In this document: positions 1 to 64,000 of the stretch, piece after piece | How positions within the stretch are numbered: the stretch's first letter is position 1 | Layout of the letters: each line of letters opens with the position of its first letter | DNA from: Aquabacter sediminis | GTDB lineage: Bacteria; Pseudomonadota; Alphaproteobacteria; Rhizobiales; Xanthobacteraceae | DNA: 64,000 bases | Direction of reading: 5' to 3' | NCBI RefSeq assembly: GCF_028863665.1 | Contig: NZ_JARBFX010000005.1 | Location: forward strand, 434,001-498,000 | Notes under the pieces: model-generated | Told to the model about the DNA's origin: nothing | The model's input: the letters and a program-made list of their open reading frames with translations, nothing else | Database searches by the model: none | Made by a program: the position numbers and the translations under genes

Positions 1-1
1 C

Positions 2-1105
2 AACACGCCCCACCCCACGACCCTGGAGGATTTCGAGGCCAAGAAGGCCCTCGTCGCCCCCAAGGCGCATGTGGACTATGCCCTTTATGGCGGCGGCCTC
101 TATCCGCGCACGGTGGAGCGGCTCGCCAAGGCCGGGGCCATCGGCATCAAGATCTTCAACACCCGCCACATCAAGGAAGTCTATCCCTATATTTCCGAGC
201 TGGGCGTGCTCGACCACGGCATTCTTTATGAACTCTATGAGGCGACGCGGGACGTGGGGCTGGTGGCCTCCGTCCACCATGACGACCCGGAATGGTGCAA
301 GCGCCTGACCTTCCGCGACTATATCGACAAGGGCCGCACCGACGCGATGGCCTATCATGAGAGCTTCTCGAAGGGCTACATGTATGGCCACGGCATGGTG
401 GCCGGCCTTGCCGCCTCGCTCTATTACGCCCGCATCTGCGGCGTGAAGCTCCATGTGCTGCATCTCGGCGTCATGCCCAAGGGCGCCAATGAGATGATCC
501 ACCACGCCAAGTACGACCTCGGCCAGGACGTGTCGTGCGAGCTGGAGCTCGGCACCATGTTCATGAACAAGGAGCAGATGGAGAAGGTGGGGCCGCGCAC
601 CTACAATTGGGCCTATGACCCTGAGGCCGGCTGGGATGCGCTGAAGGACGGCACCGCCGACATGATCGTGCTGGAGCACGCCCCCCACACCAAGGAGGAC
701 GTGGATTCCGGCTGGCAGGACCTGTTCTCGGTGCCGCTCGGCGTCACCGGCGCGCAGGAATATGTGCCCCTTCTCATGACCGCCGTGAATGAGGGCCGGC
801 TGACCCTCAACGACGTCGCCCGCTTCACCGCCGAGGCCCCCGCGCGGCGCTTTGGCATTTTCCCGCGCAAGGGCGTCATCCAGCCCGGCGCCGATGCGGA
901 CTTCACCATCATCGACCTGAAGCGCGAAGGCGTGCTCACGGCGGCCGACATGCTCTCCAAAGTGGGCTTCACCAGCTGGGAAGGCATGAAGACCAAGGGG
1001 GCGGCCGCCTACACCATCGTGCGCGGCGGCATTGTCGCGAAAGACGGCAAGCTCCTGGGCGAGCCCGGCTATGGCCAGTTCGTGCCCGGCACCGCCGCCG
1101 CCTGA
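2..1105 (+). CDS. Amidohydrolase (dihydroorotase/allantoinase-like), 5' end outside window
   Basis: Cyclic-amidohydrolase fold protein cut off at its N-terminus: the reading frame is open to the first codon, so the initial HxH metal motif lies upstream. Visible signs are GIKIF (candidate carboxylated Lys), VHHDD and HVLHLG (candidate metal His), the hallmark EHAPHTKED loop, and the C-terminal PGADADFTIID strand of the composite metal-dependent hydrolase barrel. The loop carries Glu where dihydroorotases and allantoinases usually have Asp (DHAPH). The substrate is probably a cyclic amide or ureide, but the exact reaction cannot be read. It is followed after 45 bases by a Tat-exported ABC binding protein and another amidohydrolase, so it probably belongs to an uptake and ring-opening operon. 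Family assignment is firm; substrate is unknown. Confidence 0.85.
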   Translation, partial: NTPHPTTLEDFEAKKALVAPKAHVDYALYGGGLYPRTVERLAKAGAIGIKIFNTRHIKEVYPYISELGVLDHGILYELYEATRDVGLVASVHHDDPEWCKRLTFRDYIDKGRTDAMAYHESFSKGYMYGHGMVAGLAASLYYARICGVKLHVLHLGVMPKGANEMIHHAKYDLGQDVSCELELGTMFMNKEQMEKVGPRTYNWAYDPEAGWDALKDGTADMIVLEHAPHTKEDVDSGWQDLFSVPLGVTGAQEYVPLLMTAVNEGRLTLNDVARFTAEAPARRFGIFPRKGVIQPGADADFTIIDLKREGVLTAADMLSKVGFTSWEGMKTKGAAAYTIVRGGIVAKDGKLLGEPGYGQFVPGTAAA

Positions 1106-1150
1106 CCCTTCCAATTCAAGCAAAACAACCGACCAGAGCAGGAGTGGACC

Positions 1151-2374
1151 ATGCACAGAAGAGACCTGATGAAGGGCGCCGCGGCGCTCGGGATCGCCTC
1201 GCTCGGCCTTGGGCCGCTCGCTGCGCCCACCGCCCGCGCCGCCGACAAGCTGAAGATCGGCGCGGCGGTGAGCCTCACCGGCAATTTCGCCCGCGAGGGC
1301 AATCTCCTGAAGAACGGCTATGCCTATTGGGAGAAGCTGGTGAACGATGCCGGCGGCCTCTCCGTGGCCGGCGCGAAGGTGCCGGTGGAGGTGGTCTATT
1401 ATGACGACGAGAGCAAGCCGCAGACCTCCGCGCGCCTCACCGAGAAGCTGATCACCGAGGATGGCGCCAGCTTCATCCTTGGCCCCTATTCCTCGGGCAT
1501 CGCCACCGCCACGGCGGCCATTTCGGAGAAGTACAAGGTCATCACCATGACCCCCATGGCGACGGCCGACAGCCTCTACCAGCGGGGCTACAAATACATT
1601 TTCTGCCCGGCCCCGCTCGCCTCCACCACCCTCGACCCCATGCTGTCGCTCTTGAAGACGGTGCCCACCCCGCCGTCCACCATCGCCATTGCCGGGCCGG
1701 ACGACCTGTTCCCCAACGTGTTCGCGGCGGCGGTGCAGAAGAAGGCGGAGGCCGAGGGGCTGAAGGTGGTCTATGCCACCAAATATCCCAAGGGCTCGGC
1801 GGACCTCTCCAGCGTCGCCACCGCGCTCAAGGAGGCCAATCCCGACGTCCTCATCCTCACCGGCTACGTGCAAGATTCCATCCTGCTGGTGAAGACGCTG
1901 CAGACGCTGAAGGTCAATCCCAAGCTCATCGGCTTCGCCTTCGCGGTCGGCATCCCCGACTTCCTCAACGCGCTGGGACCGGCCGCCGAGGACCTGTTCG
2001 GCGTGCAGATCTGGGACAAGGCGTTGACTTATAAGGGCCCCGTGGTGGCCGACAGCGCCTTCTACGTGTCGAGCTTCCAGAAGCAGTTCGGCGGCGAGAC
2101 GCCCACTTACATCACCGCCGCCGGCACGGCGGGCGCGCTGGTGCTGCAGCTCGCCATCGAGAAGGCGGGAAGCCTGGATCCGGCCAAGGTGCGCGAGGCC
2201 ATGTTGCAGCTCGACACCGACACCTTCTTCGGCCCGGTGAAGTTCAACGATGCCGGCGTCGACGTGAAGGCCTCCGCCATCGTGGCGCAGGTGCAGGGCG
2301 GCAAGGCGGTGGCGGTCTATCCGCAAGCCATTGCCGAGGCCAAGGTGGTCTATCCCCGCAAGCCGTTCCAGTGA
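1151..2374 (+). CDS. Branched-chain-type ABC transporter substrate-binding protein
   Basis: Periplasmic binding protein of the leucine/amide-urea type (peripla_BP_6), 407 aa. The N-terminus HRRDLMKG followed by a hydrophobic stretch and an Ala-rich cleavage region (TARAA) is a twin-arginine-like signal. The mature part opens with LKIGAAVSLTGNFAREG, typical of the family, and continues through GPYSSGIA and later two-lobe motifs. The start ATG has a good AGGAG upstream. No permease or ATPase lies next to it in this window, so the rest of the transporter is either upstream or shared. It is flanked by two amidohydrolases, and the stop overlaps the region where the next gene starts, which suggests its ligand is the substrate of those hydrolases (inference). 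Confidence 0.9.
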   Translation: MHRRDLMKGAAALGIASLGLGPLAAPTARAADKLKIGAAVSLTGNFAREGNLLKNGYAYWEKLVNDAGGLSVAGAKVPVEVVYYDDESKPQTSARLTEKLITEDGASFILGPYSSGIATATAAISEKYKVITMTPMATADSLYQRGYKYIFCPAPLASTTLDPMLSLLKTVPTPPSTIAIAGPDDLFPNVFAAAVQKKAEAEGLKVVYATKYPKGSADLSSVATALKEANPDVLILTGYVQDSILLVKTLQTLKVNPKLIGFAFAVGIPDFLNALGPAAEDLFGVQIWDKALTYKGPVVADSAFYVSSFQKQFGGETPTYITAAGTAGALVLQLAIEKAGSLDPAKVREAMLQLDTDTFFGPVKFNDAGVDVKASAIVAQVQGGKAVAVYPQAIAEAKVVYPRKPFQ

Positions 2375-2388
2375 GAAGAGCCGTTTCC

Positions 2389-3363
2389 GTGACGATCGAC
2401 GTTCACGCCCATGCCCTCTCGCGCGATTTCCTCACCGAACTCGCGCGAGAGGGGGCCTTCGGCATCGAGACCTGCCCGGAGGGCTTCCGCTTCTCCGGCT
2501 ACGGTCCTCTCGATCCCCTCCTGTTCGACCTGGAGGGGCGACTGGAGAGCCTGGAGCGGCGGGGCATCGCGCTCCAGCTCGTCTGCCCGCCGCCGCGCAT
2601 CGTCTCCACCGCGGGCTGGATGGCGGATTTCGACTTCTGCCGCCGGCTCAATCATCAGACCCTCGCCGTGGCAAAGGCGTCCGGCGGCCGCGTGGGGGGC
2701 CTGGCCCTGCCGCCTTTGACGGAGCCGGAGCGCTGCGCCGGAGAGATCCGCCGGGCACTGGGGGAGGGGCATGTGGGCCTCACCTTGCCCACCTCCGCCG
2801 GCGGGCGGCCGCTGGACGATCCGGCCTTCGAGCCCATGTGGGCGGAATGCGCCGCCCAGGGCGCCCTCATCTTCATGCACCCGACCTCGGCCATCGAGCG
2901 GCCGGCCTTCGGCAGCTACACCATGCTGCAACTGGTGGGCTGGCCCTCGGAAACCGCGCTCTGCGTCGCCCGGCTGATCTTTGCCGGCGTGTTCGAACGC
3001 CATCCGGGATTGAACCTGGTGCTCGCCCATGGCGGTGGCACCTTGCCCATGCTGGCGGGGCGGCTGGACCTGGCCTATGAGGCGCCGCTTTACGAGGCCA
3101 ATCCCGCCTGCCGGACCCACATCACCCGTCCGCCCAGCACATATCTGCGGAACATCTTCTACGACACGGTGGTGGCCCATCCCGAGGCGCTCGGCTTCCT
3201 GATCCGCCTTGTTGGGGCGGACCGGGTGATGTTCGGCACCGATTTCCCCTTTGAGGTGGGCGATGCGGAAGGGGCCAAGGCCCTTCCCGCACTGGCCGTA
3301 TGGGAGGAGGGCGCGCGGAAGGCGATCCTTTCAGGGAATGCCCGGGCGGTGCTGGGGCGCTAA
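2389..3363 (+). CDS. Amidohydrolase family 2 (ACMSD-like) protein
   Basis: Amidohydrolase-2 family enzyme related to aminocarboxymuconate-semialdehyde decarboxylase, about 324 aa. The metal ligands look intact: an N-terminal DVHAHAL (HxH), the central FMHPTS His, LVLAHGGG and the C-terminal MFGTDFPFE Asp loop. Such enzymes decarboxylate or hydrolyse aromatic-ring-cleavage or related acids using a single metal. The GTG at 2389 is preceded by an AGAAGAG-like ribosome site. A GTG at 2371 that overlaps the preceding stop is an alternative. Same strand and tight spacing put it in one operon with the binding protein and upstream amidohydrolase. Substrate not determinable. Confidence 0.85.
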   Translation: MTIDVHAHALSRDFLTELAREGAFGIETCPEGFRFSGYGPLDPLLFDLEGRLESLERRGIALQLVCPPPRIVSTAGWMADFDFCRRLNHQTLAVAKASGGRVGGLALPPLTEPERCAGEIRRALGEGHVGLTLPTSAGGRPLDDPAFEPMWAECAAQGALIFMHPTSAIERPAFGSYTMLQLVGWPSETALCVARLIFAGVFERHPGLNLVLAHGGGTLPMLAGRLDLAYEAPLYEANPACRTHITRPPSTYLRNIFYDTVVAHPEALGFLIRLVGADRVMFGTDFPFEVGDAEGAKALPALAVWEEGARKAILSGNARAVLGR

Positions 3364-3568
3364 AGGCGCGCCAGTGGGCCGTCTCAAGGGCGCCAAGACC
3401 GTCGTCAGAAGACACTCCAGGTGCCCGCCACGATCTCCTTTAGAAGCCGCAAAACCAGGCGGAAGCGGAACAATATGAGGCAGGTCGCGTTGAGGGGTTC
3501 CGGGGGCTCATCGCCCCTACCCCCTTCCCGCGCCGGGCAATGGAACCGGTGCTTTAACGGACCTGGAC

Positions 3569-4174
3569 ATGACCCTGAGAGGCGTTCTGAAGCACGAGAC
3601 GGAAGGGCTCCACACCAGGCTTGATGCCGCCCTGTCCGCCCTCGACCTCGCCGACCCCTCCGATTACGGCCTTTTCCTGCGCGTGCATGCGGCCGCCCTG
3701 CCGCCGGTGGAGCGCCAGCTGGAGGGTGCGGGGATCGGCGCTCTCATGGATGACTGGCCGCGCCGCGTGCGACGGCCGGCGCTGGATGGCGATCTCGCCG
3801 CCCTTGGCCTCGTTCCGCCCGCTCCCATGGCCTTCGCGCCGCTTCTCGGCGCGGACGAGATGCTGGGCGCGCTCTATGTGCTGGAAGGCTCGCGCCTCGG
3901 CCACGCGGTGCTGCTGCGCCAGCTCCCCGGGGATGCGCCGACCCGCCGCGCCACCGGATTCTTGGCTCATGGATCGGGTGAGCGCCTGTGGGGTGCCTTC
4001 CTCGCCGCCCTTGCCGGGCGAGAGGGGACTGGCGCCGACGAAGCCCGCATGGTTGGGGCGGCCCGTCGCACGTTCGCGGCCTATCTGGCGGCTGTGGGGG
4101 ACGTGCTCCCCACTGTGCCCGCCTCCTTGTCAGCGACGCCCCCGCCGGCGCCGCGCATGGATCTTGTGTCATGA
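3569..4174 (+). CDS. bphO: Biliverdin-producing heme oxygenase
   Basis: Bacterial heme oxygenase, 201 aa, that opens heme to biliverdin IX-alpha, CO and iron. The N-terminal ETEGLHTRLDAAL contains the candidate proximal His (residue 15), and the distal helix with YVLEGSRLGHAVL fits the Gly-rich distal helix of the family. The stop codon overlaps the start of the phytochrome gene (ATGA at 4171-4174), the classic bphO-bphP arrangement, so its role is to supply the chromophore. The 205 bases upstream (3364-3568) hold no gene and should contain the promoter of the light-sensing operon. I see no clear box there. Confidence 0.93.
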   Translation: MTLRGVLKHETEGLHTRLDAALSALDLADPSDYGLFLRVHAAALPPVERQLEGAGIGALMDDWPRRVRRPALDGDLAALGLVPPAPMAFAPLLGADEMLGALYVLEGSRLGHAVLLRQLPGDAPTRRATGFLAHGSGERLWGAFLAALAGREGTGADEARMVGAARRTFAAYLAAVGDVLPTVPASLSATPPPAPRMDLVS

Positions 4175-6411
4175 GGGACATGGCACCGCCCGATCTTCTG
4201 GAAGTCTGTGCCCAGGAGCCCATCCGCATCCCCGGGGGCGTTCAGCCCCATGGCGCGCTGCTTGTGCTGCGCCGGGACGACTGCGCCGTGATCCAGGCCA
4301 GCGCCAATGCGGGCGCGGTGCTGGGCTTCGCGCTGGCGCCGGAGCAGGCGCCGCCCTTCGTCGACCTGCCGTGGGGCGAGGGATCGTTCGCCGACGAGAT
4401 CATGCGCTGGAGCGCCGATGGCGAGAACTTCTACCTGAAGGCGCATCGCCTGGCGGCCGGCACGTTCGAGGTCTCCGCCCACCGCACGGCCCAGGGTCTC
4501 ATCCTGGAGTTCGAGCCGGCGATGGAGCTGGGCGATGCCAGCGAAACCTTCTATCCGGTGCTGCGCGCCTTCCTGGAGGAAAGCGAAGGCCTGCCCGACA
4601 CCTTGCACCTGTCTCAGGCGGTGGCCGCGCGCGTGCGCCGCCTCACCGGTTTCAACCGGGTGATGGTCTATCGCTTCGACCCCGAGTGGAACGGAACCGT
4701 CATCGCCGAGGACGGCGATGGCACGCTGCCCTCCTATCTGGACCTGCGTTTTCCCGCCTCGGACATTCCCGCCCAGGCGCGCGAGCTTTATCGCCTGAAC
4801 CGACTTCGCATCATCCCCACCTGTGCCTACGAGCCCGTGCCGCTGGTGCCCGAGCTGAGCCCGCTGGATGGCGTGCCGCTCGACATGAGCTTTGCGGCGT
4901 TGCGCAGCGTGTCGCCTGTGCATCTGGAATATATGCGCAACATGGGCACGACGGCGTCCATGTCCATCTCGCTCATCGTGGCGGGCAAGCTGTGGGGGCT
5001 GATTTCCTGCCATCATGCCGGCGAGCGCCGCGTGGGCGCGCAGGTGCGCGCCGCCTGCGACTTCCTCGGCCGCATGGTCGCCCAGCAGATCGATGCGCGC
5101 GAGCGGGGCGCGGAGGTGACAGAGCGCCTGCGTCTCCACCAGTTGGAAACGGAGCTGGTGGCCCATCTTGCCCGCGCGCCGGCCTTCCAGGTGGGGCTGG
5201 TGGAGCGGGCGGCGCAATGGCTCGACATTGTCAATGCCAATGGCGCTGCAGTGCTCACCGAAGGCACCGTTCTCACCGCCGGCGTTACCCCGCCTGTGGA
5301 GCAGGTGGCGGAGCTGGCCGAGTGGCTGCGCACCCAGAATATCGAGCAGGCCTTCGCCACCGATTGCCTTTCCCGCCACTGGCCGCGCGGCCTCGACATG
5401 GCGGACGTGGCGAGTGGCATCCTGGCCGTGCCCATTTCGCGGCTGCATTCCAGCTTCATCATCTGGTTCCGTCCGGAGGTCATCCGCACCGTCACCTGGG
5501 GCGGTGATCCCTCGGCGGCCAAGCAGCAGGATGCGCAGGGCCGGCTCCATCCCCGCCGTTCGTTCGAGAGCTGGAAGGAGCAGGTGCGCCATCGCTCCAC
5601 GCCCTGGCGCGCGGCGGAACTGATGGCGGCGGCGGATTTCCGCGTCGCCGTGGTGAACTTCGTGCTCCAGCGGGCCGAGGAACGCGCGCAATTGTCTGAG
5701 GAGCTCCAGCGCTCCAACAAGGAGCTGGAAGCCTTTTCCTATTCCATCTCCCACGATTTGCGGGCGCCCTTCCGCCACATCGCCGGCTATGCCCAATTGC
5801 TGGCGGAGGAGGAGCCCACCCTCAAGCCGCTCTCCCATCATTATCTGGAAGGCATCTCCCGGGCGGCGCTGTCGGCCGGTCAGTTGGTGGACGACCTCCT
5901 CCACTTCTCCCAACTCGGCCGCGCCAGCCTGAAAATGTCGCGGATCGACATGGCCAAGGTCATGGAGGAGGTGCGGCACAGCCTGGATGCCACCGAGACC
6001 GATCGGGACATCGACTGGCAGGTGGGGGAGATGCCGCCGTGCTGGGGCGATCCGTCCCTGGTGCGCCAGGCCTTGTTCAACCTGGTCGAGAATGCGGTGA
6101 AATATACCCGGGGGTGCGATCCCAGCCGAATCCGTGTGGAGGGCCGGGAGGAGGGCGACATGGTCGTCTACTCCGTCGTCGACAATGGCATCGGCTTCGA
6201 CATGGCCTATGGCGGCAAGCTGTTCCAGGTGTTCCAGCGCCTGCACCGGCCAGAGGAATTCGAGGGGACGGGGATCGGGCTCGCGCTGACCAAACGGATC
6301 ATCGACCGCCATGGGGGAAGCGTGCAGGCCAAGGGCGCCGTGGGACAAGGCGCCACCTTCTCCTTCTCCCTTCCCAGAAACGCGAAAGGAAAAGGCCGTG
6401 GCGACACTTAG
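4171..6411 (+). CDS. bphP: Bacteriophytochrome histidine kinase
   Basis: Red/far-red photoreceptor kinase, 746 aa. Order: PAS with the biliverdin-attachment Cys13 in EVCAQEPIRIPGGVQPHG; GAF with PASDIPAQARELY (Asp198 region) and HLEYMRNMG; PHY with the tongue motif PRRSFESW near residue 462; HisKA with SYSISHDLRAPF (phospho-His about residue 528); HATPase with NLVENAVKYTRG and GTGIGLALTKRII. The Cys lies N-terminal to the PAS domain, so biliverdin and not phycocyanobilin is expected. Translationally coupled to bphO, and the C-terminus overlaps the next receiver gene, which is probably its phosphorylation target. A soluble cytoplasmic sensor; no output domain other than the kinase. Confidence 0.96.
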   Translation: MRDMAPPDLLEVCAQEPIRIPGGVQPHGALLVLRRDDCAVIQASANAGAVLGFALAPEQAPPFVDLPWGEGSFADEIMRWSADGENFYLKAHRLAAGTFEVSAHRTAQGLILEFEPAMELGDASETFYPVLRAFLEESEGLPDTLHLSQAVAARVRRLTGFNRVMVYRFDPEWNGTVIAEDGDGTLPSYLDLRFPASDIPAQARELYRLNRLRIIPTCAYEPVPLVPELSPLDGVPLDMSFAALRSVSPVHLEYMRNMGTTASMSISLIVAGKLWGLISCHHAGERRVGAQVRAACDFLGRMVAQQIDARERGAEVTERLRLHQLETELVAHLARAPAFQVGLVERAAQWLDIVNANGAAVLTEGTVLTAGVTPPVEQVAELAEWLRTQNIEQAFATDCLSRHWPRGLDMADVASGILAVPISRLHSSFIIWFRPEVIRTVTWGGDPSAAKQQDAQGRLHPRRSFESWKEQVRHRSTPWRAAELMAAADFRVAVVNFVLQRAEERAQLSEELQRSNKELEAFSYSISHDLRAPFRHIAGYAQLLAEEEPTLKPLSHHYLEGISRAALSAGQLVDDLLHFSQLGRASLKMSRIDMAKVMEEVRHSLDATETDRDIDWQVGEMPPCWGDPSLVRQALFNLVENAVKYTRGCDPSRIRVEGREEGDMVVYSVVDNGIGFDMAYGGKLFQVFQRLHRPEEFEGTGIGLALTKRIIDRHGGSVQAKGAVGQGATFSFSLPRNAKGKGRGDT

Positions 6412-6841
6412 GCCAATCCTCCTGGTGGAGGACAATCCGGCTGACGTGGAGTTGACGCTGGCCGCCCTCAAGAAGACCAAGCTCGCGAACGACATCATCG
6501 TCGCCCGCGACGGGGTGGAGGCGCTCGACTTCATCTTCTCGCAAGGCCAGCACGCCAACCGGGACACCGGCCATCCGGCCGTCGTTCTGCTCGACCTGAA
6601 GCTGCCCAAGGTGGATGGCCTGGAGGTGCTGGAGCGCGTCAAGCAGCACCCGCGCCTGCGCGCCATCCCCATCGTGATGCTCACCTCCTCCCGCGAGGAG
6701 AGCGACATCGTTCGGTCCTACCAGTTCGGCGTCAATTCCTTCGTGGTCAAGCCCGTGGAATTTTCCGCCTTCTTCAAGGCCATTCGGGATCTCGGCGTGT
6801 TCTGGGCAGTCCTGAACGAGCCCCCTCCCGGAGACATCTGA
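6398..6841 (+). CDS. Single-domain response regulator (Rcp1-like)
   Basis: CheY-like receiver with no output domain, 147 aa. LLVEDNPADVELT supplies the acidic pocket, VVLLDLKLPKVDG holds the phospho-Asp (about residue 66), and IVMLTSS and FVVKPVEF supply the conserved Thr/Ser and Lys. The extended length and the NPADVELT signature match phytochrome-associated Rcp1-type regulators. The start was chosen at GTG 6398, which has AAAGGAAAAGG upstream and overlaps the phytochrome gene by 14 bases. A longer in-frame start at 6311 would add unrelated low-complexity sequence. Likely takes the phosphate from the phytochrome and passes it on, possibly to the hybrid kinase downstream (inference). Confidence 0.92.
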   Translation: MATLRPILLVEDNPADVELTLAALKKTKLANDIIVARDGVEALDFIFSQGQHANRDTGHPAVVLLDLKLPKVDGLEVLERVKQHPRLRAIPIVMLTSSREESDIVRSYQFGVNSFVVKPVEFSAFFKAIRDLGVFWAVLNEPPPGDI

Positions 6842-6846
6842 CGGCA

Positions 6847-9210
6847 ATGGCGACCCCGCTCCAGTTCCTCCTGCTTGAGGACAGCCCCGTCGATGCCGAG
6901 CTCATCGCCCACCAGCTTCGAAAAGTGGAGGGCGCGCCGCAGGTGACGCAGGTCAGCATTCGCCCCGAATATGAGGCGGCGCTGGCACGTGCCTCCTATG
7001 ACCTCATCTTCTCGGACTATTCGATCCCCGACTTCCTCGGCCTCGATGCGCTGTCCATCGCGCGCGCCCTCCAGCCGGAGACGCCCTTCATCTTCATCTC
7101 CGGCGTGCTGGGCGAGGAGCGGGCGACGGAGGCCATGCGGGCCGGGGCCACAGACTATGTCACCAAGCGCGACCTCGCCCGCGTTCCCATGGTGGTGGAG
7201 CGGGCGCTGCGGGAAGCGCGCGACCGCCGCGCCGCACGCGAGGCGGCCACCGCCCTGGCGCTGAGCGAGGAGCGCTATCGCAGCCTGTTCAATTCCATCG
7301 AATCCGGCTTCTGCATCTTCGAGGTGGAGTTCGATGCGGACGGCAAGGCGCAGGATTATATCTTCCTTGAGCTTAATCCTGCTTTCGAGCGCCAGACGGG
7401 TCTGCGCGAGGCAGTGGGCCGCCGCATGCGGGACTTGGCACCGGAGCACGAGCAGCACTGGTTCGACATCTATGGCGAGGTGGCCCGCACCGGCGAGCCC
7501 AAGCGATTCGAGCAGAAGGCCAGCGCCCTGGAGGGCCGTTGGTTCGATGTCTTCGCCTATCGGGTGGGACGGCCGGAGGAACGGCGCGTCGCCGTTCTCT
7601 TCAACGACATCACCCAGCGCCGGCTCAATGACGAGGCGCTGAAGGAGAGCGAGGCCCACTACCGTTTCGCCGTCGAGCTGAACCCCCAGGTGGCCTGGAC
7701 CGCCACCCCCGACGGCCAGTTCGACCGCGTGGCCGAGCGCTGGTCCGCCTGGACCGGGACGAGCGGGCTCTGCGAAAGCTGGACGCACGGCATCCACGAG
7801 GAGGATCGCGCGCGGTGCCTGGCCGCCTGGCACAGGGCGGTGGCGACGGGCGAGCCTTTCGACGTGGAATTGCGCATCCTGCGCAAGACCGGCGAGGTGC
7901 GGTGGGCGCGCTCGCGCGCCTTTCCCCGCCGTGACGAGAGCGGAGCCATCGTCAAATGGTACGGCACCACCGAGGACAATCATGAGCGCAAGCTCGCCGA
8001 GGAGGCCCTGAAGCGCCTCAATGAAACGCTCGAGCAGCGCATCATGGAGCGCACGGCCGAACTGGTGCGCGCCCAGGAGGCGCTGCGCCAGTCGCAGAAG
8101 CTGGAGGCCATGGGCCAGCTCACCGGCGGGGTGGCCCATGACTTCAACAATCTGCTCACCCCCATCATCGGCTCGCTGGACCTGCTCCAGCGCCGCAATG
8201 TGGGCGACGAGCGCACCAAGCCGCTCATTGAAGGCGCGCTCCAGGCCGCCGAGCGGGCAAAGACCCTCGTGCAGCGTCTGCTCGCCTTCGCCCGCCGCCA
8301 GCCGCTCCAGCCCACCTCCGTGGATCTGGCGGCGCTGGTGAAGGGCATGGGCGAGCTGGTGGCCTCCACCTCTGGCCCGCGCATCAAGGTCACCGCAGAT
8401 GCGCCCGAGACCTTGCCGCCCGCCCATGCGGACGCCAACCAGGTGGAAATGGCCATCCTCAACCTGGCCGTGAATGCCCGCGACGCCATGCCCGATGGCG
8501 GCCAGCTGCACATTTCCGCGCAGGAGGAGGTGGTGGGCGCCGACCATGCCGCCAAGTTGCCGCCGGGGCGCTATCTGCGCCTCTCCGTGGCCGATACCGG
8601 CACCGGCATGGATGCGCAGACGCTGGCCCGGGCGGTCGAGCCCTTCTTCAGCACCAAGGGCATCGGCAAGGGCACGGGCCTGGGCCTGTCCATGGTGCAT
8701 GGCCTGGCCGCGCAACTGGGCGGCGGCCTGACTTTGCACAGCCGGGTGGGGCTCGGCACCCGCGCGGACCTGTGGCTGCCGGTGGCGGACGAGAGTGCGC
8801 CCGCGCCGGCGCGGCCGCAGGAAGGGCAGGTGCGCGCGGGCCGGGGCACGGTGCTGCTGGTGGAGGACGAGCAATTGGTGCGCATCTCCACCGCCGAGAT
8901 GCTGAACGATCTCGGCTATCAGGTGGTGGTGGCAAGTTCCGCTGAGCAGGCGTTGCATCTGCTGGGCCAAGGCGTGAAGCCCAACGTGCTCGTCACCGAC
9001 CACCTGATGTCCGGCATGACGGGGGCGGAGCTCGCCCATTCCGATGCGGTGAAGGCGGCGGGGCTGCCGGTGGTTCTGGTGACCGGCTATGCGGATGATC
9101 CGCGCGTGGCGGAAAGCCTGGTGCGCCTGAACAAGCCCTTCCGTCGCGCGGAGCTGGCGCAGGCGCTGGTGGAGGCCGGGCAGAAGGAGCACGGCGCCCC
9201 GGCAGCGTGA
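6847..9210 (+). CDS. Hybrid sensor kinase: receiver-PAS-PAS-HisKA-HATPase-receiver
   Basis: 787-aa soluble hybrid histidine kinase. An N-terminal receiver (LLLEDSPVDAEL, candidate phospho-Asp57 in IFSDYS) is followed by two PAS domains (about 135-270 and 275-395), a coiled segment, a HisKA domain with GGVAHDFNNLL (His431), an HATPase with NLAVNARDAMPDGG and GKGTGLGLSMVHGLA, and a C-terminal receiver (VLLVEDEQLV, Asp718 in VLVTDHLMSGM, Lys in LNKPF). No membrane segment is seen. It starts 5 bases after the response-regulator gene and so is part of the phytochrome operon. The receivers at both ends suggest a phosphorelay node that integrates the light signal with a PAS-sensed input (inference). 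Confidence 0.93.
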   Translation: MATPLQFLLLEDSPVDAELIAHQLRKVEGAPQVTQVSIRPEYEAALARASYDLIFSDYSIPDFLGLDALSIARALQPETPFIFISGVLGEERATEAMRAGATDYVTKRDLARVPMVVERALREARDRRAAREAATALALSEERYRSLFNSIESGFCIFEVEFDADGKAQDYIFLELNPAFERQTGLREAVGRRMRDLAPEHEQHWFDIYGEVARTGEPKRFEQKASALEGRWFDVFAYRVGRPEERRVAVLFNDITQRRLNDEALKESEAHYRFAVELNPQVAWTATPDGQFDRVAERWSAWTGTSGLCESWTHGIHEEDRARCLAAWHRAVATGEPFDVELRILRKTGEVRWARSRAFPRRDESGAIVKWYGTTEDNHERKLAEEALKRLNETLEQRIMERTAELVRAQEALRQSQKLEAMGQLTGGVAHDFNNLLTPIIGSLDLLQRRNVGDERTKPLIEGALQAAERAKTLVQRLLAFARRQPLQPTSVDLAALVKGMGELVASTSGPRIKVTADAPETLPPAHADANQVEMAILNLAVNARDAMPDGGQLHISAQEEVVGADHAAKLPPGRYLRLSVADTGTGMDAQTLARAVEPFFSTKGIGKGTGLGLSMVHGLAAQLGGGLTLHSRVGLGTRADLWLPVADESAPAPARPQEGQVRAGRGTVLLVEDEQLVRISTAEMLNDLGYQVVVASSAEQALHLLGQGVKPNVLVTDHLMSGMTGAELAHSDAVKAAGLPVVLVTGYADDPRVAESLVRLNKPFRRAELAQALVEAGQKEHGAPAA

Positions 9211-9211
9211 T

Positions 9212-10132
9212 CTAGCCCTTCACCTCGCGCAGCACCTGCGAGCGGGCGGCGATGTCGCCGAGGGCCTGGCGGATGGCGTGCTGGAAGGCGAGCGCCAGCT
9301 GCGACTGGGGCAGGTCGCGGCGATGCACCAGCACCGGCCGGATGGCCAGTTCCGGCACGAAGCGCACCATGGCGAGCCCCCCATAGGCGCCCGCCAGCAC
9401 CGGGAAGGGATCGATGATGGCCACCCCCAGTCCGCGCGCCACCATGGCGCAGGCGGCAGTGGACTGGTTGACGGTGCTGGCGATCTGGAAGCGGGGATGG
9501 GCCTCGTGAAAGGCGCCGCGCACCGCCCGGCCGAGCGTGGTGCCGTCGGAAAAGGTGATGATGGATTCGCCCATGAGCTCGCTCGCGCTGAGGCGCGCGG
9601 CGCCGGCGAGGGCATGATCGCGCGGCAGCACGCACACCATGTCCGCCTCGCACAGGACCGAGGCCTCAAGCCCGGGATCGCGCACAGCCACGTCGGCAAT
9701 GGCCAGATCCGCCTCGTTGCGGCTCACCTGCTCGATGGCATCCTTGGTGGCATAGGCCATCACGTCCACCGACAGGCTCGGCCAGTCCTGCCGCAGCAGG
9801 GCAACCGCGTCGGGCACGATGGAATTGGCGATGGAGGAGGAGGTGGCCAGCCGGATGCGGCCCGAGCGGCCGTCACGGATCTGGTCGGCGAGGTCCCGCA
9901 AATTCTCCACGAAGCCCGCGAGGCGCTTGACCTCCGGCAGGAGAAGCTGCGCCTCGGGCGTGGGCTGGAGGCGCCCCCCCACCCGGCGGAAGAGGGGAAT
10001 GCCCAGTTCCTGCTCTGCCAGATGCACGGTCTTGGTGATGGAGGGCTGGGACACCCGCAGCCGGCGGGCGGCCGCGCTCACCGAGCCCAGATCCATCACC
10101 AAATCGACAATCAGCAGGTGACGGATGTTCAT
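9212..10132 (-). CDS. LysR-family transcriptional regulator
   Basis: LTTR of about 306 aa. The N-terminal winged HTH is clear (SVSAAARRLRVSQPSITKTVHLAEQELGIPLFRR), followed by a LysR substrate-binding domain. ATG 10132 matches the usual family N-terminus. A GTG at 10249 that overlaps the stop of the upstream gene would add 39 low-complexity residues and is an alternative coupled start. It is the last gene of the ten-gene minus-strand cluster that includes the polyamine-type transporter and probably controls it in response to the imported compound or a metabolite (inference). Its end faces the hybrid kinase end with one base between them. Confidence 0.9.
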   Translation of the reverse strand: MNIRHLLIVDLVMDLGSVSAAARRLRVSQPSITKTVHLAEQELGIPLFRRVGGRLQPTPEAQLLLPEVKRLAGFVENLRDLADQIRDGRSGRIRLATSSSIANSIVPDAVALLRQDWPSLSVDVMAYATKDAIEQVSRNEADLAIADVAVRDPGLEASVLCEADMVCVLPRDHALAGAARLSASELMGESIITFSDGTTLGRAVRGAFHEAHPRFQIASTVNQSTAACAMVARGLGVAIIDPFPVLAGAYGGLAMVRFVPELAIRPVLVHRRDLPQSQLALAFQHAIRQALGDIAARSQVLREVKG

Positions 10133-10245
10133 GGCGAAACCGGGCTGGCTCCCCCCGCGCGGCGCCAGCGGGTGCGCGGAAATCCCGCTTTGCGGCGAGG
10201 GTAGCTTCGGGCTTGCCGGGTGTCGAGCCATGGTGGCCGTGTCGC

Positions 10246-11097
10246 TCACAGCCCCAGGAAGGCGGCGGCGTTGTGATAGGCCCAGCGGGCCCGCACGTCG
10301 TCGGGAATGGGCAGGGCGTCGAGTTCCGCCACCGTGCGCGCCACCGGCAGCATGGGAAAGCCGGTGCCGAAGATGATCTGGTCTTTCAAGACCTTGGCGC
10401 CATAGACGAGGAGCGCCTCATAGCCCGCATGGGGCCGCTCCAGGAGGCTCGGGCGCACCGAGACGATGCCGATATTCAGGTTCTTGTGCCGCCAGGCCAC
10501 CGCGATCAGTTCCTGCACCCAGGGCCAGCCGGGCGGGGAGGCGCAGATGCGCAGGTCCGGGAAGGTGCCGGCCACTTCGTCCAGATAAGAAGGGCGGCCA
10601 TAATCCAGGAGGCTCGCGGTGGAAAAGTTGATGCCGCAATGGATGTTGACGGGGATGTTCAGCTCCAGGCACGCCTCGTAGAGCGGGAAGAGCAGCGGGT
10701 CGCTGGGCTTCAGGCGCAATTCGAAGCATTGCAGGTTGAGACCCTTGAGGCCGAGGCCGCGCACCGCATGGCGCAACTCGTCCACCGCCGCCGGGCCCTT
10801 GTGGGGGTCCACCCCGGCAAAGCCGATGAAGCGGCCGCCCTGTCCGGCGCAGAACTGCGCCACGTCCTCATTGGCGATCTTGAAGCCGAAGGTGGTGGTC
10901 AGGTCCCGCGCCTTGATGACGATGTGGCGGGCATCCACGGCGTCATAGGAGGCCAGATAATCGGCGAAGGCGTCGGGGCCGATCTCGGCGGCGCTGGCGG
11001 TCTCGCTGGATTTGTAGACCCGGCGATAATTGGCGAGGTGCCCCGCCGTCTTCTGGAATTGCGGCAGCGGCGGGCGGCTCGAAAAATCGATGAGCAT
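10246..11097 (-). CDS. Amidohydrolase-2-like protein with degenerate metal site
   Basis: 283-aa TIM-barrel protein of the amidohydrolase-2 superfamily (FIGFAGVDPHKG, LGLKGLNLQCFE and IPVNIHCG are family-like strands). The key ligands look lost or changed. The N-terminal HxH is replaced by IDFSSRPPL, the usual HxGxPW motif reads SPPGWPW, and the FGTDFP Asp is Gly (FGTGFPML). It may therefore be non-hydrolytic, use another residue set, or bind ligand only. It lies between the ABC ATPase gene and the LysR gene with 15 bases or less spacing on each side, so it is co-transcribed. Superfamily placement is good; activity is unknown. Confidence 0.8.
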   Translation of the reverse strand: MLIDFSSRPPLPQFQKTAGHLANYRRVYKSSETASAAEIGPDAFADYLASYDAVDARHIVIKARDLTTTFGFKIANEDVAQFCAGQGGRFIGFAGVDPHKGPAAVDELRHAVRGLGLKGLNLQCFELRLKPSDPLLFPLYEACLELNIPVNIHCGINFSTASLLDYGRPSYLDEVAGTFPDLRICASPPGWPWVQELIAVAWRHKNLNIGIVSVRPSLLERPHAGYEALLVYGAKVLKDQIIFGTGFPMLPVARTVAELDALPIPDDVRARWAYHNAAAFLGL

Positions 11098-11112
11098 GGC
11101 GGCCTCCCGGGG

Positions 11113-12183
11113 TCAGTCGACGGGCAGGAGCTGGGCGGCATCCGCCGGCCAGCCCACATAGACGGTGGAGCCCAGCACCGGCCGGGTGCGCAGGCGGTGG
11201 TTCAGCTCCTGAACCAGGAAGGTGTCGCCATTCTCCAGCCGCACCACATGCTTGATGCAGCTGCCCACCACCATGGAGGTCTCCAGCACGCCCTTCAGCG
11301 CATGGGTCTCGTCCGGCGCGGAGGCGATGTTGGCGCTCTCCGGGCGCACATGGAGCATGGCCGCGCATCCTTGCGACGCGGCGAAAGCCGGGCGCGGCAC
11401 CTGGCGGGAGGACCCGTTGCCCAGCGCGATGACGAGCCGCTCGGCTGCCTCGCCCGCCACGGTGCAGGGCAATTGGTTGGAATGGCCGATGAAGTCCGCC
11501 ACATAGGAGGAGGCGGGATTGAAATAAAGCTCGTCCGCCGTGCCCACCTGCACGCACCGCCCCTCCCGCATCAGCACGATGCGATCGGACATGGAGAGCG
11601 CTTCCTCCTGGTCGTGGGTGACGCACAGCATGGTGATGCCGGATTCCCGATGCAGCCGGCTGATCTCGATCTGCATTTCCTCGCGCAGCTTCTTGTCGAG
11701 GGCGCCGAGCGGCTCGTCCATGAGGATCAAAGCGGGGCGATAGACCATGCAGCGGGCAAGCGAGATGCGCTGCTGCTGGCCGCCCGACAATTCACGCGGC
11801 ATGCGCGCGGCCACATGGGGCATGCGGATCAAGTCCAGCGCCTCCGCCACCCGCCGCTTGATCTCGGCCTTGGGCACCCGGCGCACCCGCAGCGGAAAGG
11901 CGATGTTCTCGAACACGCTCATGTGGGGCATGAGGGCATAGTTCTGGAAGACCATGCCGAGGTCGCGCTTGCTGGGCGGCAGGTTGGTGACATCCACGCC
12001 ATCGATGCGGATGGTGCCGGAGGAGGGCCGCGTCATGCCGGCAATGAGGTTGAGCAGCGTCGTCTTGCCCGATCCGCTCGGACCCAGCAGGCTGACAAAC
12101 TCGCCCTTGGCCACGGTGAGGTTGAACTCGGCGACCGCGAGGAAGTCGCCATAGCTCTTGGTCAGCCGTTCAATCTCGATCAT
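11113..12183 (-). CDS. ABC transporter ATPase, spermidine/putrescine (PotA) type
   Basis: 356-aa cytoplasmic ATPase. Walker A is GPSGSGKTTLLN, the Q-loop is MVFQNYALMPHM, the signature is RELSGGQQQRISLARCM, Walker B is ALILMDEPLGALD, and the H-loop is CVTHDQEEAL. A C-terminal TOBE-type domain follows, as in PotA and other group-1 importers. ATG 12183 begins the family-standard MIEIERLTKSYG. It is separated from its cognate permeases by the acyl-CoA ligase and oxidoreductase genes, but all share strand and tight spacing. With the permeases at 15.5-17.2 kb and binding protein at 17.4-18.5 kb it makes a complete importer. Confidence 0.93.
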   Translation of the reverse strand: MIEIERLTKSYGDFLAVAEFNLTVAKGEFVSLLGPSGSGKTTLLNLIAGMTRPSSGTIRIDGVDVTNLPPSKRDLGMVFQNYALMPHMSVFENIAFPLRVRRVPKAEIKRRVAEALDLIRMPHVAARMPRELSGGQQQRISLARCMVYRPALILMDEPLGALDKKLREEMQIEISRLHRESGITMLCVTHDQEEALSMSDRIVLMREGRCVQVGTADELYFNPASSYVADFIGHSNQLPCTVAGEAAERLVIALGNGSSRQVPRPAFAASQGCAAMLHVRPESANIASAPDETHALKGVLETSMVVGSCIKHVVRLENGDTFLVQELNHRLRTRPVLGSTVYVGWPADAAQLLPVD

Positions 12184-12261
12184 CGACACCGGGGCAACTC
12201 CTGAAAACGGCAAGCCGGGCCGCGCGGGCGGCGGGCGATGGCAAGGGGATCAACGACGCGA

Positions 12262-13854
12262 TCAACGACGTTTGGCATCGCGCAGGATCTCGCGGGCGGC
12301 ATTGTGGCCGGGCACGCCGGTCACCCCGCCGCCGGGATGCACGGAGGCGCCGCACAGATAGAGGCCGGGCACCGGCGTGCGATAATCCGCGTATCCCGGC
12401 GCCGGGCGGCGCATGAACATCTGGTCGGCGCTGATTTCCGCATGGTGCACATGGCCGCCGGGCAGGTCGAACACGCGCTCCAGGTCCGCCGGGGAATAGA
12501 TGTGGCGCTCGCGGACGAGGGCCTTGAAGCCGGGGGCGTAGGTTTCCAGCGTATCCACCACCGCATCGCCAATGGCTTCGCGCGCGGCGTCGGTCCAGCC
12601 GCCCTTGAGGTCATAGGGGGCGTGGCCGGCCATGATGCTCATGAAATGCCGGCCGGGCGGGGCCAGCGTCTCGTCCAGCACGGTGGGCGTCATGGCCACC
12701 ATGAAGGGATGGCGGGCATAGTCGCCATATTTCGCCGGATCGAAGCTCTGCTCCAGATAATCCACGCTCGGCCCAATCCGCACCTGCGCCGGATAAGGGA
12801 AGCCGGCGGCGGCGGGATCGAAGGCGCTGAAGCGGGGCAGGGCGTCCAGCGCCAGATGCACCTTGTAGACCGAGCCCCGCGCGCGCAGGTTCTGGGCCGA
12901 GGCCGTCACCTCCGCCGGCACATGGCGGGCATCCAGCAGGCGGGTAAAGGTGGTGCGGGCGCTGGCATTGGCGGCGACGCGCCCCGCCCGCAGCGTCTCG
13001 CCGGAAGCGAGCACCACGCCGGCGGCGCGGCCATTCTCCACCAGGATGGAGGCCACCTCCGCATCGGTGCGGACCTCCATGCCATGGGCCTTGCCGGACG
13101 CGGCGATGGCGCCGCTGATGGCCCCCATGCCGCCCCGCACGAAGCCCCAGCCGCCCGCCGCCGTCTCATGGTCGCGCACCAGAGGGCGCAGCAGCACATA
13201 GCCGGTGCCGGGGGAGCGCAGGCTGGCGCTGCCGCCGCCGCCGGTGGCGTAGAAGCCGAGCGCGGCGCGGATTTCATCGCTCTCGAACCAGTGGCTGAGC
13301 ACATCATGGGCGCTCAGCGTCAGCAGGTCATAGAGCTGGTAGAAATCCCCCACATAGCCGCGCTTGCCCCACAGGAAGCGGGCGGCGGAGAGCAGGTCGC
13401 GCGGGTTGGACGAGACGTTGAAGGGCGTGTCCCAGATGATCTCGCGCATGATGGGCGCAAGGCGGCGCATATAGCGCCGGTATTCGGGATAAGCCGCCGC
13501 ATCCTTCTTGGAGAACTTGGCGATCTCCGCGCAGGTGCGGTCCTCCTCGTCGAAGAAGGTGAGCGAGCGCCCATCCGGGAAGGGCTGGAACATGGGCGGC
13601 GGCTTGAGGATCTCATAGCCGTAGCGCGCCAGCTCCAGGTCCAGGATCACCTTGGGCTGGAGGAGGGCCATCACATAGGAGGCGGTGGAGACCTTGTAGC
13701 CGGGCCACACCTCCTCGGTGACGCAGGCCCCGCCGATGAGGGGGCGGCGCTCCAGCACCAGCACCTTCTGGCCGGCCCGGGCAAGATAGGCGCCGCAGAC
13801 GAGGCCGTTATGGCCGGCGCCGATGATGATGACGTCGTAGCGGGCGTCACGCAT
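12262..13854 (-). CDS. FAD-dependent phytoene-desaturase-like oxidoreductase
   Basis: 530-aa NAD(P)/FAD oxidoreductase of the CrtI/PYROXD2 group (COG1233). The dinucleotide fold is IIIGAGHNGLVCGAYLARAG at the N-terminus, and the C-terminal FAD-contact segment reads PGLYLCGASVHPGGGVTGVPGHNAA. No carotenoid genes are nearby, so a role in carotenoid synthesis is unlikely. PYROXD2-like relatives are frequent in catabolic clusters, and oxidation of an imported amine or acid is a reasonable guess. The start overlaps the end of the acyl-CoA ligase gene by 8 bases, which indicates coupling. Fold assignment is firm; reaction is unknown. Confidence 0.88.
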   Translation of the reverse strand: MRDARYDVIIIGAGHNGLVCGAYLARAGQKVLVLERRPLIGGACVTEEVWPGYKVSTASYVMALLQPKVILDLELARYGYEILKPPPMFQPFPDGRSLTFFDEEDRTCAEIAKFSKKDAAAYPEYRRYMRRLAPIMREIIWDTPFNVSSNPRDLLSAARFLWGKRGYVGDFYQLYDLLTLSAHDVLSHWFESDEIRAALGFYATGGGGSASLRSPGTGYVLLRPLVRDHETAAGGWGFVRGGMGAISGAIAASGKAHGMEVRTDAEVASILVENGRAAGVVLASGETLRAGRVAANASARTTFTRLLDARHVPAEVTASAQNLRARGSVYKVHLALDALPRFSAFDPAAAGFPYPAQVRIGPSVDYLEQSFDPAKYGDYARHPFMVAMTPTVLDETLAPPGRHFMSIMAGHAPYDLKGGWTDAAREAIGDAVVDTLETYAPGFKALVRERHIYSPADLERVFDLPGGHVHHAEISADQMFMRRPAPGYADYRTPVPGLYLCGASVHPGGGVTGVPGHNAAREILRDAKRR

Positions 13855-15523
13855 TTGCGGTGTCCTTCCGGGCTGAGTCCTTCAGGTGCCAGCCGGCGGT
13901 CACCCGGTCATAGGAATTGACCCGCAGGTCCGCCTGCTCGGCTTTCAGCACGTGCTTGGCCACCTTCAGCGAGGGGGTCTTGGGCAGGGCCGTGCGGAAT
14001 TCGTAGAAGCGCGGCACCTTGAAGGGCGCGAGGTTGCGCTGGCAATGGGCGATGACCGCCTCCAGCGTCGCGGCGTCCGGCGCCTCGCCGTCCTCCAGCA
14101 CCAGATAGGCCTTGATTTCCTCGCCGCGGGTCTCGTCGGGCACGCCGACGACCGCCGCCTCCATCACCACGCCGGAGGCTTGCAGCACCCCTTCCACCTC
14201 GCGGGCGGCGATGTTCTCGGCGGACCGGCGGATCATGTCCTTGGTGCGGCCCACAATGGTGAAATAGCCGCGCTCATCCACCCGGAACACGTCGCCGGTG
14301 CGGAACCAGCCGTCCAGGAAGGCCTCGCGCGTCGCGTCGGGGCGGTTGTAATAGCCGCGGAAAATGCCCTTGCCGCGCACCACCATCTCGCCCTCCTCGC
14401 CCGGCTTGACCGGCTGGCCCTCGGCGTCCACCACCTTGCATTCGCGGAAGGGGCCGGGCTGGCCGCAGGCGCCCGAGCCCACCATGTCGGTGGCCTCAAT
14501 GGGCATGAAGAGGGTGGGCCCCAGCTCCGTCATGCCGAAGGCTTCCCGCGCCACCAGGTTGAAGCGCTCCTCCACCGCCGCATGCATGGCTTTCGGCAAG
14601 CCATAGACATTGGCGCGGACGATGGCGTTGCGGGCATCATCGGGGTGGGGCGGCTGCTTGAAGGCGAGGAAGGGCAGCAGGCAGAAATTGATGTTGTAGG
14701 CCCGCACCCAGGACATGAAGCGCGAGGCGCTTTGCTTGGCCGCCACATAGAGCGTGCCGCGCTGATAGAAGGTCATCAGCAGCAGCCACTGGGGGTCCAT
14801 GTAGAAGAAGGGCGTGGAGGCGAGGATCCGCCGATAGACGCGCCCGTCGCGGGTGGCATTCACCTTGCCAGCCACCAGCCAATAATCCTGCGCCAGCAGG
14901 CACCCCTTGGGATAGCCGGTGGTGCCGGACGTGTATTGGATGTTCAGAAGGTCATCATGGCCGACGGGCTCGGAGGGCACGAAGGGGCCGGCCCCTTCCA
15001 CCCGGCAGTCCTCCCAGGACGGATGACCGTCCGCCATTCCATCCACCAGGAAGGCCCGTTCCGCCGGCACGGTGATGGCCCCCTCGGCGCGGGCGGCTTC
15101 AAAGATGGGGCGCACGCTCTCGTGCAGCACCAGGAATTCCGCCTCGCTGTCATTGACCACATAGGCCAGTTCCCGCTCCCGGTAATTCACGTTCACCGGC
15201 ACCATCACCGCGCCCATGACGCCCAGCGCCAGCCAGGTGAGCGGGAAGGCGGAGATGTTGGGCAGCATCACCGCCACCCGCGTGCCCTTGCGCACGCCGT
15301 GGCGGGCAAAGCCGTGGGCCAGCGCATGAACGGCGGCTTTGACCTCGCCATAGGTGGCGCGCTCGTCGCTCTCGAAGAAGTGCCAGGCCAACTGGTCCGG
15401 CACGTCGGCGGCGACCATCTCAATGAGGGCGGCGATATTGTCCGGCAGCGGCTCCGCCTCGATGGCGGCGCGCCGCTCCGCGACGGGGCGCACGGGCGCG
15501 GACAGGACTTCAACCTTGGACAT
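13847..15523 (-). CDS. Class I acyl-CoA ligase (AMP-forming)
   Basis: 558-aa ANL-superfamily ligase that adenylates a carboxylate and transfers it to CoA. The P-loop-like motif IQYTSGTTGYPKG, the AFGMTELGP region, GWFRTGDVF and the hinge/C-terminal GRTKDMIRRSAENIA plus PKTPSLKVAKHVL with its catalytic Lys are all present. ATG 15523 overlaps the permease stop (TGATG). Inside a transporter cluster with aldehyde dehydrogenase and an FAD oxidoreductase, it would activate the acid produced from the imported compound (inference). Specificity is unknown; it resembles crotonobetaine/carnitine-CoA and medium-chain acyl-CoA ligases. Confidence 0.93.
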   Translation of the reverse strand: MSKVEVLSAPVRPVAERRAAIEAEPLPDNIAALIEMVAADVPDQLAWHFFESDERATYGEVKAAVHALAHGFARHGVRKGTRVAVMLPNISAFPLTWLALGVMGAVMVPVNVNYRERELAYVVNDSEAEFLVLHESVRPIFEAARAEGAITVPAERAFLVDGMADGHPSWEDCRVEGAGPFVPSEPVGHDDLLNIQYTSGTTGYPKGCLLAQDYWLVAGKVNATRDGRVYRRILASTPFFYMDPQWLLLMTFYQRGTLYVAAKQSASRFMSWVRAYNINFCLLPFLAFKQPPHPDDARNAIVRANVYGLPKAMHAAVEERFNLVAREAFGMTELGPTLFMPIEATDMVGSGACGQPGPFRECKVVDAEGQPVKPGEEGEMVVRGKGIFRGYYNRPDATREAFLDGWFRTGDVFRVDERGYFTIVGRTKDMIRRSAENIAAREVEGVLQASGVVMEAAVVGVPDETRGEEIKAYLVLEDGEAPDAATLEAVIAHCQRNLAPFKVPRFYEFRTALPKTPSLKVAKHVLKAEQADLRVNSYDRVTAGWHLKDSARKDTANA

Positions 15524-16329
15524 CAGTGACCTCGGGGAGACTTGCGCAGGGCGATCAGAGCAATGCTGAAGACGAGCGAGAGAACGGTCAGCATGGCGGA
15601 GACGGCGGCGATGACGGGGGAGATTTCCCAGCGCAGGGCGCTGTACATCTTCACCGGCAAGGTGGTGGTGGCGGGGCCGGCGACGAAATAGGACGCAACC
15701 ACTTCGTCGAAGGAGATGAGGAAGGCCAGCAGCGCCCCCACCACCAGGGAATCCTTGATCTGCGGCACCACCACCTGGAAGAAGACCCGCGCCCGGGAGG
15801 CGCCCATGATGATGGCGACGCTCTCCAGCGCCGGATCGATCTGGCGCAGGCCCGCGCTCACCGACACCACCACGAAGGGGGCGATCAGGATGGTGTGGGC
15901 GAGCACCAGGGCGAGGTCCGTGCCGCCGATGCGGAAGGTGTTGAAATTCAAATAGAATCCCAAGCCCAGCACCACCACGGGCACGAGGATGGGGCTCATG
16001 AGGAAGAGGTTCAGCGCCCGCCGGCCGAAGAAATCGCCCCGCACCAGCGCATAGGCGGCGGGCACCGCCAAAGCGAGGGTGAGGAGGGTGGAGGCCACCG
16101 CGATCTTCAGGCTCTGCACAGCCGCGCCCCACCAGGAGGGATCGGCGAAGAATTGCGCGAACAAGGCCAGCGAGAGCCGCTCGGGCGGGAAGGTGAGGTT
16201 CTGCGAGCCGTTGAGCGACACCGGGATGATGATGAGCGTCGGCATCAGCAGGAAGAGATAGCCGGCCCAGGCGACAAGGCCCCCGGTGGCCCGCCAGAAG
16301 CGCGTGGTGCGGTCGACCAGTTCGTTCAT
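15523..16329 (-). CDS. ABC transporter permease, PotC type
   Basis: 268-aa inner-membrane permease with six hydrophobic segments and the EAA-like loop ESVAIIMGASRARVFFQVVVP that contacts the ATPase. Start ATG 16329 (MNELVDR) begins with a short cytoplasmic tail before the first membrane helix. A longer in-frame opening to 16392 adds Cys- and Gly-rich residues unlike the family and was rejected. It is 7 bases downstream of the partner permease and overlaps the acyl-CoA ligase start. Confidence 0.93.
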   Translation of the reverse strand: MNELVDRTTRFWRATGGLVAWAGYLFLLMPTLIIIPVSLNGSQNLTFPPERLSLALFAQFFADPSWWGAAVQSLKIAVASTLLTLALAVPAAYALVRGDFFGRRALNLFLMSPILVPVVVLGLGFYLNFNTFRIGGTDLALVLAHTILIAPFVVVSVSAGLRQIDPALESVAIIMGASRARVFFQVVVPQIKDSLVVGALLAFLISFDEVVASYFVAGPATTTLPVKMYSALRWEISPVIAAVSAMLTVLSLVFSIALIALRKSPRGH

Positions 16330-16336
16330 GGCGCCC

Positions 16337-17170
16337 TCACAGCACTTCCGCCTGCCCGCCCCGCACGCGGGTGAGCAAGGCGACGATGGCACCGGTGATG
16401 ACCAGCAGGATCACGGCGATGGCGGAGGCGGCGGGCCAGTCGAGCGTCTGGCGGGTGTAGAAGTCCACGAGGTTGGCCAGCATCATGTCCGTACGCCCGC
16501 CCAGAAGAGCCGGCGTGATGTAGGAGCCGATGGCCAGCGACAGGCACATGAGGACGCCCGAGAGCACGCCCGGCAGGCTGAGCGGCAAGGTGATGCGCAG
16601 GAAGATGCGGACCGGCCCCGCCCCCATGGTCTGCGCCGCCCGCGCCAAAGCCGGGTCCTGCGCCATGAGGTTGCTCAGGATGGGCAGCACCATGAAAGGC
16701 AGCAGGAAGTTCAGCATGCCCAAGAGCACGCCGGTGCGGTTGAACAGCATCTGGATCGGCTCTTTGTTGCCGAACACGAAGGCGATGGCGCGGTTCACAA
16801 GGCCCGCATCGCCCAGCACGATGGTGAAGGCGAAGCTCTTCACCAGGATGGAGGTCCAGAAGGGCAGCATGACGAAGATCATCATTACCGCCCGGTGGCG
16901 CGGGGACAGCCGGGCCAGATGCATGGCGATGGCATAGCCCACCACCAGGGTCACCAAGGTCGCCTGGATGCCGATGACGAGCGTGGTGGTCAGCACCTTG
17001 TGGAACAGCGCGCTGGTCAGCAGGTCCAGATAGGTGGAGGGGTCGAGCTTGGCCCCGTGCAGGCTGGTCCAGATGATGGAGCCGGCCGGCAGCAGGAAGA
17101 AGAGCAGCATCACCACCATCAGCGGCGCCATCAGCAGCGCCACGAAGCGGGTTTCCAGGGCATGGTTCAT
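16337..17170 (-). CDS. ABC transporter permease, PotB type
   Basis: 277-aa permease with six membrane helices, beginning with FVALLMAPLMVVMLLFFLLP. The ATPase-contact loop is ARAAQTMGAGPVRIFLRITLP, and the SYITPALLGG segment is characteristic of PotB/PotC-like importers. It pairs with the permease that follows. Upstream is a 270-base gap that contains a palindromic repeat pair before the binding-protein gene, so expression may be lowered or processed at that point. Confidence 0.93.
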   Translation of the reverse strand: MNHALETRFVALLMAPLMVVMLLFFLLPAGSIIWTSLHGAKLDPSTYLDLLTSALFHKVLTTTLVIGIQATLVTLVVGYAIAMHLARLSPRHRAVMMIFVMLPFWTSILVKSFAFTIVLGDAGLVNRAIAFVFGNKEPIQMLFNRTGVLLGMLNFLLPFMVLPILSNLMAQDPALARAAQTMGAGPVRIFLRITLPLSLPGVLSGVLMCLSLAIGSYITPALLGGRTDMMLANLVDFYTRQTLDWPAASAIAVILLVITGAIVALLTRVRGGQAEVL

Positions 17171-17285
17171 GGCGCGGCACCGGGCATGCGGGGGCCTTTC
17201 GGAACGGCCTTCGGGAACGGGCTATGGAGCGGGCGAAGGAGTGGCCTGATATGGACTGACGGTCACCCTATCTCCCAAAAGCCAC

Positions 17286-17381
17286 CGTCATGGCCGGGCT
17301 TGTCCCGGCCATCCACGGGGCTCCGCGATGACGGACTTAAGGGAGAGCCGTGGATGCCCGGGACAAGCCCGGGCATGACGT
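17286..17381. repeat. REP-like palindromic repeat pair
   Basis: Two copies in opposite orientation of an approximately 32-base element. Copy one (about 17286-17317) runs CGTCATGGCCGGG...CCCGGCCATCCACG. Copy two (about 17350-17381) is CGTGGATGCCCGGG...CCCGGGCATGACG. Each copy is itself palindromic around a cttgtc/gacaag core, so the pair can form a large cruciform or mRNA hairpin. Similar GTCATGGCCGGGCTTGTCCC elements are common extragenic repeats in Hyphomicrobiales genomes (from memory). It lies between binding-protein and permease genes of one transporter, where it may differentially stabilise the upstream mRNA. Confidence 0.8.
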
Positions 17382-17440
17382 TTCAAGGGACGGGGAGGCG
17401 CTTCCCATCATGAAGCCTCCACCCCCGCGCCGCCCGACCG

Positions 17441-18505
17441 TCAGATCAGCAGCCACTCCGTGAAACGCTTCTGGAGCTTGGCGTAATTGTCGGACCACCA
17501 CTCGTCATTGACGACCGCATTGGCGGGGTTCTGCAGGTCCGGCATGTATTGCCGGGCCGCGGGGCTCGCGGCGGCAAGGCCCTTCTTGGAATTGGGGCTG
17601 AAGAACAGCATTTCCGCGAACGCCGTCTGCCGGTCGGGCTTCAGGACGAAGTTCACATAGCGCATGGCCGCCTCGCGATTGGGCGTGCCCTTGGGTACGG
17701 CCAGATATTCCAGCGAGTTCAACGTCTGCTTGGTGGAGATGGCGATGGAGGCGCCGCCGATCTCGGCCGGCCGCACGCGGCTGATATAGGAATAGGTGAA
17801 GTCCAGCTCGTTGGCGGTGACGAGGGTCACCGTCTGCGGCGTGGTCTCGATCCACTTCTTGATGTGGGGCTTGATCTTGTCGAGGGCGGCAAAGCCGCGC
17901 TCCACGTCCAGCGGATAGAGCTTGGAGGGCTCCACGCCGCTGGCGATCAGCGCCATTTCCAGCGTCTCGGAAATGCGCGGGCGCAGGCCGCGGCGGCCGG
18001 GATAGGTCTTCACGTCCCAGAAGGCGGCGAAATCGGCGGGAGCCTTGTCCGCAGGGGTGCGCTTGGGATCGAAGGCGAGGCCGCCGGCGAACATATAGGT
18101 GCCCACATAAGTGGGGCCACCGGGGGCGAAGAGGTCGGAGCGGTCGACGATCTTGGTGTCCACCGGCTCCCACAGATTGTCCTTGGCGCCGGCCGTGATC
18201 TGCGGGCCGACGCTGTCGAACACGTCCCATTCCACCCGCCCGCTCTCCACCTGCGCCTTCATGCGGGCAAGGTCCGCATTATCAACCAGGCGCACGGCGA
18301 TGCCGGTGGCCTCGGTGAAGGGCTTGGCAAAGCAGCGTTCCACGCCGGCGCGGTAGTCGCCGCCCCAGCAGGTGACGGTGAGCGTGGTGTCCGCGCGGGC
18401 GCGGCCGGTAATGACCAGAGGCGCCGCCAGCGCGGCGGAAGCACCGATGAGCAGCGACCGGCGATTGAGGCCGTTCGCGCCCGTTCCCTTCGTGTCTTGT
18501 GTCAT
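17441..18505 (-). CDS. ABC transporter substrate-binding protein, PotD type
   Basis: 354-aa extracellular solute-binding protein of family 1. The N-terminus has a twin-arginine signal (LNRRSLLIGASAAL... ending in ARAD), so it is likely exported folded. The mature start TLTVTCWGGDY and the DVFDSVGPQ and EWWSDNYAKLQKRFTEWL segments fit polyamine/opine-type PotD relatives. It sits upstream of the two permeases in the same operon, separated by the palindromic repeat pair. The ligand is probably a cationic or amino compound because an aldehyde dehydrogenase of amine pathways precedes it (inference). Confidence 0.92.
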   Translation of the reverse strand: MTQDTKGTGANGLNRRSLLIGASAALAAPLVITGRARADTTLTVTCWGGDYRAGVERCFAKPFTEATGIAVRLVDNADLARMKAQVESGRVEWDVFDSVGPQITAGAKDNLWEPVDTKIVDRSDLFAPGGPTYVGTYMFAGGLAFDPKRTPADKAPADFAAFWDVKTYPGRRGLRPRISETLEMALIASGVEPSKLYPLDVERGFAALDKIKPHIKKWIETTPQTVTLVTANELDFTYSYISRVRPAEIGGASIAISTKQTLNSLEYLAVPKGTPNREAAMRYVNFVLKPDRQTAFAEMLFFSPNSKKGLAAASPAARQYMPDLQNPANAVVNDEWWSDNYAKLQKRFTEWLLI

Positions 18506-18543
18506 GTTCTTTGCCTTCCCCTCACCAACCGGTTGTTTCCGGA

Positions 18544-20037
18544 TCAGGTCGCGAACCAGACCGCCTTCAGGTCCATGTATTTCTCGATGGCGTGCAGGGA
18601 CTTGTCGCGGCCGAAGCCGGACTGCTTGAAGCCGCCGAAGGGCACCGACATGGTGCCGCGATCAAAGCAGTTCACCCACACGACGCCGGCCCGGATGGCG
18701 CGCGCGGCGCGGTGGGCCTTCTTCACGTCCCGCGTCCAGATGGAGGCGGCGAGCCCATAGATTGTGTCGTTGGCGACCGCGAGGGCTTCCTCGAAGCCCT
18801 TCACGGGAATGGTGGCGAGCACCGGCCCGAACACCTCTTCCTGGGCGATGGCCATGCGGTTGTCGACGCCATCGAAAATGGTGGGCTCGACGAAATAGCC
18901 CCCCGTCTCGGTGAGCACCCGCCCACCGCCGGTGACGATGCGCGCGCCAGCCGCAGCGGCGCCCTCCACATAGCCCATGACCCGGCTCATCTGCGGCGCG
19001 CTCACCAACGGGCCGAGGCGGGTGTCGGCGTTGAGCGGATCACCGGGGCGCAGGGACTTGGCGATGGCGGCGACGCGCTCCAGCAGGTCCTCGCGGATGG
19101 CCTCTTCCACCACCAGGCGCGAGCCGGCGTTACACACCTGGCCGGCATTGGTGAAGATGCCGGCGGCCACCGCGCGGGCGGCGGCGTCCAGGTCATCGCA
19201 ATCGGCCAGCACGATCTGGGGCGACTTGCCGCCCAGTTCCAGGCTCACGCGCTTGGCGTTGGAGCGGCCGGCATATTGCAGGAACAGCTTGCCCACCTCG
19301 GTGGAGCCGGTGAAGGTGATGCAGTCCACATCCATGTGCAGGCCGAGCGCCTGGCCGGCGGTCTCGCCATAGCCGGGCAGCACGTTGAGCACGCCCGGCG
19401 GCACGCCCGCCTCGGTCGCCAGTTCCGCCATCCGCAGCGCCGTGAAGGGGGACTGTTCCGCCGGCTTCACGATCACCGAATTGCCGGCGGCCAGCGCGGG
19501 GCCCACCTTCCAGGCGGTCATGGAGAGCGGATAGTTCCAGGGCACCACCGCGGCCACGACCCCCAGCGGCTCGCGCATGACGAGGGTGGTGAGGTCCGAA
19601 GAGGTGGGGGCCACCTCGCCATAGATCTTGTCGATGGCCTCGCCATAGAAGGCGATGCAATTGGCGGCGCTGGGAATGTCGCCATTGAAGGCGCTGGTGA
19701 TGGGCTTGCCCACGTTCAGCGTCTCAAGCAGCGCCAGCTCCTCGCGATGGGCCAGCAGAAGCTCGGAGAAGCGCAGCATGACGCGCTTGCGGTCGGCGGG
19801 CGCCATGCGCGACCAGGTGCCGGCCTCGAAGGCGGCGCGGGCGACGCGCACCGCGCGGTCCACATCCTCCGCCTCGCAGGCGGCGACCTGGGCGATCTCC
19901 TGGCCGGTGCCGGGAAACACGCAGGGAAAGGTCTTGCCGGACGCGGCCGGGACGGACGTGCCGTCAATGAAGGCCTTGGTCGGCAGCGCCACAGCCTTTG
20001 CCCGCGCCGCCCAGTCCGTCGTCAAAATCTGAGACAT
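18544..20037 (-). CDS. Aldehyde dehydrogenase (PuuC/betaine-aldehyde-type)
   Basis: 497-aa NAD(P)-dependent aldehyde dehydrogenase. VVPWNYPLSMTAWKVGPALAAG, FTGSTEVGK, the catalytic base Glu267 in LELGGKSPQIV, and the nucleophile Cys302 in NAGQVCNAGSR are all in place. The length is standard. It oxidises an aldehyde to an acid, here probably the aminoaldehyde or aldehyde produced from a polyamine-like compound brought in by the linked PotABCD-type importer. First gene of the minus-strand cluster, with an AT-rich upstream region (20098-20165) that presumably holds the promoter. Confidence 0.93.
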   Translation of the reverse strand: MSQILTTDWAARAKAVALPTKAFIDGTSVPAASGKTFPCVFPGTGQEIAQVAACEAEDVDRAVRVARAAFEAGTWSRMAPADRKRVMLRFSELLLAHREELALLETLNVGKPITSAFNGDIPSAANCIAFYGEAIDKIYGEVAPTSSDLTTLVMREPLGVVAAVVPWNYPLSMTAWKVGPALAAGNSVIVKPAEQSPFTALRMAELATEAGVPPGVLNVLPGYGETAGQALGLHMDVDCITFTGSTEVGKLFLQYAGRSNAKRVSLELGGKSPQIVLADCDDLDAAARAVAAGIFTNAGQVCNAGSRLVVEEAIREDLLERVAAIAKSLRPGDPLNADTRLGPLVSAPQMSRVMGYVEGAAAAGARIVTGGGRVLTETGGYFVEPTIFDGVDNRMAIAQEEVFGPVLATIPVKGFEEALAVANDTIYGLAASIWTRDVKKAHRAARAIRAGVVWVNCFDRGTMSVPFGGFKQSGFGRDKSLHAIEKYMDLKAVWFAT

Positions 20038-20097
20038 CCCAATACCACCCGAATTCCGCCGTCATCCGTGTTGACGGGGGGAAGTGTCGAGGCGGCT

Positions 20098-20165
20098 ACC
20101 CATATAGTCAAATATATAGTTTTACGTCATAAAGTTCATTAAAGTTATATGTAGACAAATAAACT
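20098..20165 (-). promoter_or_regulatory. AT-rich promoter/operator region of the aldehyde dehydrogenase cluster
   Basis: A sharply AT-rich block lies between the treY stop and the dehydrogenase start. It includes TATAGTCAAATATATAG and several TTTA/TTGA elements on the minus strand. It is the only such block near the cluster and is the natural place for the promoter and the LysR or other regulator site. I could not choose one convincing -35/-10 pair. Confidence 0.45.
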
Positions 20166-20192
20166 AGAGGTTGTCCGTGGCCTGCGCCTCCC

Positions 20193-22676
20193 TCACCGCA
20201 GCGGCGCGCTGGCGATGAGGAAGGGCGCCTGGACGGGGAGAGTCATCTCGTTGCCGGGGGCCTGAAGCAGGGTGCCGTCGAGCGTCCGCCACTCCCCGTC
20301 GGGCCAGGGGTCCAGCAGCCGGACACTCGGCTCATCGTCTCCCTCCTGCGGCATCCGGGTGGGGACCAGAACGCGTACGCGGGCGCCGTCTGCCTCCCGT
20401 TCGAACCCGAACCAGCCCCAGGGGGAGGGGCCGAGCCGCAGCGCCCGATAGAGGCCGCCGCGCAAGGCGGGGGTGTCGCCGCGCAAGGCGAGGAGGCGGC
20501 GGGTGAGATCGAATTTTTCGCGGTCGGCAGCGTCCAGCGTGCCACCGCCTTGAAGCGCAGCCTTGCGCGCGTCCCAGTCCACGGGGCGGCGATTGTCCGG
20601 GTCCACCAGGGAGAAGTCCCGGAATTCCGTGCCCTGGTAGAGGTCCGGCGTGCCGGGCAAGGTGTGCTGGAGGATCACCTGGGCAAGGCCTATGAGCCGC
20701 CCGGCCCGCTCCAGCCGCGCCGCCAGCCGGGCGAGCGCGTCGCGCACGCTGGCGCCATCCTCCCCTTCGATCATCGCCGCGCTGAAGGCTTGCGCATGGG
20801 CCTCATAGGCTTCGTTGGGCGTCTCCCAATTGGTGTGGCGCTTGGCTTCCCGCAGGGCCTTGGTGAGATATTCGCCCATGCGCGCGACGCTCACCGGCCA
20901 GACCGAGACGAGGGTCTGGAGGATCAGCACCTGGTCGAGCAGGTCCGGCTGAAGCACGCCCTCCTCCTCCCGCGCCAGGGCGGTGCAGGCTTCGCGCGTC
21001 TCTTCCAGGAGGTCGAGCCAGGCTTGGGGCATGGTGCTCAAGGCGGCGAGGCGCGCGCGGGTGTCGGGGCCGCGCTTGGTGTCGTGGGTGGCGAGGGGCG
21101 TGAGGTCGCGGGCGCCGGCTGCCGCACGCACCATCTGGAGGTCGTGCATCTGCCCCCCGTCCCGCGCGGGATGGAGGAGGCTCCCGCCCACCTCGTTGAC
21201 ACACAACAGCACGGGATGGCGATAAAGCTCGGTGTCCTCGAACCCCTTGGCCATGGCCGGCCCGCTCAATTGCTGGAAGCGCTGGCGGAAGCGGCGGTCG
21301 CTGTCGATGCGGGGATTGCGCAGCCGGTCCAGCAGCACGGCGGCGGCGGCGGCGGTGAGCGGGTCCTCGGCGGCGACGAGCGCCTCGCCAATGGCATCCC
21401 AGATGGCCTCGTCCTCCGGCGCGTGCCGGTCCCAGGTGGCATAGGAACGATAGACCGGGCAATGCACCAGGAGCGCGGCCACCGCCTGCCGGATGGCGCC
21501 GTCCGTGAGGTCGCCTTCCTGCATGTCGCGGTCGAGGCCGTCGCGGGCGAGCGTCGTGAGCGCCTCCAGCTCGGCGGCAAGGCTGGACTGCAGCACCTGC
21601 CGCTTGGCATCGGCGAGACGGGCGGAGGGGGTGCCCGTGAGGAGGTTGCGGGTGCGCAGGTCGCGCTCCAGCATGGCGTATCCCTCACCCTCGACGAACA
21701 GGCCGTTGATCTCGTTCAGCCGCTCATAGCCGGTGGTGCCGGTGATGGGCCAGTCGCGCAGCGCCTCCCCCGGCTCCAGGATCTTCTCCACCAGCAGGGG
21801 CACGCTTGGCCCCGCCGCCGCCCGCAGCCGGGCGCAATAGCCGGCGGGGTCGGCGAGGCCGTCCACATGGTCGATGCGCAGTCCGTCCACGAGACCGCGC
21901 TCCACCAGCTCCAGGGGCAGGCGGTGGAGGAAGGCGAACACCTCCGGGTCCTCCACCCGCGTGCCCACGAGGTCGGTAATGTTGAAGAAGCGGCGGTAAT
22001 TCAGGTCATGAGCCGCCGCGCGCCACCAGGCGAGGCGCCAGTGCTGGTCTTCCAGAAGCGCGGCGATGTCCGCCTGCGCCAGCACCCGTTCGAGCGCCGC
22101 GCGGCTTTCGTCCGTCAACGCTTCCCCCTCATGGAGGCCGGCGGTGGCGCGCAGCGCTTCGACGCTTTCGTGGCGCAAGGGATAGGCATGGTCGGCATAG
22201 GACAGCACGATCCGTCCGCTCTCCTGGAGGACGAGCGAAAGAGCACCCGCCTCCAGCGTCGCCTTCAGCGGATCGCCCAGCACGGGCAGCATGAGCTTGC
22301 CGGTTTCCCAGAACACGTCGAACAGCCGCGCGGCGGGGGCGTCGGGGCCCTGTTCCAGCATTTCGATCCAGAACGGATTGTGGCTGGAGGCGGCCATGTG
22401 GTTGGGCACGATGTCGAGGATCACCCCCATGCCGTGGGCGTTGAGCAAGGCGGCGAGCCGCTCAAAGCCTTCCGCGCCGCCCAGTTCGGGATTGATGCGG
22501 GTGGGGTCGGCCACATCATAGCCGTGGGTGGAGCCGGGCACCGCCGTGGTGATGGGAGAGGCATAAAGGTGGCTGACGCCGAGGCCGGCGAGATAGGGGA
22601 CGAGAGCCTCGGCGTCGGCGAACGTGAAGCCGGCATGGAATTGCAGGCGATAGGTGGCGATGAGATCGCGCTTCAT
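20193..22676 (-). CDS. treY: Malto-oligosyltrehalose synthase
   Basis: 827-aa GH13 enzyme that converts the reducing-end maltose of a maltooligosaccharide to a trehalosyl unit. It starts LIATYRLQFHAGFTFADAEALVPYLAGLGVSHLYASPI, the TreY hallmark, and carries VPNHMA, the nucleophile region GLRIDHVDGL, LLVEKIL with the acid Glu, and THDTKRGPDTRAR. ATG 22676 overlaps the treZ stop (ATGA). An upstream in-frame start to 22709 would add a non-family peptide. TreY works with the upstream-encoded TreZ to release free trehalose from glycogen-like chains for osmotic or desiccation protection. No treX is seen next to it. Confidence 0.96.
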   Translation of the reverse strand: MKRDLIATYRLQFHAGFTFADAEALVPYLAGLGVSHLYASPITTAVPGSTHGYDVADPTRINPELGGAEGFERLAALLNAHGMGVILDIVPNHMAASSHNPFWIEMLEQGPDAPAARLFDVFWETGKLMLPVLGDPLKATLEAGALSLVLQESGRIVLSYADHAYPLRHESVEALRATAGLHEGEALTDESRAALERVLAQADIAALLEDQHWRLAWWRAAAHDLNYRRFFNITDLVGTRVEDPEVFAFLHRLPLELVERGLVDGLRIDHVDGLADPAGYCARLRAAAGPSVPLLVEKILEPGEALRDWPITGTTGYERLNEINGLFVEGEGYAMLERDLRTRNLLTGTPSARLADAKRQVLQSSLAAELEALTTLARDGLDRDMQEGDLTDGAIRQAVAALLVHCPVYRSYATWDRHAPEDEAIWDAIGEALVAAEDPLTAAAAAVLLDRLRNPRIDSDRRFRQRFQQLSGPAMAKGFEDTELYRHPVLLCVNEVGGSLLHPARDGGQMHDLQMVRAAAGARDLTPLATHDTKRGPDTRARLAALSTMPQAWLDLLEETREACTALAREEEGVLQPDLLDQVLILQTLVSVWPVSVARMGEYLTKALREAKRHTNWETPNEAYEAHAQAFSAAMIEGEDGASVRDALARLAARLERAGRLIGLAQVILQHTLPGTPDLYQGTEFRDFSLVDPDNRRPVDWDARKAALQGGGTLDAADREKFDLTRRLLALRGDTPALRGGLYRALRLGPSPWGWFGFEREADGARVRVLVPTRMPQEGDDEPSVRLLDPWPDGEWRTLDGTLLQAPGNEMTLPVQAPFLIASAPLR

Positions 22677-24505
22677 GCGGTGGCAAGGCTCCGGGCGGCA
22701 AGGCTCCACAGGGCGGCGGAGAAGGGGGGAAGGGCGAGGTGGCCATCGGCGCCTTCGACGACGGGGCCAAGGGTGGCGTCCGGCGCGCGCCCGGCGCAGC
22801 CTTGGGGCGGGGCGAGGGTGGCCTCCTGCGGGCCGGCATTGAGCACCAGCACGAGCGTGCCCGCCTCAAACCGCCAGGTGACCGCCAGCACATCCCCCGC
22901 CCGTTCCAGGGCGCTGTCCATATAAGGGCTCGCCGTGAGCGGCCAGACGAGGGACCGGCGCAAGGCGCAAAGGTCGCGGAAGGCGCGCAGGTGGGCCTGG
23001 GCGTCCTCGGTGGCGAAGTCGGTGGGGGCGAGAATGGCGGATTGGAAGGTTTCGTCCGCCAGCGGGTCGGGAAAGAGTGCAACCCCATGGGCGGCGAAGA
23101 AGTCGGCGAACTCGCCCCGCCGGCCCTGGCGCACCGCGTCCGCCAGGTCGCCCTCGAAATCACAGAAGAACGGGAAGGGCGTGGGAAGCAGCGCCTCCTC
23201 CCCCTGGAACAGCAAGGGGATGGCAGGAGAGAGCATCACCACGAAGCGCAGCAAGGCGAGGCGCTCTGGCGGCAGGGTGCCGGCGAGGCGGTCGCCCAGG
23301 GGGCGGTTGCCGATATGGTCGTGGTTCTGCGCGAACACCACGAAAGCGTCGGGCGGCAGATGGGTGGAGGGCGCGCCGCGCGGGTGCCCGCTCGCATCGG
23401 GATAGGGCTCGCCCTGGAAGACGAAGCCTTCGGTGAGCGCGCGGCCGGCCGCGGCCACGGGATCGGCGGCATAGGGGGCGTAGTAGCCGGTGCCTTCGCC
23501 AGAGGCCAGAACGTGGAAGGCATGGTGCCAGTCATCGTTCCACTGGGCGGTGAAGAGGCCGCGATCGCCCTCCATCCAGTGCGCGGCATTGTCGTGGTTT
23601 TCCAGCACCAGGAAGGCATCCGGCCGCACCGCCCGGCAGGCCTGCGCGATCTCTTCCAGCAGGCGGCCGGCGCTGTCGGTGGCGAGCGCATGGACCGCAT
23701 CGAGGCGCAGCCCGTCTAAGCCGAACTCGGCCAGCCAATAGGCCGCATTCTCCGAAAAGAAGGCGCGCACATGGGCGTCGTCCAGGTTGATGGCGGCGCC
23801 CCAGGGGGTGGCGATGTCCTCCCGGAAGAAGGATTTCGCGTAAAGCGGCAAGTAATTCCCGCTCGGCCCGAAATGGTTGTAGACCACGTCCAGCATCATG
23901 GAGAGGCCGCGCGCATGGCCGGCCTCGATGAGGGCGCGCAGGTCGTCGGGCGTGCCATAGGCGCGATCGGGCGCATAGAGCAGAACGCCATCATAGCCCC
24001 AATTGCGGCGGCCGGGAAAATCCGCCACCGGCATCAGTTCCAGCACGGTGAAGCCGGCATCGCGATAATGGTCCAGCCGGTCGATCAGGGCGCGGAAGGT
24101 GCCCTCGGGCGTCGCCGTGCCCACATGGATCTCGGCGATCACCGCCTGGGTCCACGGCCGGGCGAGCGGGGCGGGCGCCACAGCGGGGGCGGTGAGCACG
24201 CTCCAGCCCTCCGCATCCTCCGCCTGCATGCGGGAGGCGGGATCGGGCGCCGCGCGACCGGACACCTCGAAGCGATAGCGGACGCCGGGCGACACGTCGG
24301 CGACGAAGCGCTCGAACATGCCGTGAGGTCCATGGGCCATGGGCAGGAAGCCATGCCCGTCCAGTTCCAGCATCACGTCCGCCGCATCCGGCGCGAACAG
24401 ACGGAAGCGCGCGCCGCCCTTCTTCAGCTGCGGGCCGAAGCTCCAGTCGGGGCGGGGGAGGTCGTCGTCCGTGGAGACGGCGGAAGCGCTTGGCGTGTGC
24501 GGCAT
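22673..24505 (-). CDS. treZ: Malto-oligosyltrehalose trehalohydrolase
   Basis: 610-aa GH13 enzyme that cuts trehalose from maltooligosyltrehalose. The N-terminal immunoglobulin-like module starts at FGPQLKKGGARFRLFAPDA. The barrel has DVVYNHFGP, the nucleophile Asp in GLRLDAVHAL, the acid Glu in LVLENHDN, and the stabiliser Asp in FAQNHDHIGN. The protein is slightly longer than the usual ~580-600 aa because of an acidic/proline N-terminal extension. It is the first gene of treZ-treY and diverges from an HTH regulator gene at 24733, with 227 bases of shared upstream DNA. Confidence 0.96.
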   Translation of the reverse strand: MPHTPSASAVSTDDDLPRPDWSFGPQLKKGGARFRLFAPDAADVMLELDGHGFLPMAHGPHGMFERFVADVSPGVRYRFEVSGRAAPDPASRMQAEDAEGWSVLTAPAVAPAPLARPWTQAVIAEIHVGTATPEGTFRALIDRLDHYRDAGFTVLELMPVADFPGRRNWGYDGVLLYAPDRAYGTPDDLRALIEAGHARGLSMMLDVVYNHFGPSGNYLPLYAKSFFREDIATPWGAAINLDDAHVRAFFSENAAYWLAEFGLDGLRLDAVHALATDSAGRLLEEIAQACRAVRPDAFLVLENHDNAAHWMEGDRGLFTAQWNDDWHHAFHVLASGEGTGYYAPYAADPVAAAGRALTEGFVFQGEPYPDASGHPRGAPSTHLPPDAFVVFAQNHDHIGNRPLGDRLAGTLPPERLALLRFVVMLSPAIPLLFQGEEALLPTPFPFFCDFEGDLADAVRQGRRGEFADFFAAHGVALFPDPLADETFQSAILAPTDFATEDAQAHLRAFRDLCALRRSLVWPLTASPYMDSALERAGDVLAVTWRFEAGTLVLVLNAGPQEATLAPPQGCAGRAPDATLGPVVEGADGHLALPPFSAALWSLAARSLATA

Positions 24506-24732
24506 GTGGCTGGAAACCGTCCTGATCGAACCCAGGCGGACAACGGCCCCGGCCCCGCCAGCGTTCCGCCCGCGGGGGAGAATTCCCGGCGCGCGGGGCC
24601 GCGTGCGGCCTCAAGCTTGACGGTGCCATGCCCGAAAGTGTGCCCTGCCACGCAAAGAAAAGAGGAGCGGGACGGCCGGGGGAACGGTAAAAGCAAAGGG
24701 ATCGACGAGGGCACCACGCACAGGCGGACCCG

Positions 24733-25392
24733 ATGCGAGACAAGAGTGGAGATCTGACGGAGTCTTCTCCCCTGTGGAACCGCGTCTCTGCGGGCCACGG
24801 CGCCTTTGGCGCGCGTCTGCGCACCTGGCGGCGCATGAACAACATGAAGCAGGAGGCGCTGGCCCAGGTGCTGGGCGTCACCCAGAAGACCGTTTCCATC
24901 TGGGAAAGCGGGGTCGACCTGCCGTCCGCTGCCCATTTGGCGCGCCTCGAAAGCTTGATGGCGCAGACAGCCAGTTCCGAACTGGCGCTGGAGCGCCTGT
25001 TCACCGAGCGGCAGGCGGGGGTGCGGGCCCTGTTCGACGTGGACGGCACACGCCTCCTGGCGGTGTCCCGCGGCTATCGGGCCTTCTGGCCCAACACCGC
25101 CGATCTGGAAGGCGCCTTCCTGGTGGAATATCTGGTGAACGAGGCGCAGCACCTCACCGCCAATCCGGAATTTGCGCAGGCGATCCTGTCGGGCGACCTG
25201 GTGCTCGCCAGCGGCTACAGCCTGCGCATGACCAGCCTGGAACTGGACGAGATGGTCCCCCATCGCTGGCACGCCTGCTTCCGCCGCTATGGGGCGCGGA
25301 CCATCGTGGATGTGGTGAGCGAGATGGGGCCGCTCGCACGCGAGCCGGGCATTGACGACATCGTCTACCTGGACGAGATCAAGCCCAGGTGA
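24733..25392 (+). CDS. XRE-type HTH regulator, paralogue A
   Basis: 219-aa protein with an N-terminal Cro/C1-type HTH (RTWRRMNNMKQEALAQVLGV followed by TQKTVSIWESG) and a C-terminal domain of about 130 aa starting ERQAGVRALFDVDGTRLLAVSRG that I do not recognise by name. It may be PAS-like because it reads VSRGYRAFWPN in a short strand pattern. It is closely similar over its whole length to the next gene. No signal peptide or membrane segment. The gene diverges from treZ, so it may control trehalose synthesis, but nothing in the sequence proves that. The stop codon lies in the first unit of a 15-base tandem repeat. Confidence 0.85.
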   Translation: MRDKSGDLTESSPLWNRVSAGHGAFGARLRTWRRMNNMKQEALAQVLGVTQKTVSIWESGVDLPSAAHLARLESLMAQTASSELALERLFTERQAGVRALFDVDGTRLLAVSRGYRAFWPNTADLEGAFLVEYLVNEAQHLTANPEFAQAILSGDLVLASGYSLRMTSLELDEMVPHRWHACFRRYGARTIVDVVSEMGPLAREPGIDDIVYLDEIKPR

Positions 25393-25443
25393 GCACAGCC
25401 CAGCTGAGCACAGCCTGGGTGAGCACAGCCCAGGTGAGCACAG
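25384..25443 (+). repeat. Four tandem copies of a 15-base repeat across the stop codon
   Basis: Units CCCAGGTGAGCACAG, CCCAGCTGAGCACAG, CCTGGGTGAGCACAG and CCCAGGTGAGCACAG follow each other without gap. The first unit contains the real stop codon TGA (25390-25392) of the HTH gene. Because 15 is a multiple of three, every later unit has an in-frame TGA as well. It looks like slippage-type expansion. No spacer structure like a CRISPR array. Confidence 0.9.
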
Positions 25444-25667
25444 CCCGCGCAATCGCCTCCTGCCTGAATTTCAGCCAGCCTGGCCGCGCAAAAATGTGCA
25501 GCGAGACCGGCGAAAAAATCACAAAACCATCATAGAATGAGGGGCATACATCGTCGAGAGTGCGATCGTTCAGACTGGCGCAGCCGGAGCGGCCAGGCGC
25601 CCTCTCGGTTTGCCATGAGCCGGATATGCCGGGCCGGCTCCAGACCAGGGATAGCAGCGGGCCCCAC

Positions 25668-26327
25668 ATGCCTCCCCAGAATGGAAAATTCGCCGCTATC
25701 CCCTCGCTGGAGGGGCGTTCCGGGGTGGGGCAGGGCGCCTTCGCCGCGCGGCTGCGGACCTGGCGGCGCATCAACGGCATCAAGCAGGCGGCGCTGGCGG
25801 AGATGCTGGGTGTGTCGCAGACCGCCGTCTCCATCTGGGAAAACGGCCATGAGTTGCCCTCGGCCGAACGCCTCGCCCGGTTGGAAAGCCTGATGGCCCA
25901 TACCGCCCGCGACGAGGTGGCGGTGGAGCGCCTGTTCGTGGAGCGCCAGCAAGGCGTGCGGGCGCTGTTCGATCTCGACGGCATCCGCGTGCTCGCCGTG
26001 TCCCGCGGGTTTCGCGCGCTCTGGCCCCAGACCGGCGAGCTGATGGGTAGCTTCCTCATCGACTATCTGGTGAATGAAGCCCGCCGCCTCGCCTCCGACC
26101 AGAAATATGCCCAGGCCATCCTCTCCGGCGAACTGGTGCTGGCGAGCGGCTATAGCGACCGGATGACCGATCTCGACATTGACGAGATGGTGCCGCATCG
26201 CTGGCACATGTGCTTCCGCCGCTACGGCGCCCGCACCATTGCGGACGTGGTCTATGAGCCGGGCGAGGGGGAGCACGGGCCGGGCATCGACGACCTCGTC
26301 TATCTCGACGACCTCAAGGCGGAATAG
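25668..26327 (+). CDS. XRE-type HTH regulator, paralogue B
   Basis: 219-aa HTH protein, a paralogue of the preceding gene: GAFAARLRTWRRINGIKQAALAEMLGV with TAVSIWENG in the HTH, then the same C-terminal domain (VRALFDLDGIRVLAVSRG, SGELVLASGYSDRM, DEMVPHRWHMCFRRYGARTIADVV). ATG 25668 was chosen because it gives exactly the same 32-residue distance to the shared RLRTW motif as paralogue A. An in-frame ATG at 25560 is less likely. The stretch 25444-25667 between the copies has no gene. A recent local duplication is the simplest origin. Confidence 0.85.
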   Translation: MPPQNGKFAAIPSLEGRSGVGQGAFAARLRTWRRINGIKQAALAEMLGVSQTAVSIWENGHELPSAERLARLESLMAHTARDEVAVERLFVERQQGVRALFDLDGIRVLAVSRGFRALWPQTGELMGSFLIDYLVNEARRLASDQKYAQAILSGELVLASGYSDRMTDLDIDEMVPHRWHMCFRRYGARTIADVVYEPGEGEHGPGIDDLVYLDDLKAE

Positions 26328-26402
26328 ACTCGCGCGGGGCGACGCGGGGGCGGTCTGCTGATAGGCTCCCCCTTCCGCATCGGCACCGTCAGGGGGCACC
26401 GC

Positions 26403-28319
26403 GTGTTCTATCCGTCCGGAAAGCCGTTCACCCGCTGGTGGTGGTTCGCCTGCGAGATCCGGCGGGGCGACATCACCGCCCAACTGGAATGGGTCAAGGC
26501 CAACGGCTTCGGCGGGGTGGAGATCGCCTGGATCTATCCTCCGCGCGGCGAGCGGCCCTGGCGGCGCCTTTTTCCCGACATCACGCCCGAGGAAGAGGAG
26601 CGCCGCGCCAAGGCCGCGCCCTGGCTTTCGGCGGAATGGACCGACGACGTGGCTTTCGCCAAGGCCGAAGCAACCCGGCTCGGGCTCGGTTGCGACTTCA
26701 CCTTTGGCACGCTCTGGCCCTTCGGCGACAGCCAGGTGCCACTGGCCGATGCCAGCCGGCAATTCGTGGTGGATGCCCTCGGCACCGTCGTCTTCCCGCT
26801 CCAGGAGATCGACCAGTCGTGGGAGATGCCCGCCAAGGGGCGGGTGATCGATCATCTCAACCGCGACGCCTTCGCCCGCTATGCCGACCGCATGGTGGCG
26901 GCGCTCCAGCCTGCGCTTGCCGGCCCGCCCTCCGCCGTCTTCTGCGAAAGCTGGGAGGTGCGGTCGGAGACGCTGTGGACCGAGGGCCTCGACCAGGCCT
27001 TCCTGGAGCGCTATGGCTACGACATCCGCCCCTATCTGCCGGTGATGTGGGCGCCGGGCAGCGATCCGGACACCCGCCACGACTATCTGGAGCTCCTGTC
27101 GGATCGCATCATCGCCCATTTCTACCAGCCCTTCGCGGACCAGGCCCGGGCGGCGGGGGCCTTCTCCCGCGCCCAGGTGGCCGGCGCGCCGGTGGACATG
27201 CTGCACGCCTATGCGCTGATCGACGTGCCCGAGACCGAGGCCATGCTGTTCGAGCCCGCCTTCAGCCGCGTCGTCGCCTCGGCGGCGGTGCTGGGCGGGC
27301 GGGGCGAGGTGAGCTGCGAGGCCTTCACCTGCCTCTATGGCTTTCCCCGCTGGGTGCCGGACACCCACCAGTTCCGCGAGGAGGTGGGCGACCTCAAGCT
27401 GGTGGCCGATGCGCTCCTCGCCCATGGGGTAAACCAGTTCGTCTGGCACGGCATGCCCTTCACGCCGGAGGGGGCGGAGCGCGACTTCCCCTTCTATGCC
27501 TCGGTGCATCTGGGACGGAACGAGGGCGCCCTTTCGCGGGTCGCGAGGGACCTCAACGCCTATCTGGAGCGGGTGTGCCAGTTCATGAAACGCGGCCGCA
27601 CCTATTCCGACGTGGCGGTGTGGCTGCCGCTGGAAGATGGCCGCATGGAGCTGGACTATCCGCCGGAGCGCCAGATCCCCGGCGCCAGCCATCCCTATGA
27701 GCTGCGCTATGTGAAGGCGCCGGAGGAGCTGGCGGGCTACCACCCCCTTTATGTGTCGAACGCCCTGGTGAAGGACGCGCGGGTGGTGAACGGGGCGCTG
27801 AGCGTGGGCGACGCGGTGTTCCGCGCCCTCTATGTGGACGTGAAATACCTCGCCCTTGAGGGCCTTGAGACCCTGGTCCGCCTCGCCCAGGAGGGCCTGC
27901 CGGTGGTCCTCAAGCAGGTGCCGCTCCAGCCGGGCCGCGCCAAGTCGCCCCGCTATGCGGCGCTGATCGCCCAGTTGCGGCGGCTCGGCGTGCACGGCGA
28001 TTTCCGCCAGACCGTGCCCTGGCAGCCGCTGGCGCGGTCCGCCGACGGGACGCGCCTGCCCGACCATTGGGCGCGCGTGCTGGCGCCCAATGACATCCTG
28101 GTCTTCTTCGCCCATCCCCACGCCCAGGACCTGGCCATTCCCGTGGACCATGGCCGTGCCGCCCGCTGCCCGCCTGCCATGCGCACCGTGGTGCTCTCGC
28201 CCGATGGGGTTCGCCAGCACACGGTGCGCCTGCCCTTTGCGCCCAACCAGTCCATCCTGGTGCGGGTGCGGCCGAGCGGGGTGGAGTTCGTGGAGATCGT
28301 CTATCCCCGACCGGAGTGA
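26403..28319 (+). CDS. GH106-like glycoside hydrolase, short form
   Basis: 638-aa protein whose N-terminus (KPFTRWWWFACEIRRGDITAQLEWVKANGFGGVEIAWIYPP in outline) follows the pattern of the GH106 alpha-L-rhamnosidase barrel. It also has FCESWEVRSETLWTEGL and a YGYDIRPYLP motif typical of this family. It lacks the long C-terminal beta modules and signal peptide of known rhamnosidases (usually about 1000 aa), so it may be cytoplasmic and act on small glycosides. GTG 26403 has a CAGGGGGC upstream. Neighbouring FAD monooxygenase and TonB receptor genes are on the opposite strand; its end overlaps the monooxygenase end by 19 bases. Substrate unproved. Confidence 0.68.
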   Translation: MFYPSGKPFTRWWWFACEIRRGDITAQLEWVKANGFGGVEIAWIYPPRGERPWRRLFPDITPEEEERRAKAAPWLSAEWTDDVAFAKAEATRLGLGCDFTFGTLWPFGDSQVPLADASRQFVVDALGTVVFPLQEIDQSWEMPAKGRVIDHLNRDAFARYADRMVAALQPALAGPPSAVFCESWEVRSETLWTEGLDQAFLERYGYDIRPYLPVMWAPGSDPDTRHDYLELLSDRIIAHFYQPFADQARAAGAFSRAQVAGAPVDMLHAYALIDVPETEAMLFEPAFSRVVASAAVLGGRGEVSCEAFTCLYGFPRWVPDTHQFREEVGDLKLVADALLAHGVNQFVWHGMPFTPEGAERDFPFYASVHLGRNEGALSRVARDLNAYLERVCQFMKRGRTYSDVAVWLPLEDGRMELDYPPERQIPGASHPYELRYVKAPEELAGYHPLYVSNALVKDARVVNGALSVGDAVFRALYVDVKYLALEGLETLVRLAQEGLPVVLKQVPLQPGRAKSPRYAALIAQLRRLGVHGDFRQTVPWQPLARSADGTRLPDHWARVLAPNDILVFFAHPHAQDLAIPVDHGRAARCPPAMRTVVLSPDGVRQHTVRLPFAPNQSILVRVRPSGVEFVEIVYPRPE

Positions 28320-29545
28320 GGGACGGGCGGCCGCCCTCCATCCAGATCGGCGGGCGCAATCAGGCTCGGGGCCACCAAATGCCGCGCCCGGAGCTTCAGG
28401 AGCGGGCGGGACATGAGCAGCGGCAACAGGCGGCGGTTGAGCCAGAGGCCGGCGGACGAGCGCGGCACATAGCTGCGCGCCATGGCCCGCGCCTGATGCT
28501 GCACGCGGGTGAGGGTGGGGCGAAGGCCCGCCTCCCAGGCGGCGAGCGCCTGCGCGAGGGCGCCAGACGGGATGGCGGAACCGCCGCCCATCCCGGCGGT
28601 GCGCAGCGCCTGCGCCAGGAGATAGGCCCCCGCCATGGCCATGGACGCCCCTTGGCCGGACAGGAAGGACAGGCCCCAGGCGGCATCCCCCAGCAGCACC
28701 GTCCGCCCGTCCCACCAGCGCGGCATTTCGATCTGGCCGAGGGCGTCGAGATAGGCCGCCTCCCAGTCCACCGCGCCATCGATGATCTGCCGCAGCACCG
28801 GCCAGGTGCCGGCATAGGCGTCCAAGACCACGCGGTGACGGTCGCGGGCTGGCACGGGGGCGAGGTCGTCGCAGCGCCAGCACAGCAAGGTGGAGAGCTC
28901 CCGCGGCCCCGACTGGTAGAGAATGACTTGCCGCCCCACCTCCATATAGCCCTCATAAGGCGGGTCGAGCCGCCCGTCGAACGGCATGCGCCAGGCGGCG
29001 CCGCGATAGCCGAGCGGCCGGCAGAACTGAGCCTCCGGGCCGAAGGCCAGCGCGCGCACCTGGCTGTGCATGCCATCGGCGCCCACCACCAGGTCGTAGG
29101 CCGCCGACGTTCCGTCACCAAGGCACACCTGCGCGCCCTCCCCCGCCTGAGCGAGCGCAGTGACCGTGCAGCCAAAGCGCGGGCCGGGATGGCCGGTGGC
29201 GGCGAGAGCCTCGGCGAGGCGGGCCACCAGCACGTCGCGGGGCACGTGCAGCATCTTGCCGCCGGTCAGCTCGGCCACCACCTGCGCCTTGTAGCGGAAG
29301 AGCTCGCGGCCCGTGGCGCCGTCGCGATAGACCGAATCCGCTGCCGGCAGGGCGCAGGCACGCACGTCCGCCAGCAGGCCGAGCCGGTCCGCCACGTCCC
29401 AGCCATTGGCCTGGAGGCTGACCACGTAGCCGCCCGTATTCAGCCGGGGCGCGCGCTCGATGATGTCGGCCCGCACGCCGCTGCGGGCGAGGCAAAGCGC
29501 CAGCGTGAGGCCGGCCGGGCCGGCGCCGACGATGAGGACCCGCAT
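28301..29545 (-). CDS. FAD-dependent monooxygenase (aromatic hydroxylase type)
   Basis: 414-aa class A flavoprotein monooxygenase. GAGPAGLTLALCLARSG is the FAD Rossmann motif, DLVVGADGMHSQVR is the DG motif, and TVLLGDAAWGLSFLSGQGASMAM is the GD motif. Single-domain form, no membrane anchor. It sits directly downstream of the TonB receptor gene with 7 bases between them, so it is co-transcribed with siderophore-type uptake under the AraC regulator. A role in modifying the imported ligand (for example oxidising an iron chelate) is inference only. Confidence 0.9.
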   Translation of the reverse strand: MRVLIVGAGPAGLTLALCLARSGVRADIIERAPRLNTGGYVVSLQANGWDVADRLGLLADVRACALPAADSVYRDGATGRELFRYKAQVVAELTGGKMLHVPRDVLVARLAEALAATGHPGPRFGCTVTALAQAGEGAQVCLGDGTSAAYDLVVGADGMHSQVRALAFGPEAQFCRPLGYRGAAWRMPFDGRLDPPYEGYMEVGRQVILYQSGPRELSTLLCWRCDDLAPVPARDRHRVVLDAYAGTWPVLRQIIDGAVDWEAAYLDALGQIEMPRWWDGRTVLLGDAAWGLSFLSGQGASMAMAGAYLLAQALRTAGMGGGSAIPSGALAQALAAWEAGLRPTLTRVQHQARAMARSYVPRSSAGLWLNRRLLPLLMSRPLLKLRARHLVAPSLIAPADLDGGRPPVPHSGRG

Positions 29546-29552
29546 GGCGCCC

Positions 29553-31739
29553 TCAGAACCGCGCGCGGGCCTGGACGCCGATCATGCGCGGATCGCCGGG
29601 CGCGCCATAGGGGCCGTAGCCATTGTTGGTGGCCACCACATAATAGTCCTGGTTCAACAGGTTGAGCGCCACCAGATAGAGGCTCCAGTTCGACGCCTCG
29701 ACGCCGAGCCGGGCATTGAAAATGCCGTAGGCCTCCTGCTGGATGGTGTTGTCCACGTCGAAATAGAAGGCCGAGCGCCAGTTCCAGTCCAGCCGCGCCA
29801 CGCCGTTGAGCTGCGGCGTGAGCGGCGCCTTGTACTGGGCCGACAGGGACAGCGAATAGCGCGAGGCCAGCGGCTGCCAGTTGCCGTCCGCATTGCCGCC
29901 GGTCTGCGATGCCGGCGCATCCACGAAGCGGGCATCCAGGAGGCCGAGGCCGGCGAACAGTTCCAGGCCCTCCATGGGGCGCGCGGTGATCTCGAACTCG
30001 GCGCCGTAATTGCGCGACTGGGGCGCGTTGGCGATCCAGACCGAATAGCCGTTGAAGGAATAGATCTGCTGGTTGCGCCAGTCGAAATAGAACAGTGAGC
30101 CGGACACATCCACCCGGCCGTCGAACAGCGAGGCCTTGATGCCGGTCTCATAGTTCCAGGCGGCTTCCGCCGCATAGGACAGGTCGCTGGTGGGGGCGAA
30201 GGAGATGTTGTAGCCGCCGGCCTTGTAGCCCCGCGACACGGTGGCATAGGTGCGCACCTTCGGCGCGATCTCGTAGGAAAAACCGACCTTGGGCGAGAGG
30301 TCCGAGCTGCCCATGGACTGGGTCTGCGTCTGCCCCGGCGCGCCCAGCGTGATGCCGGCCACGTTGGAGGCGTGGGCATAGTCGATGCTGCGATTGTCAT
30401 AGCTGAGGCGCGCGCCCAGCAGCACGTCGAAGCGATCACTCACATGCCAGGTGGCATCGCCGAACAGGGCCGCCGACCAGCCGGTGAGGCTGGAAGTGGT
30501 GCCCTCCTCATAGCCGGCCGGCAGGGCCGGCTGGCCGGGATAGAAGACATTGGCGGGGATCGCCATGTTGAAGCCGGTATATTCGTATCGCTCGTCCTTG
30601 CTCCCGAAGAAGAAGGCGCCGAGCGTCCAGTCCACGGTCCGGTTGGGATGGGAGACGAGGCGGAATTCCTGCGAAGCCTGGTTGTAGTCACGGGAGAAGC
30701 CGTTCTGGCGCAGCGGCGAGAGGGTGAAGTCGCCGCCGTCCCCGTCGCCCTGCGAGCCGCGCCAGGCGGTCACCGAGATCAGCTCCGCGATGCCTGCGTC
30801 ATAGCTCGCCTTGAGCGAGGCGCCATAGCTGGAAATGCTGGAATCATAAGGGATGGCCGCGTTGTAGCCCTGCTGCCAGACGGTGCCGAACGGGCCGCGA
30901 TTGCCGCGGCTGCCCTGGTCGGTGGCATAGTCGGCGGAGAACAGCAGGTCGAGCCCTTCCGTTGGCCGCGCCGCCACCTGGATACGGCCGCCGCCATCCT
31001 TGTCGCCGTCATAGTCCTTGCCATCGGGGGTGTTGGTGACCCAGCCGTCGGCGGTGTCGCCGAAGATCACCGCGCGCATGGCCAGGTCCTGCCCCAGCGC
31101 CGCATTGAGCACGGCGCGCCCCTGCAAGGTCATGTCGGTGCCGAACAGCACGTCGAAGGCAGTGTAGGAGGCGCCGAACTCGGGGGCCATGCTGCGCACA
31201 TTCACCGCGCCGGCAATGGCGTTGCGGCCATAGAGCGTGCCTTGCGGGCCGCGCAGGATCTCGATCTGCGACAGGTCAACCATGGTCAGGTTGAAGGTGG
31301 CGTCATTGCCGATGAAGACATCGTCGCGATAGATGGCCACCGTCGGATCGGTGCCAAACGCGGTGTTGGCGACGCCGCGAATGGAGATGACCGAGGCATC
31401 GTTGCCGCCCCGCTGGCTGCGCATCACGGTGTTGACGCTGGCATCGAAGGCATCTTCCAGCCGCTCGATGGTGCGCGCCTGGATGTCGGGCGCGGTGAAG
31501 ACGGCAATGCTCGCCGGCACCTCCAGCCAGGGCTGGGCGCGGCGCATGGCTTCCACTGTCACCTCGTCGAGGGTGATGTAGGTTTCGCCGGGCTGCGCCA
31601 TGGGCGGGGGCACGCTCACCGCTTGCGCCTCCTGCGCCATCGCCGTGCGGCCAGCGTCCAGCGCGAGCGCCAAAGCGAGCACCGAGACGGACAGGGAGAG
31701 CGCGGCCCTGGGCTGCGTCGGGCGGGAAGACTGGGTCAT
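29553..31739 (-). CDS. TonB-dependent outer-membrane receptor
   Basis: 728-aa receptor with a signal peptide (ALSLSVSVLALALALDA...AMAQ), a plug with TLDEVTVEAM and ISIRGVANTAFGTDPTVAIYRDDV, the plug/barrel hinge ILRGPQGTLYGRNAIAGAVNV, and a 22-strand type barrel ending in aromatic RMIGVQARARF as usual for outer-membrane proteins. ATG 31739 was selected; a start to 31760 is possible. A PchR-like AraC gene is directly upstream and a direct-repeat operator lies between them. Iron-siderophore uptake is the likely role, but other ligands such as small glycosides are possible given the neighbouring hydrolase. Confidence 0.93.
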   Translation of the reverse strand: MTQSSRPTQPRAALSLSVSVLALALALDAGRTAMAQEAQAVSVPPPMAQPGETYITLDEVTVEAMRRAQPWLEVPASIAVFTAPDIQARTIERLEDAFDASVNTVMRSQRGGNDASVISIRGVANTAFGTDPTVAIYRDDVFIGNDATFNLTMVDLSQIEILRGPQGTLYGRNAIAGAVNVRSMAPEFGASYTAFDVLFGTDMTLQGRAVLNAALGQDLAMRAVIFGDTADGWVTNTPDGKDYDGDKDGGGRIQVAARPTEGLDLLFSADYATDQGSRGNRGPFGTVWQQGYNAAIPYDSSISSYGASLKASYDAGIAELISVTAWRGSQGDGDGGDFTLSPLRQNGFSRDYNQASQEFRLVSHPNRTVDWTLGAFFFGSKDERYEYTGFNMAIPANVFYPGQPALPAGYEEGTTSSLTGWSAALFGDATWHVSDRFDVLLGARLSYDNRSIDYAHASNVAGITLGAPGQTQTQSMGSSDLSPKVGFSYEIAPKVRTYATVSRGYKAGGYNISFAPTSDLSYAAEAAWNYETGIKASLFDGRVDVSGSLFYFDWRNQQIYSFNGYSVWIANAPQSRNYGAEFEITARPMEGLELFAGLGLLDARFVDAPASQTGGNADGNWQPLASRYSLSLSAQYKAPLTPQLNGVARLDWNWRSAFYFDVDNTIQQEAYGIFNARLGVEASNWSLYLVALNLLNQDYYVVATNNGYGPYGAPGDPRMIGVQARARF

Positions 31740-31823
31740 GAGCTTGAACCCCGAAACCATGCGCCGCCGGACAGCGGCATCCTGCGATGACTTTTCGCAA
31801 ACAAGGGCAGGTGGTTGGATGGG

Positions 31824-31858
31824 AAAGGCGTATGCCTTCAGCTCAAAGGCGTATGCCT
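31824..31858 (-). promoter_or_regulatory. Putative AraC-regulator direct-repeat operator
   Basis: Two identical 14-base boxes, AGGCATACGCCTTT on the minus strand, at 31824-31837 and 31845-31858, exactly 21 bases apart (two helical turns), as AraC-family half-sites usually are. They lie about 85 bases upstream of the TonB receptor start and just past the end of the araC-type gene, so the promoter of the receptor-monooxygenase unit should be here. Confidence 0.65.
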
Positions 31859-31873
31859 GAGGCCCAGCCCCGC

Positions 31874-32797
31874 TCAGCGGCGCAAGGTGGAAGGGGCAAA
31901 GCCGAACCGGCGGCGGAAGGCGGTGGAAAAATTGGTGGGGTGGCCATAGCCGGCCCGATAGGAGGCTTCCGACACGGACAGCCCCTCCCGCTCGATCAGG
32001 GCGCGGCCGAGCAGCAGGCGGCGCTCGTTCACATAGGCGCCCGCGCAGGTGGCGAATGCGCTGAAGAAATCCCGCTTCAGCTTGCTGGCGCTGACCCCGA
32101 ACTCTTCGGCCAGCCCGGCAAGGCTGACGATGCTGGCCGGATCGGCATCGATCCGCTCCCGAATGGCTTTCACCCGGTCCAGGTCCCGCGCCCGCAAGGC
32201 ATCGGCGCCCTGGGGCGTCGCCTCGCCCACCGCCTCCACCAGGGCGCCGAGCAGATCCAGCGCCCGGCTTTCCAGCATGAGGGCGGCAAGGCCCGCCGCC
32301 TTGGGTGGCTCCAGCACCTGCCAGGCGATGCGCCGCAAATGGGCATCCAGCGGACGGCGCAGGACGTGGAGCGGGCGTTCCATGGAAAGGCGCAGCGGCT
32401 CGAAATCGGTGCCGGAATTGCGCCGCGAGGCTTCGAACCAGTGCGGCGTCACCACCAGTTCCACCGTGCGCACCTGCCGCCCGCCATGGAGCACCGTGCG
32501 GCAGGGCCGGCGGTCATTGTCCGAGGCGATCCACACTTCGTTGGGCCTGAAGCCGTCCACCCCCGGCGTATGCGAGGTGGCCTCTCCGTCCAGCACCACG
32601 CTGAGCGTGCTGGCCGGAAAGCTCTCGCTGTCGAATGTGAGCGGCGCGTCCACCGCCAGCTCCCGCGAGAGCAGGAACAGCCCGCTCTCCACCTCCACGG
32701 AGAGGAAGCGCGCGGCCCCCGCCCGATCCGCCCCCTGGGGCAGGTGCACAAGGCGGCGCAGGTCCGCGAGCGTGGTGGGGTGGTGGGTCGGCGTCAT
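31874..32797 (-). CDS. AraC-family regulator, PchR-like
   Basis: 307-aa regulator. The N-terminal half is a ligand-sensing domain. The C-terminal HTH pair carries SLAGLAEEFGVSASKLKRDFFSAF and SVSEASYRAGYGHPTNFSTAFRRRFGFAPS, the latter close to PchR-type regulators of siderophore receptors. It precedes a TonB receptor gene on the same strand, which supports iron-chelate-dependent activation of that receptor. It diverges from dmeR, with 256 bases between the starts. Confidence 0.9.
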   Translation of the reverse strand: MTPTHHPTTLADLRRLVHLPQGADRAGAARFLSVEVESGLFLLSRELAVDAPLTFDSESFPASTLSVVLDGEATSHTPGVDGFRPNEVWIASDNDRRPCRTVLHGGRQVRTVELVVTPHWFEASRRNSGTDFEPLRLSMERPLHVLRRPLDAHLRRIAWQVLEPPKAAGLAALMLESRALDLLGALVEAVGEATPQGADALRARDLDRVKAIRERIDADPASIVSLAGLAEEFGVSASKLKRDFFSAFATCAGAYVNERRLLLGRALIEREGLSVSEASYRAGYGHPTNFSTAFRRRFGFAPSTLRR

Positions 32798-32880
32798 GGC
32801 GGCTCGGCTGCGGGCGGGAAGGCGCGGGTGGCGGCAGTCTAAAGATAAAAGCGCGCCATGCGTAGCGCTTCGTCAAAGAC

Positions 32881-32895
32881 GTTATTTTGAATAAC
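32881..32895. promoter_or_regulatory. 15-base perfect palindrome upstream of the araC-type gene
   Basis: GTTATTTTGAATAAC (arms GTTATT/AATAAC, 3-base centre) in an AT-rich stretch 84 bases upstream of the araC-type start. Size and composition suit a dimeric regulator site, possibly an iron-responsive one given the downstream receptor, but I cannot match it to a named consensus. Confidence 0.4.
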
Positions 32896-33007
32896 TCAAA
32901 TAAACGTCGCGTGCCCTTTCTGTATTTCCGATCAAACCCCATCGCGCCGATCGCGGGCGCGGGCCCGCACGGTCTTTCTCGAAGCACGCCACGCCGGACC
33001 CACCGGG

Positions 33008-33036
33008 TTGCCGAAAATAACATAGCCCCCTATACT
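33008..33036 (+). promoter_or_regulatory. dmeR promoter with C-tract operator
   Basis: TTGCCG (33008-33013), 17-base spacer, TATACT (33031-33036). Between and overlapping the -10 is ATAGCCCCCTAT (33022-33033), a C5 tract within ATAG/CTAT arms, the G/C-tract type of site bound by RcnR/CsoR-family repressors. A GAGGAG ribosome site (33042-33047) and the ATG at 33054 follow. Autoregulation by the encoded Ni/Co sensor is expected. Confidence 0.65.
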
Positions 33037-33053
33037 ATTTTGAGGAGCACGAC

Positions 33054-33326
33054 ATGTCCCACACCCTCCGCGACAAGGACCGTCTCATTGCCCGTGTGCG
33101 CCGCATCCGGGGGCAGATGGAGGGCATTGAGCGGGCGCTGGCCGCGGAGGCGCCCTGTGCCGAGGTGCTGCGACAGGTGGCCTCCGTGCGTGGGGCCATG
33201 AACGGGCTCACCAGCCAATTGTTCGACGCGCACCTGCGCGCCCATGTGCTGGGCGCCGCCTCCGAGCCCGAGCGGGCGGACGGGGTGGAGGAGCTGATGG
33301 GCATCGTGCGCACCTATCTGAAATGA
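33054..33326 (+). CDS. dmeR: Ni/Co-sensing RcnR/CsoR-family repressor
   Basis: 90-aa all-helical DNA-binding repressor (DUF156 family). His3, Cys35 (in EAPCAEV), His60 and His64 coincide with the Ni/Co ligands known for E. coli RcnR, so a nickel/cobalt sensor and not a copper or formaldehyde sensor is indicated. It precedes the cation-efflux gene by 49 bases, the dmeR-dmeF order described in rhizobia. Metal binding should release it from the C-tract operator in front of its own gene. Confidence 0.93.
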   Translation: MSHTLRDKDRLIARVRRIRGQMEGIERALAAEAPCAEVLRQVASVRGAMNGLTSQLFDAHLRAHVLGAASEPERADGVEELMGIVRTYLK

Positions 33327-33375
33327 ACCGCCGGTGGCGCGCATCCGCGCCGGCGAGAGCGCCAGGGAGAGCACG

Positions 33376-34362
33376 ATGACGGAGGAGGCCATCCCGCAGG
33401 CCAAGGGCGCGTGCGACCTTTCCGACTTCCGGCACGAGCACGTCTTCCTCGGCGCCGACCACCGGCGCAACGAGCGCAAGGTGTGGGTGGTGATCGGGCT
33501 GACCGCCGCCATGATGGGCGTGGAGATCGCCGCCGGCACGCTTTATGGCTCCATGGCCCTGGTGGCGGACGGCTGGCACATGTCCACCCATGCGGGCGCC
33601 ATGCTGATCGCGGCACTGGCCTATCTCTATGCCCGCCGCCATGCCCGAGATGCGCGCTTCACCTTCGGCACTGGCAAGCTGGGGGATCTGGCGGGCTTTG
33701 CCAGCGCCGTGGTGCTGGCGCTGGTGGCGGTGCTGATCGGCGCCGAAAGCCTGGTGCGCCTGGCCGATCCCGTGCCCATCAGCTTTCCCCAGTCCATCGC
33801 CGTGGCGGTGATCGGCCTGCTGGTGAACCTTGCCAGCGCGTGGCTGCTGAAGGACGAGCCCCACGGGCACAGCCACATGTCGCATCACGATCACCATCAC
33901 GACCATCCCGGCCCCGGCGCAGGAGCCGCGCGCGACAACAATCTGCGCGCCGCCTACCTGCATGTGCTGGCGGATGCGCTGACCTCGGTGCTGGCCATCG
34001 CGGCGCTGCTGCTGGGCAGTCTGAACGGCTGGATCTGGGCCGATCCGCTCATGGGCCTGGTGGGCGCGCTGGTGATCGCGCGCTGGTCGATGGGCCTTCT
34101 GCGCGACACCGCGGGCGTCCTCCTGGACATGGTGCCGGCCACCCATGCGGCCGAGGAGGACCTGGAAGGCGAAATCCGCGCCGCCCTTGCGGGGGAGGGC
34201 GCCGTCATCACCGACCTGCATGTGTGGCAGGTGGGGCCGGGCCATCACGCGGCCATCGTCGCCCTCGCCACCCCCACGCCCAAGGCGCCCCGCCACTACA
34301 AGGCGCTGCTGGCGCCCATCCATGAACTGGCCCATGTGACGGTGGAGGTGCAGCCCGCTTGA
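33376..34362 (+). CDS. dmeF: Cation diffusion facilitator, Co/Ni exporter
   Basis: 328-aa CDF family exporter with six membrane helices. ALVADGWHMSTHA and HVLADALTSV give the paired Asp/His transport sites in TM2 and TM5. A His-rich loop (HGHSHMSHHDHHHDH) lies between TM4 and TM5, followed by a cytoplasmic ferredoxin-like end (DLHVWQVGPGHHA). ATG 33376 has AGGGAGA upstream; an upstream GTG at 33334 is weaker. With the RcnR-like repressor next to it, export of Co(II)/Ni(II) by proton antiport is the likely role. Confidence 0.93.
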   Translation: MTEEAIPQAKGACDLSDFRHEHVFLGADHRRNERKVWVVIGLTAAMMGVEIAAGTLYGSMALVADGWHMSTHAGAMLIAALAYLYARRHARDARFTFGTGKLGDLAGFASAVVLALVAVLIGAESLVRLADPVPISFPQSIAVAVIGLLVNLASAWLLKDEPHGHSHMSHHDHHHDHPGPGAGAARDNNLRAAYLHVLADALTSVLAIAALLLGSLNGWIWADPLMGLVGALVIARWSMGLLRDTAGVLLDMVPATHAAEEDLEGEIRAALAGEGAVITDLHVWQVGPGHHAAIVALATPTPKAPRHYKALLAPIHELAHVTVEVQPA

Positions 34363-34419
34363 CCCGCCCTCGACCGGAGGCGGCGAGCCCTTGACGTGGA
34401 CGCCGCACCGGTCCAGTCT

Positions 34420-34440
34420 ATTTCCATGAACATCGAAATA
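34420..34440 (+). promoter_or_regulatory. Putative ArsR operator 1, overlapping the arsR start
   Basis: Starts ATTTCCAT and ends ATCGAAATA; arms CTATTTC (34418-34424) and GAAATAG (34435-34441) make a 7-base inverted repeat around a 10-base centre. It shares 15 of 21 positions with the site upstream of the flavoprotein gene. TTGACG at 34391-34396 could be a -35, with TCTATT (34417-34422) as a poorly spaced -10. If this promoter is used the arsR mRNA would be nearly leaderless. Confidence 0.5.
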
Positions 34441-34764
34441 GCCGCCCGCCAGATGGAAGCCCTGGGCAACGCCACCCGCCTCGGCCTCTACCGCACCTTG
34501 GTGCGGGCCGGCGAGGCGGGGCTGAGCGTGGGCAGCCTGCAGGAAAAGCACGGCATTCCCGCTTCCACCCTCTCGCACCATCTGCGGCGGCTCATCGACA
34601 CCGGCCTTGTCACGCAGGAGCGCCAGGCGACCACCCTCATCTGCCGGGCGCACTATCCCAGCATGAACGCCCTGGTGGGCTTCCTGGTGGATGAATGCTG
34701 CGCCGATGCCACCTGCGCCCCCGGCGCCGCTCCCTTCACCGCGTGCGACGTGCGCGCGCCCTGA
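34426..34764 (+). CDS. arsR: ArsR-family arsenic-responsive repressor
   Basis: 112-aa winged-helix repressor. The HTH is GLSVGSLQEKHGIPASTLSHHLRRLIDTGLV. Instead of the classical ELCVC motif in the recognition region, a C-terminal cluster has Cys91, Cys92 and Cys97 (DECCADATC), similar in plan to the vicinal-Cys As(III) site of Acidithiobacillus-type ArsR proteins. ATG 34426 gives the family length; GTG 34396 would add ten residues. It sits between the Co/Ni exporter and the arsenic flavoprotein/ACR3 genes and should respond to arsenite or antimonite. Confidence 0.9.
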   Translation: MNIEIAARQMEALGNATRLGLYRTLVRAGEAGLSVGSLQEKHGIPASTLSHHLRRLIDTGLVTQERQATTLICRAHYPSMNALVGFLVDECCADATCAPGAAPFTACDVRAP

Positions 34765-34787
34765 TCGCCACCTTTATGTCGTCCAAA

Positions 34788-34808
34788 ATTTCCATAGACC
34801 TGGAATAA
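34788..34808 (+). promoter_or_regulatory. Putative ArsR operator 2, upstream of the flavoprotein gene
   Basis: Starts ATTTCCATAGAC and ends CTGGAATAA, with a TTCCA/TGGAA inverted repeat. Identical to operator 1 in the first eight bases and 15 of 21 overall. It lies in the 56 bases between arsR and the flavoprotein gene, 12 bases before the latter's ATG. Confidence 0.5.
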
Positions 34809-34820
34809 TGGAATAAGAGA

Positions 34821-36215
34821 ATGCCCCTGTCGTCCCTTCCTGTCGCCGTCATCGGGGCCGGCCCCGTGGGCCTCGCCGCCGCCGCCCATCTGGTGCGGCG
34901 CGGCCTTGTTCCCGTTGTCCTCGAACAGGCGGCCGAGGTCGCCGCCTCCCTGCGCGATGTGGCCCATGTGCGCCTCTTCTCGCCCTGGCGCTACAATGTG
35001 GACAGCGCCGCCCGCGCGCTGCTGGAGGAGACCGGCTGGCGCGCGCCGGATCCCGAGGGCTTGCCCACGGCCGGCGAACTGGTGGCGGACTATCTTGCGC
35101 CGCTCGCCGCCCATCCCGCCCTCGCGCCCCGGATCCGCCTTGGCACCCACGTCACCGCCATCGGCCGGCGGGGGCTGGACCGCATGCGCTCCGAGGGGCG
35201 GGCGGAGGCGCCCTTCGTGATCCGCTGGCGCACCGCCGGCGGGGAGACGGGCCGCCTGGAGGCGCGCGCGGTGATCGATGCCACCGGCACCTGGGGCCAT
35301 CCCAGCCCCATGGGGGCGGACGGCATGGCGGTGGAGGGGGAGGACAGTCTCGGCGAGGCCCTTGCCTATGGACTTCCCGACGTGGCCGGCCGCGCGCGGG
35401 CCCATTATGCGGGACGCCGCGTGCTGGTGGTGGGCTCCGGCCATTCCGCCACCCAGGTGGTGCTGGACCTGGCCAAGCTGCGCGAGGCGGACCCGGCGAC
35501 CCAAATCCTGTGGGGGCTGCGCACCGAGCATGTGGCCAAGCTCAGGGGCGGTGGCGCGGCCGACCAGCTTCCCGCGCGGGGGGCGCTGGGCCTGTCCGCC
35601 GCCCGGGTGATCGAGACCGGCGCCGCGCGGGTGCTGGCGCCGCTGGCCATCACGCGGGTGGAGCGGCAAGGGGAGGGCGTCGCCGTTACCGCCACCCTTG
35701 GAGGCGGACCGACCGTGTTCGAGGTGGATCGGATCGTGGTCGCCACCGGCCTGCGCCCAAGCTTCGGCCTGCTGCGGGAATTGCGCGTCGCCATCGATCC
35801 CATCACCGAGGCGCCCCCCACCTTGGCGCCGCTCATCGACCCTAATCTGCACGCCTGCGGCAGCGTCCCGCCCCATGGGGCGGTGGAACTGGCCCATCCC
35901 GAGCCCGGCTTCTTCATCGTGGGCGCCAAGTCCTATGGCCGAGCGCCCACCTTCCTCATGGCCACCGGCTATGAGCAGGCGCGCTCGGTGGTGGCGGAGA
36001 TTGCCGGCGACCATGCGGCCGCCCGGCGGGTGGAATTGGTGCTGCCGGAAACCGGCGTGTGCCGCGCCCCGCCCGCCTTGGAGCGGGCCGGGGTTGGCTG
36101 CTGCGGCGGGCCGCCGCCGGAAACGGCCCCGGAGACGGCTTCCGCCTGCTGCGCGGACGATGCCCGCGCCAAGGCGGAGGGCCTCACCGGCTGCGGCTGC
36201 GGCGTGCCCGCATGA
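34821..36215 (+). CDS. FAD/NAD(P)-binding flavoprotein of the arsenic cluster, Cys-rich tail
   Basis: 464-aa flavin-containing oxidoreductase. VIGAGPVGLAAAAHLVRRG binds FAD, the internal VLVVGSGHSATQVVLDLAK binds NAD(P)H, and the ATG-type motif IVVATGLRPSFG closes the pyridine-nucleotide domain. This layout resembles ArsO-like monooxygenases or thioredoxin-reductase-like proteins of ars operons. After the catalytic domain comes a roughly 50-residue tail with seven Cys, including GVGCCGG, SACCAD and TGCGCG. The tail could hold As(III) or pass electrons to it (inference). Coupled to the following MFS gene by ATGA. The exact reaction is unknown. Confidence 0.8.
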   Translation: MPLSSLPVAVIGAGPVGLAAAAHLVRRGLVPVVLEQAAEVAASLRDVAHVRLFSPWRYNVDSAARALLEETGWRAPDPEGLPTAGELVADYLAPLAAHPALAPRIRLGTHVTAIGRRGLDRMRSEGRAEAPFVIRWRTAGGETGRLEARAVIDATGTWGHPSPMGADGMAVEGEDSLGEALAYGLPDVAGRARAHYAGRRVLVVGSGHSATQVVLDLAKLREADPATQILWGLRTEHVAKLRGGGAADQLPARGALGLSAARVIETGAARVLAPLAITRVERQGEGVAVTATLGGGPTVFEVDRIVVATGLRPSFGLLRELRVAIDPITEAPPTLAPLIDPNLHACGSVPPHGAVELAHPEPGFFIVGAKSYGRAPTFLMATGYEQARSVVAEIAGDHAAARRVELVLPETGVCRAPPALERAGVGCCGGPPPETAPETASACCADDARAKAEGLTGCGCGVPA

Positions 36216-37441
36216 CATCGTCCGCGCCCGCCGGCGCCTATGTTCCCTTGAGCGGCCGCAGCCGCTTCATCACCGGGCTCGGCATCGGGCAGGTGTGCTC
36301 CTGGGGCTCGCTTTATTATGCCTTCCCCCTCATCGCCGAGGCCATGGGGCGGGAGATGGGCTGGACCAAGCCGCAGCTCTATGGCGCTGCGACGCTGGGC
36401 CTGGTGCTGGCGGGGCTCGCCGCCTATCCGGTGGGGGCGGCCATCGATCGCGGGCATGGGCGCCTGGTCATGTCGGCGGGCGCGGCCTGCGCCGGGCTCC
36501 TGCTGCTGGCCTGGTCTCAGGTGGAGGGGCTCGCCGCCTTCTATGTCTGCATCGCCGGCATCGGCATTCTCCAGGCCGCGACCCTCTATGAGCCCGCCTT
36601 CGCGGTGGTGGCGCGGCGGTCCGGCACGCGGGGCGCCCGCGCCGGCATCACCGCCCTGACCTTGTGGGGCGGCTTTGCCTCCACGGTCTTCATTCCGCTG
36701 ACGCAGGCCCTGCTCGACCAGATGGGCTGGCGCGGCACGCTGATGGTGCTGGGCGCGGTGAACCTCCTGGTCTGCGCCAGCCTCTATGCCGGCGTCATCG
36801 ACCCGGCCGCCGACCATCCCGACCAAAGGGAGGCCAAGAGCGCGACGGCCGGGGGCGGGGTGGTGCGCCATGTGATGCGCCAGCCGGCCTTCTGGGCGCT
36901 GGCGCTCGCCTTCACCGCCTATGCGGCCACCTTCTCCGCCTTCACCTTCCACTTCTATCCGCTGCTGGTGGAACGGGGCTTCGACACCGCCACCGTGGTG
37001 GCGGCCATGGCCATTATCGGGCCGGCCCAGGTGGCCGGGCGGATCGCCATCTGGGTGTTCGCGCCCAAGGCGTCCGTGCGCCTCATCGGCTGCGCCGTGG
37101 TGCTCGCCTTTCCCCTGGCGCTGCTGCTGCTGGAAGCAGGCCCGCCCACCTTCGTCCTGGTGGCGGGGGTGGCCGCGCTTTATGGCGGCGCCAACGGCAT
37201 CATGACCATCGTGCGCGGCCTTGCCGTGCCGGAAATGGTGACGCGGGAGGCCTATGGCGCCGTCAATGGGGTGCTGGCCGCGCCCGCCACCGTCTCCCGC
37301 GCCCTCGCGCCCGTGGGGGCGGCGGCGCTGTGGGCCTGGAGCGGCTCCTATGACGCGGTGCTGCTGGCGGCCATTGGCGGCGCCCTGCTGCTGGTGGCCG
37401 GCTTCTGGGCGGCGGCGCTCCTCTCCGCCCGCACCTCCTAA
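36212..37441 (+). CDS. MFS transporter of the arsenic cluster
   Basis: 409-aa major-facilitator protein with twelve predicted hydrophobic segments; GLGIGQVCSWGSLYYAFP and the loop-2 motif VGAAIDRGHGRLVM are family-like. ATG 36212 overlaps the flavoprotein stop (ATGA) and 18 bases separate its end from the ACR3 gene, so it belongs to the arsenic unit. MFS proteins of this sort (ArsJ-, ArsK- or ArsP-like roles) export arsenic compounds in other bacteria. No GAPDH gene, the usual partner of ArsJ, is nearby. The substrate may be the product made by the flavoprotein (inference). Confidence 0.85.
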   Translation: MTSSAPAGAYVPLSGRSRFITGLGIGQVCSWGSLYYAFPLIAEAMGREMGWTKPQLYGAATLGLVLAGLAAYPVGAAIDRGHGRLVMSAGAACAGLLLLAWSQVEGLAAFYVCIAGIGILQAATLYEPAFAVVARRSGTRGARAGITALTLWGGFASTVFIPLTQALLDQMGWRGTLMVLGAVNLLVCASLYAGVIDPAADHPDQREAKSATAGGGVVRHVMRQPAFWALALAFTAYAATFSAFTFHFYPLLVERGFDTATVVAAMAIIGPAQVAGRIAIWVFAPKASVRLIGCAVVLAFPLALLLLEAGPPTFVLVAGVAALYGGANGIMTIVRGLAVPEMVTREAYGAVNGVLAAPATVSRALAPVGAAALWAWSGSYDAVLLAAIGGALLLVAGFWAAALLSARTS

Positions 37442-37459
37442 CACAGGGAAACCCGAACC

Positions 37460-38515
37460 ATGTCCCTCTTCGAACGCTACCTGACCGTCTGGGTCTTTCT
37501 GTGCATCCTCGTCGGCATCGGGCTCGGCGCGCTGGCGCCGGGGCTGTTCCACGCCATCGGCAGCCTGGAGGTGGCGCGGGTGAACCTGCCCGTGGCCGTG
37601 CTCATCTGGCTGATGATCGTGCCCATGCTGCTGAAGATCGATTTCGGCGCGCTGGCGCAGGTGAGCCGCCACTGGCGCGGCATTGGCGTGACGCTGCTGG
37701 TGAACTGGGCGGTGAAGCCCTTCTCCATGGCGCTCCTGGGCTCGATCTTCATCGGCCATCTGTTCCGGCCCTATCTGCCGGCGGACCAGATCGACAGCTA
37801 TATTGCCGGCCTCATCCTTTTGGCGGCGGCCCCCTGCACGGCCATGGTGTTCGTGTGGTCGAACCTCACCAAGGGCGAGCCCCATTTCACCCTCTCGCAG
37901 GTGGCGCTCAACGACGCCATCATGATCGTGGCCTTCGCCCCCGTGGTGGGGCTTCTGCTGGGCCTGTCCTCCATCACCGTGCCCTGGGCGACGCTGCTTT
38001 TGTCCGTGGCGCTCTATATCGTCCTGCCGGTGATCGCCGCCCAGATGCTGCGCCGGCAGGTGCTGGCCTCAGGCGGGGCGGCGGGGCTGGAGCGCATCCT
38101 GCGGGTCCTCCAGCCCGCTTCCCTGGTGGCGCTGCTGGCGACCCTCGTCCTCCTCTTCGCCTTCCAGGGCGAGCAGATCCTCGCCCAGCCTGTGGTGATC
38201 GCGCTTTTGGCGGTGCCCATCCTGATCCAGGTCTATTTCAATTCGGGGCTGGCCTACTTGCTGAACCGCGTCTCCGGCGAGGCCCATTGCGTGGCCGGCC
38301 CCTCCGCCCTCATCGGCGCGTCCAACTTCTTCGAGCTGGCGGTGGCCGCGGCCATCTCCCTGTTTGGCTTCCAATCCGGCGCGGCGCTCGCCACCGTGGT
38401 GGGCGTGCTCATCGAGGTGCCGGTGATGCTCTCCGTGGTCTGGATCGTGAACCGCTCCAAGGATTGGTACGAGGCCGGCGCGCGGGTGAAGGCGCACAGC
38501 GGGGGGAAGGGGTGA
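37460..38515 (+). CDS. acr3: ACR3-family arsenite exporter
   Basis: 351-aa inner-membrane arsenite efflux carrier with ten membrane helices. The conserved Cys lies in LILLAAAPCTAMVFVWS, and the helix VYFNSGLAYLLNR and GEAHCVAGPSALIGASNFFELA match ACR3 signatures. ATG 37460 has a suitable AGGGAAA upstream. Last gene of the arsenic cluster; its end is 9 bases from the end of the convergent restriction-modification gene. Exports As(III), possibly Sb(III). Confidence 0.95.
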   Translation: MSLFERYLTVWVFLCILVGIGLGALAPGLFHAIGSLEVARVNLPVAVLIWLMIVPMLLKIDFGALAQVSRHWRGIGVTLLVNWAVKPFSMALLGSIFIGHLFRPYLPADQIDSYIAGLILLAAAPCTAMVFVWSNLTKGEPHFTLSQVALNDAIMIVAFAPVVGLLLGLSSITVPWATLLLSVALYIVLPVIAAQMLRRQVLASGGAAGLERILRVLQPASLVALLATLVLLFAFQGEQILAQPVVIALLAVPILIQVYFNSGLAYLLNRVSGEAHCVAGPSALIGASNFFELAVAAAISLFGFQSGAALATVVGVLIEVPVMLSVVWIVNRSKDWYEAGARVKAHSGGKG

Positions 38516-38524
38516 GGGGGCGCC

Positions 38525-41500
38525 TCACGCCGCCCGGCGCAAGGCGAAGGACCGGCCGTCCGGGGAGGCGACAAGCCCCATGCGGAACAAGGCTGTGAGC
38601 ACATCGGCGACGGCCGCGCGCACCTTGGGGGCGGGCTTGAAGGTGGCGGCGATGGCGGCGGCGTCCAGGGGGCCGGCGGCCTCCATGAGGGCGGCCATGA
38701 CCACGGCGGTCTGCTCCCGGTCGGTCTTGGGGAAAGCGGGGCGCGCGCCGGGGGCGGCGTCGGGCGTGTCGTCTCCCAGATCCGCCTCCAATTGCTCGGC
38801 CTTCTCCTTGGCGGAGCCGAAGCGGGGAATCTGGTAGTCCGGCCGCAGCCAGCGCACGAGGCCGCGCTTTTCCTCCGCCGCCCGTTGCTTGTTGAGGGCG
38901 ACGAGGCGGGCGAGCACCTCTTCCTCGGGCAGGTCCACGGGCCAGCCATAGGCCTCCGCCACGGCGGCGTCGATCTTCTCGTGCAGCTCTTTCAGGATCA
39001 GGACGAGGCCGTCATCGAAGATGCGCTGCTCCTTGGCGTCGAGGTCGGCCCGCGCCGCCCCCGCCTTCAGGCGCTCCAGCACATTGTAGAGGCCGGTGAG
39101 GGTGAGATGCTCATGGGCCGCCAGCACGCGCTTGCGATGCGCGTCCAACTCCTCCGCGAGGTCACGGATGACGGCTTTTTGGGCTTCGGTGGCGGCGGGG
39201 AAGGGGAAGGGATCGAAAGTGCGGGATTTGACATAAACGGGATCGTTACCGATGCCGAGCCAGCCACCGGCTCGGAGGGCCCAGCGCACGTGTATTTGCG
39301 ATGAAACAACTCCAAGTACGTATGCATCAGATGAAGAAATGGCAATAAGCTTGTTGTCGGGAGTGATTTCGTCTTTCAGAAACTGAAAAATAGTATGTCG
39401 AGATGTTTCTATAGTCGCGATGTATCGCTTTAGTCCGACCAGTGTCGGCCTTAGCTCTCGCCTGGGTTCGCCAAATATCCACCAATTATCCCGATACGAG
39501 GGGCGGTTGTTGTGATCCCGCTCCGGCTTCACGGTCCGCAACAGATGCTGATAGACCTCAGGGTATCGGTCCCGCACCTCATCGGCCTCCAGCCCGAAGA
39601 GATCGATCACCATGACACCGCGCGGTCGTGCCGCCAGATCGCGCCCATTGCGATAGGGGCGGATGTGCCGCTCCAGTCCCGGACGACGCCCCAGGCCCAG
39701 AGCGGCCGCTTCCTCCGGCGTCACAATGAAGCCGGACCCATGCAGTGACATTCCTCTCGACGATAGCCCCTCATTGGCGCGCAATGGGACGGCCGATGCA
39801 ACATCCACCCCCACCGTCAAATCCGAATTGATCGTCCCCCTCCGCTCGGCAAAGCCGATGATCGGCGCGTCGGTGTCGACGCCCTCTTCGCTGGTCACCT
39901 CCCGCAGCAGGCCCTCGCGCTTGCCATTGACGGCCACCGTCATGGCGATGCGCACCGCCGCGCTGTCGCGGGCCGCCTTGGTCCAGGGATGGTCGGGAAT
40001 GGCCATGACCAGGGAAATGGGCTTCTTGGCCTGGAGATAGCGCTCCATCACCCGGCGCTGGAACACCTGGCTGATGGAATTGGTGGTGACGAAGCCGAAG
40101 CGGCGCAGCATTGTGCCCTTGCGGGAGAGGATGTCCGCCGCCCGGTCCCACCAATACATGACGAAGTCGGCGCTCTCATTCATGTGCGGATGGGCCGCCC
40201 ACAGCGCCTCGGCTCGGGCATCCCCGAGCCGCGCGCGCAAGGTGGCCCCACCGATGAAAGGCGGGTTGCCGACGATGAACTCCGCCTTCGGCCATTCCGG
40301 CACCCGCGCGCCGGGATAGGCCTCCTTGCCCGCAACGAATTGCGGGGCGGGAGAACCGTCCCAAGTGAGCACCGCGTCCATGGCCTTGATGTTCTTGAAG
40401 GCGCGCAGGATGGGCTCGCTCGGCTGGCCGCCGCGCGTGCGCACATGCCATTGCAGATGGCCGATCCACAGCACCAGCTCGGCGATGGCCGCCGCGCGCG
40501 GGTTCAGCTCCAGGCCCAGAAACTGATGCGGGTCCACCGTGTGGCCTTCCAGGCCGATGAGCGCTTCCTGGCCGCCCAGGTCCGCCAGCGCCTCCAGCAC
40601 CTCGCCTTCCAGGCGCTTCATCAGCTCCAGCGCCACATAGAGGAAGTTGCCGGTGCCGCAGGCGGGGTCCAGCACCCGCGTGGCGCACAATTTGTCGTGG
40701 AAGGCCTTCACGGTGGCCGCCGCATCCTTGCCGCGCGCGCCCGCCTTCTGCCGCTCGGCGGTGGAGAGCACCTGCGCCCATTCCGCCCGGAGCGGATCGA
40801 TGATCGTGGCGATGACCAGCCGCTCCACATAGGCGCGGGGCGTATAATGCGCGCCGAGGCGGCGCCGCTCCACCGGGTCCAGCGCCTGCTCCAGCAGCGT
40901 GCCGAAAATCGCCGGCTCCACGTCGCGCCAGTCATATTCCGCCGCCGCCCGCAACTCGCCGATGGCGCCCTTGTCCAGGGGCAAGGCGCGGCGGTTCTTG
41001 AAGAACTCGCCATTGAAGCGGCGCACCTTGTGCTTGATGGCGGCGGAAAAGGCGCCCTCGTCCATGGCGCGCCAGAGGTCCTCCAGCATGGCGGGGAAGA
41101 TGTCCGGGCTCGCCTCGCAGGCGCGCAGCAGCGCCTTGAAGCTGTCCTTGGGCAGCAGCTCCACATCCTCCGCGAACATGGTGAAGAGCAGGCGCATGAG
41201 GAACATGGCCACCCCTTCGGCCGGCTGGCCGGCTTCCTCCAGGGCCTTGGAGACGGTGGCGAGGCGCACGGCAATCTCCCGCGTCACCCGCGCCGCATGG
41301 CGCGAGGGATCGAGCGACATGGGATCGCTCCAGATCGCTTTCAGCCGCCCGCGCACCTTCTCGTCGCGCAGATCCTCCAGATAGATGCGGAAGGCCGAGC
41401 GGTCCGGGAACTGGTCATAGGCCTTCCCGTCGCGGCGGAAATTGGCATAGACCTCGATGCAATGGCCGATGTCGCACACCAGCACGAAGGGCGGCGGCTC

Positions 41501-41914
41501 GTGGTCCGGCGGCAGCAGGCGCACATAATCCTCCGCCTGCCGGCGGGCATTCATCATCAAGACGTCCCACGCCCGGTCCGCGCCGCGCTTTCCGCGCGTC
41601 TTGCCGCCGCCGTCCTGCGGCGCGTCGGCGAGCTTCTTCTCGCCGGAAAAGCGGGATTGCTTGGCCTCCAGGATGAAGCAGTCGCGCTTGTAGAGATCGA
41701 TGCGCTTGCTGGAGACCGTGCCGTCGCGGGCGGTCTCCTTCACCACCCGCTCGAACACATAGTCATTGCCCTGGGTGGAGGCGTTCGCCGGGTCGGGCGG
41801 GGCAAGGCCCAGGATGGCGCACAGTTCCGGCAGGAAGAGCGCGTAATTGGCCCGCTCCTGGCCGCCCTCCCGATCCTGCCACCGCGCGATGAACGCCTCG
41901 ACCGCCGCACTCAT
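38525..41914 (-). CDS. MmeI-like type IIL restriction-modification enzyme (single chain)
   Basis: 1129-aa fused nuclease-methyltransferase. N-terminus: PD-(D/E)xK nuclease Asp73-x9-Glu83-Ala-Lys85 (DLYKRDCFILEAK), spacing as in MmeI. A helical linker leads to an N6-adenine methyltransferase with motif I LDPACGTGNFLY (Asp416) and motif IV FIVGNPPFIGG (Asn550). A target-recognition domain (about 600-880, ending SRTFDPFPFPAAT) and a helical C-terminus follow. All catalytic motifs are present, so it should both cut and modify. The DNA for about residues 800-890 (39.25-39.52 kb) is visibly AT-richer than the rest, as if the specificity domain was exchanged. No separate methylase or specificity gene is needed in this family. 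Confidence 0.9.
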   Translation of the reverse strand: MSAAVEAFIARWQDREGGQERANYALFLPELCAILGLAPPDPANASTQGNDYVFERVVKETARDGTVSSKRIDLYKRDCFILEAKQSRFSGEKKLADAPQDGGGKTRGKRGADRAWDVLMMNARRQAEDYVRLLPPDHEPPPFVLVCDIGHCIEVYANFRRDGKAYDQFPDRSAFRIYLEDLRDEKVRGRLKAIWSDPMSLDPSRHAARVTREIAVRLATVSKALEEAGQPAEGVAMFLMRLLFTMFAEDVELLPKDSFKALLRACEASPDIFPAMLEDLWRAMDEGAFSAAIKHKVRRFNGEFFKNRRALPLDKGAIGELRAAAEYDWRDVEPAIFGTLLEQALDPVERRRLGAHYTPRAYVERLVIATIIDPLRAEWAQVLSTAERQKAGARGKDAAATVKAFHDKLCATRVLDPACGTGNFLYVALELMKRLEGEVLEALADLGGQEALIGLEGHTVDPHQFLGLELNPRAAAIAELVLWIGHLQWHVRTRGGQPSEPILRAFKNIKAMDAVLTWDGSPAPQFVAGKEAYPGARVPEWPKAEFIVGNPPFIGGATLRARLGDARAEALWAAHPHMNESADFVMYWWDRAADILSRKGTMLRRFGFVTTNSISQVFQRRVMERYLQAKKPISLVMAIPDHPWTKAARDSAAVRIAMTVAVNGKREGLLREVTSEEGVDTDAPIIGFAERRGTINSDLTVGVDVASAVPLRANEGLSSRGMSLHGSGFIVTPEEAAALGLGRRPGLERHIRPYRNGRDLAARPRGVMVIDLFGLEADEVRDRYPEVYQHLLRTVKPERDHNNRPSYRDNWWIFGEPRRELRPTLVGLKRYIATIETSRHTIFQFLKDEITPDNKLIAISSSDAYVLGVVSSQIHVRWALRAGGWLGIGNDPVYVKSRTFDPFPFPAATEAQKAVIRDLAEELDAHRKRVLAAHEHLTLTGLYNVLERLKAGAARADLDAKEQRIFDDGLVLILKELHEKIDAAVAEAYGWPVDLPEEEVLARLVALNKQRAAEEKRGLVRWLRPDYQIPRFGSAKEKAEQLEADLGDDTPDAAPGARPAFPKTDREQTAVVMAALMEAAGPLDAAAIAATFKPAPKVRAAVADVLTALFRMGLVASPDGRSFALRRAA

Positions 41915-42068
41915 GCCATCCCCCGTCTCAGCCGGGGACAGTAGGGGACGTGCAACCCACGCGGCAAGTGTCTCACGCCCTTGCCTTACGTCCCTGCCTC
42001 GCGCCCCACCCTGGCGGCGGCGCTCAAGTTCGCTAGGATGGCGCCGGTTCGTTCGATCCGGTGCCTAA

Positions 42069-43556
42069 ATGTCCGTCTGGTCGCGTTTTTTCGCCGAGCC
42101 CGCGCCGCTTCCCGTGCTCGTGCGCCAAGCCTGGCATCCCGGGTTGATCGTGGGCCTCGTCTGCCTGGGCGCGCTGATCGGGCAGCTGGATGCCACCATC
42201 GTGCAGCTGGCCCTGCCGACGCTGGGGCGCGTCTTCGACGCGCCGCTCCAGCATGTGAGCTGGGTGGCGCTGGCCTATCTTGCCGCCTTCGTCTCCTTCC
42301 TGCCGGTGTTCGGGCGGCTGTGCGAGATGTTCGGCCGCAAGAGCCTCTATCTGGTGGGCTATTTCATCTTCATCCTGGCCAGCGCCCTGTGCGGCCTTGC
42401 CGCGAGCTTCGAGCAATTGCTCCTCTTCCGTTTCCTGCAGGGCATGGGCGGCGCGCTGCTGGGCGCCAACAGCATCTCCATCCTGGTGAAGACGGTCTCC
42501 CCCGCGCAGCGCGGCCGGGCGCTCGGCTGGTTCGCCGCCGCCCAGGCGGTGGGCATGAGCGCGGGGCCGGTGCTGGGCGGCCTGCTGCTCTCCACGCTCG
42601 GCTGGCGCTGGATCTTCTGGCTGACCGTGCCGGTGGGCGCGCTGGCCTTTCTGCTCGGCTGGCTCGCTTTGCCGCGCAGCGCCGAGGCCGGGCGCGCGGA
42701 GCCGTTCGACTGGGGCGGGGCGCTCCTGATCGGGCCGGCCTTGGTGCTGGTGGTGACCGTTCTGAACCATGTCTCGCGCGGCGGGCTGCTGTCGGGCGAA
42801 ACGCTGGGCGGCCTTGCCGTGGTGGCTTTCCTCCTGGCGCTGCTGGTGAGGCGCGAGCGGGCGGCGCCGGCGCCCCTCATCCATCCGGCGCTGTTCAAGA
42901 GCCCGGCCTTCTGCAGCGCGGCCGTGGGGGTGATGCTGGCCTATGCCCAGCTGTTCGGCATGTTCTTCCTCATGTCGTTCGCGCAGGGCCATGGCTTCGG
43001 CGAGCCGCCGGGGGTGGCGGGCCTCCACCTGGCCATCATTCCCGTCGCCCTCGGCCTCACCGCGCCCTTCAGCAGCCGGGTGCGAGAGCGGATCGGCGAA
43101 CGCTGGATCGGCCCTGTCGGCATGGCCCTGAGCCTTGCCGCCGTGCTCCTGCTCCTGGCGACGCTGGGGCGGGTGGAGAACCATCGCCTCAGCGACGGCA
43201 TCGCCTATGGGCTGTTCGGCATGGGCCTTGGGCTCTACATCGCGCCCAACAATCATGTGGCGCTCGCTGCCGTGCCGCCGGCCTTGTCGGGGCCGGCGGG
43301 TGCGCTGCTCAACCTGATGCGGGCGCTCGGCACGAGCCTGGGCGTTGCCGGCGCCGCGAGTGTGCTGGCGCTGAACCTCGCCGGACGCGCGGAGGCCGCG
43401 AAAGGATGGATCGCCACCAGCGGCGCCGACATGGTCCTTGCCGTGCGGGACAGCCTGCCGGTACTGGCGGGAGTGGTGCTGCTGGCGGCCTTGGCGGCGG
43501 CCTCTGCGGCGCGGTGGGTGGCCGTGCGCGCCGAGCGCGGGAACGCCTCACATTGA
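42069..43556 (+). CDS. DHA2-family drug/metabolite efflux MFS (EmrB/QacA type)
   Basis: 495-aa transporter with about fourteen membrane helices. The N-terminal motif ALIGQLDATIVQLALPTL (motif D1 with Asp in TM1), GRLCEMFGRKSLYLVGY (motif A) and GPVLGGLLLSTLGWRW (motif C of antiporters) are clear. It has no adjacent membrane-fusion or regulator gene. It diverges from the restriction-modification gene with 154 bases between starts that show no other gene. Substrate unknown; proton antiport of lipophilic compounds is the family norm. Confidence 0.9.
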   Translation: MSVWSRFFAEPAPLPVLVRQAWHPGLIVGLVCLGALIGQLDATIVQLALPTLGRVFDAPLQHVSWVALAYLAAFVSFLPVFGRLCEMFGRKSLYLVGYFIFILASALCGLAASFEQLLLFRFLQGMGGALLGANSISILVKTVSPAQRGRALGWFAAAQAVGMSAGPVLGGLLLSTLGWRWIFWLTVPVGALAFLLGWLALPRSAEAGRAEPFDWGGALLIGPALVLVVTVLNHVSRGGLLSGETLGGLAVVAFLLALLVRRERAAPAPLIHPALFKSPAFCSAAVGVMLAYAQLFGMFFLMSFAQGHGFGEPPGVAGLHLAIIPVALGLTAPFSSRVRERIGERWIGPVGMALSLAAVLLLLATLGRVENHRLSDGIAYGLFGMGLGLYIAPNNHVALAAVPPALSGPAGALLNLMRALGTSLGVAGAASVLALNLAGRAEAAKGWIATSGADMVLAVRDSLPVLAGVVLLAALAAASAARWVAVRAERGNASH

Positions 43557-43581
43557 ATCCCCTGCACGTTTCAATGTGAGG
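43546..43581. terminator. Likely bidirectional terminator between convergent genes
   Basis: Perfect 12-base inverted repeat CCTCACATTGAA (43546-43557) and TTCAATGTGAGG (43570-43581) with a 12-base loop, overlapping the stop of the efflux gene and pointing to the convergent GGDEF gene end. There is no long T-run, so efficiency is uncertain. Confidence 0.6.
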
Positions 43582-43606
43582 GGTGAAAGCGTCTCTGTTC
43601 CATAAT

Positions 43607-44866
43607 TCAGAGCGAGAGGTTGGAGGTGTCCGCGCTGCTCGCCACACGGTTGCCGCCCGCGCGCTTGGCGCGGTAGAGCGCTGCATCCACCTGGGAGAGC
43701 AGCGCATTGGCATCTTGCGGGCCGGCAGGGATGCAGGTCAGCACACCGAAGCTGGCGGTGACGACGCGGCCGGTGCGAGAGGCCTCGTGAACTATCTCGA
43801 GCGCCTCGATGGCGCGACGCAGCCCTTCGGCGAAGGCCATGGCCGCGGTTTGGTCGGTCTTCGGGAGAATGACGGCGAATTCCTCCCCGCCATAGCGCGC
43901 CGCGCGCGCGCCCGATTCCCCCGCCGCCAGCAGGACGGATGCGACCCGCCGCAGGCAGGCGTCGCCCGCGGGATGGCCATAGAGGTCGTTGAAGCTCTTG
44001 AAGGAATCAATGTCCAGCAGGACGAGAGACAAGGGCAGGCCTGCGCCCGCGTGGTGCTCCAGTTCGTCCAGGAGCGTCCCATCGAAATGGCGGCGGTTCG
44101 CCAGGCCGGTGAGAGCGTCGGTGATGGAGAGGCGCAGGATGCGGTCGTTGAGGCTGCGCAACTCTGCCTCCGCGGCCTTGCGGGCACTGATGTCGCGGAC
44201 GATGGAGCAATTGTAGCGGACGCCTTCATACGCAACGAGGTTCACGGTCACCTCGATGGGAATGTCCTGCCCGGACTTGGAGCGGTTCACGGTCTCGATC
44301 TTGAACGAGCCTTTTTCCTCGATCGCACGCCAGTGCTCGCGCCAACGGTGCTCGTCGAACAGAGGATCGATGTCCCAGACACGCATGGTGCGCAATTCGT
44401 CGGCGGTGTAGCCCAACAACCGTGTGGCGGCGGGATTGACGAACACATAGCGGGCATCCGCATCAAGCCAGATGACCATGTCGGTGATCCGTTCGACCGT
44501 GTATTGCGTCAGCCGCGAGCGATACTGGTCCTCGCGGGCGCGCTGCGCGTCCTCGAGGATGACGGTGAAGGTGGCCGATCCTGTGGTGGCCGGCCGAACC
44601 GTCACCGTCGCGTCGCGCCACGCCCCAGCGCGCGGGCGATACCGGGTCTCCATCACCGCCCCATAGGCATGCTCGGGGCGGCCCATATAATCGCGGATGA
44701 GCCGGCATCCGTCAGCGGTGATGAAGGTGTCGATGGACGTACTCAGGAGCTCGGCGCACGGTAGTCCGGCCATGGCGCTCCAGCCGGCATCAGCCGACAG
44801 CAGGGTTCCTTGGGCATCAATGACGCCGCTGCCGCGGATCGGGCGTTGCCTCAGTGCATGGTCCAC
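43607..44866 (-). CDS. PAS-GGDEF diguanylate cyclase
   Basis: About 419 aa. Two PAS domains (first around residues 10-120, second from ITDMVIWLDADARYVFVNPAA) with a PAC ending in SIVRDISARK, then a GGDEF domain (ITDALTGLANRRHFD ... RYGGEEFAVIL). GGEEF is an active cyclase motif. The upstream RxxD product-inhibition site is absent (ESGA occupies that place), so it may not be feedback-limited by c-di-GMP. The frame is open upstream through a tRNA gene, so the start must lie after it. GTG 44866 is the best available, but other starts are possible. No membrane segment; PAS ligand unknown. Confidence 0.85.
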   Translation of the reverse strand: MDHALRQRPIRGSGVIDAQGTLLSADAGWSAMAGLPCAELLSTSIDTFITADGCRLIRDYMGRPEHAYGAVMETRYRPRAGAWRDATVTVRPATTGSATFTVILEDAQRAREDQYRSRLTQYTVERITDMVIWLDADARYVFVNPAATRLLGYTADELRTMRVWDIDPLFDEHRWREHWRAIEEKGSFKIETVNRSKSGQDIPIEVTVNLVAYEGVRYNCSIVRDISARKAAEAELRSLNDRILRLSITDALTGLANRRHFDGTLLDELEHHAGAGLPLSLVLLDIDSFKSFNDLYGHPAGDACLRRVASVLLAAGESGARAARYGGEEFAVILPKTDQTAAMAFAEGLRRAIEALEIVHEASRTGRVVTASFGVLTCIPAGPQDANALLSQVDAALYRAKRAGGNRVASSADTSNLSL

Positions 44867-44941
44867 GATCCCGAGAGCCCCGTTTTCATCGCACGCTGCG
44901 CACTCACTACCTGTACGGGTGATCGCTGGGCTATGCGAGAG

Positions 44942-45017
44942 TGGCGCTCCCAAGGGGACTCGAACCCCTGTTTTCGCCGTGAGAGGGCGACGTCCTAGAC
45001 CGCTAGACGATGGGAGC
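44942..45017 (-). tRNA. tRNA-Glu (anticodon CTC), CCA encoded
   Basis: Reading the minus strand: acceptor GCTCCCA pairs with TGGGAGC, D-arm GTCTAGCGGT region, anticodon arm GCCCTCTCACGGC with CTC anticodon, T-arm AGGGGTTCGAGTCCCCT, discriminator G and an encoded CCA at 44944-44942. Pattern matches tRNA-Glu of E. coli in the D and T arms. Decodes GAG, the preferred Glu codon in this GC-rich DNA. Confidence 0.97.
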
Positions 45018-45034
45018 CGGCCGGGAAGGCGCTT

Positions 45035-45063
45035 CGTATATCCGCGAACGGGGGGCACATCAA
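45035..45063 (-). promoter_or_regulatory. Sigma-70-type promoter of tRNA-Glu
   Basis: On the minus strand, TTGATG (45063-45058), a 17-base spacer and TATACG (45040-45035), placing the start of transcription about 10 bases before the mature tRNA 5' end. Near-ideal spacing and position. Confidence 0.7.
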
Positions 45064-45138
45064 GCCCTCATTCGCGGGGCGCGCAGTTTCGCCCCGCGGG
45101 CGGGGGCGGGGCTGTGGATAAGGGCTCGGCTTGTCCTT

Positions 45139-45978
45139 TCAGGCGGCGGGGCGGCCTGCCAGGGCGCCGACATAGGCGTTCAGGAAGGGAATGATCCGCT
45201 CGCCCAGCGAAGCGCCAAAGCGGGGATTGATCTCGAACACCAGGGGGCGCCCGGCCACCAGGCGGTAATCGATGCAGCAGATGCCGTCCCGGAATCCCGC
45301 CGTGGCGAGCATGCGCAGGAACAGCGGCAGGCAGGGCGTCGCCTCCAGCCAGTCGCTGCGCACCGGCCGCTCGCTTGCGCCCATCACATAGGGGCTGGCG
45401 CGCAGGGTGTGGCGGACAGTGGCCGCGAACAGCAACGCGCCGCCTTTCAGCAGGATGTGGGTGGCATATTCCATCGCGCCCGGCACATAGGCCTGGATGA
45501 ATTCGGTCGCCCGGTCGAAGGCGACGGGCCCGTCGGGAGGCGCAAGCAGGATGCGCCCGCCCACGCCCCATTCCCCCTGGCGACGCTTGATGATGACCGG
45601 ATAATCCTGCGCGGCGGTGGGAAGGTTTTCATGCATGGCTGGAACATGGGCGCCGAAGCCATGGATGCGCAGATGGGTGTTGAGCGCCACCTTGTCGTGG
45701 CAGAGGGCTTCCGCCTCCGCCGAGGGCAGCAGGCTTGCGGCGGCATCGCCCCGCCCGCAGCGCTCGGCCAGGATGCGGCGGTCGTCCAAGGTCAAGGGGA
45801 CGATGCCATCGAAGATGCTCAGGTCCGCTGTTCCGAGCGGGTCCATGGCGTGTGCGAAGCGGGAGCCGGCGAGCCGATAGGCCAGCCCCTCCCGCCAATC
45901 GGGCTTCGCCCCGAACAGGATACTCACCAAGTGCCCCACCGCCGTCTCCCCCAGACGGTCGTCTCGCCGAACCCTCAT
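45139..45978 (-). CDS. ATP-grasp domain protein
   Basis: Up to 279 aa. The central part (YPVIIKRRQGEWGVGGRILL) is the ATP-binding Lys loop and LVFEINPRFGAS holds the Mg-binding Glu/Asn of the ATP-grasp fold. The N-terminus VSILFGAKPDWREGLAYRLAG could be the true start at GTG 45927; the ATG at 45978 has GGAGGG only one base away. Such proteins join a carboxylate to an amine or thiol, as in peptide-ligase or small-metabolite synthesis, but no partner biosynthetic gene is near. Flanked by the tRNA and by a hairpin region at 46.0 kb. Family is sure, reaction is not. Confidence 0.78.
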   Translation of the reverse strand: MRVRRDDRLGETAVGHLVSILFGAKPDWREGLAYRLAGSRFAHAMDPLGTADLSIFDGIVPLTLDDRRILAERCGRGDAAASLLPSAEAEALCHDKVALNTHLRIHGFGAHVPAMHENLPTAAQDYPVIIKRRQGEWGVGGRILLAPPDGPVAFDRATEFIQAYVPGAMEYATHILLKGGALLFAATVRHTLRASPYVMGASERPVRSDWLEATPCLPLFLRMLATAGFRDGICCIDYRLVAGRPLVFEINPRFGASLGERIIPFLNAYVGALAGRPAA

Positions 45979-46013
45979 CCCTCCGGGTGATGGTCTCCCG
46001 CAGACGACTTTTG

Positions 46014-46062
46014 GGGTGCCGACCCCCAGCAGGTCGGCACCCGGGCGCCATTAAGCGCCCGG
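46014..46062. terminator. Two consecutive hairpins between ATP-grasp and Bug genes
   Basis: GGGTGCCGACC (46014-46024) pairs with GGTCGGCACCC (46032-46042) over a 7-base loop. CCGGGCGC (46041-46048) pairs with GCGCCCGG (46055-46062) over a 6-base loop. They overlap by two bases and sit just after the Bug-protein stop on the minus strand. Strong stems but no T-run; termination or mRNA 3'-end protection is inferred. Confidence 0.5.
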
Positions 46063-46093
46063 AAAGCAACGTTCGTCCACTCCCCGAACGGGA

Positions 46094-47089
46094 TCAGTCC
46101 AGCTTCACGCCGGTGGTCGCCGCCACCTTTTTCCAGCGGGCCACGTCGTCGGAGATCTGGGTGGCGAAGGCGGCAGGCGTGTTGGCGACGGGCTGCGCCC
46201 CCACGTCCAGCAGCTGCTTCTTCACCTCGGGCTTGGCCACGGCCGCAGCGACCGCCTTCTGGAGGGCGTCCACGATGGCCGGCGGAGTGCCGGCGGGGGC
46301 GAGGAGGCCGAACCAGCCGGAGACCTCATAGCCGGGCACCGTCTCGGCCACGGTGGGGATGTCCGGCGTGCCGGGCCAGCGCTGCGCGGTGGTCACCGCC
46401 AGCGCCCGCACCTTGCCAGACTGGATGGCCGCCACCGAGGACGGCAGATTGTCGAAGCCCACCGGAATATGGCCGCCGATCACATCGGTGAGCATGGGCG
46501 CCGCGCCCTTATAGGGCACGTGGGTCATCTTGATGCCCGCCATCATCTGCAGCAATTCCGCGCTCATGTGCGGCGAGCCGCCGGCGCTGGTGGAGCCGTA
46601 ATTGATCTTGCCCGGATCGGCCTTGGCCAGCGCGATCAGCTCGGCCACGGTTTTCGCCGGGAAATCCGGGTTGACGATGATCACATTGGGCGTGCTCGCG
46701 ACCACGGTGACGGGGGCGAAATCCTTCACCGCGTCATAATTGAGATCGGACTTGACCGCCGAATTGATGCCGTGGGTGTTGGCGGTCCCCATGAGCAGCG
46801 TGTAGCCATCCGGCGCCGAGCGGCCCACCGCCGAAGTGCCGATGGCCCCGCCCGCGCCGGGGCGATTGTCCACCACGAAGGGCTGCTTGAAGGTCTCGGC
46901 CAGTTGCTGGGCGATGATGCGGGCGATGATGTCCGTGGTGCCGCCGGCCGGATAGGGCACCACCAGCTTCACCGGCTTGGAGGGATAGGTCTCGGCGGCG
47001 GCCGGCACGGCGGCGAAGGCGGTGAGCGCGAGGCCGGCGGCGAGCGCCGTGCGCAGGATGGCGCGGCGGGGCATGTGGGTGCGATCCAT
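46094..47089 (-). CDS. Bug/TctC-family tricarboxylate-type binding protein
   Basis: 331-aa periplasmic binding protein of the Bug family. Signal peptide RRAILRTALAAGLALTAFAA...AAAE, then the family start YPSKPVKLVVPYPAGGTTDIIAR, the VVDNRPGAGGAIG loop and MTHVPYKGAAPMLTDVIGGH. Bugs normally deliver carboxylates to TctAB permeases, and none lies here. Third gene after an AtuA-like pair on the same strand, so its ligand may be the acid processed by them. Confidence 0.9.
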   Translation of the reverse strand: MDRTHMPRRAILRTALAAGLALTAFAAVPAAAETYPSKPVKLVVPYPAGGTTDIIARIIAQQLAETFKQPFVVDNRPGAGGAIGTSAVGRSAPDGYTLLMGTANTHGINSAVKSDLNYDAVKDFAPVTVVASTPNVIIVNPDFPAKTVAELIALAKADPGKINYGSTSAGGSPHMSAELLQMMAGIKMTHVPYKGAAPMLTDVIGGHIPVGFDNLPSSVAAIQSGKVRALAVTTAQRWPGTPDIPTVAETVPGYEVSGWFGLLAPAGTPPAIVDALQKAVAAAVAKPEVKKQLLDVGAQPVANTPAAFATQISDDVARWKKVAATTGVKLD

Positions 47090-47167
47090 GAGGTTTCTTC
47101 CCGATTGTTTATGAACGAAAGCGCCGGGCTCTTTTGCGGCCCGGTCGCGGAAGCTGGATGGGGCGGC

Positions 47168-47524
47168 TCAGGCGGCGTTCAGGCCCTTCAGGCGGGGCAT
47201 GAGGGCCTCGGGCACTTCGATCTCGAAGCCCAGCACGGCGGCCGAGAGCGCCTTGCCGTAATTGTCCAGCGCCAGGCTGCGGGAGACCCCGCCCCCCAGC
47301 GCCCCGTGGGCGACGAAGTTCAGGGCGTCGATATTATCCACCTCATAGCGCAGCACCTCGCCGGTGATGGCCGCGCCATAGAAGGCCTTGAAGGCTTCCG
47401 CCGTGAGCTGGTCCTTCAGGTGGGGATAGAAATCCGGCTCATAGGCGAAGACAGAGATGTTGGACGTGTTGCCCTTGTCGCCGGAGCGGGCATGGGCGAG
47501 GTGCTGGAGCTTCACGCGCGGCAT
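47168..47524 (-). CDS. AtuA-associated small protein
   Basis: 118-aa protein with the characteristic HARSGDKGNTSNISVFAY start and NFVAHGALGGGVSRSLALDNYGKALS. It corresponds to the small ferredoxin-like-fold domain found C-terminal to, or next to, AtuA (DUF1446) proteins; here it is a separate gene 12 bases downstream. No metal Cys motif, so 'ferredoxin-like' concerns fold only. Probably forms a complex with the AtuA-like protein. Function not known. Confidence 0.85.
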   Translation of the reverse strand: MPRVKLQHLAHARSGDKGNTSNISVFAYEPDFYPHLKDQLTAEAFKAFYGAAITGEVLRYEVDNIDALNFVAHGALGGGVSRSLALDNYGKALSAAVLGFEIEVPEALMPRLKGLNAA

Positions 47525-47536
47525 GGCTGCCTCTCC

Positions 47537-48892
47537 TCAGCTGACGAAATAGGACACGGACGGCGTCACCGCCGTGCGCGGCACGAGGGTGGACCACACG
47601 CCGATCACCTCGCGGGTACGATCCTGGTGGGGCACGCGCTTGCCCGTATGGGCGATGCCCGACACCGCCATGCCGTCCACCTCGCGGCCGACCTTGGCGG
47701 CCTCCTCGCGGGTGCGGGTGCGGGCGGCGACGCGCACCGCGATCTCATAGGGCTCGGGGGCATCGGCCGGGGTCGCTGCGCCATGCACCGCATTGAGGCC
47801 CAGGAAGTCGATGCGCATGTCCTCGGCCTTCAGATCGACGATCTTGAAGCGCTCGGTGAGGATGGTCTTGGCCAATTGCGCCCGCCGCAGCGCGCCGGGG
47901 CCGGCATAGAAGAACATGTCCTCGCCGATAAAGCCCTCGGTGCAGCCCATGGAGACCTTCAGGGTGGGCGTGCGCGGCTTGCCGGTGAGGCCGGTGACGC
48001 GCACCCGGTCGGGGCCCACCTGTTCGAGCTTGGCCTTGGTGAAGTCCACCACCACGTCGGGGGTGATGTAATTGGCGGGGTCGTGCACCTCGTAGAGCAT
48101 CTGCTCCTTGACGGTGGCGAGCGAGACCATGCCGCCCGTGCCCGGCGTCTTGGTGATGACGACGGAGCCGTCCGCCTCCACCTCGGCGATGGGGAAGCCG
48201 AAATTCCACGGCTCGGGCACGTCCTTGAAGCCGGGATCGGTGAAATAGCCGCCCGTCACCTGCGCCCCGCATTCCATCAGATGGCCGATGCCGTTGCCGG
48301 CGCCCAGATGCTCATAGTCATCCGCCGCCCAGCCGAATTCATGCATCATGGGGGCGAGGAACAAGGAAGGGTCCGCCACCCGCCCGGTGAGGACGATCTG
48401 CGCCCCCCGCCGGAGCGCCTCCACGATGGGCTCGGCGCCCTGATAGGCTTCCGCCGAGATCAGCGTATTGCCGAGCGTGGCGGTGGGGGCGCCGTTTTCC
48501 AGGATGGTGTCGGTCAGTTCGATCACCCGCTCGGTGATGAGCGAGCCATTGACGGAGGCCACCTTCACGCCCGTGGCGCCCAGCTCCTGCAGCAGCTCCA
48601 CCACCCGCTGGGCGGCGCCATCCGGATTGATCCAGCCCTGGTTGGAGATGATCTTGGTGCCCCGCTTCAACGCCGCCGGCAGAACGGCGCGCATGCGGTC
48701 ATCCAGATAGGTGTCATAGCCCGGGAAGGTGGGGTCGCGGCGCGCCCGCACCTGGGCGGCGGAGATGGTGGCCTCCGCCATGGTCTCGAAGCACAGATAA
48801 TCCAGATCGCCCCGCTCCGCATTGAGCCGCGCCGGCTCCACCCGATCGCCCCACCAGGCCGAGCCGGAGCCGATCCGCACGGTTTTGGTCAT
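47537..48892 (-). CDS. AtuA-like protein (DUF1446)
   Basis: 451-aa protein of the acyclic terpene utilisation AtuA family (DUF1446). RIGSGSAWWGDRVEPA is the typical N-terminus; AEATISAAQVRAR, VLTGRVADPSLFLAP and GAGNGIGHLMECGAQVTGGYF are conserved stretches. The family was first linked to geraniol/citronellol breakdown in Pseudomonas, but most relatives are of unknown activity in CoA-dependent catabolic clusters. ATG 48892 has GGGAGGA upstream; the longer open frame to 49513 lies in the divergent LysR gene and is not real. A LysR gene diverges from it. Confidence 0.88.
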   Translation of the reverse strand: MTKTVRIGSGSAWWGDRVEPARLNAERGDLDYLCFETMAEATISAAQVRARRDPTFPGYDTYLDDRMRAVLPAALKRGTKIISNQGWINPDGAAQRVVELLQELGATGVKVASVNGSLITERVIELTDTILENGAPTATLGNTLISAEAYQGAEPIVEALRRGAQIVLTGRVADPSLFLAPMMHEFGWAADDYEHLGAGNGIGHLMECGAQVTGGYFTDPGFKDVPEPWNFGFPIAEVEADGSVVITKTPGTGGMVSLATVKEQMLYEVHDPANYITPDVVVDFTKAKLEQVGPDRVRVTGLTGKPRTPTLKVSMGCTEGFIGEDMFFYAGPGALRRAQLAKTILTERFKIVDLKAEDMRIDFLGLNAVHGAATPADAPEPYEIAVRVAARTRTREEAAKVGREVDGMAVSGIAHTGKRVPHQDRTREVIGVWSTLVPRTAVTPSVSYFVS

Positions 48893-48974
48893 GGCTGTCC
48901 TCCCATCGTCATTCTCGTTGCGGCCATTCTTCATCCGGGGTGAAATGGCGCAATGCCTCGCGTGGCAAAGGGGT

Positions 48975-48991
48975 TGTGACGCTGCTTCACA
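48975..48991. promoter_or_regulatory. LysR-type box between the AtuA-like and LysR genes
   Basis: TGTGA-N7-TCACA, a T-N11-A dyad of the kind bound by LysR regulators, in the 127 bases between the divergent starts. Position is right for control of both the AtuA operon and the regulator gene. Confidence 0.5.
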
Positions 48992-49019
48992 GGGCAGTGC
49001 AGCATGAAGGGGAGGCATC

Positions 49020-49910
49020 GTGGACAAATATGGCGAGATGACCGTGTTCCTGACGGTGGTGGCGGAGGGCTCCTTTTCCGCCGCCGGGCGCAAGCTCGGG
49101 CTCTCCCCGTCTGCGGTCTCAAAGCTCATCGGCCGGCTGGAGGCGCGGCTCAAGGTGGCGCTGTTCGAGCGCGTGGCGGGCACCCTGCGCCTCACCGAGG
49201 AAGGCGACACCTTCCGCGCCGCCGGGGAGCGGGTGGTGGAGGCCATGGCGGCGGCCGAGGATGCGGTCAGCGCCGGCAGCGGGGCGGTGTCGGGCCTCGT
49301 GCGCATCCATACGGCGCTGACCACGGCCAAATATCTCATCGCCCCCCATCTGCCTGAAATCATCGACCGCCATCCCGGCCTGCGGCTGGAATTCGTGCTG
49401 GGCACGGAGCGGGCGAACTTCGCCCGGCAGGGGGTGGATGTGGCCATCCATTCCGGCCGGCCCACCGAACTCTCCCTCATCGGCCGCCCGCTCATGCGCC
49501 GGCCCTGGACCATTGCCGCCGCCCCTTCTTATCTCGCCCGCCATGGCGTGCCGGCGCGGCCCGACGACCTCCTCGCCCACCGCTGCCTCAACTTCACCAT
49601 CCGCACCCAATGGAATTCCTGGACCTTCCACGAGGAGGAGGAGGGGCTGAAGACCATCGACATTCCCAGCCATATGGGCGCCGACCAGGGGGAATTGCTG
49701 CGCACCTTCGCGCTGGTGGGGCTCGGCATCGTGCGCCTCGCTCATTTCCACATCGCCCATGACCTGGCCGCCGGGCGCCTCGTGCCGCTGCTCACCGAGT
49801 TCCAGGAGCGCACGGACGATGACCGCTTCTATCTGCTCTATCTGCGCGGCCGCGCCCGCGCGCCGCGGGTCAAAGCGGTGATCGACTTCCTGGCCCGCAA
49901 GCTGAGGTGA
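49020..49910 (+). CDS. LysR-family regulator of the AtuA cluster
   Basis: 296-aa LTTR of the CrgA-like group with HTH GSFSAAGRKLGLSPSAVSKLIGRLEARLKVALFER and an inducer-binding domain. GTG 49020 has GGGAGG eight bases upstream and begins VDKYGEMTVFLTVVAEGS, the normal family start. It diverges from the AtuA-like gene and a TGTGA-N7-TCACA dyad lies between them. Likely activator or repressor of AtuA and Bug genes. Confidence 0.92.
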   Translation: MDKYGEMTVFLTVVAEGSFSAAGRKLGLSPSAVSKLIGRLEARLKVALFERVAGTLRLTEEGDTFRAAGERVVEAMAAAEDAVSAGSGAVSGLVRIHTALTTAKYLIAPHLPEIIDRHPGLRLEFVLGTERANFARQGVDVAIHSGRPTELSLIGRPLMRRPWTIAAAPSYLARHGVPARPDDLLAHRCLNFTIRTQWNSWTFHEEEEGLKTIDIPSHMGADQGELLRTFALVGLGIVRLAHFHIAHDLAAGRLVPLLTEFQERTDDDRFYLLYLRGRARAPRVKAVIDFLARKLR

Positions 49911-50025
49911 GGGGAGGGATTTGCCGCCGGTCAAACTGTGCCCTGGCGTTCGCGGCTAAGCTTTGCCTTAGATCCGCCACGACCCGGGCGGAGCGGGGCG
50001 GCGTGGAATAATGTGGGGTGTGGAC

Positions 50026-51483
50026 ATGCTCATCGACCGGCGCAACCTGTTGCGGGCCTCGGCCCTTGGCGCGCTCACGGCGCCCTTCGCGGCGGGCGGC
50101 CTTCTTGGCGCCACGGGCGCGATGGACCAGACGGCGGCGGGGCGGCCGGGCTTCCTGAAGGCCAAGGACATTGCGGAAGCGGCCTATGTGTTCGGCCTGC
50201 CCATCGTGATGAATTACGGCGTGATGTACGAATACATCGTCGACCGCAACAGCGGGCAGTGGAAGGCGCCGTTCAACACCCTCTATAACGAGGCGCGGGT
50301 CTTCACCTGGCAGGATACCACCATCGTCACGCCCAATTCCGACACGCCCTATTCGCTGCTGTGGCTGGATCTGCGGGCCGAGCCCCTGGTCATTTCCGTG
50401 CCGGACGTGGACCCCAAGCGCTATTATTCGGTCCAGTTCTGCGACGGCAACACCTACAATTACGGCTATATTGGCAGCCGCGCCACCGGCAGCAAGGCGG
50501 GGAAATATCTCGCCGTGGGGCCGGACTGGAAAGGCGAGACGCCGGCCGGCATCAACGGCGTGTTCCGCTCCAGCACGCAATTCTCGCTGGCCATCTTCCG
50601 CACCCAGCTCTTCTCCCCCTCCGACATGGACAATGTGAAGGCGGTGCAGGCGGGCTATCAGGTGCAGCCCCTTTCCGCCTTCCTGGGCAAGCTCGCCCCC
50701 GCCGCGCCCGCTGAGGTCACCTTCCCCGCCTTCTCCAAGGAAAAGGCGAAGACGGACTTCCTGGACTATCTCGACTTCGCTCTCACCTTCGCCCCCGTCC
50801 GCCCGGAGGAGGCAGAGATCCGCGCGGCGCTGGCCCGCATTGGCGTCGGGCCGGGCAAGACGTTTAATTTCAAGGCGCTGCCGCTGGAGGACAAGGCCGA
50901 GGTGCTGCTGGGCCTTGCCGAGGGCAAGCGCAAGGTGGATGAGAAGGCCGCCTCCATCGGCACCGACGTGAATGGCTGGCGCCTGTCCTCCACTTTCGGC
51001 GACGCCGCCTTCTTCAACGGTGACTGGCTGATGCGCGCGGCGGCCGCCCAGCTGGGCATTTATGGCAATGACGCGGTGGAGGCGGCCTATCCCGTCACCC
51101 GCGTGGATGCCAAGGGCGAGACGCTGGATGGGTCCAAGAAGGCCTACACCATCACCTTCCCCGCCGATGCCCTGCCGCCGGTGAACGCCTTCTGGTCGAT
51201 CACCATGTATGACGGCAAGACGCAGCTGCTCATCAAGAACCCCATCGACCGCTATCTCATCAATTCGCCCATGCTGCCGAATCTGAAGCGCAACGCGGAC
51301 GGCTCGCTGACCCTCTATATCCAGGCCACCTCCCCCGGCCCGGACAAGGAAGCCAACTGGCTCCCGGCCCCCGCCGGCCCCATGTACATCGCCATGCGCC
51401 TCTATTGGCCGAAGGAAACTCCCCCCTCCATCCTGCCCCTCGGCCAGGGCACCTGGCAGCCGCCGGGGATCGTGGCGGGGTGA
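50026..51483 (+). CDS. DUF1254/DUF1214 domain protein, Tat-exported
   Basis: 485-aa protein. A Tat-like signal (DRRNLLRASALGALTAPFAAGG) is followed by DUF1254 (AAYVFGLPIVMNYGVMYEYI, VTPNSDTPYS) and DUF1214 (NAFWSITMYDGKTQLLIKNPIDRY, TLYIQATSPGPDKEANWLPAP). These domain pairs occur together in bacterial periplasmic proteins of unknown function. ATG 50026 is the better start; ATG 50011 is five codons upstream. It stands alone after a LysR gene and before a horizontally acquired-looking island. Confidence 0.88.
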   Translation: MLIDRRNLLRASALGALTAPFAAGGLLGATGAMDQTAAGRPGFLKAKDIAEAAYVFGLPIVMNYGVMYEYIVDRNSGQWKAPFNTLYNEARVFTWQDTTIVTPNSDTPYSLLWLDLRAEPLVISVPDVDPKRYYSVQFCDGNTYNYGYIGSRATGSKAGKYLAVGPDWKGETPAGINGVFRSSTQFSLAIFRTQLFSPSDMDNVKAVQAGYQVQPLSAFLGKLAPAAPAEVTFPAFSKEKAKTDFLDYLDFALTFAPVRPEEAEIRAALARIGVGPGKTFNFKALPLEDKAEVLLGLAEGKRKVDEKAASIGTDVNGWRLSSTFGDAAFFNGDWLMRAAAAQLGIYGNDAVEAAYPVTRVDAKGETLDGSKKAYTITFPADALPPVNAFWSITMYDGKTQLLIKNPIDRYLINSPMLPNLKRNADGSLTLYIQATSPGPDKEANWLPAPAGPMYIAMRLYWPKETPPSILPLGQGTWQPPGIVAG

Positions 51484-51623
51484 GAGGACGGGGGCGGCGT
51501 GGGGGTGACCCGCGCCGCCCTGGTGGGGCGGGATGCAGGGATCAGCGCGTCGCTGACTGGCTGCCCCGGTTGAGGACAGCTGTGCGTTCCATCTAGGTCG
51601 TTGATCTAGCTATGGCGGCCCAT

Positions 51624-51648
51624 AAGCCACAAGTCTCGAGTGTGGCTT
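51624..51648. repeat. Perfect inverted repeat at the left edge of the DUF262-PIN island
   Basis: AAGCCACA (51624-51631) and TGTGGCTT (51641-51648) around a 9-base loop. It sits about 60 bases before the preferred start of the DUF262 gene. It could be an operator, a leader hairpin or an insertion scar. Confidence 0.5.
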
Positions 51649-51708
51649 GCTGGGCGAAGTTCGGCATGCGATGCTCGCATTTCAAATCGATCCGGTCGCG
51701 AGGAACGC

Positions 51709-53337
51709 TTGGACACCCCTCTAAATGCGTCCGCCAGCAACGCTGGCGCGATTTTCGCAAACAACACATTTGAAATACCTCGGTTTCAGAGAGAATATTC
51801 ATGGGGTAGCGATGAGGTGGGAGAATTCTGGTCTGATCTTCAAGGGAGCTTGGAATCAGAATCTTATTTCCTTGGCCTCATCATTTTGACCACGCCAAAA
51901 GATGACGAAGAAGCCGGCCGTAAGCGGGTAGTTGACGGACAGCAAAGAATCCTGACACTGAGTCTCCTTGCCAACGCCATCTATCATGAGGCGATAAGAA
52001 GTGACCGCAAGGCGTTAGCTGATCGTATACGGGCAAGCTTTCTGCGGTCTATTGATTATCACACGGATGAAGAGACGCGCCGTGTAAAGCTTACAGATGA
52101 AGCCGATGATACAACATTTCAGTTAATCCTTGAAACGGGCACTCGACCTACCAATATTCTAGACGAGGCGTCAGTTTCGGCAAAGTTGTCTGACTCTTAC
52201 GACTTGATCGTTCGACGCCTTCGGGACGATTTGCGTGCGGATCCGTTCAAGCGGTTGGGGAAATGGACTGATTTCCTCACCAATAGGTTATATTTCGCGG
52301 TATTTCTCCATCCCAGCGCCGATGCCGCCTATCAAGTGTACGAAGTTATAAACACCCGCGGGCGCGATCTCACAACAGCCGATTTGCTTAAGAACTATAT
52401 TCTGAGTCAATCGGGTGGCGATGAATCTTTCCGATATTCTCAGTGGCAATCAATAGCGAAGCAGTTTTCTACAGAGGGGACAAACAATTTCGTACAGTAC
52501 ATACGCCATGTTGTAACCGTCAAAAGCGGTTACATTCTGCCAAAAGACCTCTACGGGTTCCTTGCTAATCGGAAGCATATGGGTGATCGAGAGCCGCCTC
52601 GGTCGAACGAAATCATGTCGATGTTGGAAAAAAATCTCCCACTCTACATGCAAATGATTGATCCAACAGCGGCGGGTCCAGCTGAGCTTGGTGCGCTTGG
52701 CGTATTTTCATCGCTGAGTAGTCTAGGTGTCTTGACGGTTAGGCCTATACTTTTGGCATGTTCTGAAGTTCAAGATGCGCTGGACGGGATGGAGTGGATA
52801 TTAAAGCTGGTCGTGCGCCGCATTGTCGTAGGAAATCTTGGTACCGGTAACGTTGAGCGAAGGTTGGCCGAGGCTGCAAAAGCAATTAACGACGCTAGAA
52901 GCTGGAAAGTTATGATCGACCAGCTTCAGGACTTAAATCCGTCACGCGAAGACTTCGTTGGTCAGCTCAGGAAGCGATCATTGAACAAAAACGTGCTGAC
53001 ATTTTTGAGGAGATCGATCATTCAGCGGTCGATCACGCCCACCCCGCATGGCTTCCTTCATTTTATATGGATCAAGTCCGCAGAGTTCGATGGTATCGAT
53101 CAAGGTGGAGGTAGTTACTGGGGTTCAACGCTCGGAAATACCTTCATTTCCAGCCTCGAGAAGAGGCCGCGTGCGGCGTTGGACTGGCCTACGTTCAAGA
53201 GTTCCATGCTGTCGACCGGTGCTGATGGCGAGTGGGTTCATAAGCTAAATCACTTGAAGGACTGGGATGCGGGGGCGGTCGAGCAAATGGGTTTCGAGTT
53301 AGCTAGCGAAGCTGGTCGGATCTGGTATGATGATTGA
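51709..53337 (+). CDS. DUF262 protein (GmrS/SspE-type N-terminal domain), HNH absent
   Basis: About 542 aa. The DUF262 domain is unmistakable: FEIPRFQREYSWG, YFLGLIIL, and RVVDGQQRILTLSLL near the N-terminus. In GmrSD and SspE this ParB-like part senses modified DNA and uses NTP, and a DUF1524 HNH domain cuts DNA. Here I find no HxxP or HNH signature in the remaining ~420 residues. TTG 51709 is preceded by GAGGAA; GTG 51640 is an alternative that lies in a hairpin. The gene is clearly AT-richer and differs in codon use from its neighbours, which suggests horizontal origin. It overlaps the PIN gene by 11 bases, so they are translated as a pair. Confidence 0.85.
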   Translation: MDTPLNASASNAGAIFANNTFEIPRFQREYSWGSDEVGEFWSDLQGSLESESYFLGLIILTTPKDDEEAGRKRVVDGQQRILTLSLLANAIYHEAIRSDRKALADRIRASFLRSIDYHTDEETRRVKLTDEADDTTFQLILETGTRPTNILDEASVSAKLSDSYDLIVRRLRDDLRADPFKRLGKWTDFLTNRLYFAVFLHPSADAAYQVYEVINTRGRDLTTADLLKNYILSQSGGDESFRYSQWQSIAKQFSTEGTNNFVQYIRHVVTVKSGYILPKDLYGFLANRKHMGDREPPRSNEIMSMLEKNLPLYMQMIDPTAAGPAELGALGVFSSLSSLGVLTVRPILLACSEVQDALDGMEWILKLVVRRIVVGNLGTGNVERRLAEAAKAINDARSWKVMIDQLQDLNPSREDFVGQLRKRSLNKNVLTFLRRSIIQRSITPTPHGFLHFIWIKSAEFDGIDQGGGSYWGSTLGNTFISSLEKRPRAALDWPTFKSSMLSTGADGEWVHKLNHLKDWDAGAVEQMGFELASEAGRIWYDD

Positions 53338-54136
53338 CGCCTCGGGTGTTGATAATGAATGCGAAATTCAAGTTTGCGAATTGCTCGACCGGAAGGCCGA
53401 GATAAACGCGCTTAAATCTCTCTCTTCGGCCCTCAAGTTTGAGTTGCCAGAGTGCGAGCTTGCAGAAACCGTGATTGCCTTCGATGCGAACGTGTTGCTG
53501 AGGATGAGCAAGCACAGTAGATGTGATGATATCGTAGATTATCTGCGTGCGAAGTTTCCCGGCCGGATTATACTTCCGGGTCAGGTTATCCAAGAGTTTT
53601 GGAATAACCAATTTCTCGGAGTAGAATCAATATCGGCCGCGCTGCAAAAAAAATTTAAAGAACTTAGCGATACAATTGGAGGGTTCGACGATCAATTTGG
53701 CGAATATGCTACCCGATTCAAGGATTTAATGCGTGAGTTTGATGAAGATTATGGTTACATATTCGACGATAATACAGCCAGAAAAACTAAACTGTTTGTT
53801 GATCTTCTTGTCGAGAAGGCTCGTGTTCCTTTCGTGACGCGCTCGCTTCTCTCCGCGTTGGCTGATGTACGGAAGAGGACGAGAACCCCTCCAGGTTTCA
53901 AGGATGGGGGGGATGGGGACTTTTTTGTATGGGCTGACCTGCTTTTAGGCTTAGCCGTGCTAAAAAAAGAAGGTGTAAAATATCGGCGTGTTACGCTCGT
54001 AACTCTCGACAAAAAGATCGACTGGAGTCGAGGTGGTATTCCCCACCCAATCCTGACTGCCGAGGTCCATGCGATTAGCGGCGCCGAATTCGAAACCATC
54101 ACTCTGGAAAATTTGGCAAGGCGACTTTTAGGCTAA
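53327..54136 (+). CDS. PIN-like nuclease coupled to DUF262 protein
   Basis: 269-aa protein of the PIN-like (PIN_8) type. Acidic residues sit in family positions: Asp53 in VIAFDANVLLRM, Glu90 in ILPGQVIQEFW, Asp198 in the PPGFKDGGDGDFFVWADLLLG stretch, Asp204 nearby and Asp228 in VTLDKKIDW. A metal-dependent RNase or DNase is expected. The start ATG lies inside the end of the DUF262 gene. AT-rich like its partner. No antitoxin-like small gene is adjacent, so it is not a standard VapBC pair. Joint action with DUF262 in phage or plasmid defence is the main hypothesis. Confidence 0.82.
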   Translation: MMIDASGVDNECEIQVCELLDRKAEINALKSLSSALKFELPECELAETVIAFDANVLLRMSKHSRCDDIVDYLRAKFPGRIILPGQVIQEFWNNQFLGVESISAALQKKFKELSDTIGGFDDQFGEYATRFKDLMREFDEDYGYIFDDNTARKTKLFVDLLVEKARVPFVTRSLLSALADVRKRTRTPPGFKDGGDGDFFVWADLLLGLAVLKKEGVKYRRVTLVTLDKKIDWSRGGIPHPILTAEVHAISGAEFETITLENLARRLLG

Positions 54137-54232
54137 TTCCCGATAAAACGTCAGCTGGCTTCGTGGGCCGATACGGGCGCGGGAGCTTTACCCCCGCCCC
54201 ACCCGCTAGCCCCCCCCCAAAAAAAATCCCCC

Positions 54233-55210
54233 TCAATCCACCTTCGCCCCCGAAGCCTTCACCACCGCCCCCCATTTGGTGATCTGCGCCGCCACATAGG
54301 CGCGGAAGCTCTCGGGCGTCGAGGGTGGGCAGACGGCGCCCAGGTCCGCGAAACGGGTCTTCACCTCCGGCAGGGCCAGCACCTTTTCCACCTCGGCATT
54401 CATGCGGGTGACGATCTCGGCCGGCGTGCCCTTGGGGGCGACGAGGCCGTTCCAGGCGGTGGCCTCATAGCCGGGCAGGCCGGCTTCCGCGAGGGTGGGC
54501 ACGTCGGGGGCGAGCGGGATGCGTTCGGCGGAGGTGACCCCCAGCGCCCGCAGCCGCCCCTCCTTCACATAGGGCAAAGCGGACTGGGTGGTGTCGAAGA
54601 TCAATTGCACATGGCCGGCAATGACATCGGCGATGGCCGGGGCGCTGCCCTTATAGGGCACATGGGTCATCTTGATGCCGGCCATGGTGGCGAACAACTC
54701 GGCCGCCAGGTGCGTGGACTGGCCCACCCCGGAGGTGGCGAAATTGATCTTGCCCGGCTCGGCCTTCGCCGCCGCGATCAGGTCCTTCACCGTCTTGAAG
54801 GGCGAGGACGTGGGCACCACCAGCATCAGCGGGTTCTCGGTGAGCAGGGCCACCGGCGTGAAGTTGTCGAGGATGTGGTAGGTCAGGTTGGTGAACAGGG
54901 TCATGTTGATGGCATGGGCGGTGGTGGCCACCGCGAAGGTATAGCCATCGGGCGCGGAGCGGGCCGCCGCGTCCATGCCCAGATTCCCGCCCGCCCCGGC
55001 CCGGTTGTCGATGACCACCGGCTGGCCGATGAGGGGGGCCACCTTCTCCATGACGAGCCGCGCCGTAATGTCGGTGGAGCCCCCCGGCGGATAGGGCACG
55101 ATGACCTTCACCGGGCGGCTCGGCCAGGTGTCAGCAAAGGCGATTTCGGGCAGGACGGGGAGGGCGCCGGCGGCGCCGGCGGCGAGCAAAAACGTGCGAC
55201 GGTTGATCAT
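54233..55210 (-). CDS. Bug/TctC-family binding protein, Tat signal
   Basis: 325-aa Bug-type periplasmic binding protein. Twin-Arg signal INRRTFLLAAGAAGALPVLPEIAFA, then WPSRPVKVIVPYPPGGSTDITAR, VIDNRAGAGGNLG and MTHVPYKGSAPAIADVIAGH. ATG 55210 has GGAGGAAAAACCC upstream; the longer frame to 55363 is rejected. Last gene of the thiolase/DUF35/acyl-CoA-synthetase operon. No TctAB permease is present here, as with the other Bug gene at 46 kb. Confidence 0.92.
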   Translation of the reverse strand: MINRRTFLLAAGAAGALPVLPEIAFADTWPSRPVKVIVPYPPGGSTDITARLVMEKVAPLIGQPVVIDNRAGAGGNLGMDAAARSAPDGYTFAVATTAHAINMTLFTNLTYHILDNFTPVALLTENPLMLVVPTSSPFKTVKDLIAAAKAEPGKINFATSGVGQSTHLAAELFATMAGIKMTHVPYKGSAPAIADVIAGHVQLIFDTTQSALPYVKEGRLRALGVTSAERIPLAPDVPTLAEAGLPGYEATAWNGLVAPKGTPAEIVTRMNAEVEKVLALPEVKTRFADLGAVCPPSTPESFRAYVAAQITKWGAVVKASGAKVD

Positions 55211-55259
55211 GGGTTTTTCCTCCGGGAATTGGTCTTGTTCTGTTGGGGCTAAGCCGAGA

Positions 55260-57353
55260 TCACAGGCCCGTTCCGGCCACTGCGAACACCACGGCATCGA
55301 GGGCCGTATCGGCCCCTTCGCCCACCATGAAGGGGTTGATGTCCAGCGAAACGATGCGGTCATCCGCCCGCATGAGCGCGCCCACGGCCACGGCGGCGTC
55401 GCAGTAAGTATCTAGATTCACAGGGATTTCTCCCCGCGTGCCCGCCAGAACCGGGGCGATGCGGAGCCTGGCGAGCGCCTCGCGCACATCCCTCTGGTCG
55501 AAGGGCGGCAGCAGGAGGGCGACGTCGGGCAGCGCCTCCACATATTTCCCCCCCTCTCCCACCACCACGACCGGCCCGAAGACGGTATCTCGGTGTGCTC
55601 CCAGCAACATCTCCCGGCGCCCCCGGACCATGCGGGAGACGATCACTCCATCGAAGGAAGCGTTCGCATTTTCAATGGCTTGGCGGCAGGCGGCGAAGGC
55701 ATTTTCGACCTCTTCCGGGGTGGAAAGGCCGAGATGCACAAGCCCCAGCTCCGACTTGTGCGCCACATCCCGCGAGCACCCCTTGACCGCCACCGGGCCC
55801 TTCAACTCGGCGAGCGCCGCCAGGGCCTCCTTGGGCGTCCGGCAGAGCCGGTGCGGCACCACGGGAATGCCGGAAGTGCGAAGGAAATCAAGGCTTTCCG
55901 CCTCGTTGAGCAGGATCGTCCCGCCCGCGCGGGCCGGCACGTTCGCCACCGGCCCCGCCTGCCGCCGCTCGGCCCGCTCCATCAGCTCGTGATGCCCGAT
56001 CAACTGGCTAAGCGCTTGAATCGCCTCGGCTTCTCCCGTGAAGACCGGAGCGCCATGGGCCTTGAACCGGGCCGCCACCGAGGGCTGGGGGGCCGCCACT
56101 ACCACCGGCTTTCCGGTCGCCTCGGCAAAGGCCGCCGTGTCCCGGGCGAAGGCATCCACATCATAGCCCGCCCCCGCCACGGGCACCCCGACAAAGAACG
56201 CGTCCGCCGCCTTATCCCTTGCGATCACAGGCAAAATTTCGCTGAAGAGGCGGCTGTTGGTGAGCAGGGCGGCGGTGATATCAACCGGGTTCCGGGTCGC
56301 CGCAAAGCTCGGCAGGATGGCCCCCAGCGCCTCCCGCGTCTCCTGCGCCAAGGGCTCCAGGCTCAGCCCCCGGGCGGTCGCCGCATCCGCCGCCAGAACG
56401 CAAGTCGCCCCCGAATTGGAAATGGCCACCAGCCGCCGCCCCTCCGGCTTCCAGCCCTTCAGATAGACCTCCGCCGCCATCACTAAGTCACTGGTATCCT
56501 TGGCCCGCCAGATGCCGTGCTCCTCCAGGAACGCGTCCACCACAGTGTCTTCATTGGCCAAAGCGCCGGTGTGGGAGCGCGCCGCCGCCTGCCCCGCCGC
56601 CGTCCGGCCGGACTTCAGCGCGATCACCGGCACGCCCCGCTTCCGGGCGATGCGGGCGGCCTCGGCGAGGTGCTCGGGGTCGGGAATGCTCTCCAGATAA
56701 AGCAGCAGCAGCTGGACGCCAGGGTCCTCCGCCACCGCCATGGCAAGCTCGCAAACCGTTACGTCACAATCGTTTCCCGTGGCATGGGCATGGCGCACGC
56801 CGATCCCGCGCCCCCGCAGCAGACCATAGGGCACCACGCTCATGGCGCCGCTCTGGCTGACGATGCCCACCGGCCCGTCCTTGGGCTCCGCCTCGATAAA
56901 CATGGTGGAAAAGGAGGCGATGGCGCCGGTGCCGAAATTGGCCAACCCTTGCGAATTTGGCCCCACCACCCGCATGCCCTGCGCCCGCGCCCGCGCCACC
57001 ATGTCCTTCTGGCACGCTACGCCGTCCTCGCCCTCGGTCTCGCCGAAGCCGGAACTCATCATCAAGGCCAGCTTCACCCCGCTCTTGCCGCAGGCATCCA
57101 GCGCCTCCACCGCCGCCGCGCCCGGCACCGCGATGATGGCCATCTCCGGCGCCTCGGGCAGGTCGAGCAGCGAGGGGGAGGTGGCAAGGCCCTGAACTTC
57201 CTTGCGTTTCGGATTGATGGGGTAGATCTTGCCCTGGTATCCAAAGCGAGACAGATAGAGCAGCGGCCGCCCGCCAATCTTGTTGGGATTTTCCGAAGCG
57301 CCGATCACGGCGATGGATCTGGGATTGAGGGCGACATCCAGGCCGCTGCGCAT
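55260..57353 (-). CDS. ADP-forming acyl-CoA synthetase (NDP-forming, fused alpha-beta)
   Basis: 697-aa fused enzyme. The N-terminal CoA-binding domain (SIAVIGASENPNKIGGRPL), two CoA-ligase domains with the phospho-His region (SHTGALANEDTVVDAF), and a C-terminal ATP-grasp (GPVAVKGCSRDVAHKSELG). It forms acyl-CoA from an acid with ATP to ADP, reversible and of acetate/pimeloyl type. ATG 57353 begins MRSGLDVALNPRSIAV. It follows the DUF35 gene by 4 bases. With thiolase-like and DUF35 proteins in the same unit, it probably activates the acid that they handle. Confidence 0.92.
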   Translation of the reverse strand: MRSGLDVALNPRSIAVIGASENPNKIGGRPLLYLSRFGYQGKIYPINPKRKEVQGLATSPSLLDLPEAPEMAIIAVPGAAAVEALDACGKSGVKLALMMSSGFGETEGEDGVACQKDMVARARAQGMRVVGPNSQGLANFGTGAIASFSTMFIEAEPKDGPVGIVSQSGAMSVVPYGLLRGRGIGVRHAHATGNDCDVTVCELAMAVAEDPGVQLLLLYLESIPDPEHLAEAARIARKRGVPVIALKSGRTAAGQAAARSHTGALANEDTVVDAFLEEHGIWRAKDTSDLVMAAEVYLKGWKPEGRRLVAISNSGATCVLAADAATARGLSLEPLAQETREALGAILPSFAATRNPVDITAALLTNSRLFSEILPVIARDKAADAFFVGVPVAGAGYDVDAFARDTAAFAEATGKPVVVAAPQPSVAARFKAHGAPVFTGEAEAIQALSQLIGHHELMERAERRQAGPVANVPARAGGTILLNEAESLDFLRTSGIPVVPHRLCRTPKEALAALAELKGPVAVKGCSRDVAHKSELGLVHLGLSTPEEVENAFAACRQAIENANASFDGVIVSRMVRGRREMLLGAHRDTVFGPVVVVGEGGKYVEALPDVALLLPPFDQRDVREALARLRIAPVLAGTRGEIPVNLDTYCDAAVAVGALMRADDRIVSLDINPFMVGEGADTALDAVVFAVAGTGL

Positions 57354-57357
57354 CGGG

Positions 57358-57726
57358 TTACTCCACGCGTTCAAAATAGGGGACAAGGCCGGCGCCGAAG
57401 GGCCGGAAGCTGGCGGCAACCGCGTCGCCGATGGCGATGTCGGCGGCCGCGTGGGCCATCAGTCGGAAGCCTTCCTCGGCGTCGACCAGGACGATGCAAT
57501 AGGGCGCATGGGCCCGCAGGTCCTCGGACGGTGCCCGGACCACAAGGGTCGCCGCATGCACCGTCCCACGCCCGCTGGCGGCGCGGGTTTCCATGTCTTT
57601 GGACCCGCAGTGCGGGCAAAAGCTGCGGGCAAACAGCCAGCGATGTCCGCAGGGCCGGCAGGCTTGGAAGGCAAGGGCTGGCTGGCCCTTGGTCCAGTCG
57701 CCGGAGAATGGGGTTTCATCGCTCAT
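57358..57726 (-). CDS. DUF35 OB-fold zinc-ribbon protein, thiolase partner
   Basis: 122-aa protein with a rubredoxin-like zinc ribbon (CRPCG ... FCPHCGS, two CxxC pairs) and an OB-fold (GTVHAATLVVRAP ... PYCIVLVDAEEGF). DUF35 proteins bind acyl-CoA and form complexes with thiolase-like partners, such as ChsH2 with Ltp2 in steroid side-chain cleavage. ATG 57726 overlaps the thiolase stop (ATGA), which strongly suggests a complex with that protein. Length typical of single-copy forms. Confidence 0.9.
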   Translation of the reverse strand: MSDETPFSGDWTKGQPALAFQACRPCGHRWLFARSFCPHCGSKDMETRAASGRGTVHAATLVVRAPSEDLRAHAPYCIVLVDAEEGFRLMAHAAADIAIGDAVAASFRPFGAGLVPYFERVE

Positions 57727-58862
57727 GCGGCGCGCTCCAGGACCAGCGAGACGTGGGAGGACAGAACGCCGCCATCGCCATGCAGCAGCGCCAGGGGCGC
57801 GTCCCTGGCGATCTGGCGGTCGCCGGCGCGGCCCAGCATCTGAAGGCGGGCCTCCACCAGATGCGCCATGGCACCGCCCACCCCGCAATGGCCATAGCTC
57901 AAGAGACCGCCATGGGTGTTCAGGGGCAGGGCGCCGTTCCGATCGAAATGCCCGTCACGGGCGAGCCGCCCCGCCTCACCGCGCGGGGCAAGGCCGATCT
58001 CCTCCAGAAGGATGGCGAGCGTGATGGTGAAGCTGTCATAGATCGCCGCATAGCCGATGTCGGCCAGCGAAATGTCGGCCTCGGCCAAGGCCTTGGCGGC
58101 GCTCGCCCTGGCGCCGAAATGAGTCAGGCTGGGGGCGGCGGTAATGTGCTGGTGGGTGTGAGCCTGGGCTGCACCGATGACCCGCACCGAGGCGCCGCCG
58201 AGAGGCTCCCGGCTGACGATAAGCGCCGCGCCGCCGTCGGAAACGGGGCAGCAATCCAGGAACTTCAGTGGCGTGGCGATGGGCCTGGACGCCATGACGT
58301 CGGCGACCGTGATCGGCGTGCGCAATTGCGCGCCGGGATGCCGGGCTGCGTTGCGGCGCATGAGGACGGACAGTTCCGCCAGATCCTCTTGCCTCAGGCC
58401 AAATTCATGCATGTATCGGGAGGCGACAAGCCCGTAATAAGCGGGAATGGTCGGCCCCAGCGGCACTTCGTAGATCGGGTGACCCACCTGGGCGAGGGTC
58501 TGCACGGCGGCGTCGCGGGTCTGGCCGGTGAGCCGGTTTTCGCCCGCCACCACCAGGATGTTGCGCGCCGCGCCCGATTGCACCAGCCGGTGAGCCAGCA
58601 TCACCATGGCAAAGCCGGTGGCACCGCCCAATTGAATGGCATGGGCATAGTCCGGCGTCAGGCCGAAATGCTCGGCAAAGACGGTGGACAGCATGAGGTG
58701 AGGCAAGGTGGTGGAATAGCCGGTGATGAGGCCGTCAATGTCGGCGCGCACCAGTCCGGCATCGTCGAGGGCGGTCTGCGCGGCCTCGCTCATCAGCGCG
58801 AGCGTGTCGCAGCCCTCGCGCCGGCCGTAGGCGGTGTGGCCGGCGCCGGTGATAAAGCTCAT
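57723..58862 (-). CDS. Thiolase-like protein without nucleophilic Cys
   Basis: 379-aa thiolase-superfamily protein (SCP2/Ltp-like branch). Starts FITGAGHTAYGRREG; CCPVSDGGAALIV and NTHGGLLSYGHCGVGGAMAHLVEA are near-standard, the latter with the catalytic His region. At the place of the usual acyl-accepting Cys stands LGGATGFAM, so the classic Claisen mechanism is unlikely. Ltp2-type thiolases with DUF35 partners act as retro-aldolases in steroid side-chain degradation, and this pair may do similar C-C cleavage. Coupled to the IclR gene upstream (ATGA) and DUF35 gene downstream. Confidence 0.9.
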   Translation of the reverse strand: MSFITGAGHTAYGRREGCDTLALMSEAAQTALDDAGLVRADIDGLITGYSTTLPHLMLSTVFAEHFGLTPDYAHAIQLGGATGFAMVMLAHRLVQSGAARNILVVAGENRLTGQTRDAAVQTLAQVGHPIYEVPLGPTIPAYYGLVASRYMHEFGLRQEDLAELSVLMRRNAARHPGAQLRTPITVADVMASRPIATPLKFLDCCPVSDGGAALIVSREPLGGASVRVIGAAQAHTHQHITAAPSLTHFGARASAAKALAEADISLADIGYAAIYDSFTITLAILLEEIGLAPRGEAGRLARDGHFDRNGALPLNTHGGLLSYGHCGVGGAMAHLVEARLQMLGRAGDRQIARDAPLALLHGDGGVLSSHVSLVLERAA

Positions 58863-59719
58863 GAGGTGGATTTCCTGCGTTTTCCGGCGACAGGCGGCGT
58901 CGCCATGCCAGACATCAATTCCCGTTTCATCAGGTCCGCTTCCCGCTGGAGGGCCTGGGCGAGCGCCTCCTCGCGGTCGCGGATGCGCTCGGTGAGGCCA
59001 GCAATGGAGAGGGCGGCGATGGGCCGGCCATGGGCGTCGAAGACCGGCACGCCGATGGCGCCCATCTTGTCGATGACGAAATCGAGCAGCATCACATAGC
59101 CACGCCGGCGGGCGTGGGCCGCCTCGTCCTTCAGCCGCTCGACGGTAACCTGCGGATAGGGCTGGAGCCTTGGTCCCAAGACATCGAGCACGGCTTCCGC
59201 CTCCCTCTCCGGCAGGAAGGCCAGAAGCGCCATGCTGCCGGCACCGACGCCGAGCGGGCGGCGGCTGCCGATGTTCAGGTAATTGGCGCGGATAGGGAAG
59301 GAGCCTTCCTGGCGCTCCACGCAGACGGATTCGACGCCGCTGCGGATGGACAGGAGCGCCGTGTCGCCCGAATGCTCCGCCAGCCGTACAAGGCTCGCCC
59401 GCGCCAGTTCGCGTACGTCATCCGAGCGCTTCTGGGATGCGGAAAACGCCAGCGCCTCCTGCCCGGGCACATAGCCTTTCCCATCCGGCGTGCGCTGGAC
59501 GAAATTCTCCTGCACCAGCGTGTCGAGGATGCGCAAGGCGGTGACCTTGTTGAGCCCGGCGGAAGCAGCCAGTTCGGTGAGGCGCTGAGGGGCATGGGCA
59601 CCGAGCGCCCGAAGGAGCGCGCACACCTTCTGGATGGAGTTAGTGTCGTTGTGCGCGCCCGCGGCGCGTGGGGCGCGGGCGGGAGAAGAAGCGTTGGCTT
59701 CCTTCGTGTTCATGGGCAT
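58859..59719 (-). CDS. IclR-family regulator
   Basis: 286-aa regulator with an N-terminal HTH (LTELAASAGLNKVTALRILDTLVQENFV) and a C-terminal IclR effector domain (SVCVERQEGSFPIRANYLNIGSRRPLGVGAGSMALLAF). It starts 1 base after the livF-like stop, so it is embedded in the operon between transporter and enzyme genes. An ATG six bases further on is an alternative. Probably regulates this operon with an aromatic or acyl-CoA effector (family knowledge); the operator would lie upstream of the window end. Confidence 0.9.
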   Translation of the reverse strand: MPMNTKEANASSPARAPRAAGAHNDTNSIQKVCALLRALGAHAPQRLTELAASAGLNKVTALRILDTLVQENFVQRTPDGKGYVPGQEALAFSASQKRSDDVRELARASLVRLAEHSGDTALLSIRSGVESVCVERQEGSFPIRANYLNIGSRRPLGVGAGSMALLAFLPEREAEAVLDVLGPRLQPYPQVTVERLKDEAAHARRRGYVMLLDFVIDKMGAIGVPVFDAHGRPIAALSIAGLTERIRDREEALAQALQREADLMKRELMSGMATPPVAGKRRKSTS

Positions 59720-59720
59720 G

Positions 59721-60461
59721 TCAGTCGACCTCGACGCCGCCGAGATAGACGCGGCGCAGGAGGGCGCTGTCCTGCAGTTCGGCGGCGCTGCCTGCGCCAC
59801 CGATGCGTCCCGTCTCCAGCAGATAGCCGAACGAGGCGTGGCGCAGGGCCTTTTCCACCAATTGCTCCACCAGCAGCACGGCGATGCCCGTGCGGCATAG
59901 GGCGCTCGCCACATCGAGGATGCGGTCCACCACCAGGGGGGCCAAGCCGCCCGAGGGTTCGTCCAGGATCAGCAGCGCCGGCTTGGCCGCCATGCCCTGG
60001 CCCACGGCAAGGATCTGCTGCTGGCCGCCGGACAGGCGCGAGGCCTGCTGGTGGCGCCGTTCCGCGAGCTCCGGAAAGGTGTCGTAGATGGGCTCCAGGA
60101 CCGAGCGATCAGTGACGTCACCGGAATAGGCGCCGATCAGGAGATTGTCCTCCACGGATAGGGAGGTGAAGACGCGGTGCCCCTCCAGGACCTGCACCAT
60201 TCCGGCCCGCACGATGTCGCGGGCGCTGGACCGCGTGATGTCAGCACCGCCGAAGACGACAGCGCCCGCCCGCTTGGGGATGAGGCCGGAAATGGCGTGG
60301 AGAATGGTGCTTTTGCCGGCGCCATTGCGACCCAGCAGCACCACGAATTCCCCCCGGTGCACGGTGAAGGAGACACCGTGCACCACCTCGGCCTTGCCAT
60401 AGGCCACATGGAGATTGTCCACCTCAAGGAGCGGCGTTCCGGGACGGTTGGCAGCGAGCAT
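59721..60461 (-). CDS. LIV-type ABC transporter ATPase (LivF-like)
   Basis: 246-aa ATPase. Walker A GRNGAGKSTILH, signature RLSGGQQQILAVGQGM, Walker B ALLILDEPSGGLAP, H-loop-like VLLVEQ. Short C-terminus typical of LivF. ATG 60461 follows the LivG-like stop by 2 bases with GGGAGC upstream. Partner of the LivG-like ATPase in import of an amino acid- or aromatic acid-like ligand. Confidence 0.94.
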   Translation of the reverse strand: MLAANRPGTPLLEVDNLHVAYGKAEVVHGVSFTVHRGEFVVLLGRNGAGKSTILHAISGLIPKRAGAVVFGGADITRSSARDIVRAGMVQVLEGHRVFTSLSVEDNLLIGAYSGDVTDRSVLEPIYDTFPELAERRHQQASRLSGGQQQILAVGQGMAAKPALLILDEPSGGLAPLVVDRILDVASALCRTGIAVLLVEQLVEKALRHASFGYLLETGRIGGAGSAAELQDSALLRRVYLGGVEVD

Positions 60462-60463
60462 GC

Positions 60464-61219
60464 TCAGGCTCCCAGGTAGACCCGGACCACGTCCGCGTCG
60501 GTGCGGACCTCGTCCGGCGTGCCGTGCTTGATGATGCGGCCGCGATCGAGCGTGGTGACGCGGTCGCAAATGCGGAACACGAAGTCGGTGTGGTGCTCCA
60601 CCAGTAGGATGCCCACGCCGCTGTCGCGCACCACCATGAGAATGCGGCGCAGATGGTCGATCTCCGCCCCGGTAAGCCCGCCTGCAGGTTCGTCCAGAAG
60701 AACGAAGCGCGGCCGCAGGACGAGCGCGCGGGCGATCTCCAGGAAGCGTTGCTCGGCATGCTCCAGGAGGTTGGCGCGCCGCTCGATCACGCGCGCGAGG
60801 CCGACGCCGTGCAGAAGTTCTGTGGCGCGGGCGCGCATGTCCCGCTCTTCCCGGCCCGAGCGGGACAGGGCCAGAGCGGTGGCGATGAAGCCCGAATTGA
60901 CGTCCCGCCAGCCGCCCAGCATGGCATTGTCCAAGACGGTCAAGGAGCCAAGCAGGCGCGGCTTTTGGAAGGTGCGGGCAATGCCAAGGCGCGGGCGCTT
61001 CTGCACCGGCTGCCCGCCCAGGCTTGCTCCATCCAGCATGATGTCGCCGGCATCGGGGCGGTAATAGCCGCAGAGCAGGTTGAGGAGCGTGGTCTTGCCC
61101 GAGCCGTTGGGGCCGATAAGGCCATGAACCTCTCCAGCCTTCAGGTCCAGCGAGACCTGGTCGAGCGCCACCACGCCGCCGAAATGCTTGCCCACGTCGC
61201 GGGCGACGAGACCCGTCAT
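60464..61219 (-). CDS. LIV-type ABC transporter ATPase (LivG-like)
   Basis: 251-aa ATPase. Walker A GPNGSGKTTLLNLLCG, RTFQKPRLLGSLTV at the Q-loop, signature-like LLEHAEQRFLEIARAL (no LSGGQ), Walker B FVLLDEPAGGLTG, VEHH at the H-loop. The C-loop is degenerate relative to the LSGGQ consensus; in LivG proteins LS(Y/H)G(E/Q)QR is normal, so here a heterodimeric ATPase with unequal sites is likely. ATG 61219 overlaps the permease stop (ATGA). Confidence 0.92.
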   Translation of the reverse strand: MTGLVARDVGKHFGGVVALDQVSLDLKAGEVHGLIGPNGSGKTTLLNLLCGYYRPDAGDIMLDGASLGGQPVQKRPRLGIARTFQKPRLLGSLTVLDNAMLGGWRDVNSGFIATALALSRSGREERDMRARATELLHGVGLARVIERRANLLEHAEQRFLEIARALVLRPRFVLLDEPAGGLTGAEIDHLRRILMVVRDSGVGILLVEHHTDFVFRICDRVTTLDRGRIIKHGTPDEVRTDADVVRVYLGA

Positions 61220-62223
61220 GGCGCACCTGCCTGCCCGTCGAGGGCGCGGGAGAGGCGGGGCAGGTCGGGCTCGATGGCGAAGCTCTCCTGCGCGCTGCGT
61301 CGGCCAAACGAGATGATGCGCTCCAGCAGGCGGCCAATGCCGTCCGGCACGAGCAGCACCACCAGCAGCAAGGTCAGTCCGTAGAAGAAGTGGCCGAGCT
61401 TCGCCAGCGGCGCCACCAGTTCCGGCAGAGCGGTGAGGATCACCACGCCCACAAACGGACCAATAATGCTCCCGCGTCCGCCAATGATGATGCAGACGAA
61501 GAAGAACAGGCCCATCTCGAAAACGAAGGTGTCCGGCGTGATGTAGCTCTGGAGCGATGCGAAGAGGGCTCCGGCCACCCCGGCGGTGACGCCGGAAAAG
61601 ATGAAAACGGTGAGCTTCAGCCGGAAGATGCCGATGCCCAGCGAGGCAGCCGCCACCTCGCTGTCGCGCACCGCAATGAGGGCGCGGCCCCACATGCGGC
61701 TCGCCACGTTCCAGGTGAGCCAGGTCACGAGGAGGCCCACGATCATCACGAGCCAGTACTGCCCCCAGGGCGTGTCGAAGGGGGCCGAGAAGAAGGGCAC
61801 GGGAAGGCCGGTGCCGCCGCCGGTGAGGTCGCCGTGCGCCAACGTCATCTCTGCGACGATCAGCGCGAAGGCCATGGTGGCCATGGCGAAATAAAAGCCC
61901 GGCAGTCGCAAGGAGGGGAGGCCGAGCAGTGCGCCAGCAAGCCCGCCAAGGGCACCGCAAGCCAGCATGGCCAGTTCTGGGCTCCAGCCCAGGGTGCCCG
62001 CGAGAATGGCGAAGGCATAGGCTCCCACCGCCAGGAGGCCCACATGGCCGATGGAGAGCTGGCCGGCATAGCCGACCACCAGATTGAGCCCAGACACCAG
62101 CACCCAATAGGCGCCGATGAGCGCCGCCAGGTGGAGCTGGTAGAGGTCCGAGGTCCAGTAGGGCAAGGCGGCCAGCACGGCGATGCCACCCACCAGGGCG
62201 GGAAGGCGCAGGGAGGCACGCAT
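61216..62223 (-). CDS. LIV-type ABC transporter permease (LivM-like)
   Basis: 335-aa inner-membrane permease with 8 to 10 hydrophobic segments. VVGYAGQLSIGHVGLLAVGAYAFA and GRALIAVRDSEVAAASLGI are LivM signatures. The ATG at 62223 overlaps the LivH stop (TGATG); GTG 62226 is the alternative. The ~30-residue soluble C-terminus (after RRSAQESFAIEP) is longer than usual. Confidence 0.94.
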   Translation of the reverse strand: MRASLRLPALVGGIAVLAALPYWTSDLYQLHLAALIGAYWVLVSGLNLVVGYAGQLSIGHVGLLAVGAYAFAILAGTLGWSPELAMLACGALGGLAGALLGLPSLRLPGFYFAMATMAFALIVAEMTLAHGDLTGGGTGLPVPFFSAPFDTPWGQYWLVMIVGLLVTWLTWNVASRMWGRALIAVRDSEVAAASLGIGIFRLKLTVFIFSGVTAGVAGALFASLQSYITPDTFVFEMGLFFFVCIIIGGRGSIIGPFVGVVILTALPELVAPLAKLGHFFYGLTLLLVVLLVPDGIGRLLERIISFGRRSAQESFAIEPDLPRLSRALDGQAGAP

Positions 62224-63083
62224 CACACCGGCCTCACGCGCTTGGCGCCGAGGAGACCCTCGGGACGCACGATGAGAACGAGGAGAAGGAGGCCCACCGC
62301 AATGGTCTGCTGGTATTCGCCGCCGAAGAAATAGGTTGCGAAGGCGCCGAGAAGCCCGAGCGCGATGCCACCGAAAAGTGCCCCCAGGTTGCTGCCGAGG
62401 CCGCCCACCGCAAGCGCGATGAAGCCGTTCAGCGTCAAGGTGAGCCCAAGGGCGAAATAGGCGAAGGTGAGCTGCCCGGCTGCGAAGCCCGCCAAGCCAC
62501 CGATCACGCCGGCCAGCGCATAGGAGAGGGCCCGCACCCGGTCCGTGGCGATGCCGCGGGCGCGGGCGGCGAAGGCATCTTCAGAGGTGGCGATGAAGAG
62601 CTTACCCCAGAGGGTGCGTCGGTAGAACAATTCCAGCGCCACCACCAGGATCAGCACCAAAGCGATGGGCAGCCAATATTTCTGGTCAAGCACGCCGGCT
62701 GAGAAATCCTGCGGGAAGAGGCGCGGGAAGGGGCGGGGCTCGGTGCCCCACCACAGGCCGACGGCCTGCTGCACCATTGTGGCGAGCGCCAGGGTTGAGA
62801 GCAGCCACAGATGCTCGTCGGAGAGCGCCAGGACCCGGCGCACGGCGATGATCTCGGTGAGCAGACCGAACACCGCGCCAAGGACGACGACGCCAAGCAG
62901 CGCGAGCCAGGCCGGCCAGCCCAAGCCGTTGATGAACCAGGCGCCGAAGACGCCGCCCAGCATGCACAATTGTCCGGTGGAGACGCTCAGCACCTTGGAG
63001 GTGGAGAACATCACGTTGTAGGCGAGGGCGACCGACGCATAGAGCGCGCCGATCGCAAGCCCGGAGACGATCACGGCCAGCAT
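62223..63083 (-). CDS. LIV-type ABC transporter permease (LivH-like)
   Basis: 286-aa permease: GLAIGALYASVALAYNVMFSTSKVLSVSTGQL is the LivH N-terminus, and FIATSEDAFAARARGIATDRVRALSYALAG is the ATPase-contact region. Starts 7 bases after the binding-protein stop. Confidence 0.94.
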   Translation of the reverse strand: MLAVIVSGLAIGALYASVALAYNVMFSTSKVLSVSTGQLCMLGGVFGAWFINGLGWPAWLALLGVVVLGAVFGLLTEIIAVRRVLALSDEHLWLLSTLALATMVQQAVGLWWGTEPRPFPRLFPQDFSAGVLDQKYWLPIALVLILVVALELFYRRTLWGKLFIATSEDAFAARARGIATDRVRALSYALAGVIGGLAGFAAGQLTFAYFALGLTLTLNGFIALAVGGLGSNLGALFGGIALGLLGAFATYFFGGEYQQTIAVGLLLLVLIVRPEGLLGAKRVRPV

Positions 63084-63090
63084 GGGCGCG

Positions 63091-64000
63091 TCACTTCATG
63101 GGAGCGGCGTCGTAGCAGCCGTCCTTGAAGCTGTCGGCGACATTGGCGACGATGTTGCTGTCCGGGAAGCCGTTATGGTTCTCCGGCGACCAGGAATAGG
63201 TGGCGTAAACGCCGGGCAGGTTCTTGGTGCCTTCGAGGGCCGTCTTGATCTTGGCCGGCTCGAGCGAGTTCGCCGTCTTCGCCGCGTGTTCGATGATCTT
63301 GACCGTGTCGTAGCCGAGCGCCACCCACCAGAAGGTGAAGTCGATCTTGCCGCCAAACTCAGGCTTGATCTTGTCGATCAAGGCCTGGGTGCGCGGCGGC
63401 AGCTTGCCATCCACGAAGGTGGTGCTGGTATAGCCCGCTGCGTAGGCGTTTTTCCAATAGTCCGGCTTGTTCAGCAGGCTCTTGATGGGCAGAGCCATGA
63501 TCGCGGGATGGCCGACCACGGGCACGTCCCAGCCCATGTCGCCCCGCGTGTTGAGAATGCGCGCCATCAGGCCGGTGGCGGCGGTCCAGGGCATCACCAC
63601 GTCGGCGCCTGCAGCCTTGGCCTTGGCCATCTCGTCGGTCAGGTCGGTCTTGTTGGGGTCAACAAGGACGGAATAGACCGGCTTGATGCCTTGCTTTTCC
63701 AAAAGCGCCGCGGCCGTCTTTGCGCTCGACGTGCCATAGCCGGAGGTGTCGCCGATCACGGCCACGTTCTTCTTCTTCAACACGTCGATGGCATAGGTAT
63801 TGCCGCCCTCGATCCATTGCGTATTGGTATTGATGGCTCGAAAGGCGAGGGGATACTTCTTCGGGTCGATCAGCTCATCGATGGAGCCGATGACGATATT
63901 GGGGATACCGGCGCGTGCCACGATCGGGATGGTCGCCAGCGACTCGCCCGAATTCACCGGGCCGATGACGAACTGAACCTTGTCGCTGAACACGAGCTGC
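63091..64000 (-). CDS. LIV-type ABC substrate-binding protein, N-terminus outside window
   Basis: Partial peripla_BP_6 protein of which about 300 residues are visible; the frame runs off the window end. FVIGPVNSGESLATIPIVARAGIPNIV is the typical start of the second strand block, and AVIGDTSGYGTSSAKTAAALLEKQGIKPV marks the hinge. First visible gene of the long minus-strand operon. The ligand is unknown. Confidence 0.92.
   Translation of the reverse strand, partial: QLVFSDKVQFVIGPVNSGESLATIPIVARAGIPNIVIGSIDELIDPKKYPLAFRAINTNTQWIEGGNTYAIDVLKKKNVAVIGDTSGYGTSSAKTAAALLEKQGIKPVYSVLVDPNKTDLTDEMAKAKAAGADVVMPWTAATGLMARILNTRGDMGWDVPVVGHPAIMALPIKSLLNKPDYWKNAYAAGYTSTTFVDGKLPPRTQALIDKIKPEFGGKIDFTFWWVALGYDTVKIIEHAAKTANSLEPAKIKTALEGTKNLPGVYATYSWSPENHNGFPDSNIVANVADSFKDGCYDAAPMK

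Follow-up and report, generated by a model that had tools for sequence, protein, structure and literature searches.

A DUF262 protein with a degenerate DUF1524 domain and an overlapping PIN nuclease gene: a probable two-gene anti-phage module in Aquabacter sediminis

Gene content and insertion site

The window, that is, the whole stretch of 64,000 nucleotides of Aquabacter sediminis DNA that was analysed, carries among catabolic genes a cassette with two plus-strand open reading frames, which overlap by 11 bases and encode proteins of 542 and 269 residues; a third gene is absent from it. The features are listed below in window coordinates.

51527..54227, no strand: exchanged cassette, no counterpart in the same-genus genome (Lamassu there); blastn breakpoints against L106
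51709..53337, plus: DUF262 (GmrSD-family) gene, 542 aa, TTG start after AGGAA; homologues begin at the same residue
51751..52401, plus: GmrSD_N / ParB-Srx-like NTPase domain, residues 15-231, with QR, DGQQR and NTRG motifs; Pfam E 2e-32
52945..53328, plus: degenerate DUF1524 (pseudo-HNH), about residues 413-540; hhalign E 4.6e-11, residue counts, DndI/SspE fold match
53327..53337, plus: gene overlap, 11 bases
53327..54136, plus: PIN nuclease gene, 269 aa; Pfam PIN_8 E 2.4e-14, AF2 model with PIN fold
53483..53485, plus: PIN Asp53; 24/24 relatives
53594..53596, plus: PIN Glu90; 24/24 relatives
53918..53920, plus: PIN Asp198; 24/24 relatives
54008..54010, plus: PIN Asp228; 24/24 relatives

The first gene starts at the TTG at 51709 and stops at 53335-53337, in a frame already open from a GTG at 51640. 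The cassette has a GC content of 48.7%, against about 64-70% in the flanking windows and about 67% in the surrounding DNA. Both flanks are 94-96% identical in a genome of another species of the same genus (G312, locus L106), where the DNA between them differs; blastn homology ends at window position 51526 and restarts at 54228. The insertion is real, since the same-genus genome shares both flanks with other DNA between them, and the open reading frames, the GC content and these breakpoints together confirm the low-GC two-gene insert with an 11-base overlap of the preliminary description. No convincing pair of target-site repeats was found bordering the cassette, a promoter and terminator scan of it gave nothing distinctive, and an NCBIfam search returned no match. 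The PIN gene is present in a single copy in the genome.

The gene at 54233-55363 encodes a Bug/TctC-type substrate-binding protein of a strongly expanded family, with 35 matches in this genome and at least 63 in several family relatives. Very long open frames run antisense to real genes at 46469-48943 and elsewhere in the window; such frames are expected in high-GC DNA, and these are probably not genes.

The DUF262 protein and its DUF1524 domain

The first protein matches Pfam GmrSD_N (DUF262) with E 2e-32 and contains the motifs IPRFQREYSW and VVDGQQR, as had been read from the sequence in the preliminary description. The QR and DGQQR motifs are intact in all 26 PIN-linked proteins, and NTRG has one variant letter in a single locus (L031). 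The PADLOC model HEC-06 covers residues 5-430 (E 5.5e-68) and is not matched at full length, the alignment stopping at protein residue 430 and profile position 436/558. Pfam detects no DUF1524 in this protein or in three relatives, and finds it in 7/7 comparators; the earlier reading that no HNH nuclease is recognisable therefore holds by Pfam, but profile and fold comparisons reveal a degenerate DUF1524. Residues of about 387-540 are homologous to DUF1524 with an hhalign probability of 97 and E 4.6e-11 in a single comparison, and the whole-length hhalign comparison gives E 2e-57. The AF2 model (pLDDT 85) superimposes on DndI (9jfl) over its whole length, residues 8-542, with Z 22.4 for 503 residues at an rmsd of 4.2 (VIA), and its residues 219-542 match the C-terminal domain of SspE (7dri) with Z 14.5 (VIA).

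The nuclease residues E-H...N...N are intact in 24/24 outgroup GmrSD proteins and in 0/26 PIN-linked ones. In the window protein the acid is replaced by H451, the catalytic His by F452 and the last Asn by R486, while N477 is kept. Across the PIN-linked proteins, the His column holds F, L, Y or N in 24/26, the remaining two keeping the His but without the acid before it; all 26 retain the Asn of GN and have Arg in place of the last Asn. TgvB loses its activity when the equivalent His or Asn is mutated (PMC11411939), as does Eco94GmrSD on mutation of its D, H or N (PMC4619093); because of these losses in equivalent mutants, the HNH site of the PIN-linked proteins should be catalytically dead, a prediction from residue identities. 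The DUF1524 fold and several of its positions (GNT, RP) nevertheless stay conserved, which suggests a retained role for the domain. The proposal that the PIN protein replaces the HNH nuclease in trans is partly supported and needs correction in that the HNH domain is retained; its catalytic His and last Asn are lost, so that the PIN protein is paired with a pseudo-nuclease. An alignment of the C-terminus with DUF1524, which had been named as evidence against the proposal, is present in the literal sense, but the loss of residues favours a swap of effector.

The PIN protein

The second protein matches Pfam PIN_8 with E 2.4e-14 and a score of 54.3, against a cut-off of 26.1. Asp53, Glu90, Asp198 and Asp228 are invariant in 24/24 relatives, in agreement with the earlier observation that the acidic residues are in place, and the same is true of Asp193, Asp232 and Glu246; Asp204, near Asp198, is Asp in 22 and Glu in 2. 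The AF2 model (pLDDT 85.5) consists of a PIN core and a long helical insert, and most resembles VapC-type PIN proteins, protein-only RNase P and Rrp44, with Z of about 7-8 and 8.2 at best (VIA). A Foldseek search with the model gave no match under 1e-3, a sequence search of the PDB found no relatives, and PADLOC has no model for the protein. These matches, made with a predicted structure, are too weak for the substrate to be deduced or for an RNase to be told from a DNase.

Pairing, distribution and shared ancestry

The PIN alignment, run against 84,980 species genomes, found 25 loci, in 23 of which a DUF262 gene of 39-79% identity lies directly upstream; the two exceptions are a locus cut off by the end of its contig and a fragment of the PIN gene. 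The same arrangement is found at 3/3 plasmid loci, and the recurrence of the pair that the preliminary description had proposed to look for is thereby established. Carriers belong to the Alphaproteobacteria, the Gammaproteobacteria (Pseudomonas/Stutzerimonas) and the Actinomycetota, and the distribution is patchy, with the pair in 4/289 class genomes.

The pairing is near-obligate from the side of the DUF262 gene as well. The three full-length DUF262 matches of at least 51% identity in 278 class genomes all have the PIN gene, and the others, short fragments aside, do not exceed 36%; on plasmids the identity drops from 45% to below 30%, the same gap as in the class genomes, and no near-relative without PIN was found in either set. 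The 17 outgroup loci examined all carry the IEHxxP motif, and their flanks of about 1.5 kb contain no PIN relative. In a tree built on residues 1-385, with the DUF1524 columns excluded, all 26 PIN-linked DUF262 proteins, which share a common ancestry, lie on one side of a branch with support of 100/99, the long outgroup branches leaving the inner order unsure. Pairwise distances of the DUF262 and PIN proteins are correlated over 23 loci (Mantel r 0.70) and over 15 from Alphaproteobacteria (r 0.80), values reached by 0/10000 permutations in each case; the correlation partly reflects shared species history. The two genes are a real unit.

PIN_8 proteins are not general partners of DUF262: in 398 phylum genomes, 16 with a PIN_8 match, DUF262 is upstream in only two, that of the window and one with a protein equal to the Methylobacterium copy (L015), and the remaining PIN_8 proteins, many of them longer, do not adjoin DUF262. 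No viral or phage copies of the module were found. At one locus (L010; G121:C1:1405296-1408107) the PIN gene is broken into two parts that lie about 2 kb from each other; the DUF262 gene there is intact, and a nearby gene resembles an IS1595-type transposase. A Bradyrhizobium MAG carries a PIN fragment (L033:9001-9420, residues 124-263) without DUF262, apparently a relic.

Defence context

At the identical site in the other species, a complete two-gene Lamassu system (L106:3958-6873; LmuA E 9.6e-139, LmuB E 1.7e-234) lies in low-GC DNA between the same flanking genes, one of DUF1254 and one of Bug/TctC type, so that defence cassettes are exchanged at this chromosomal site. No integrase was seen among its open reading frames. 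The occurrence of the pair near defence genes, also raised in the preliminary description, is observed at some of the other loci, where it adjoins a DpnII restriction-modification (RM) system (L006), a type III RM system (L008), a type I RM system (L025), a C5 methyltransferase (L035) or, as discussed below, dnd clusters. A look at the surroundings verified defence genes in only 8 of about 28 loci, a raw count, and most relatives sit outside obvious multi-gene defence islands. The context is defence-like, and the pair is probably an anti-phage unit.

Proposed mechanism and alternatives

The best explanation, to which a probability of about 70% is given, holds that the two genes form an autonomous anti-phage module which descends from DUF262-DUF1524 restriction enzymes of the GmrSD/SspE/DndI family and in which an NTPase sensor of the GmrSD/DndI type with a dead HNH site controls the PIN nuclease in trans. 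The DUF262 protein would recognise incoming DNA or the way in which it is modified, NTP turnover would reshape the protein, and this change of shape would, through physical contact between the two proteins, release or activate the PIN nuclease. Sensing and NTP-driven activation are proposed because in known members of the family an NTPase sensor controls a nuclease domain (PMC11411939, PMC11662687). The PIN protein, made from the overlapping gene and probably translationally coupled, would be the working effector, while the first protein retains the nucleotide-binding ParB/Srx-like sensor domain and the overall architecture of the family, and its dead DUF1524 may persist as a scaffold, be it for binding DNA, for closing the dimer or for docking. 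The PIN nuclease would cut DNA or, more probably, RNA, the latter leading to abortive infection. The fuller version, in which a type IV restriction sensor has been turned into a trigger of RNA-cutting abortive infection, with the killed DNA nuclease as relay or docking surface and the PIN protein as a ribonuclease in trans, is more tentative and falls somewhat short of even odds.

The alternative that survives best shares the module and the sensor with this explanation and differs in the substrate, the PIN protein cutting modified phage DNA in a type IV-like restriction and so literally taking over from the HNH nuclease. The GmrSD lineage does act on DNA (PMC11411939, PMC4619093) and the pseudo-DUF1524 may still bind it, and one PIN fold match, 8wmm_G (PcrIIC1 with Cas9), stands in a DNA complex (VIA); the closest PIN folds, however, act on RNA (VapC, protein-only RNase P, Rrp44, SMG6), albeit with low Z (VIA), and direct DNA cutting is possible but rather unlikely.

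A plain type II toxin-antitoxin pair, in which the DUF262 protein would be no more than the antitoxin to a VapC-like PIN toxin, is clearly less likely. The module does share the PIN fold and the acidic site with VapBC, the nearest folds including VapC, FitB and related PIN nucleases, and its genes overlap with the putative regulator first. Nevertheless, the partner is a large NTPase-like protein of about 540 residues that descends from restriction enzymes, and is not a small antitoxin that binds DNA. Furthermore, at two loci (L008:7142 and L029:7520-7535) the DUF262 gene is frameshifted upstream of an intact PIN gene with its acidic residues, a situation that a free toxin should not tolerate, although this argument is weak because sequencing error or ribosomal slippage may account for the frameshifts.

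It is more improbable still that the module is a phosphorothioate-dependent restriction system that reads DndABCDE marks like SspE or DndI. Its best fold match is DndI, and four loci from Actinomycetota and Alphaproteobacteria (L007, L015, L027, L031) have dnd clusters, differently arranged, no more than about 9 kb from the module. Strong DndC matches are enriched in the module genomes, with 4/26 (three by whole-genome search and Nonomuraea by adjacency) against 7/278 class genomes (Fisher p 0.009), a baseline limited to Alphaproteobacteria. DndC is, however, absent from the window's genome and from most carriers, so that dependence on phosphorothioate as a general rule is rejected for the window and its sensing would be at most a trait of a subset. 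In addition, where SspE/DndI have the phosphorothioate-sensing Tyr before the QR motif, the window protein has Phe, and both the family and the outgroup have Tyr or Phe; two of the dnd clusters (L027, L031) seem, on a reading of their sequences, to have restriction genes of their own, of PLD and SMC type, beyond them. Least probable is a cargo or housekeeping pair with a metabolic role, which the catabolic neighbours in the window might suggest, but against which stand the Lamassu system at the same site, the low GC content, the patchy distribution and the RM and dnd neighbours elsewhere.

Relation to known systems and implications

The first protein resembles those of the GmrSD family (Eco94GmrSD, BrxU, TgvAB) and PADLOC HEC-06 in the QR and DGQQR motifs of DUF262, the helical middle part and the C-terminal DUF1524 fold; HEC-06 is a single-protein system and TgvAB pairs two DUF262 proteins (PMC11411939), whereas the module lacks the HNH catalytic residues and has a separate PIN gene next door. 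DndI and SspE, phosphorothioate-sensing DUF262-DUF1524 nickases, give the best whole-length fold match, but their HNH is active (PMC11662687) and that of the module is predicted to be inactive and is PIN-linked. Closest among published proposals is the ptuXYZ operon (PMC11980606), which likewise combines an HNH-less DUF262 protein with a PIN-like-domain protein. It differs in having a PtuA-like ATPase gene, which the module lacks, and in its third protein, which joins a PIN-like domain to a BECR-fold RNase; PtuX, by its published description, is without the C-terminal domain. DS-5 of DefensePredictor (PMC13092281) also consists of two genes, needs the catalytic activity of its PIN and is not of the toxin-antitoxin type, but the partner of that PIN has a DUF5830 and an AcrIF4-like domain instead of DUF262. 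A pair with a retained, inactivated DUF1524 was not found in the literature searched, which was mainly open-access journal articles.

An annotation based on DUF262 only, such as the HEC-06 call, would cover half of the system and assign it the wrong nuclease. The loss of the HNH site and the presence of the PIN gene fall on the same branch of the family tree, which offers a natural experiment on a change of restriction weapon and, if the proposed module is confirmed, would mean that the DUF262 sensor can control more than one kind of effector.
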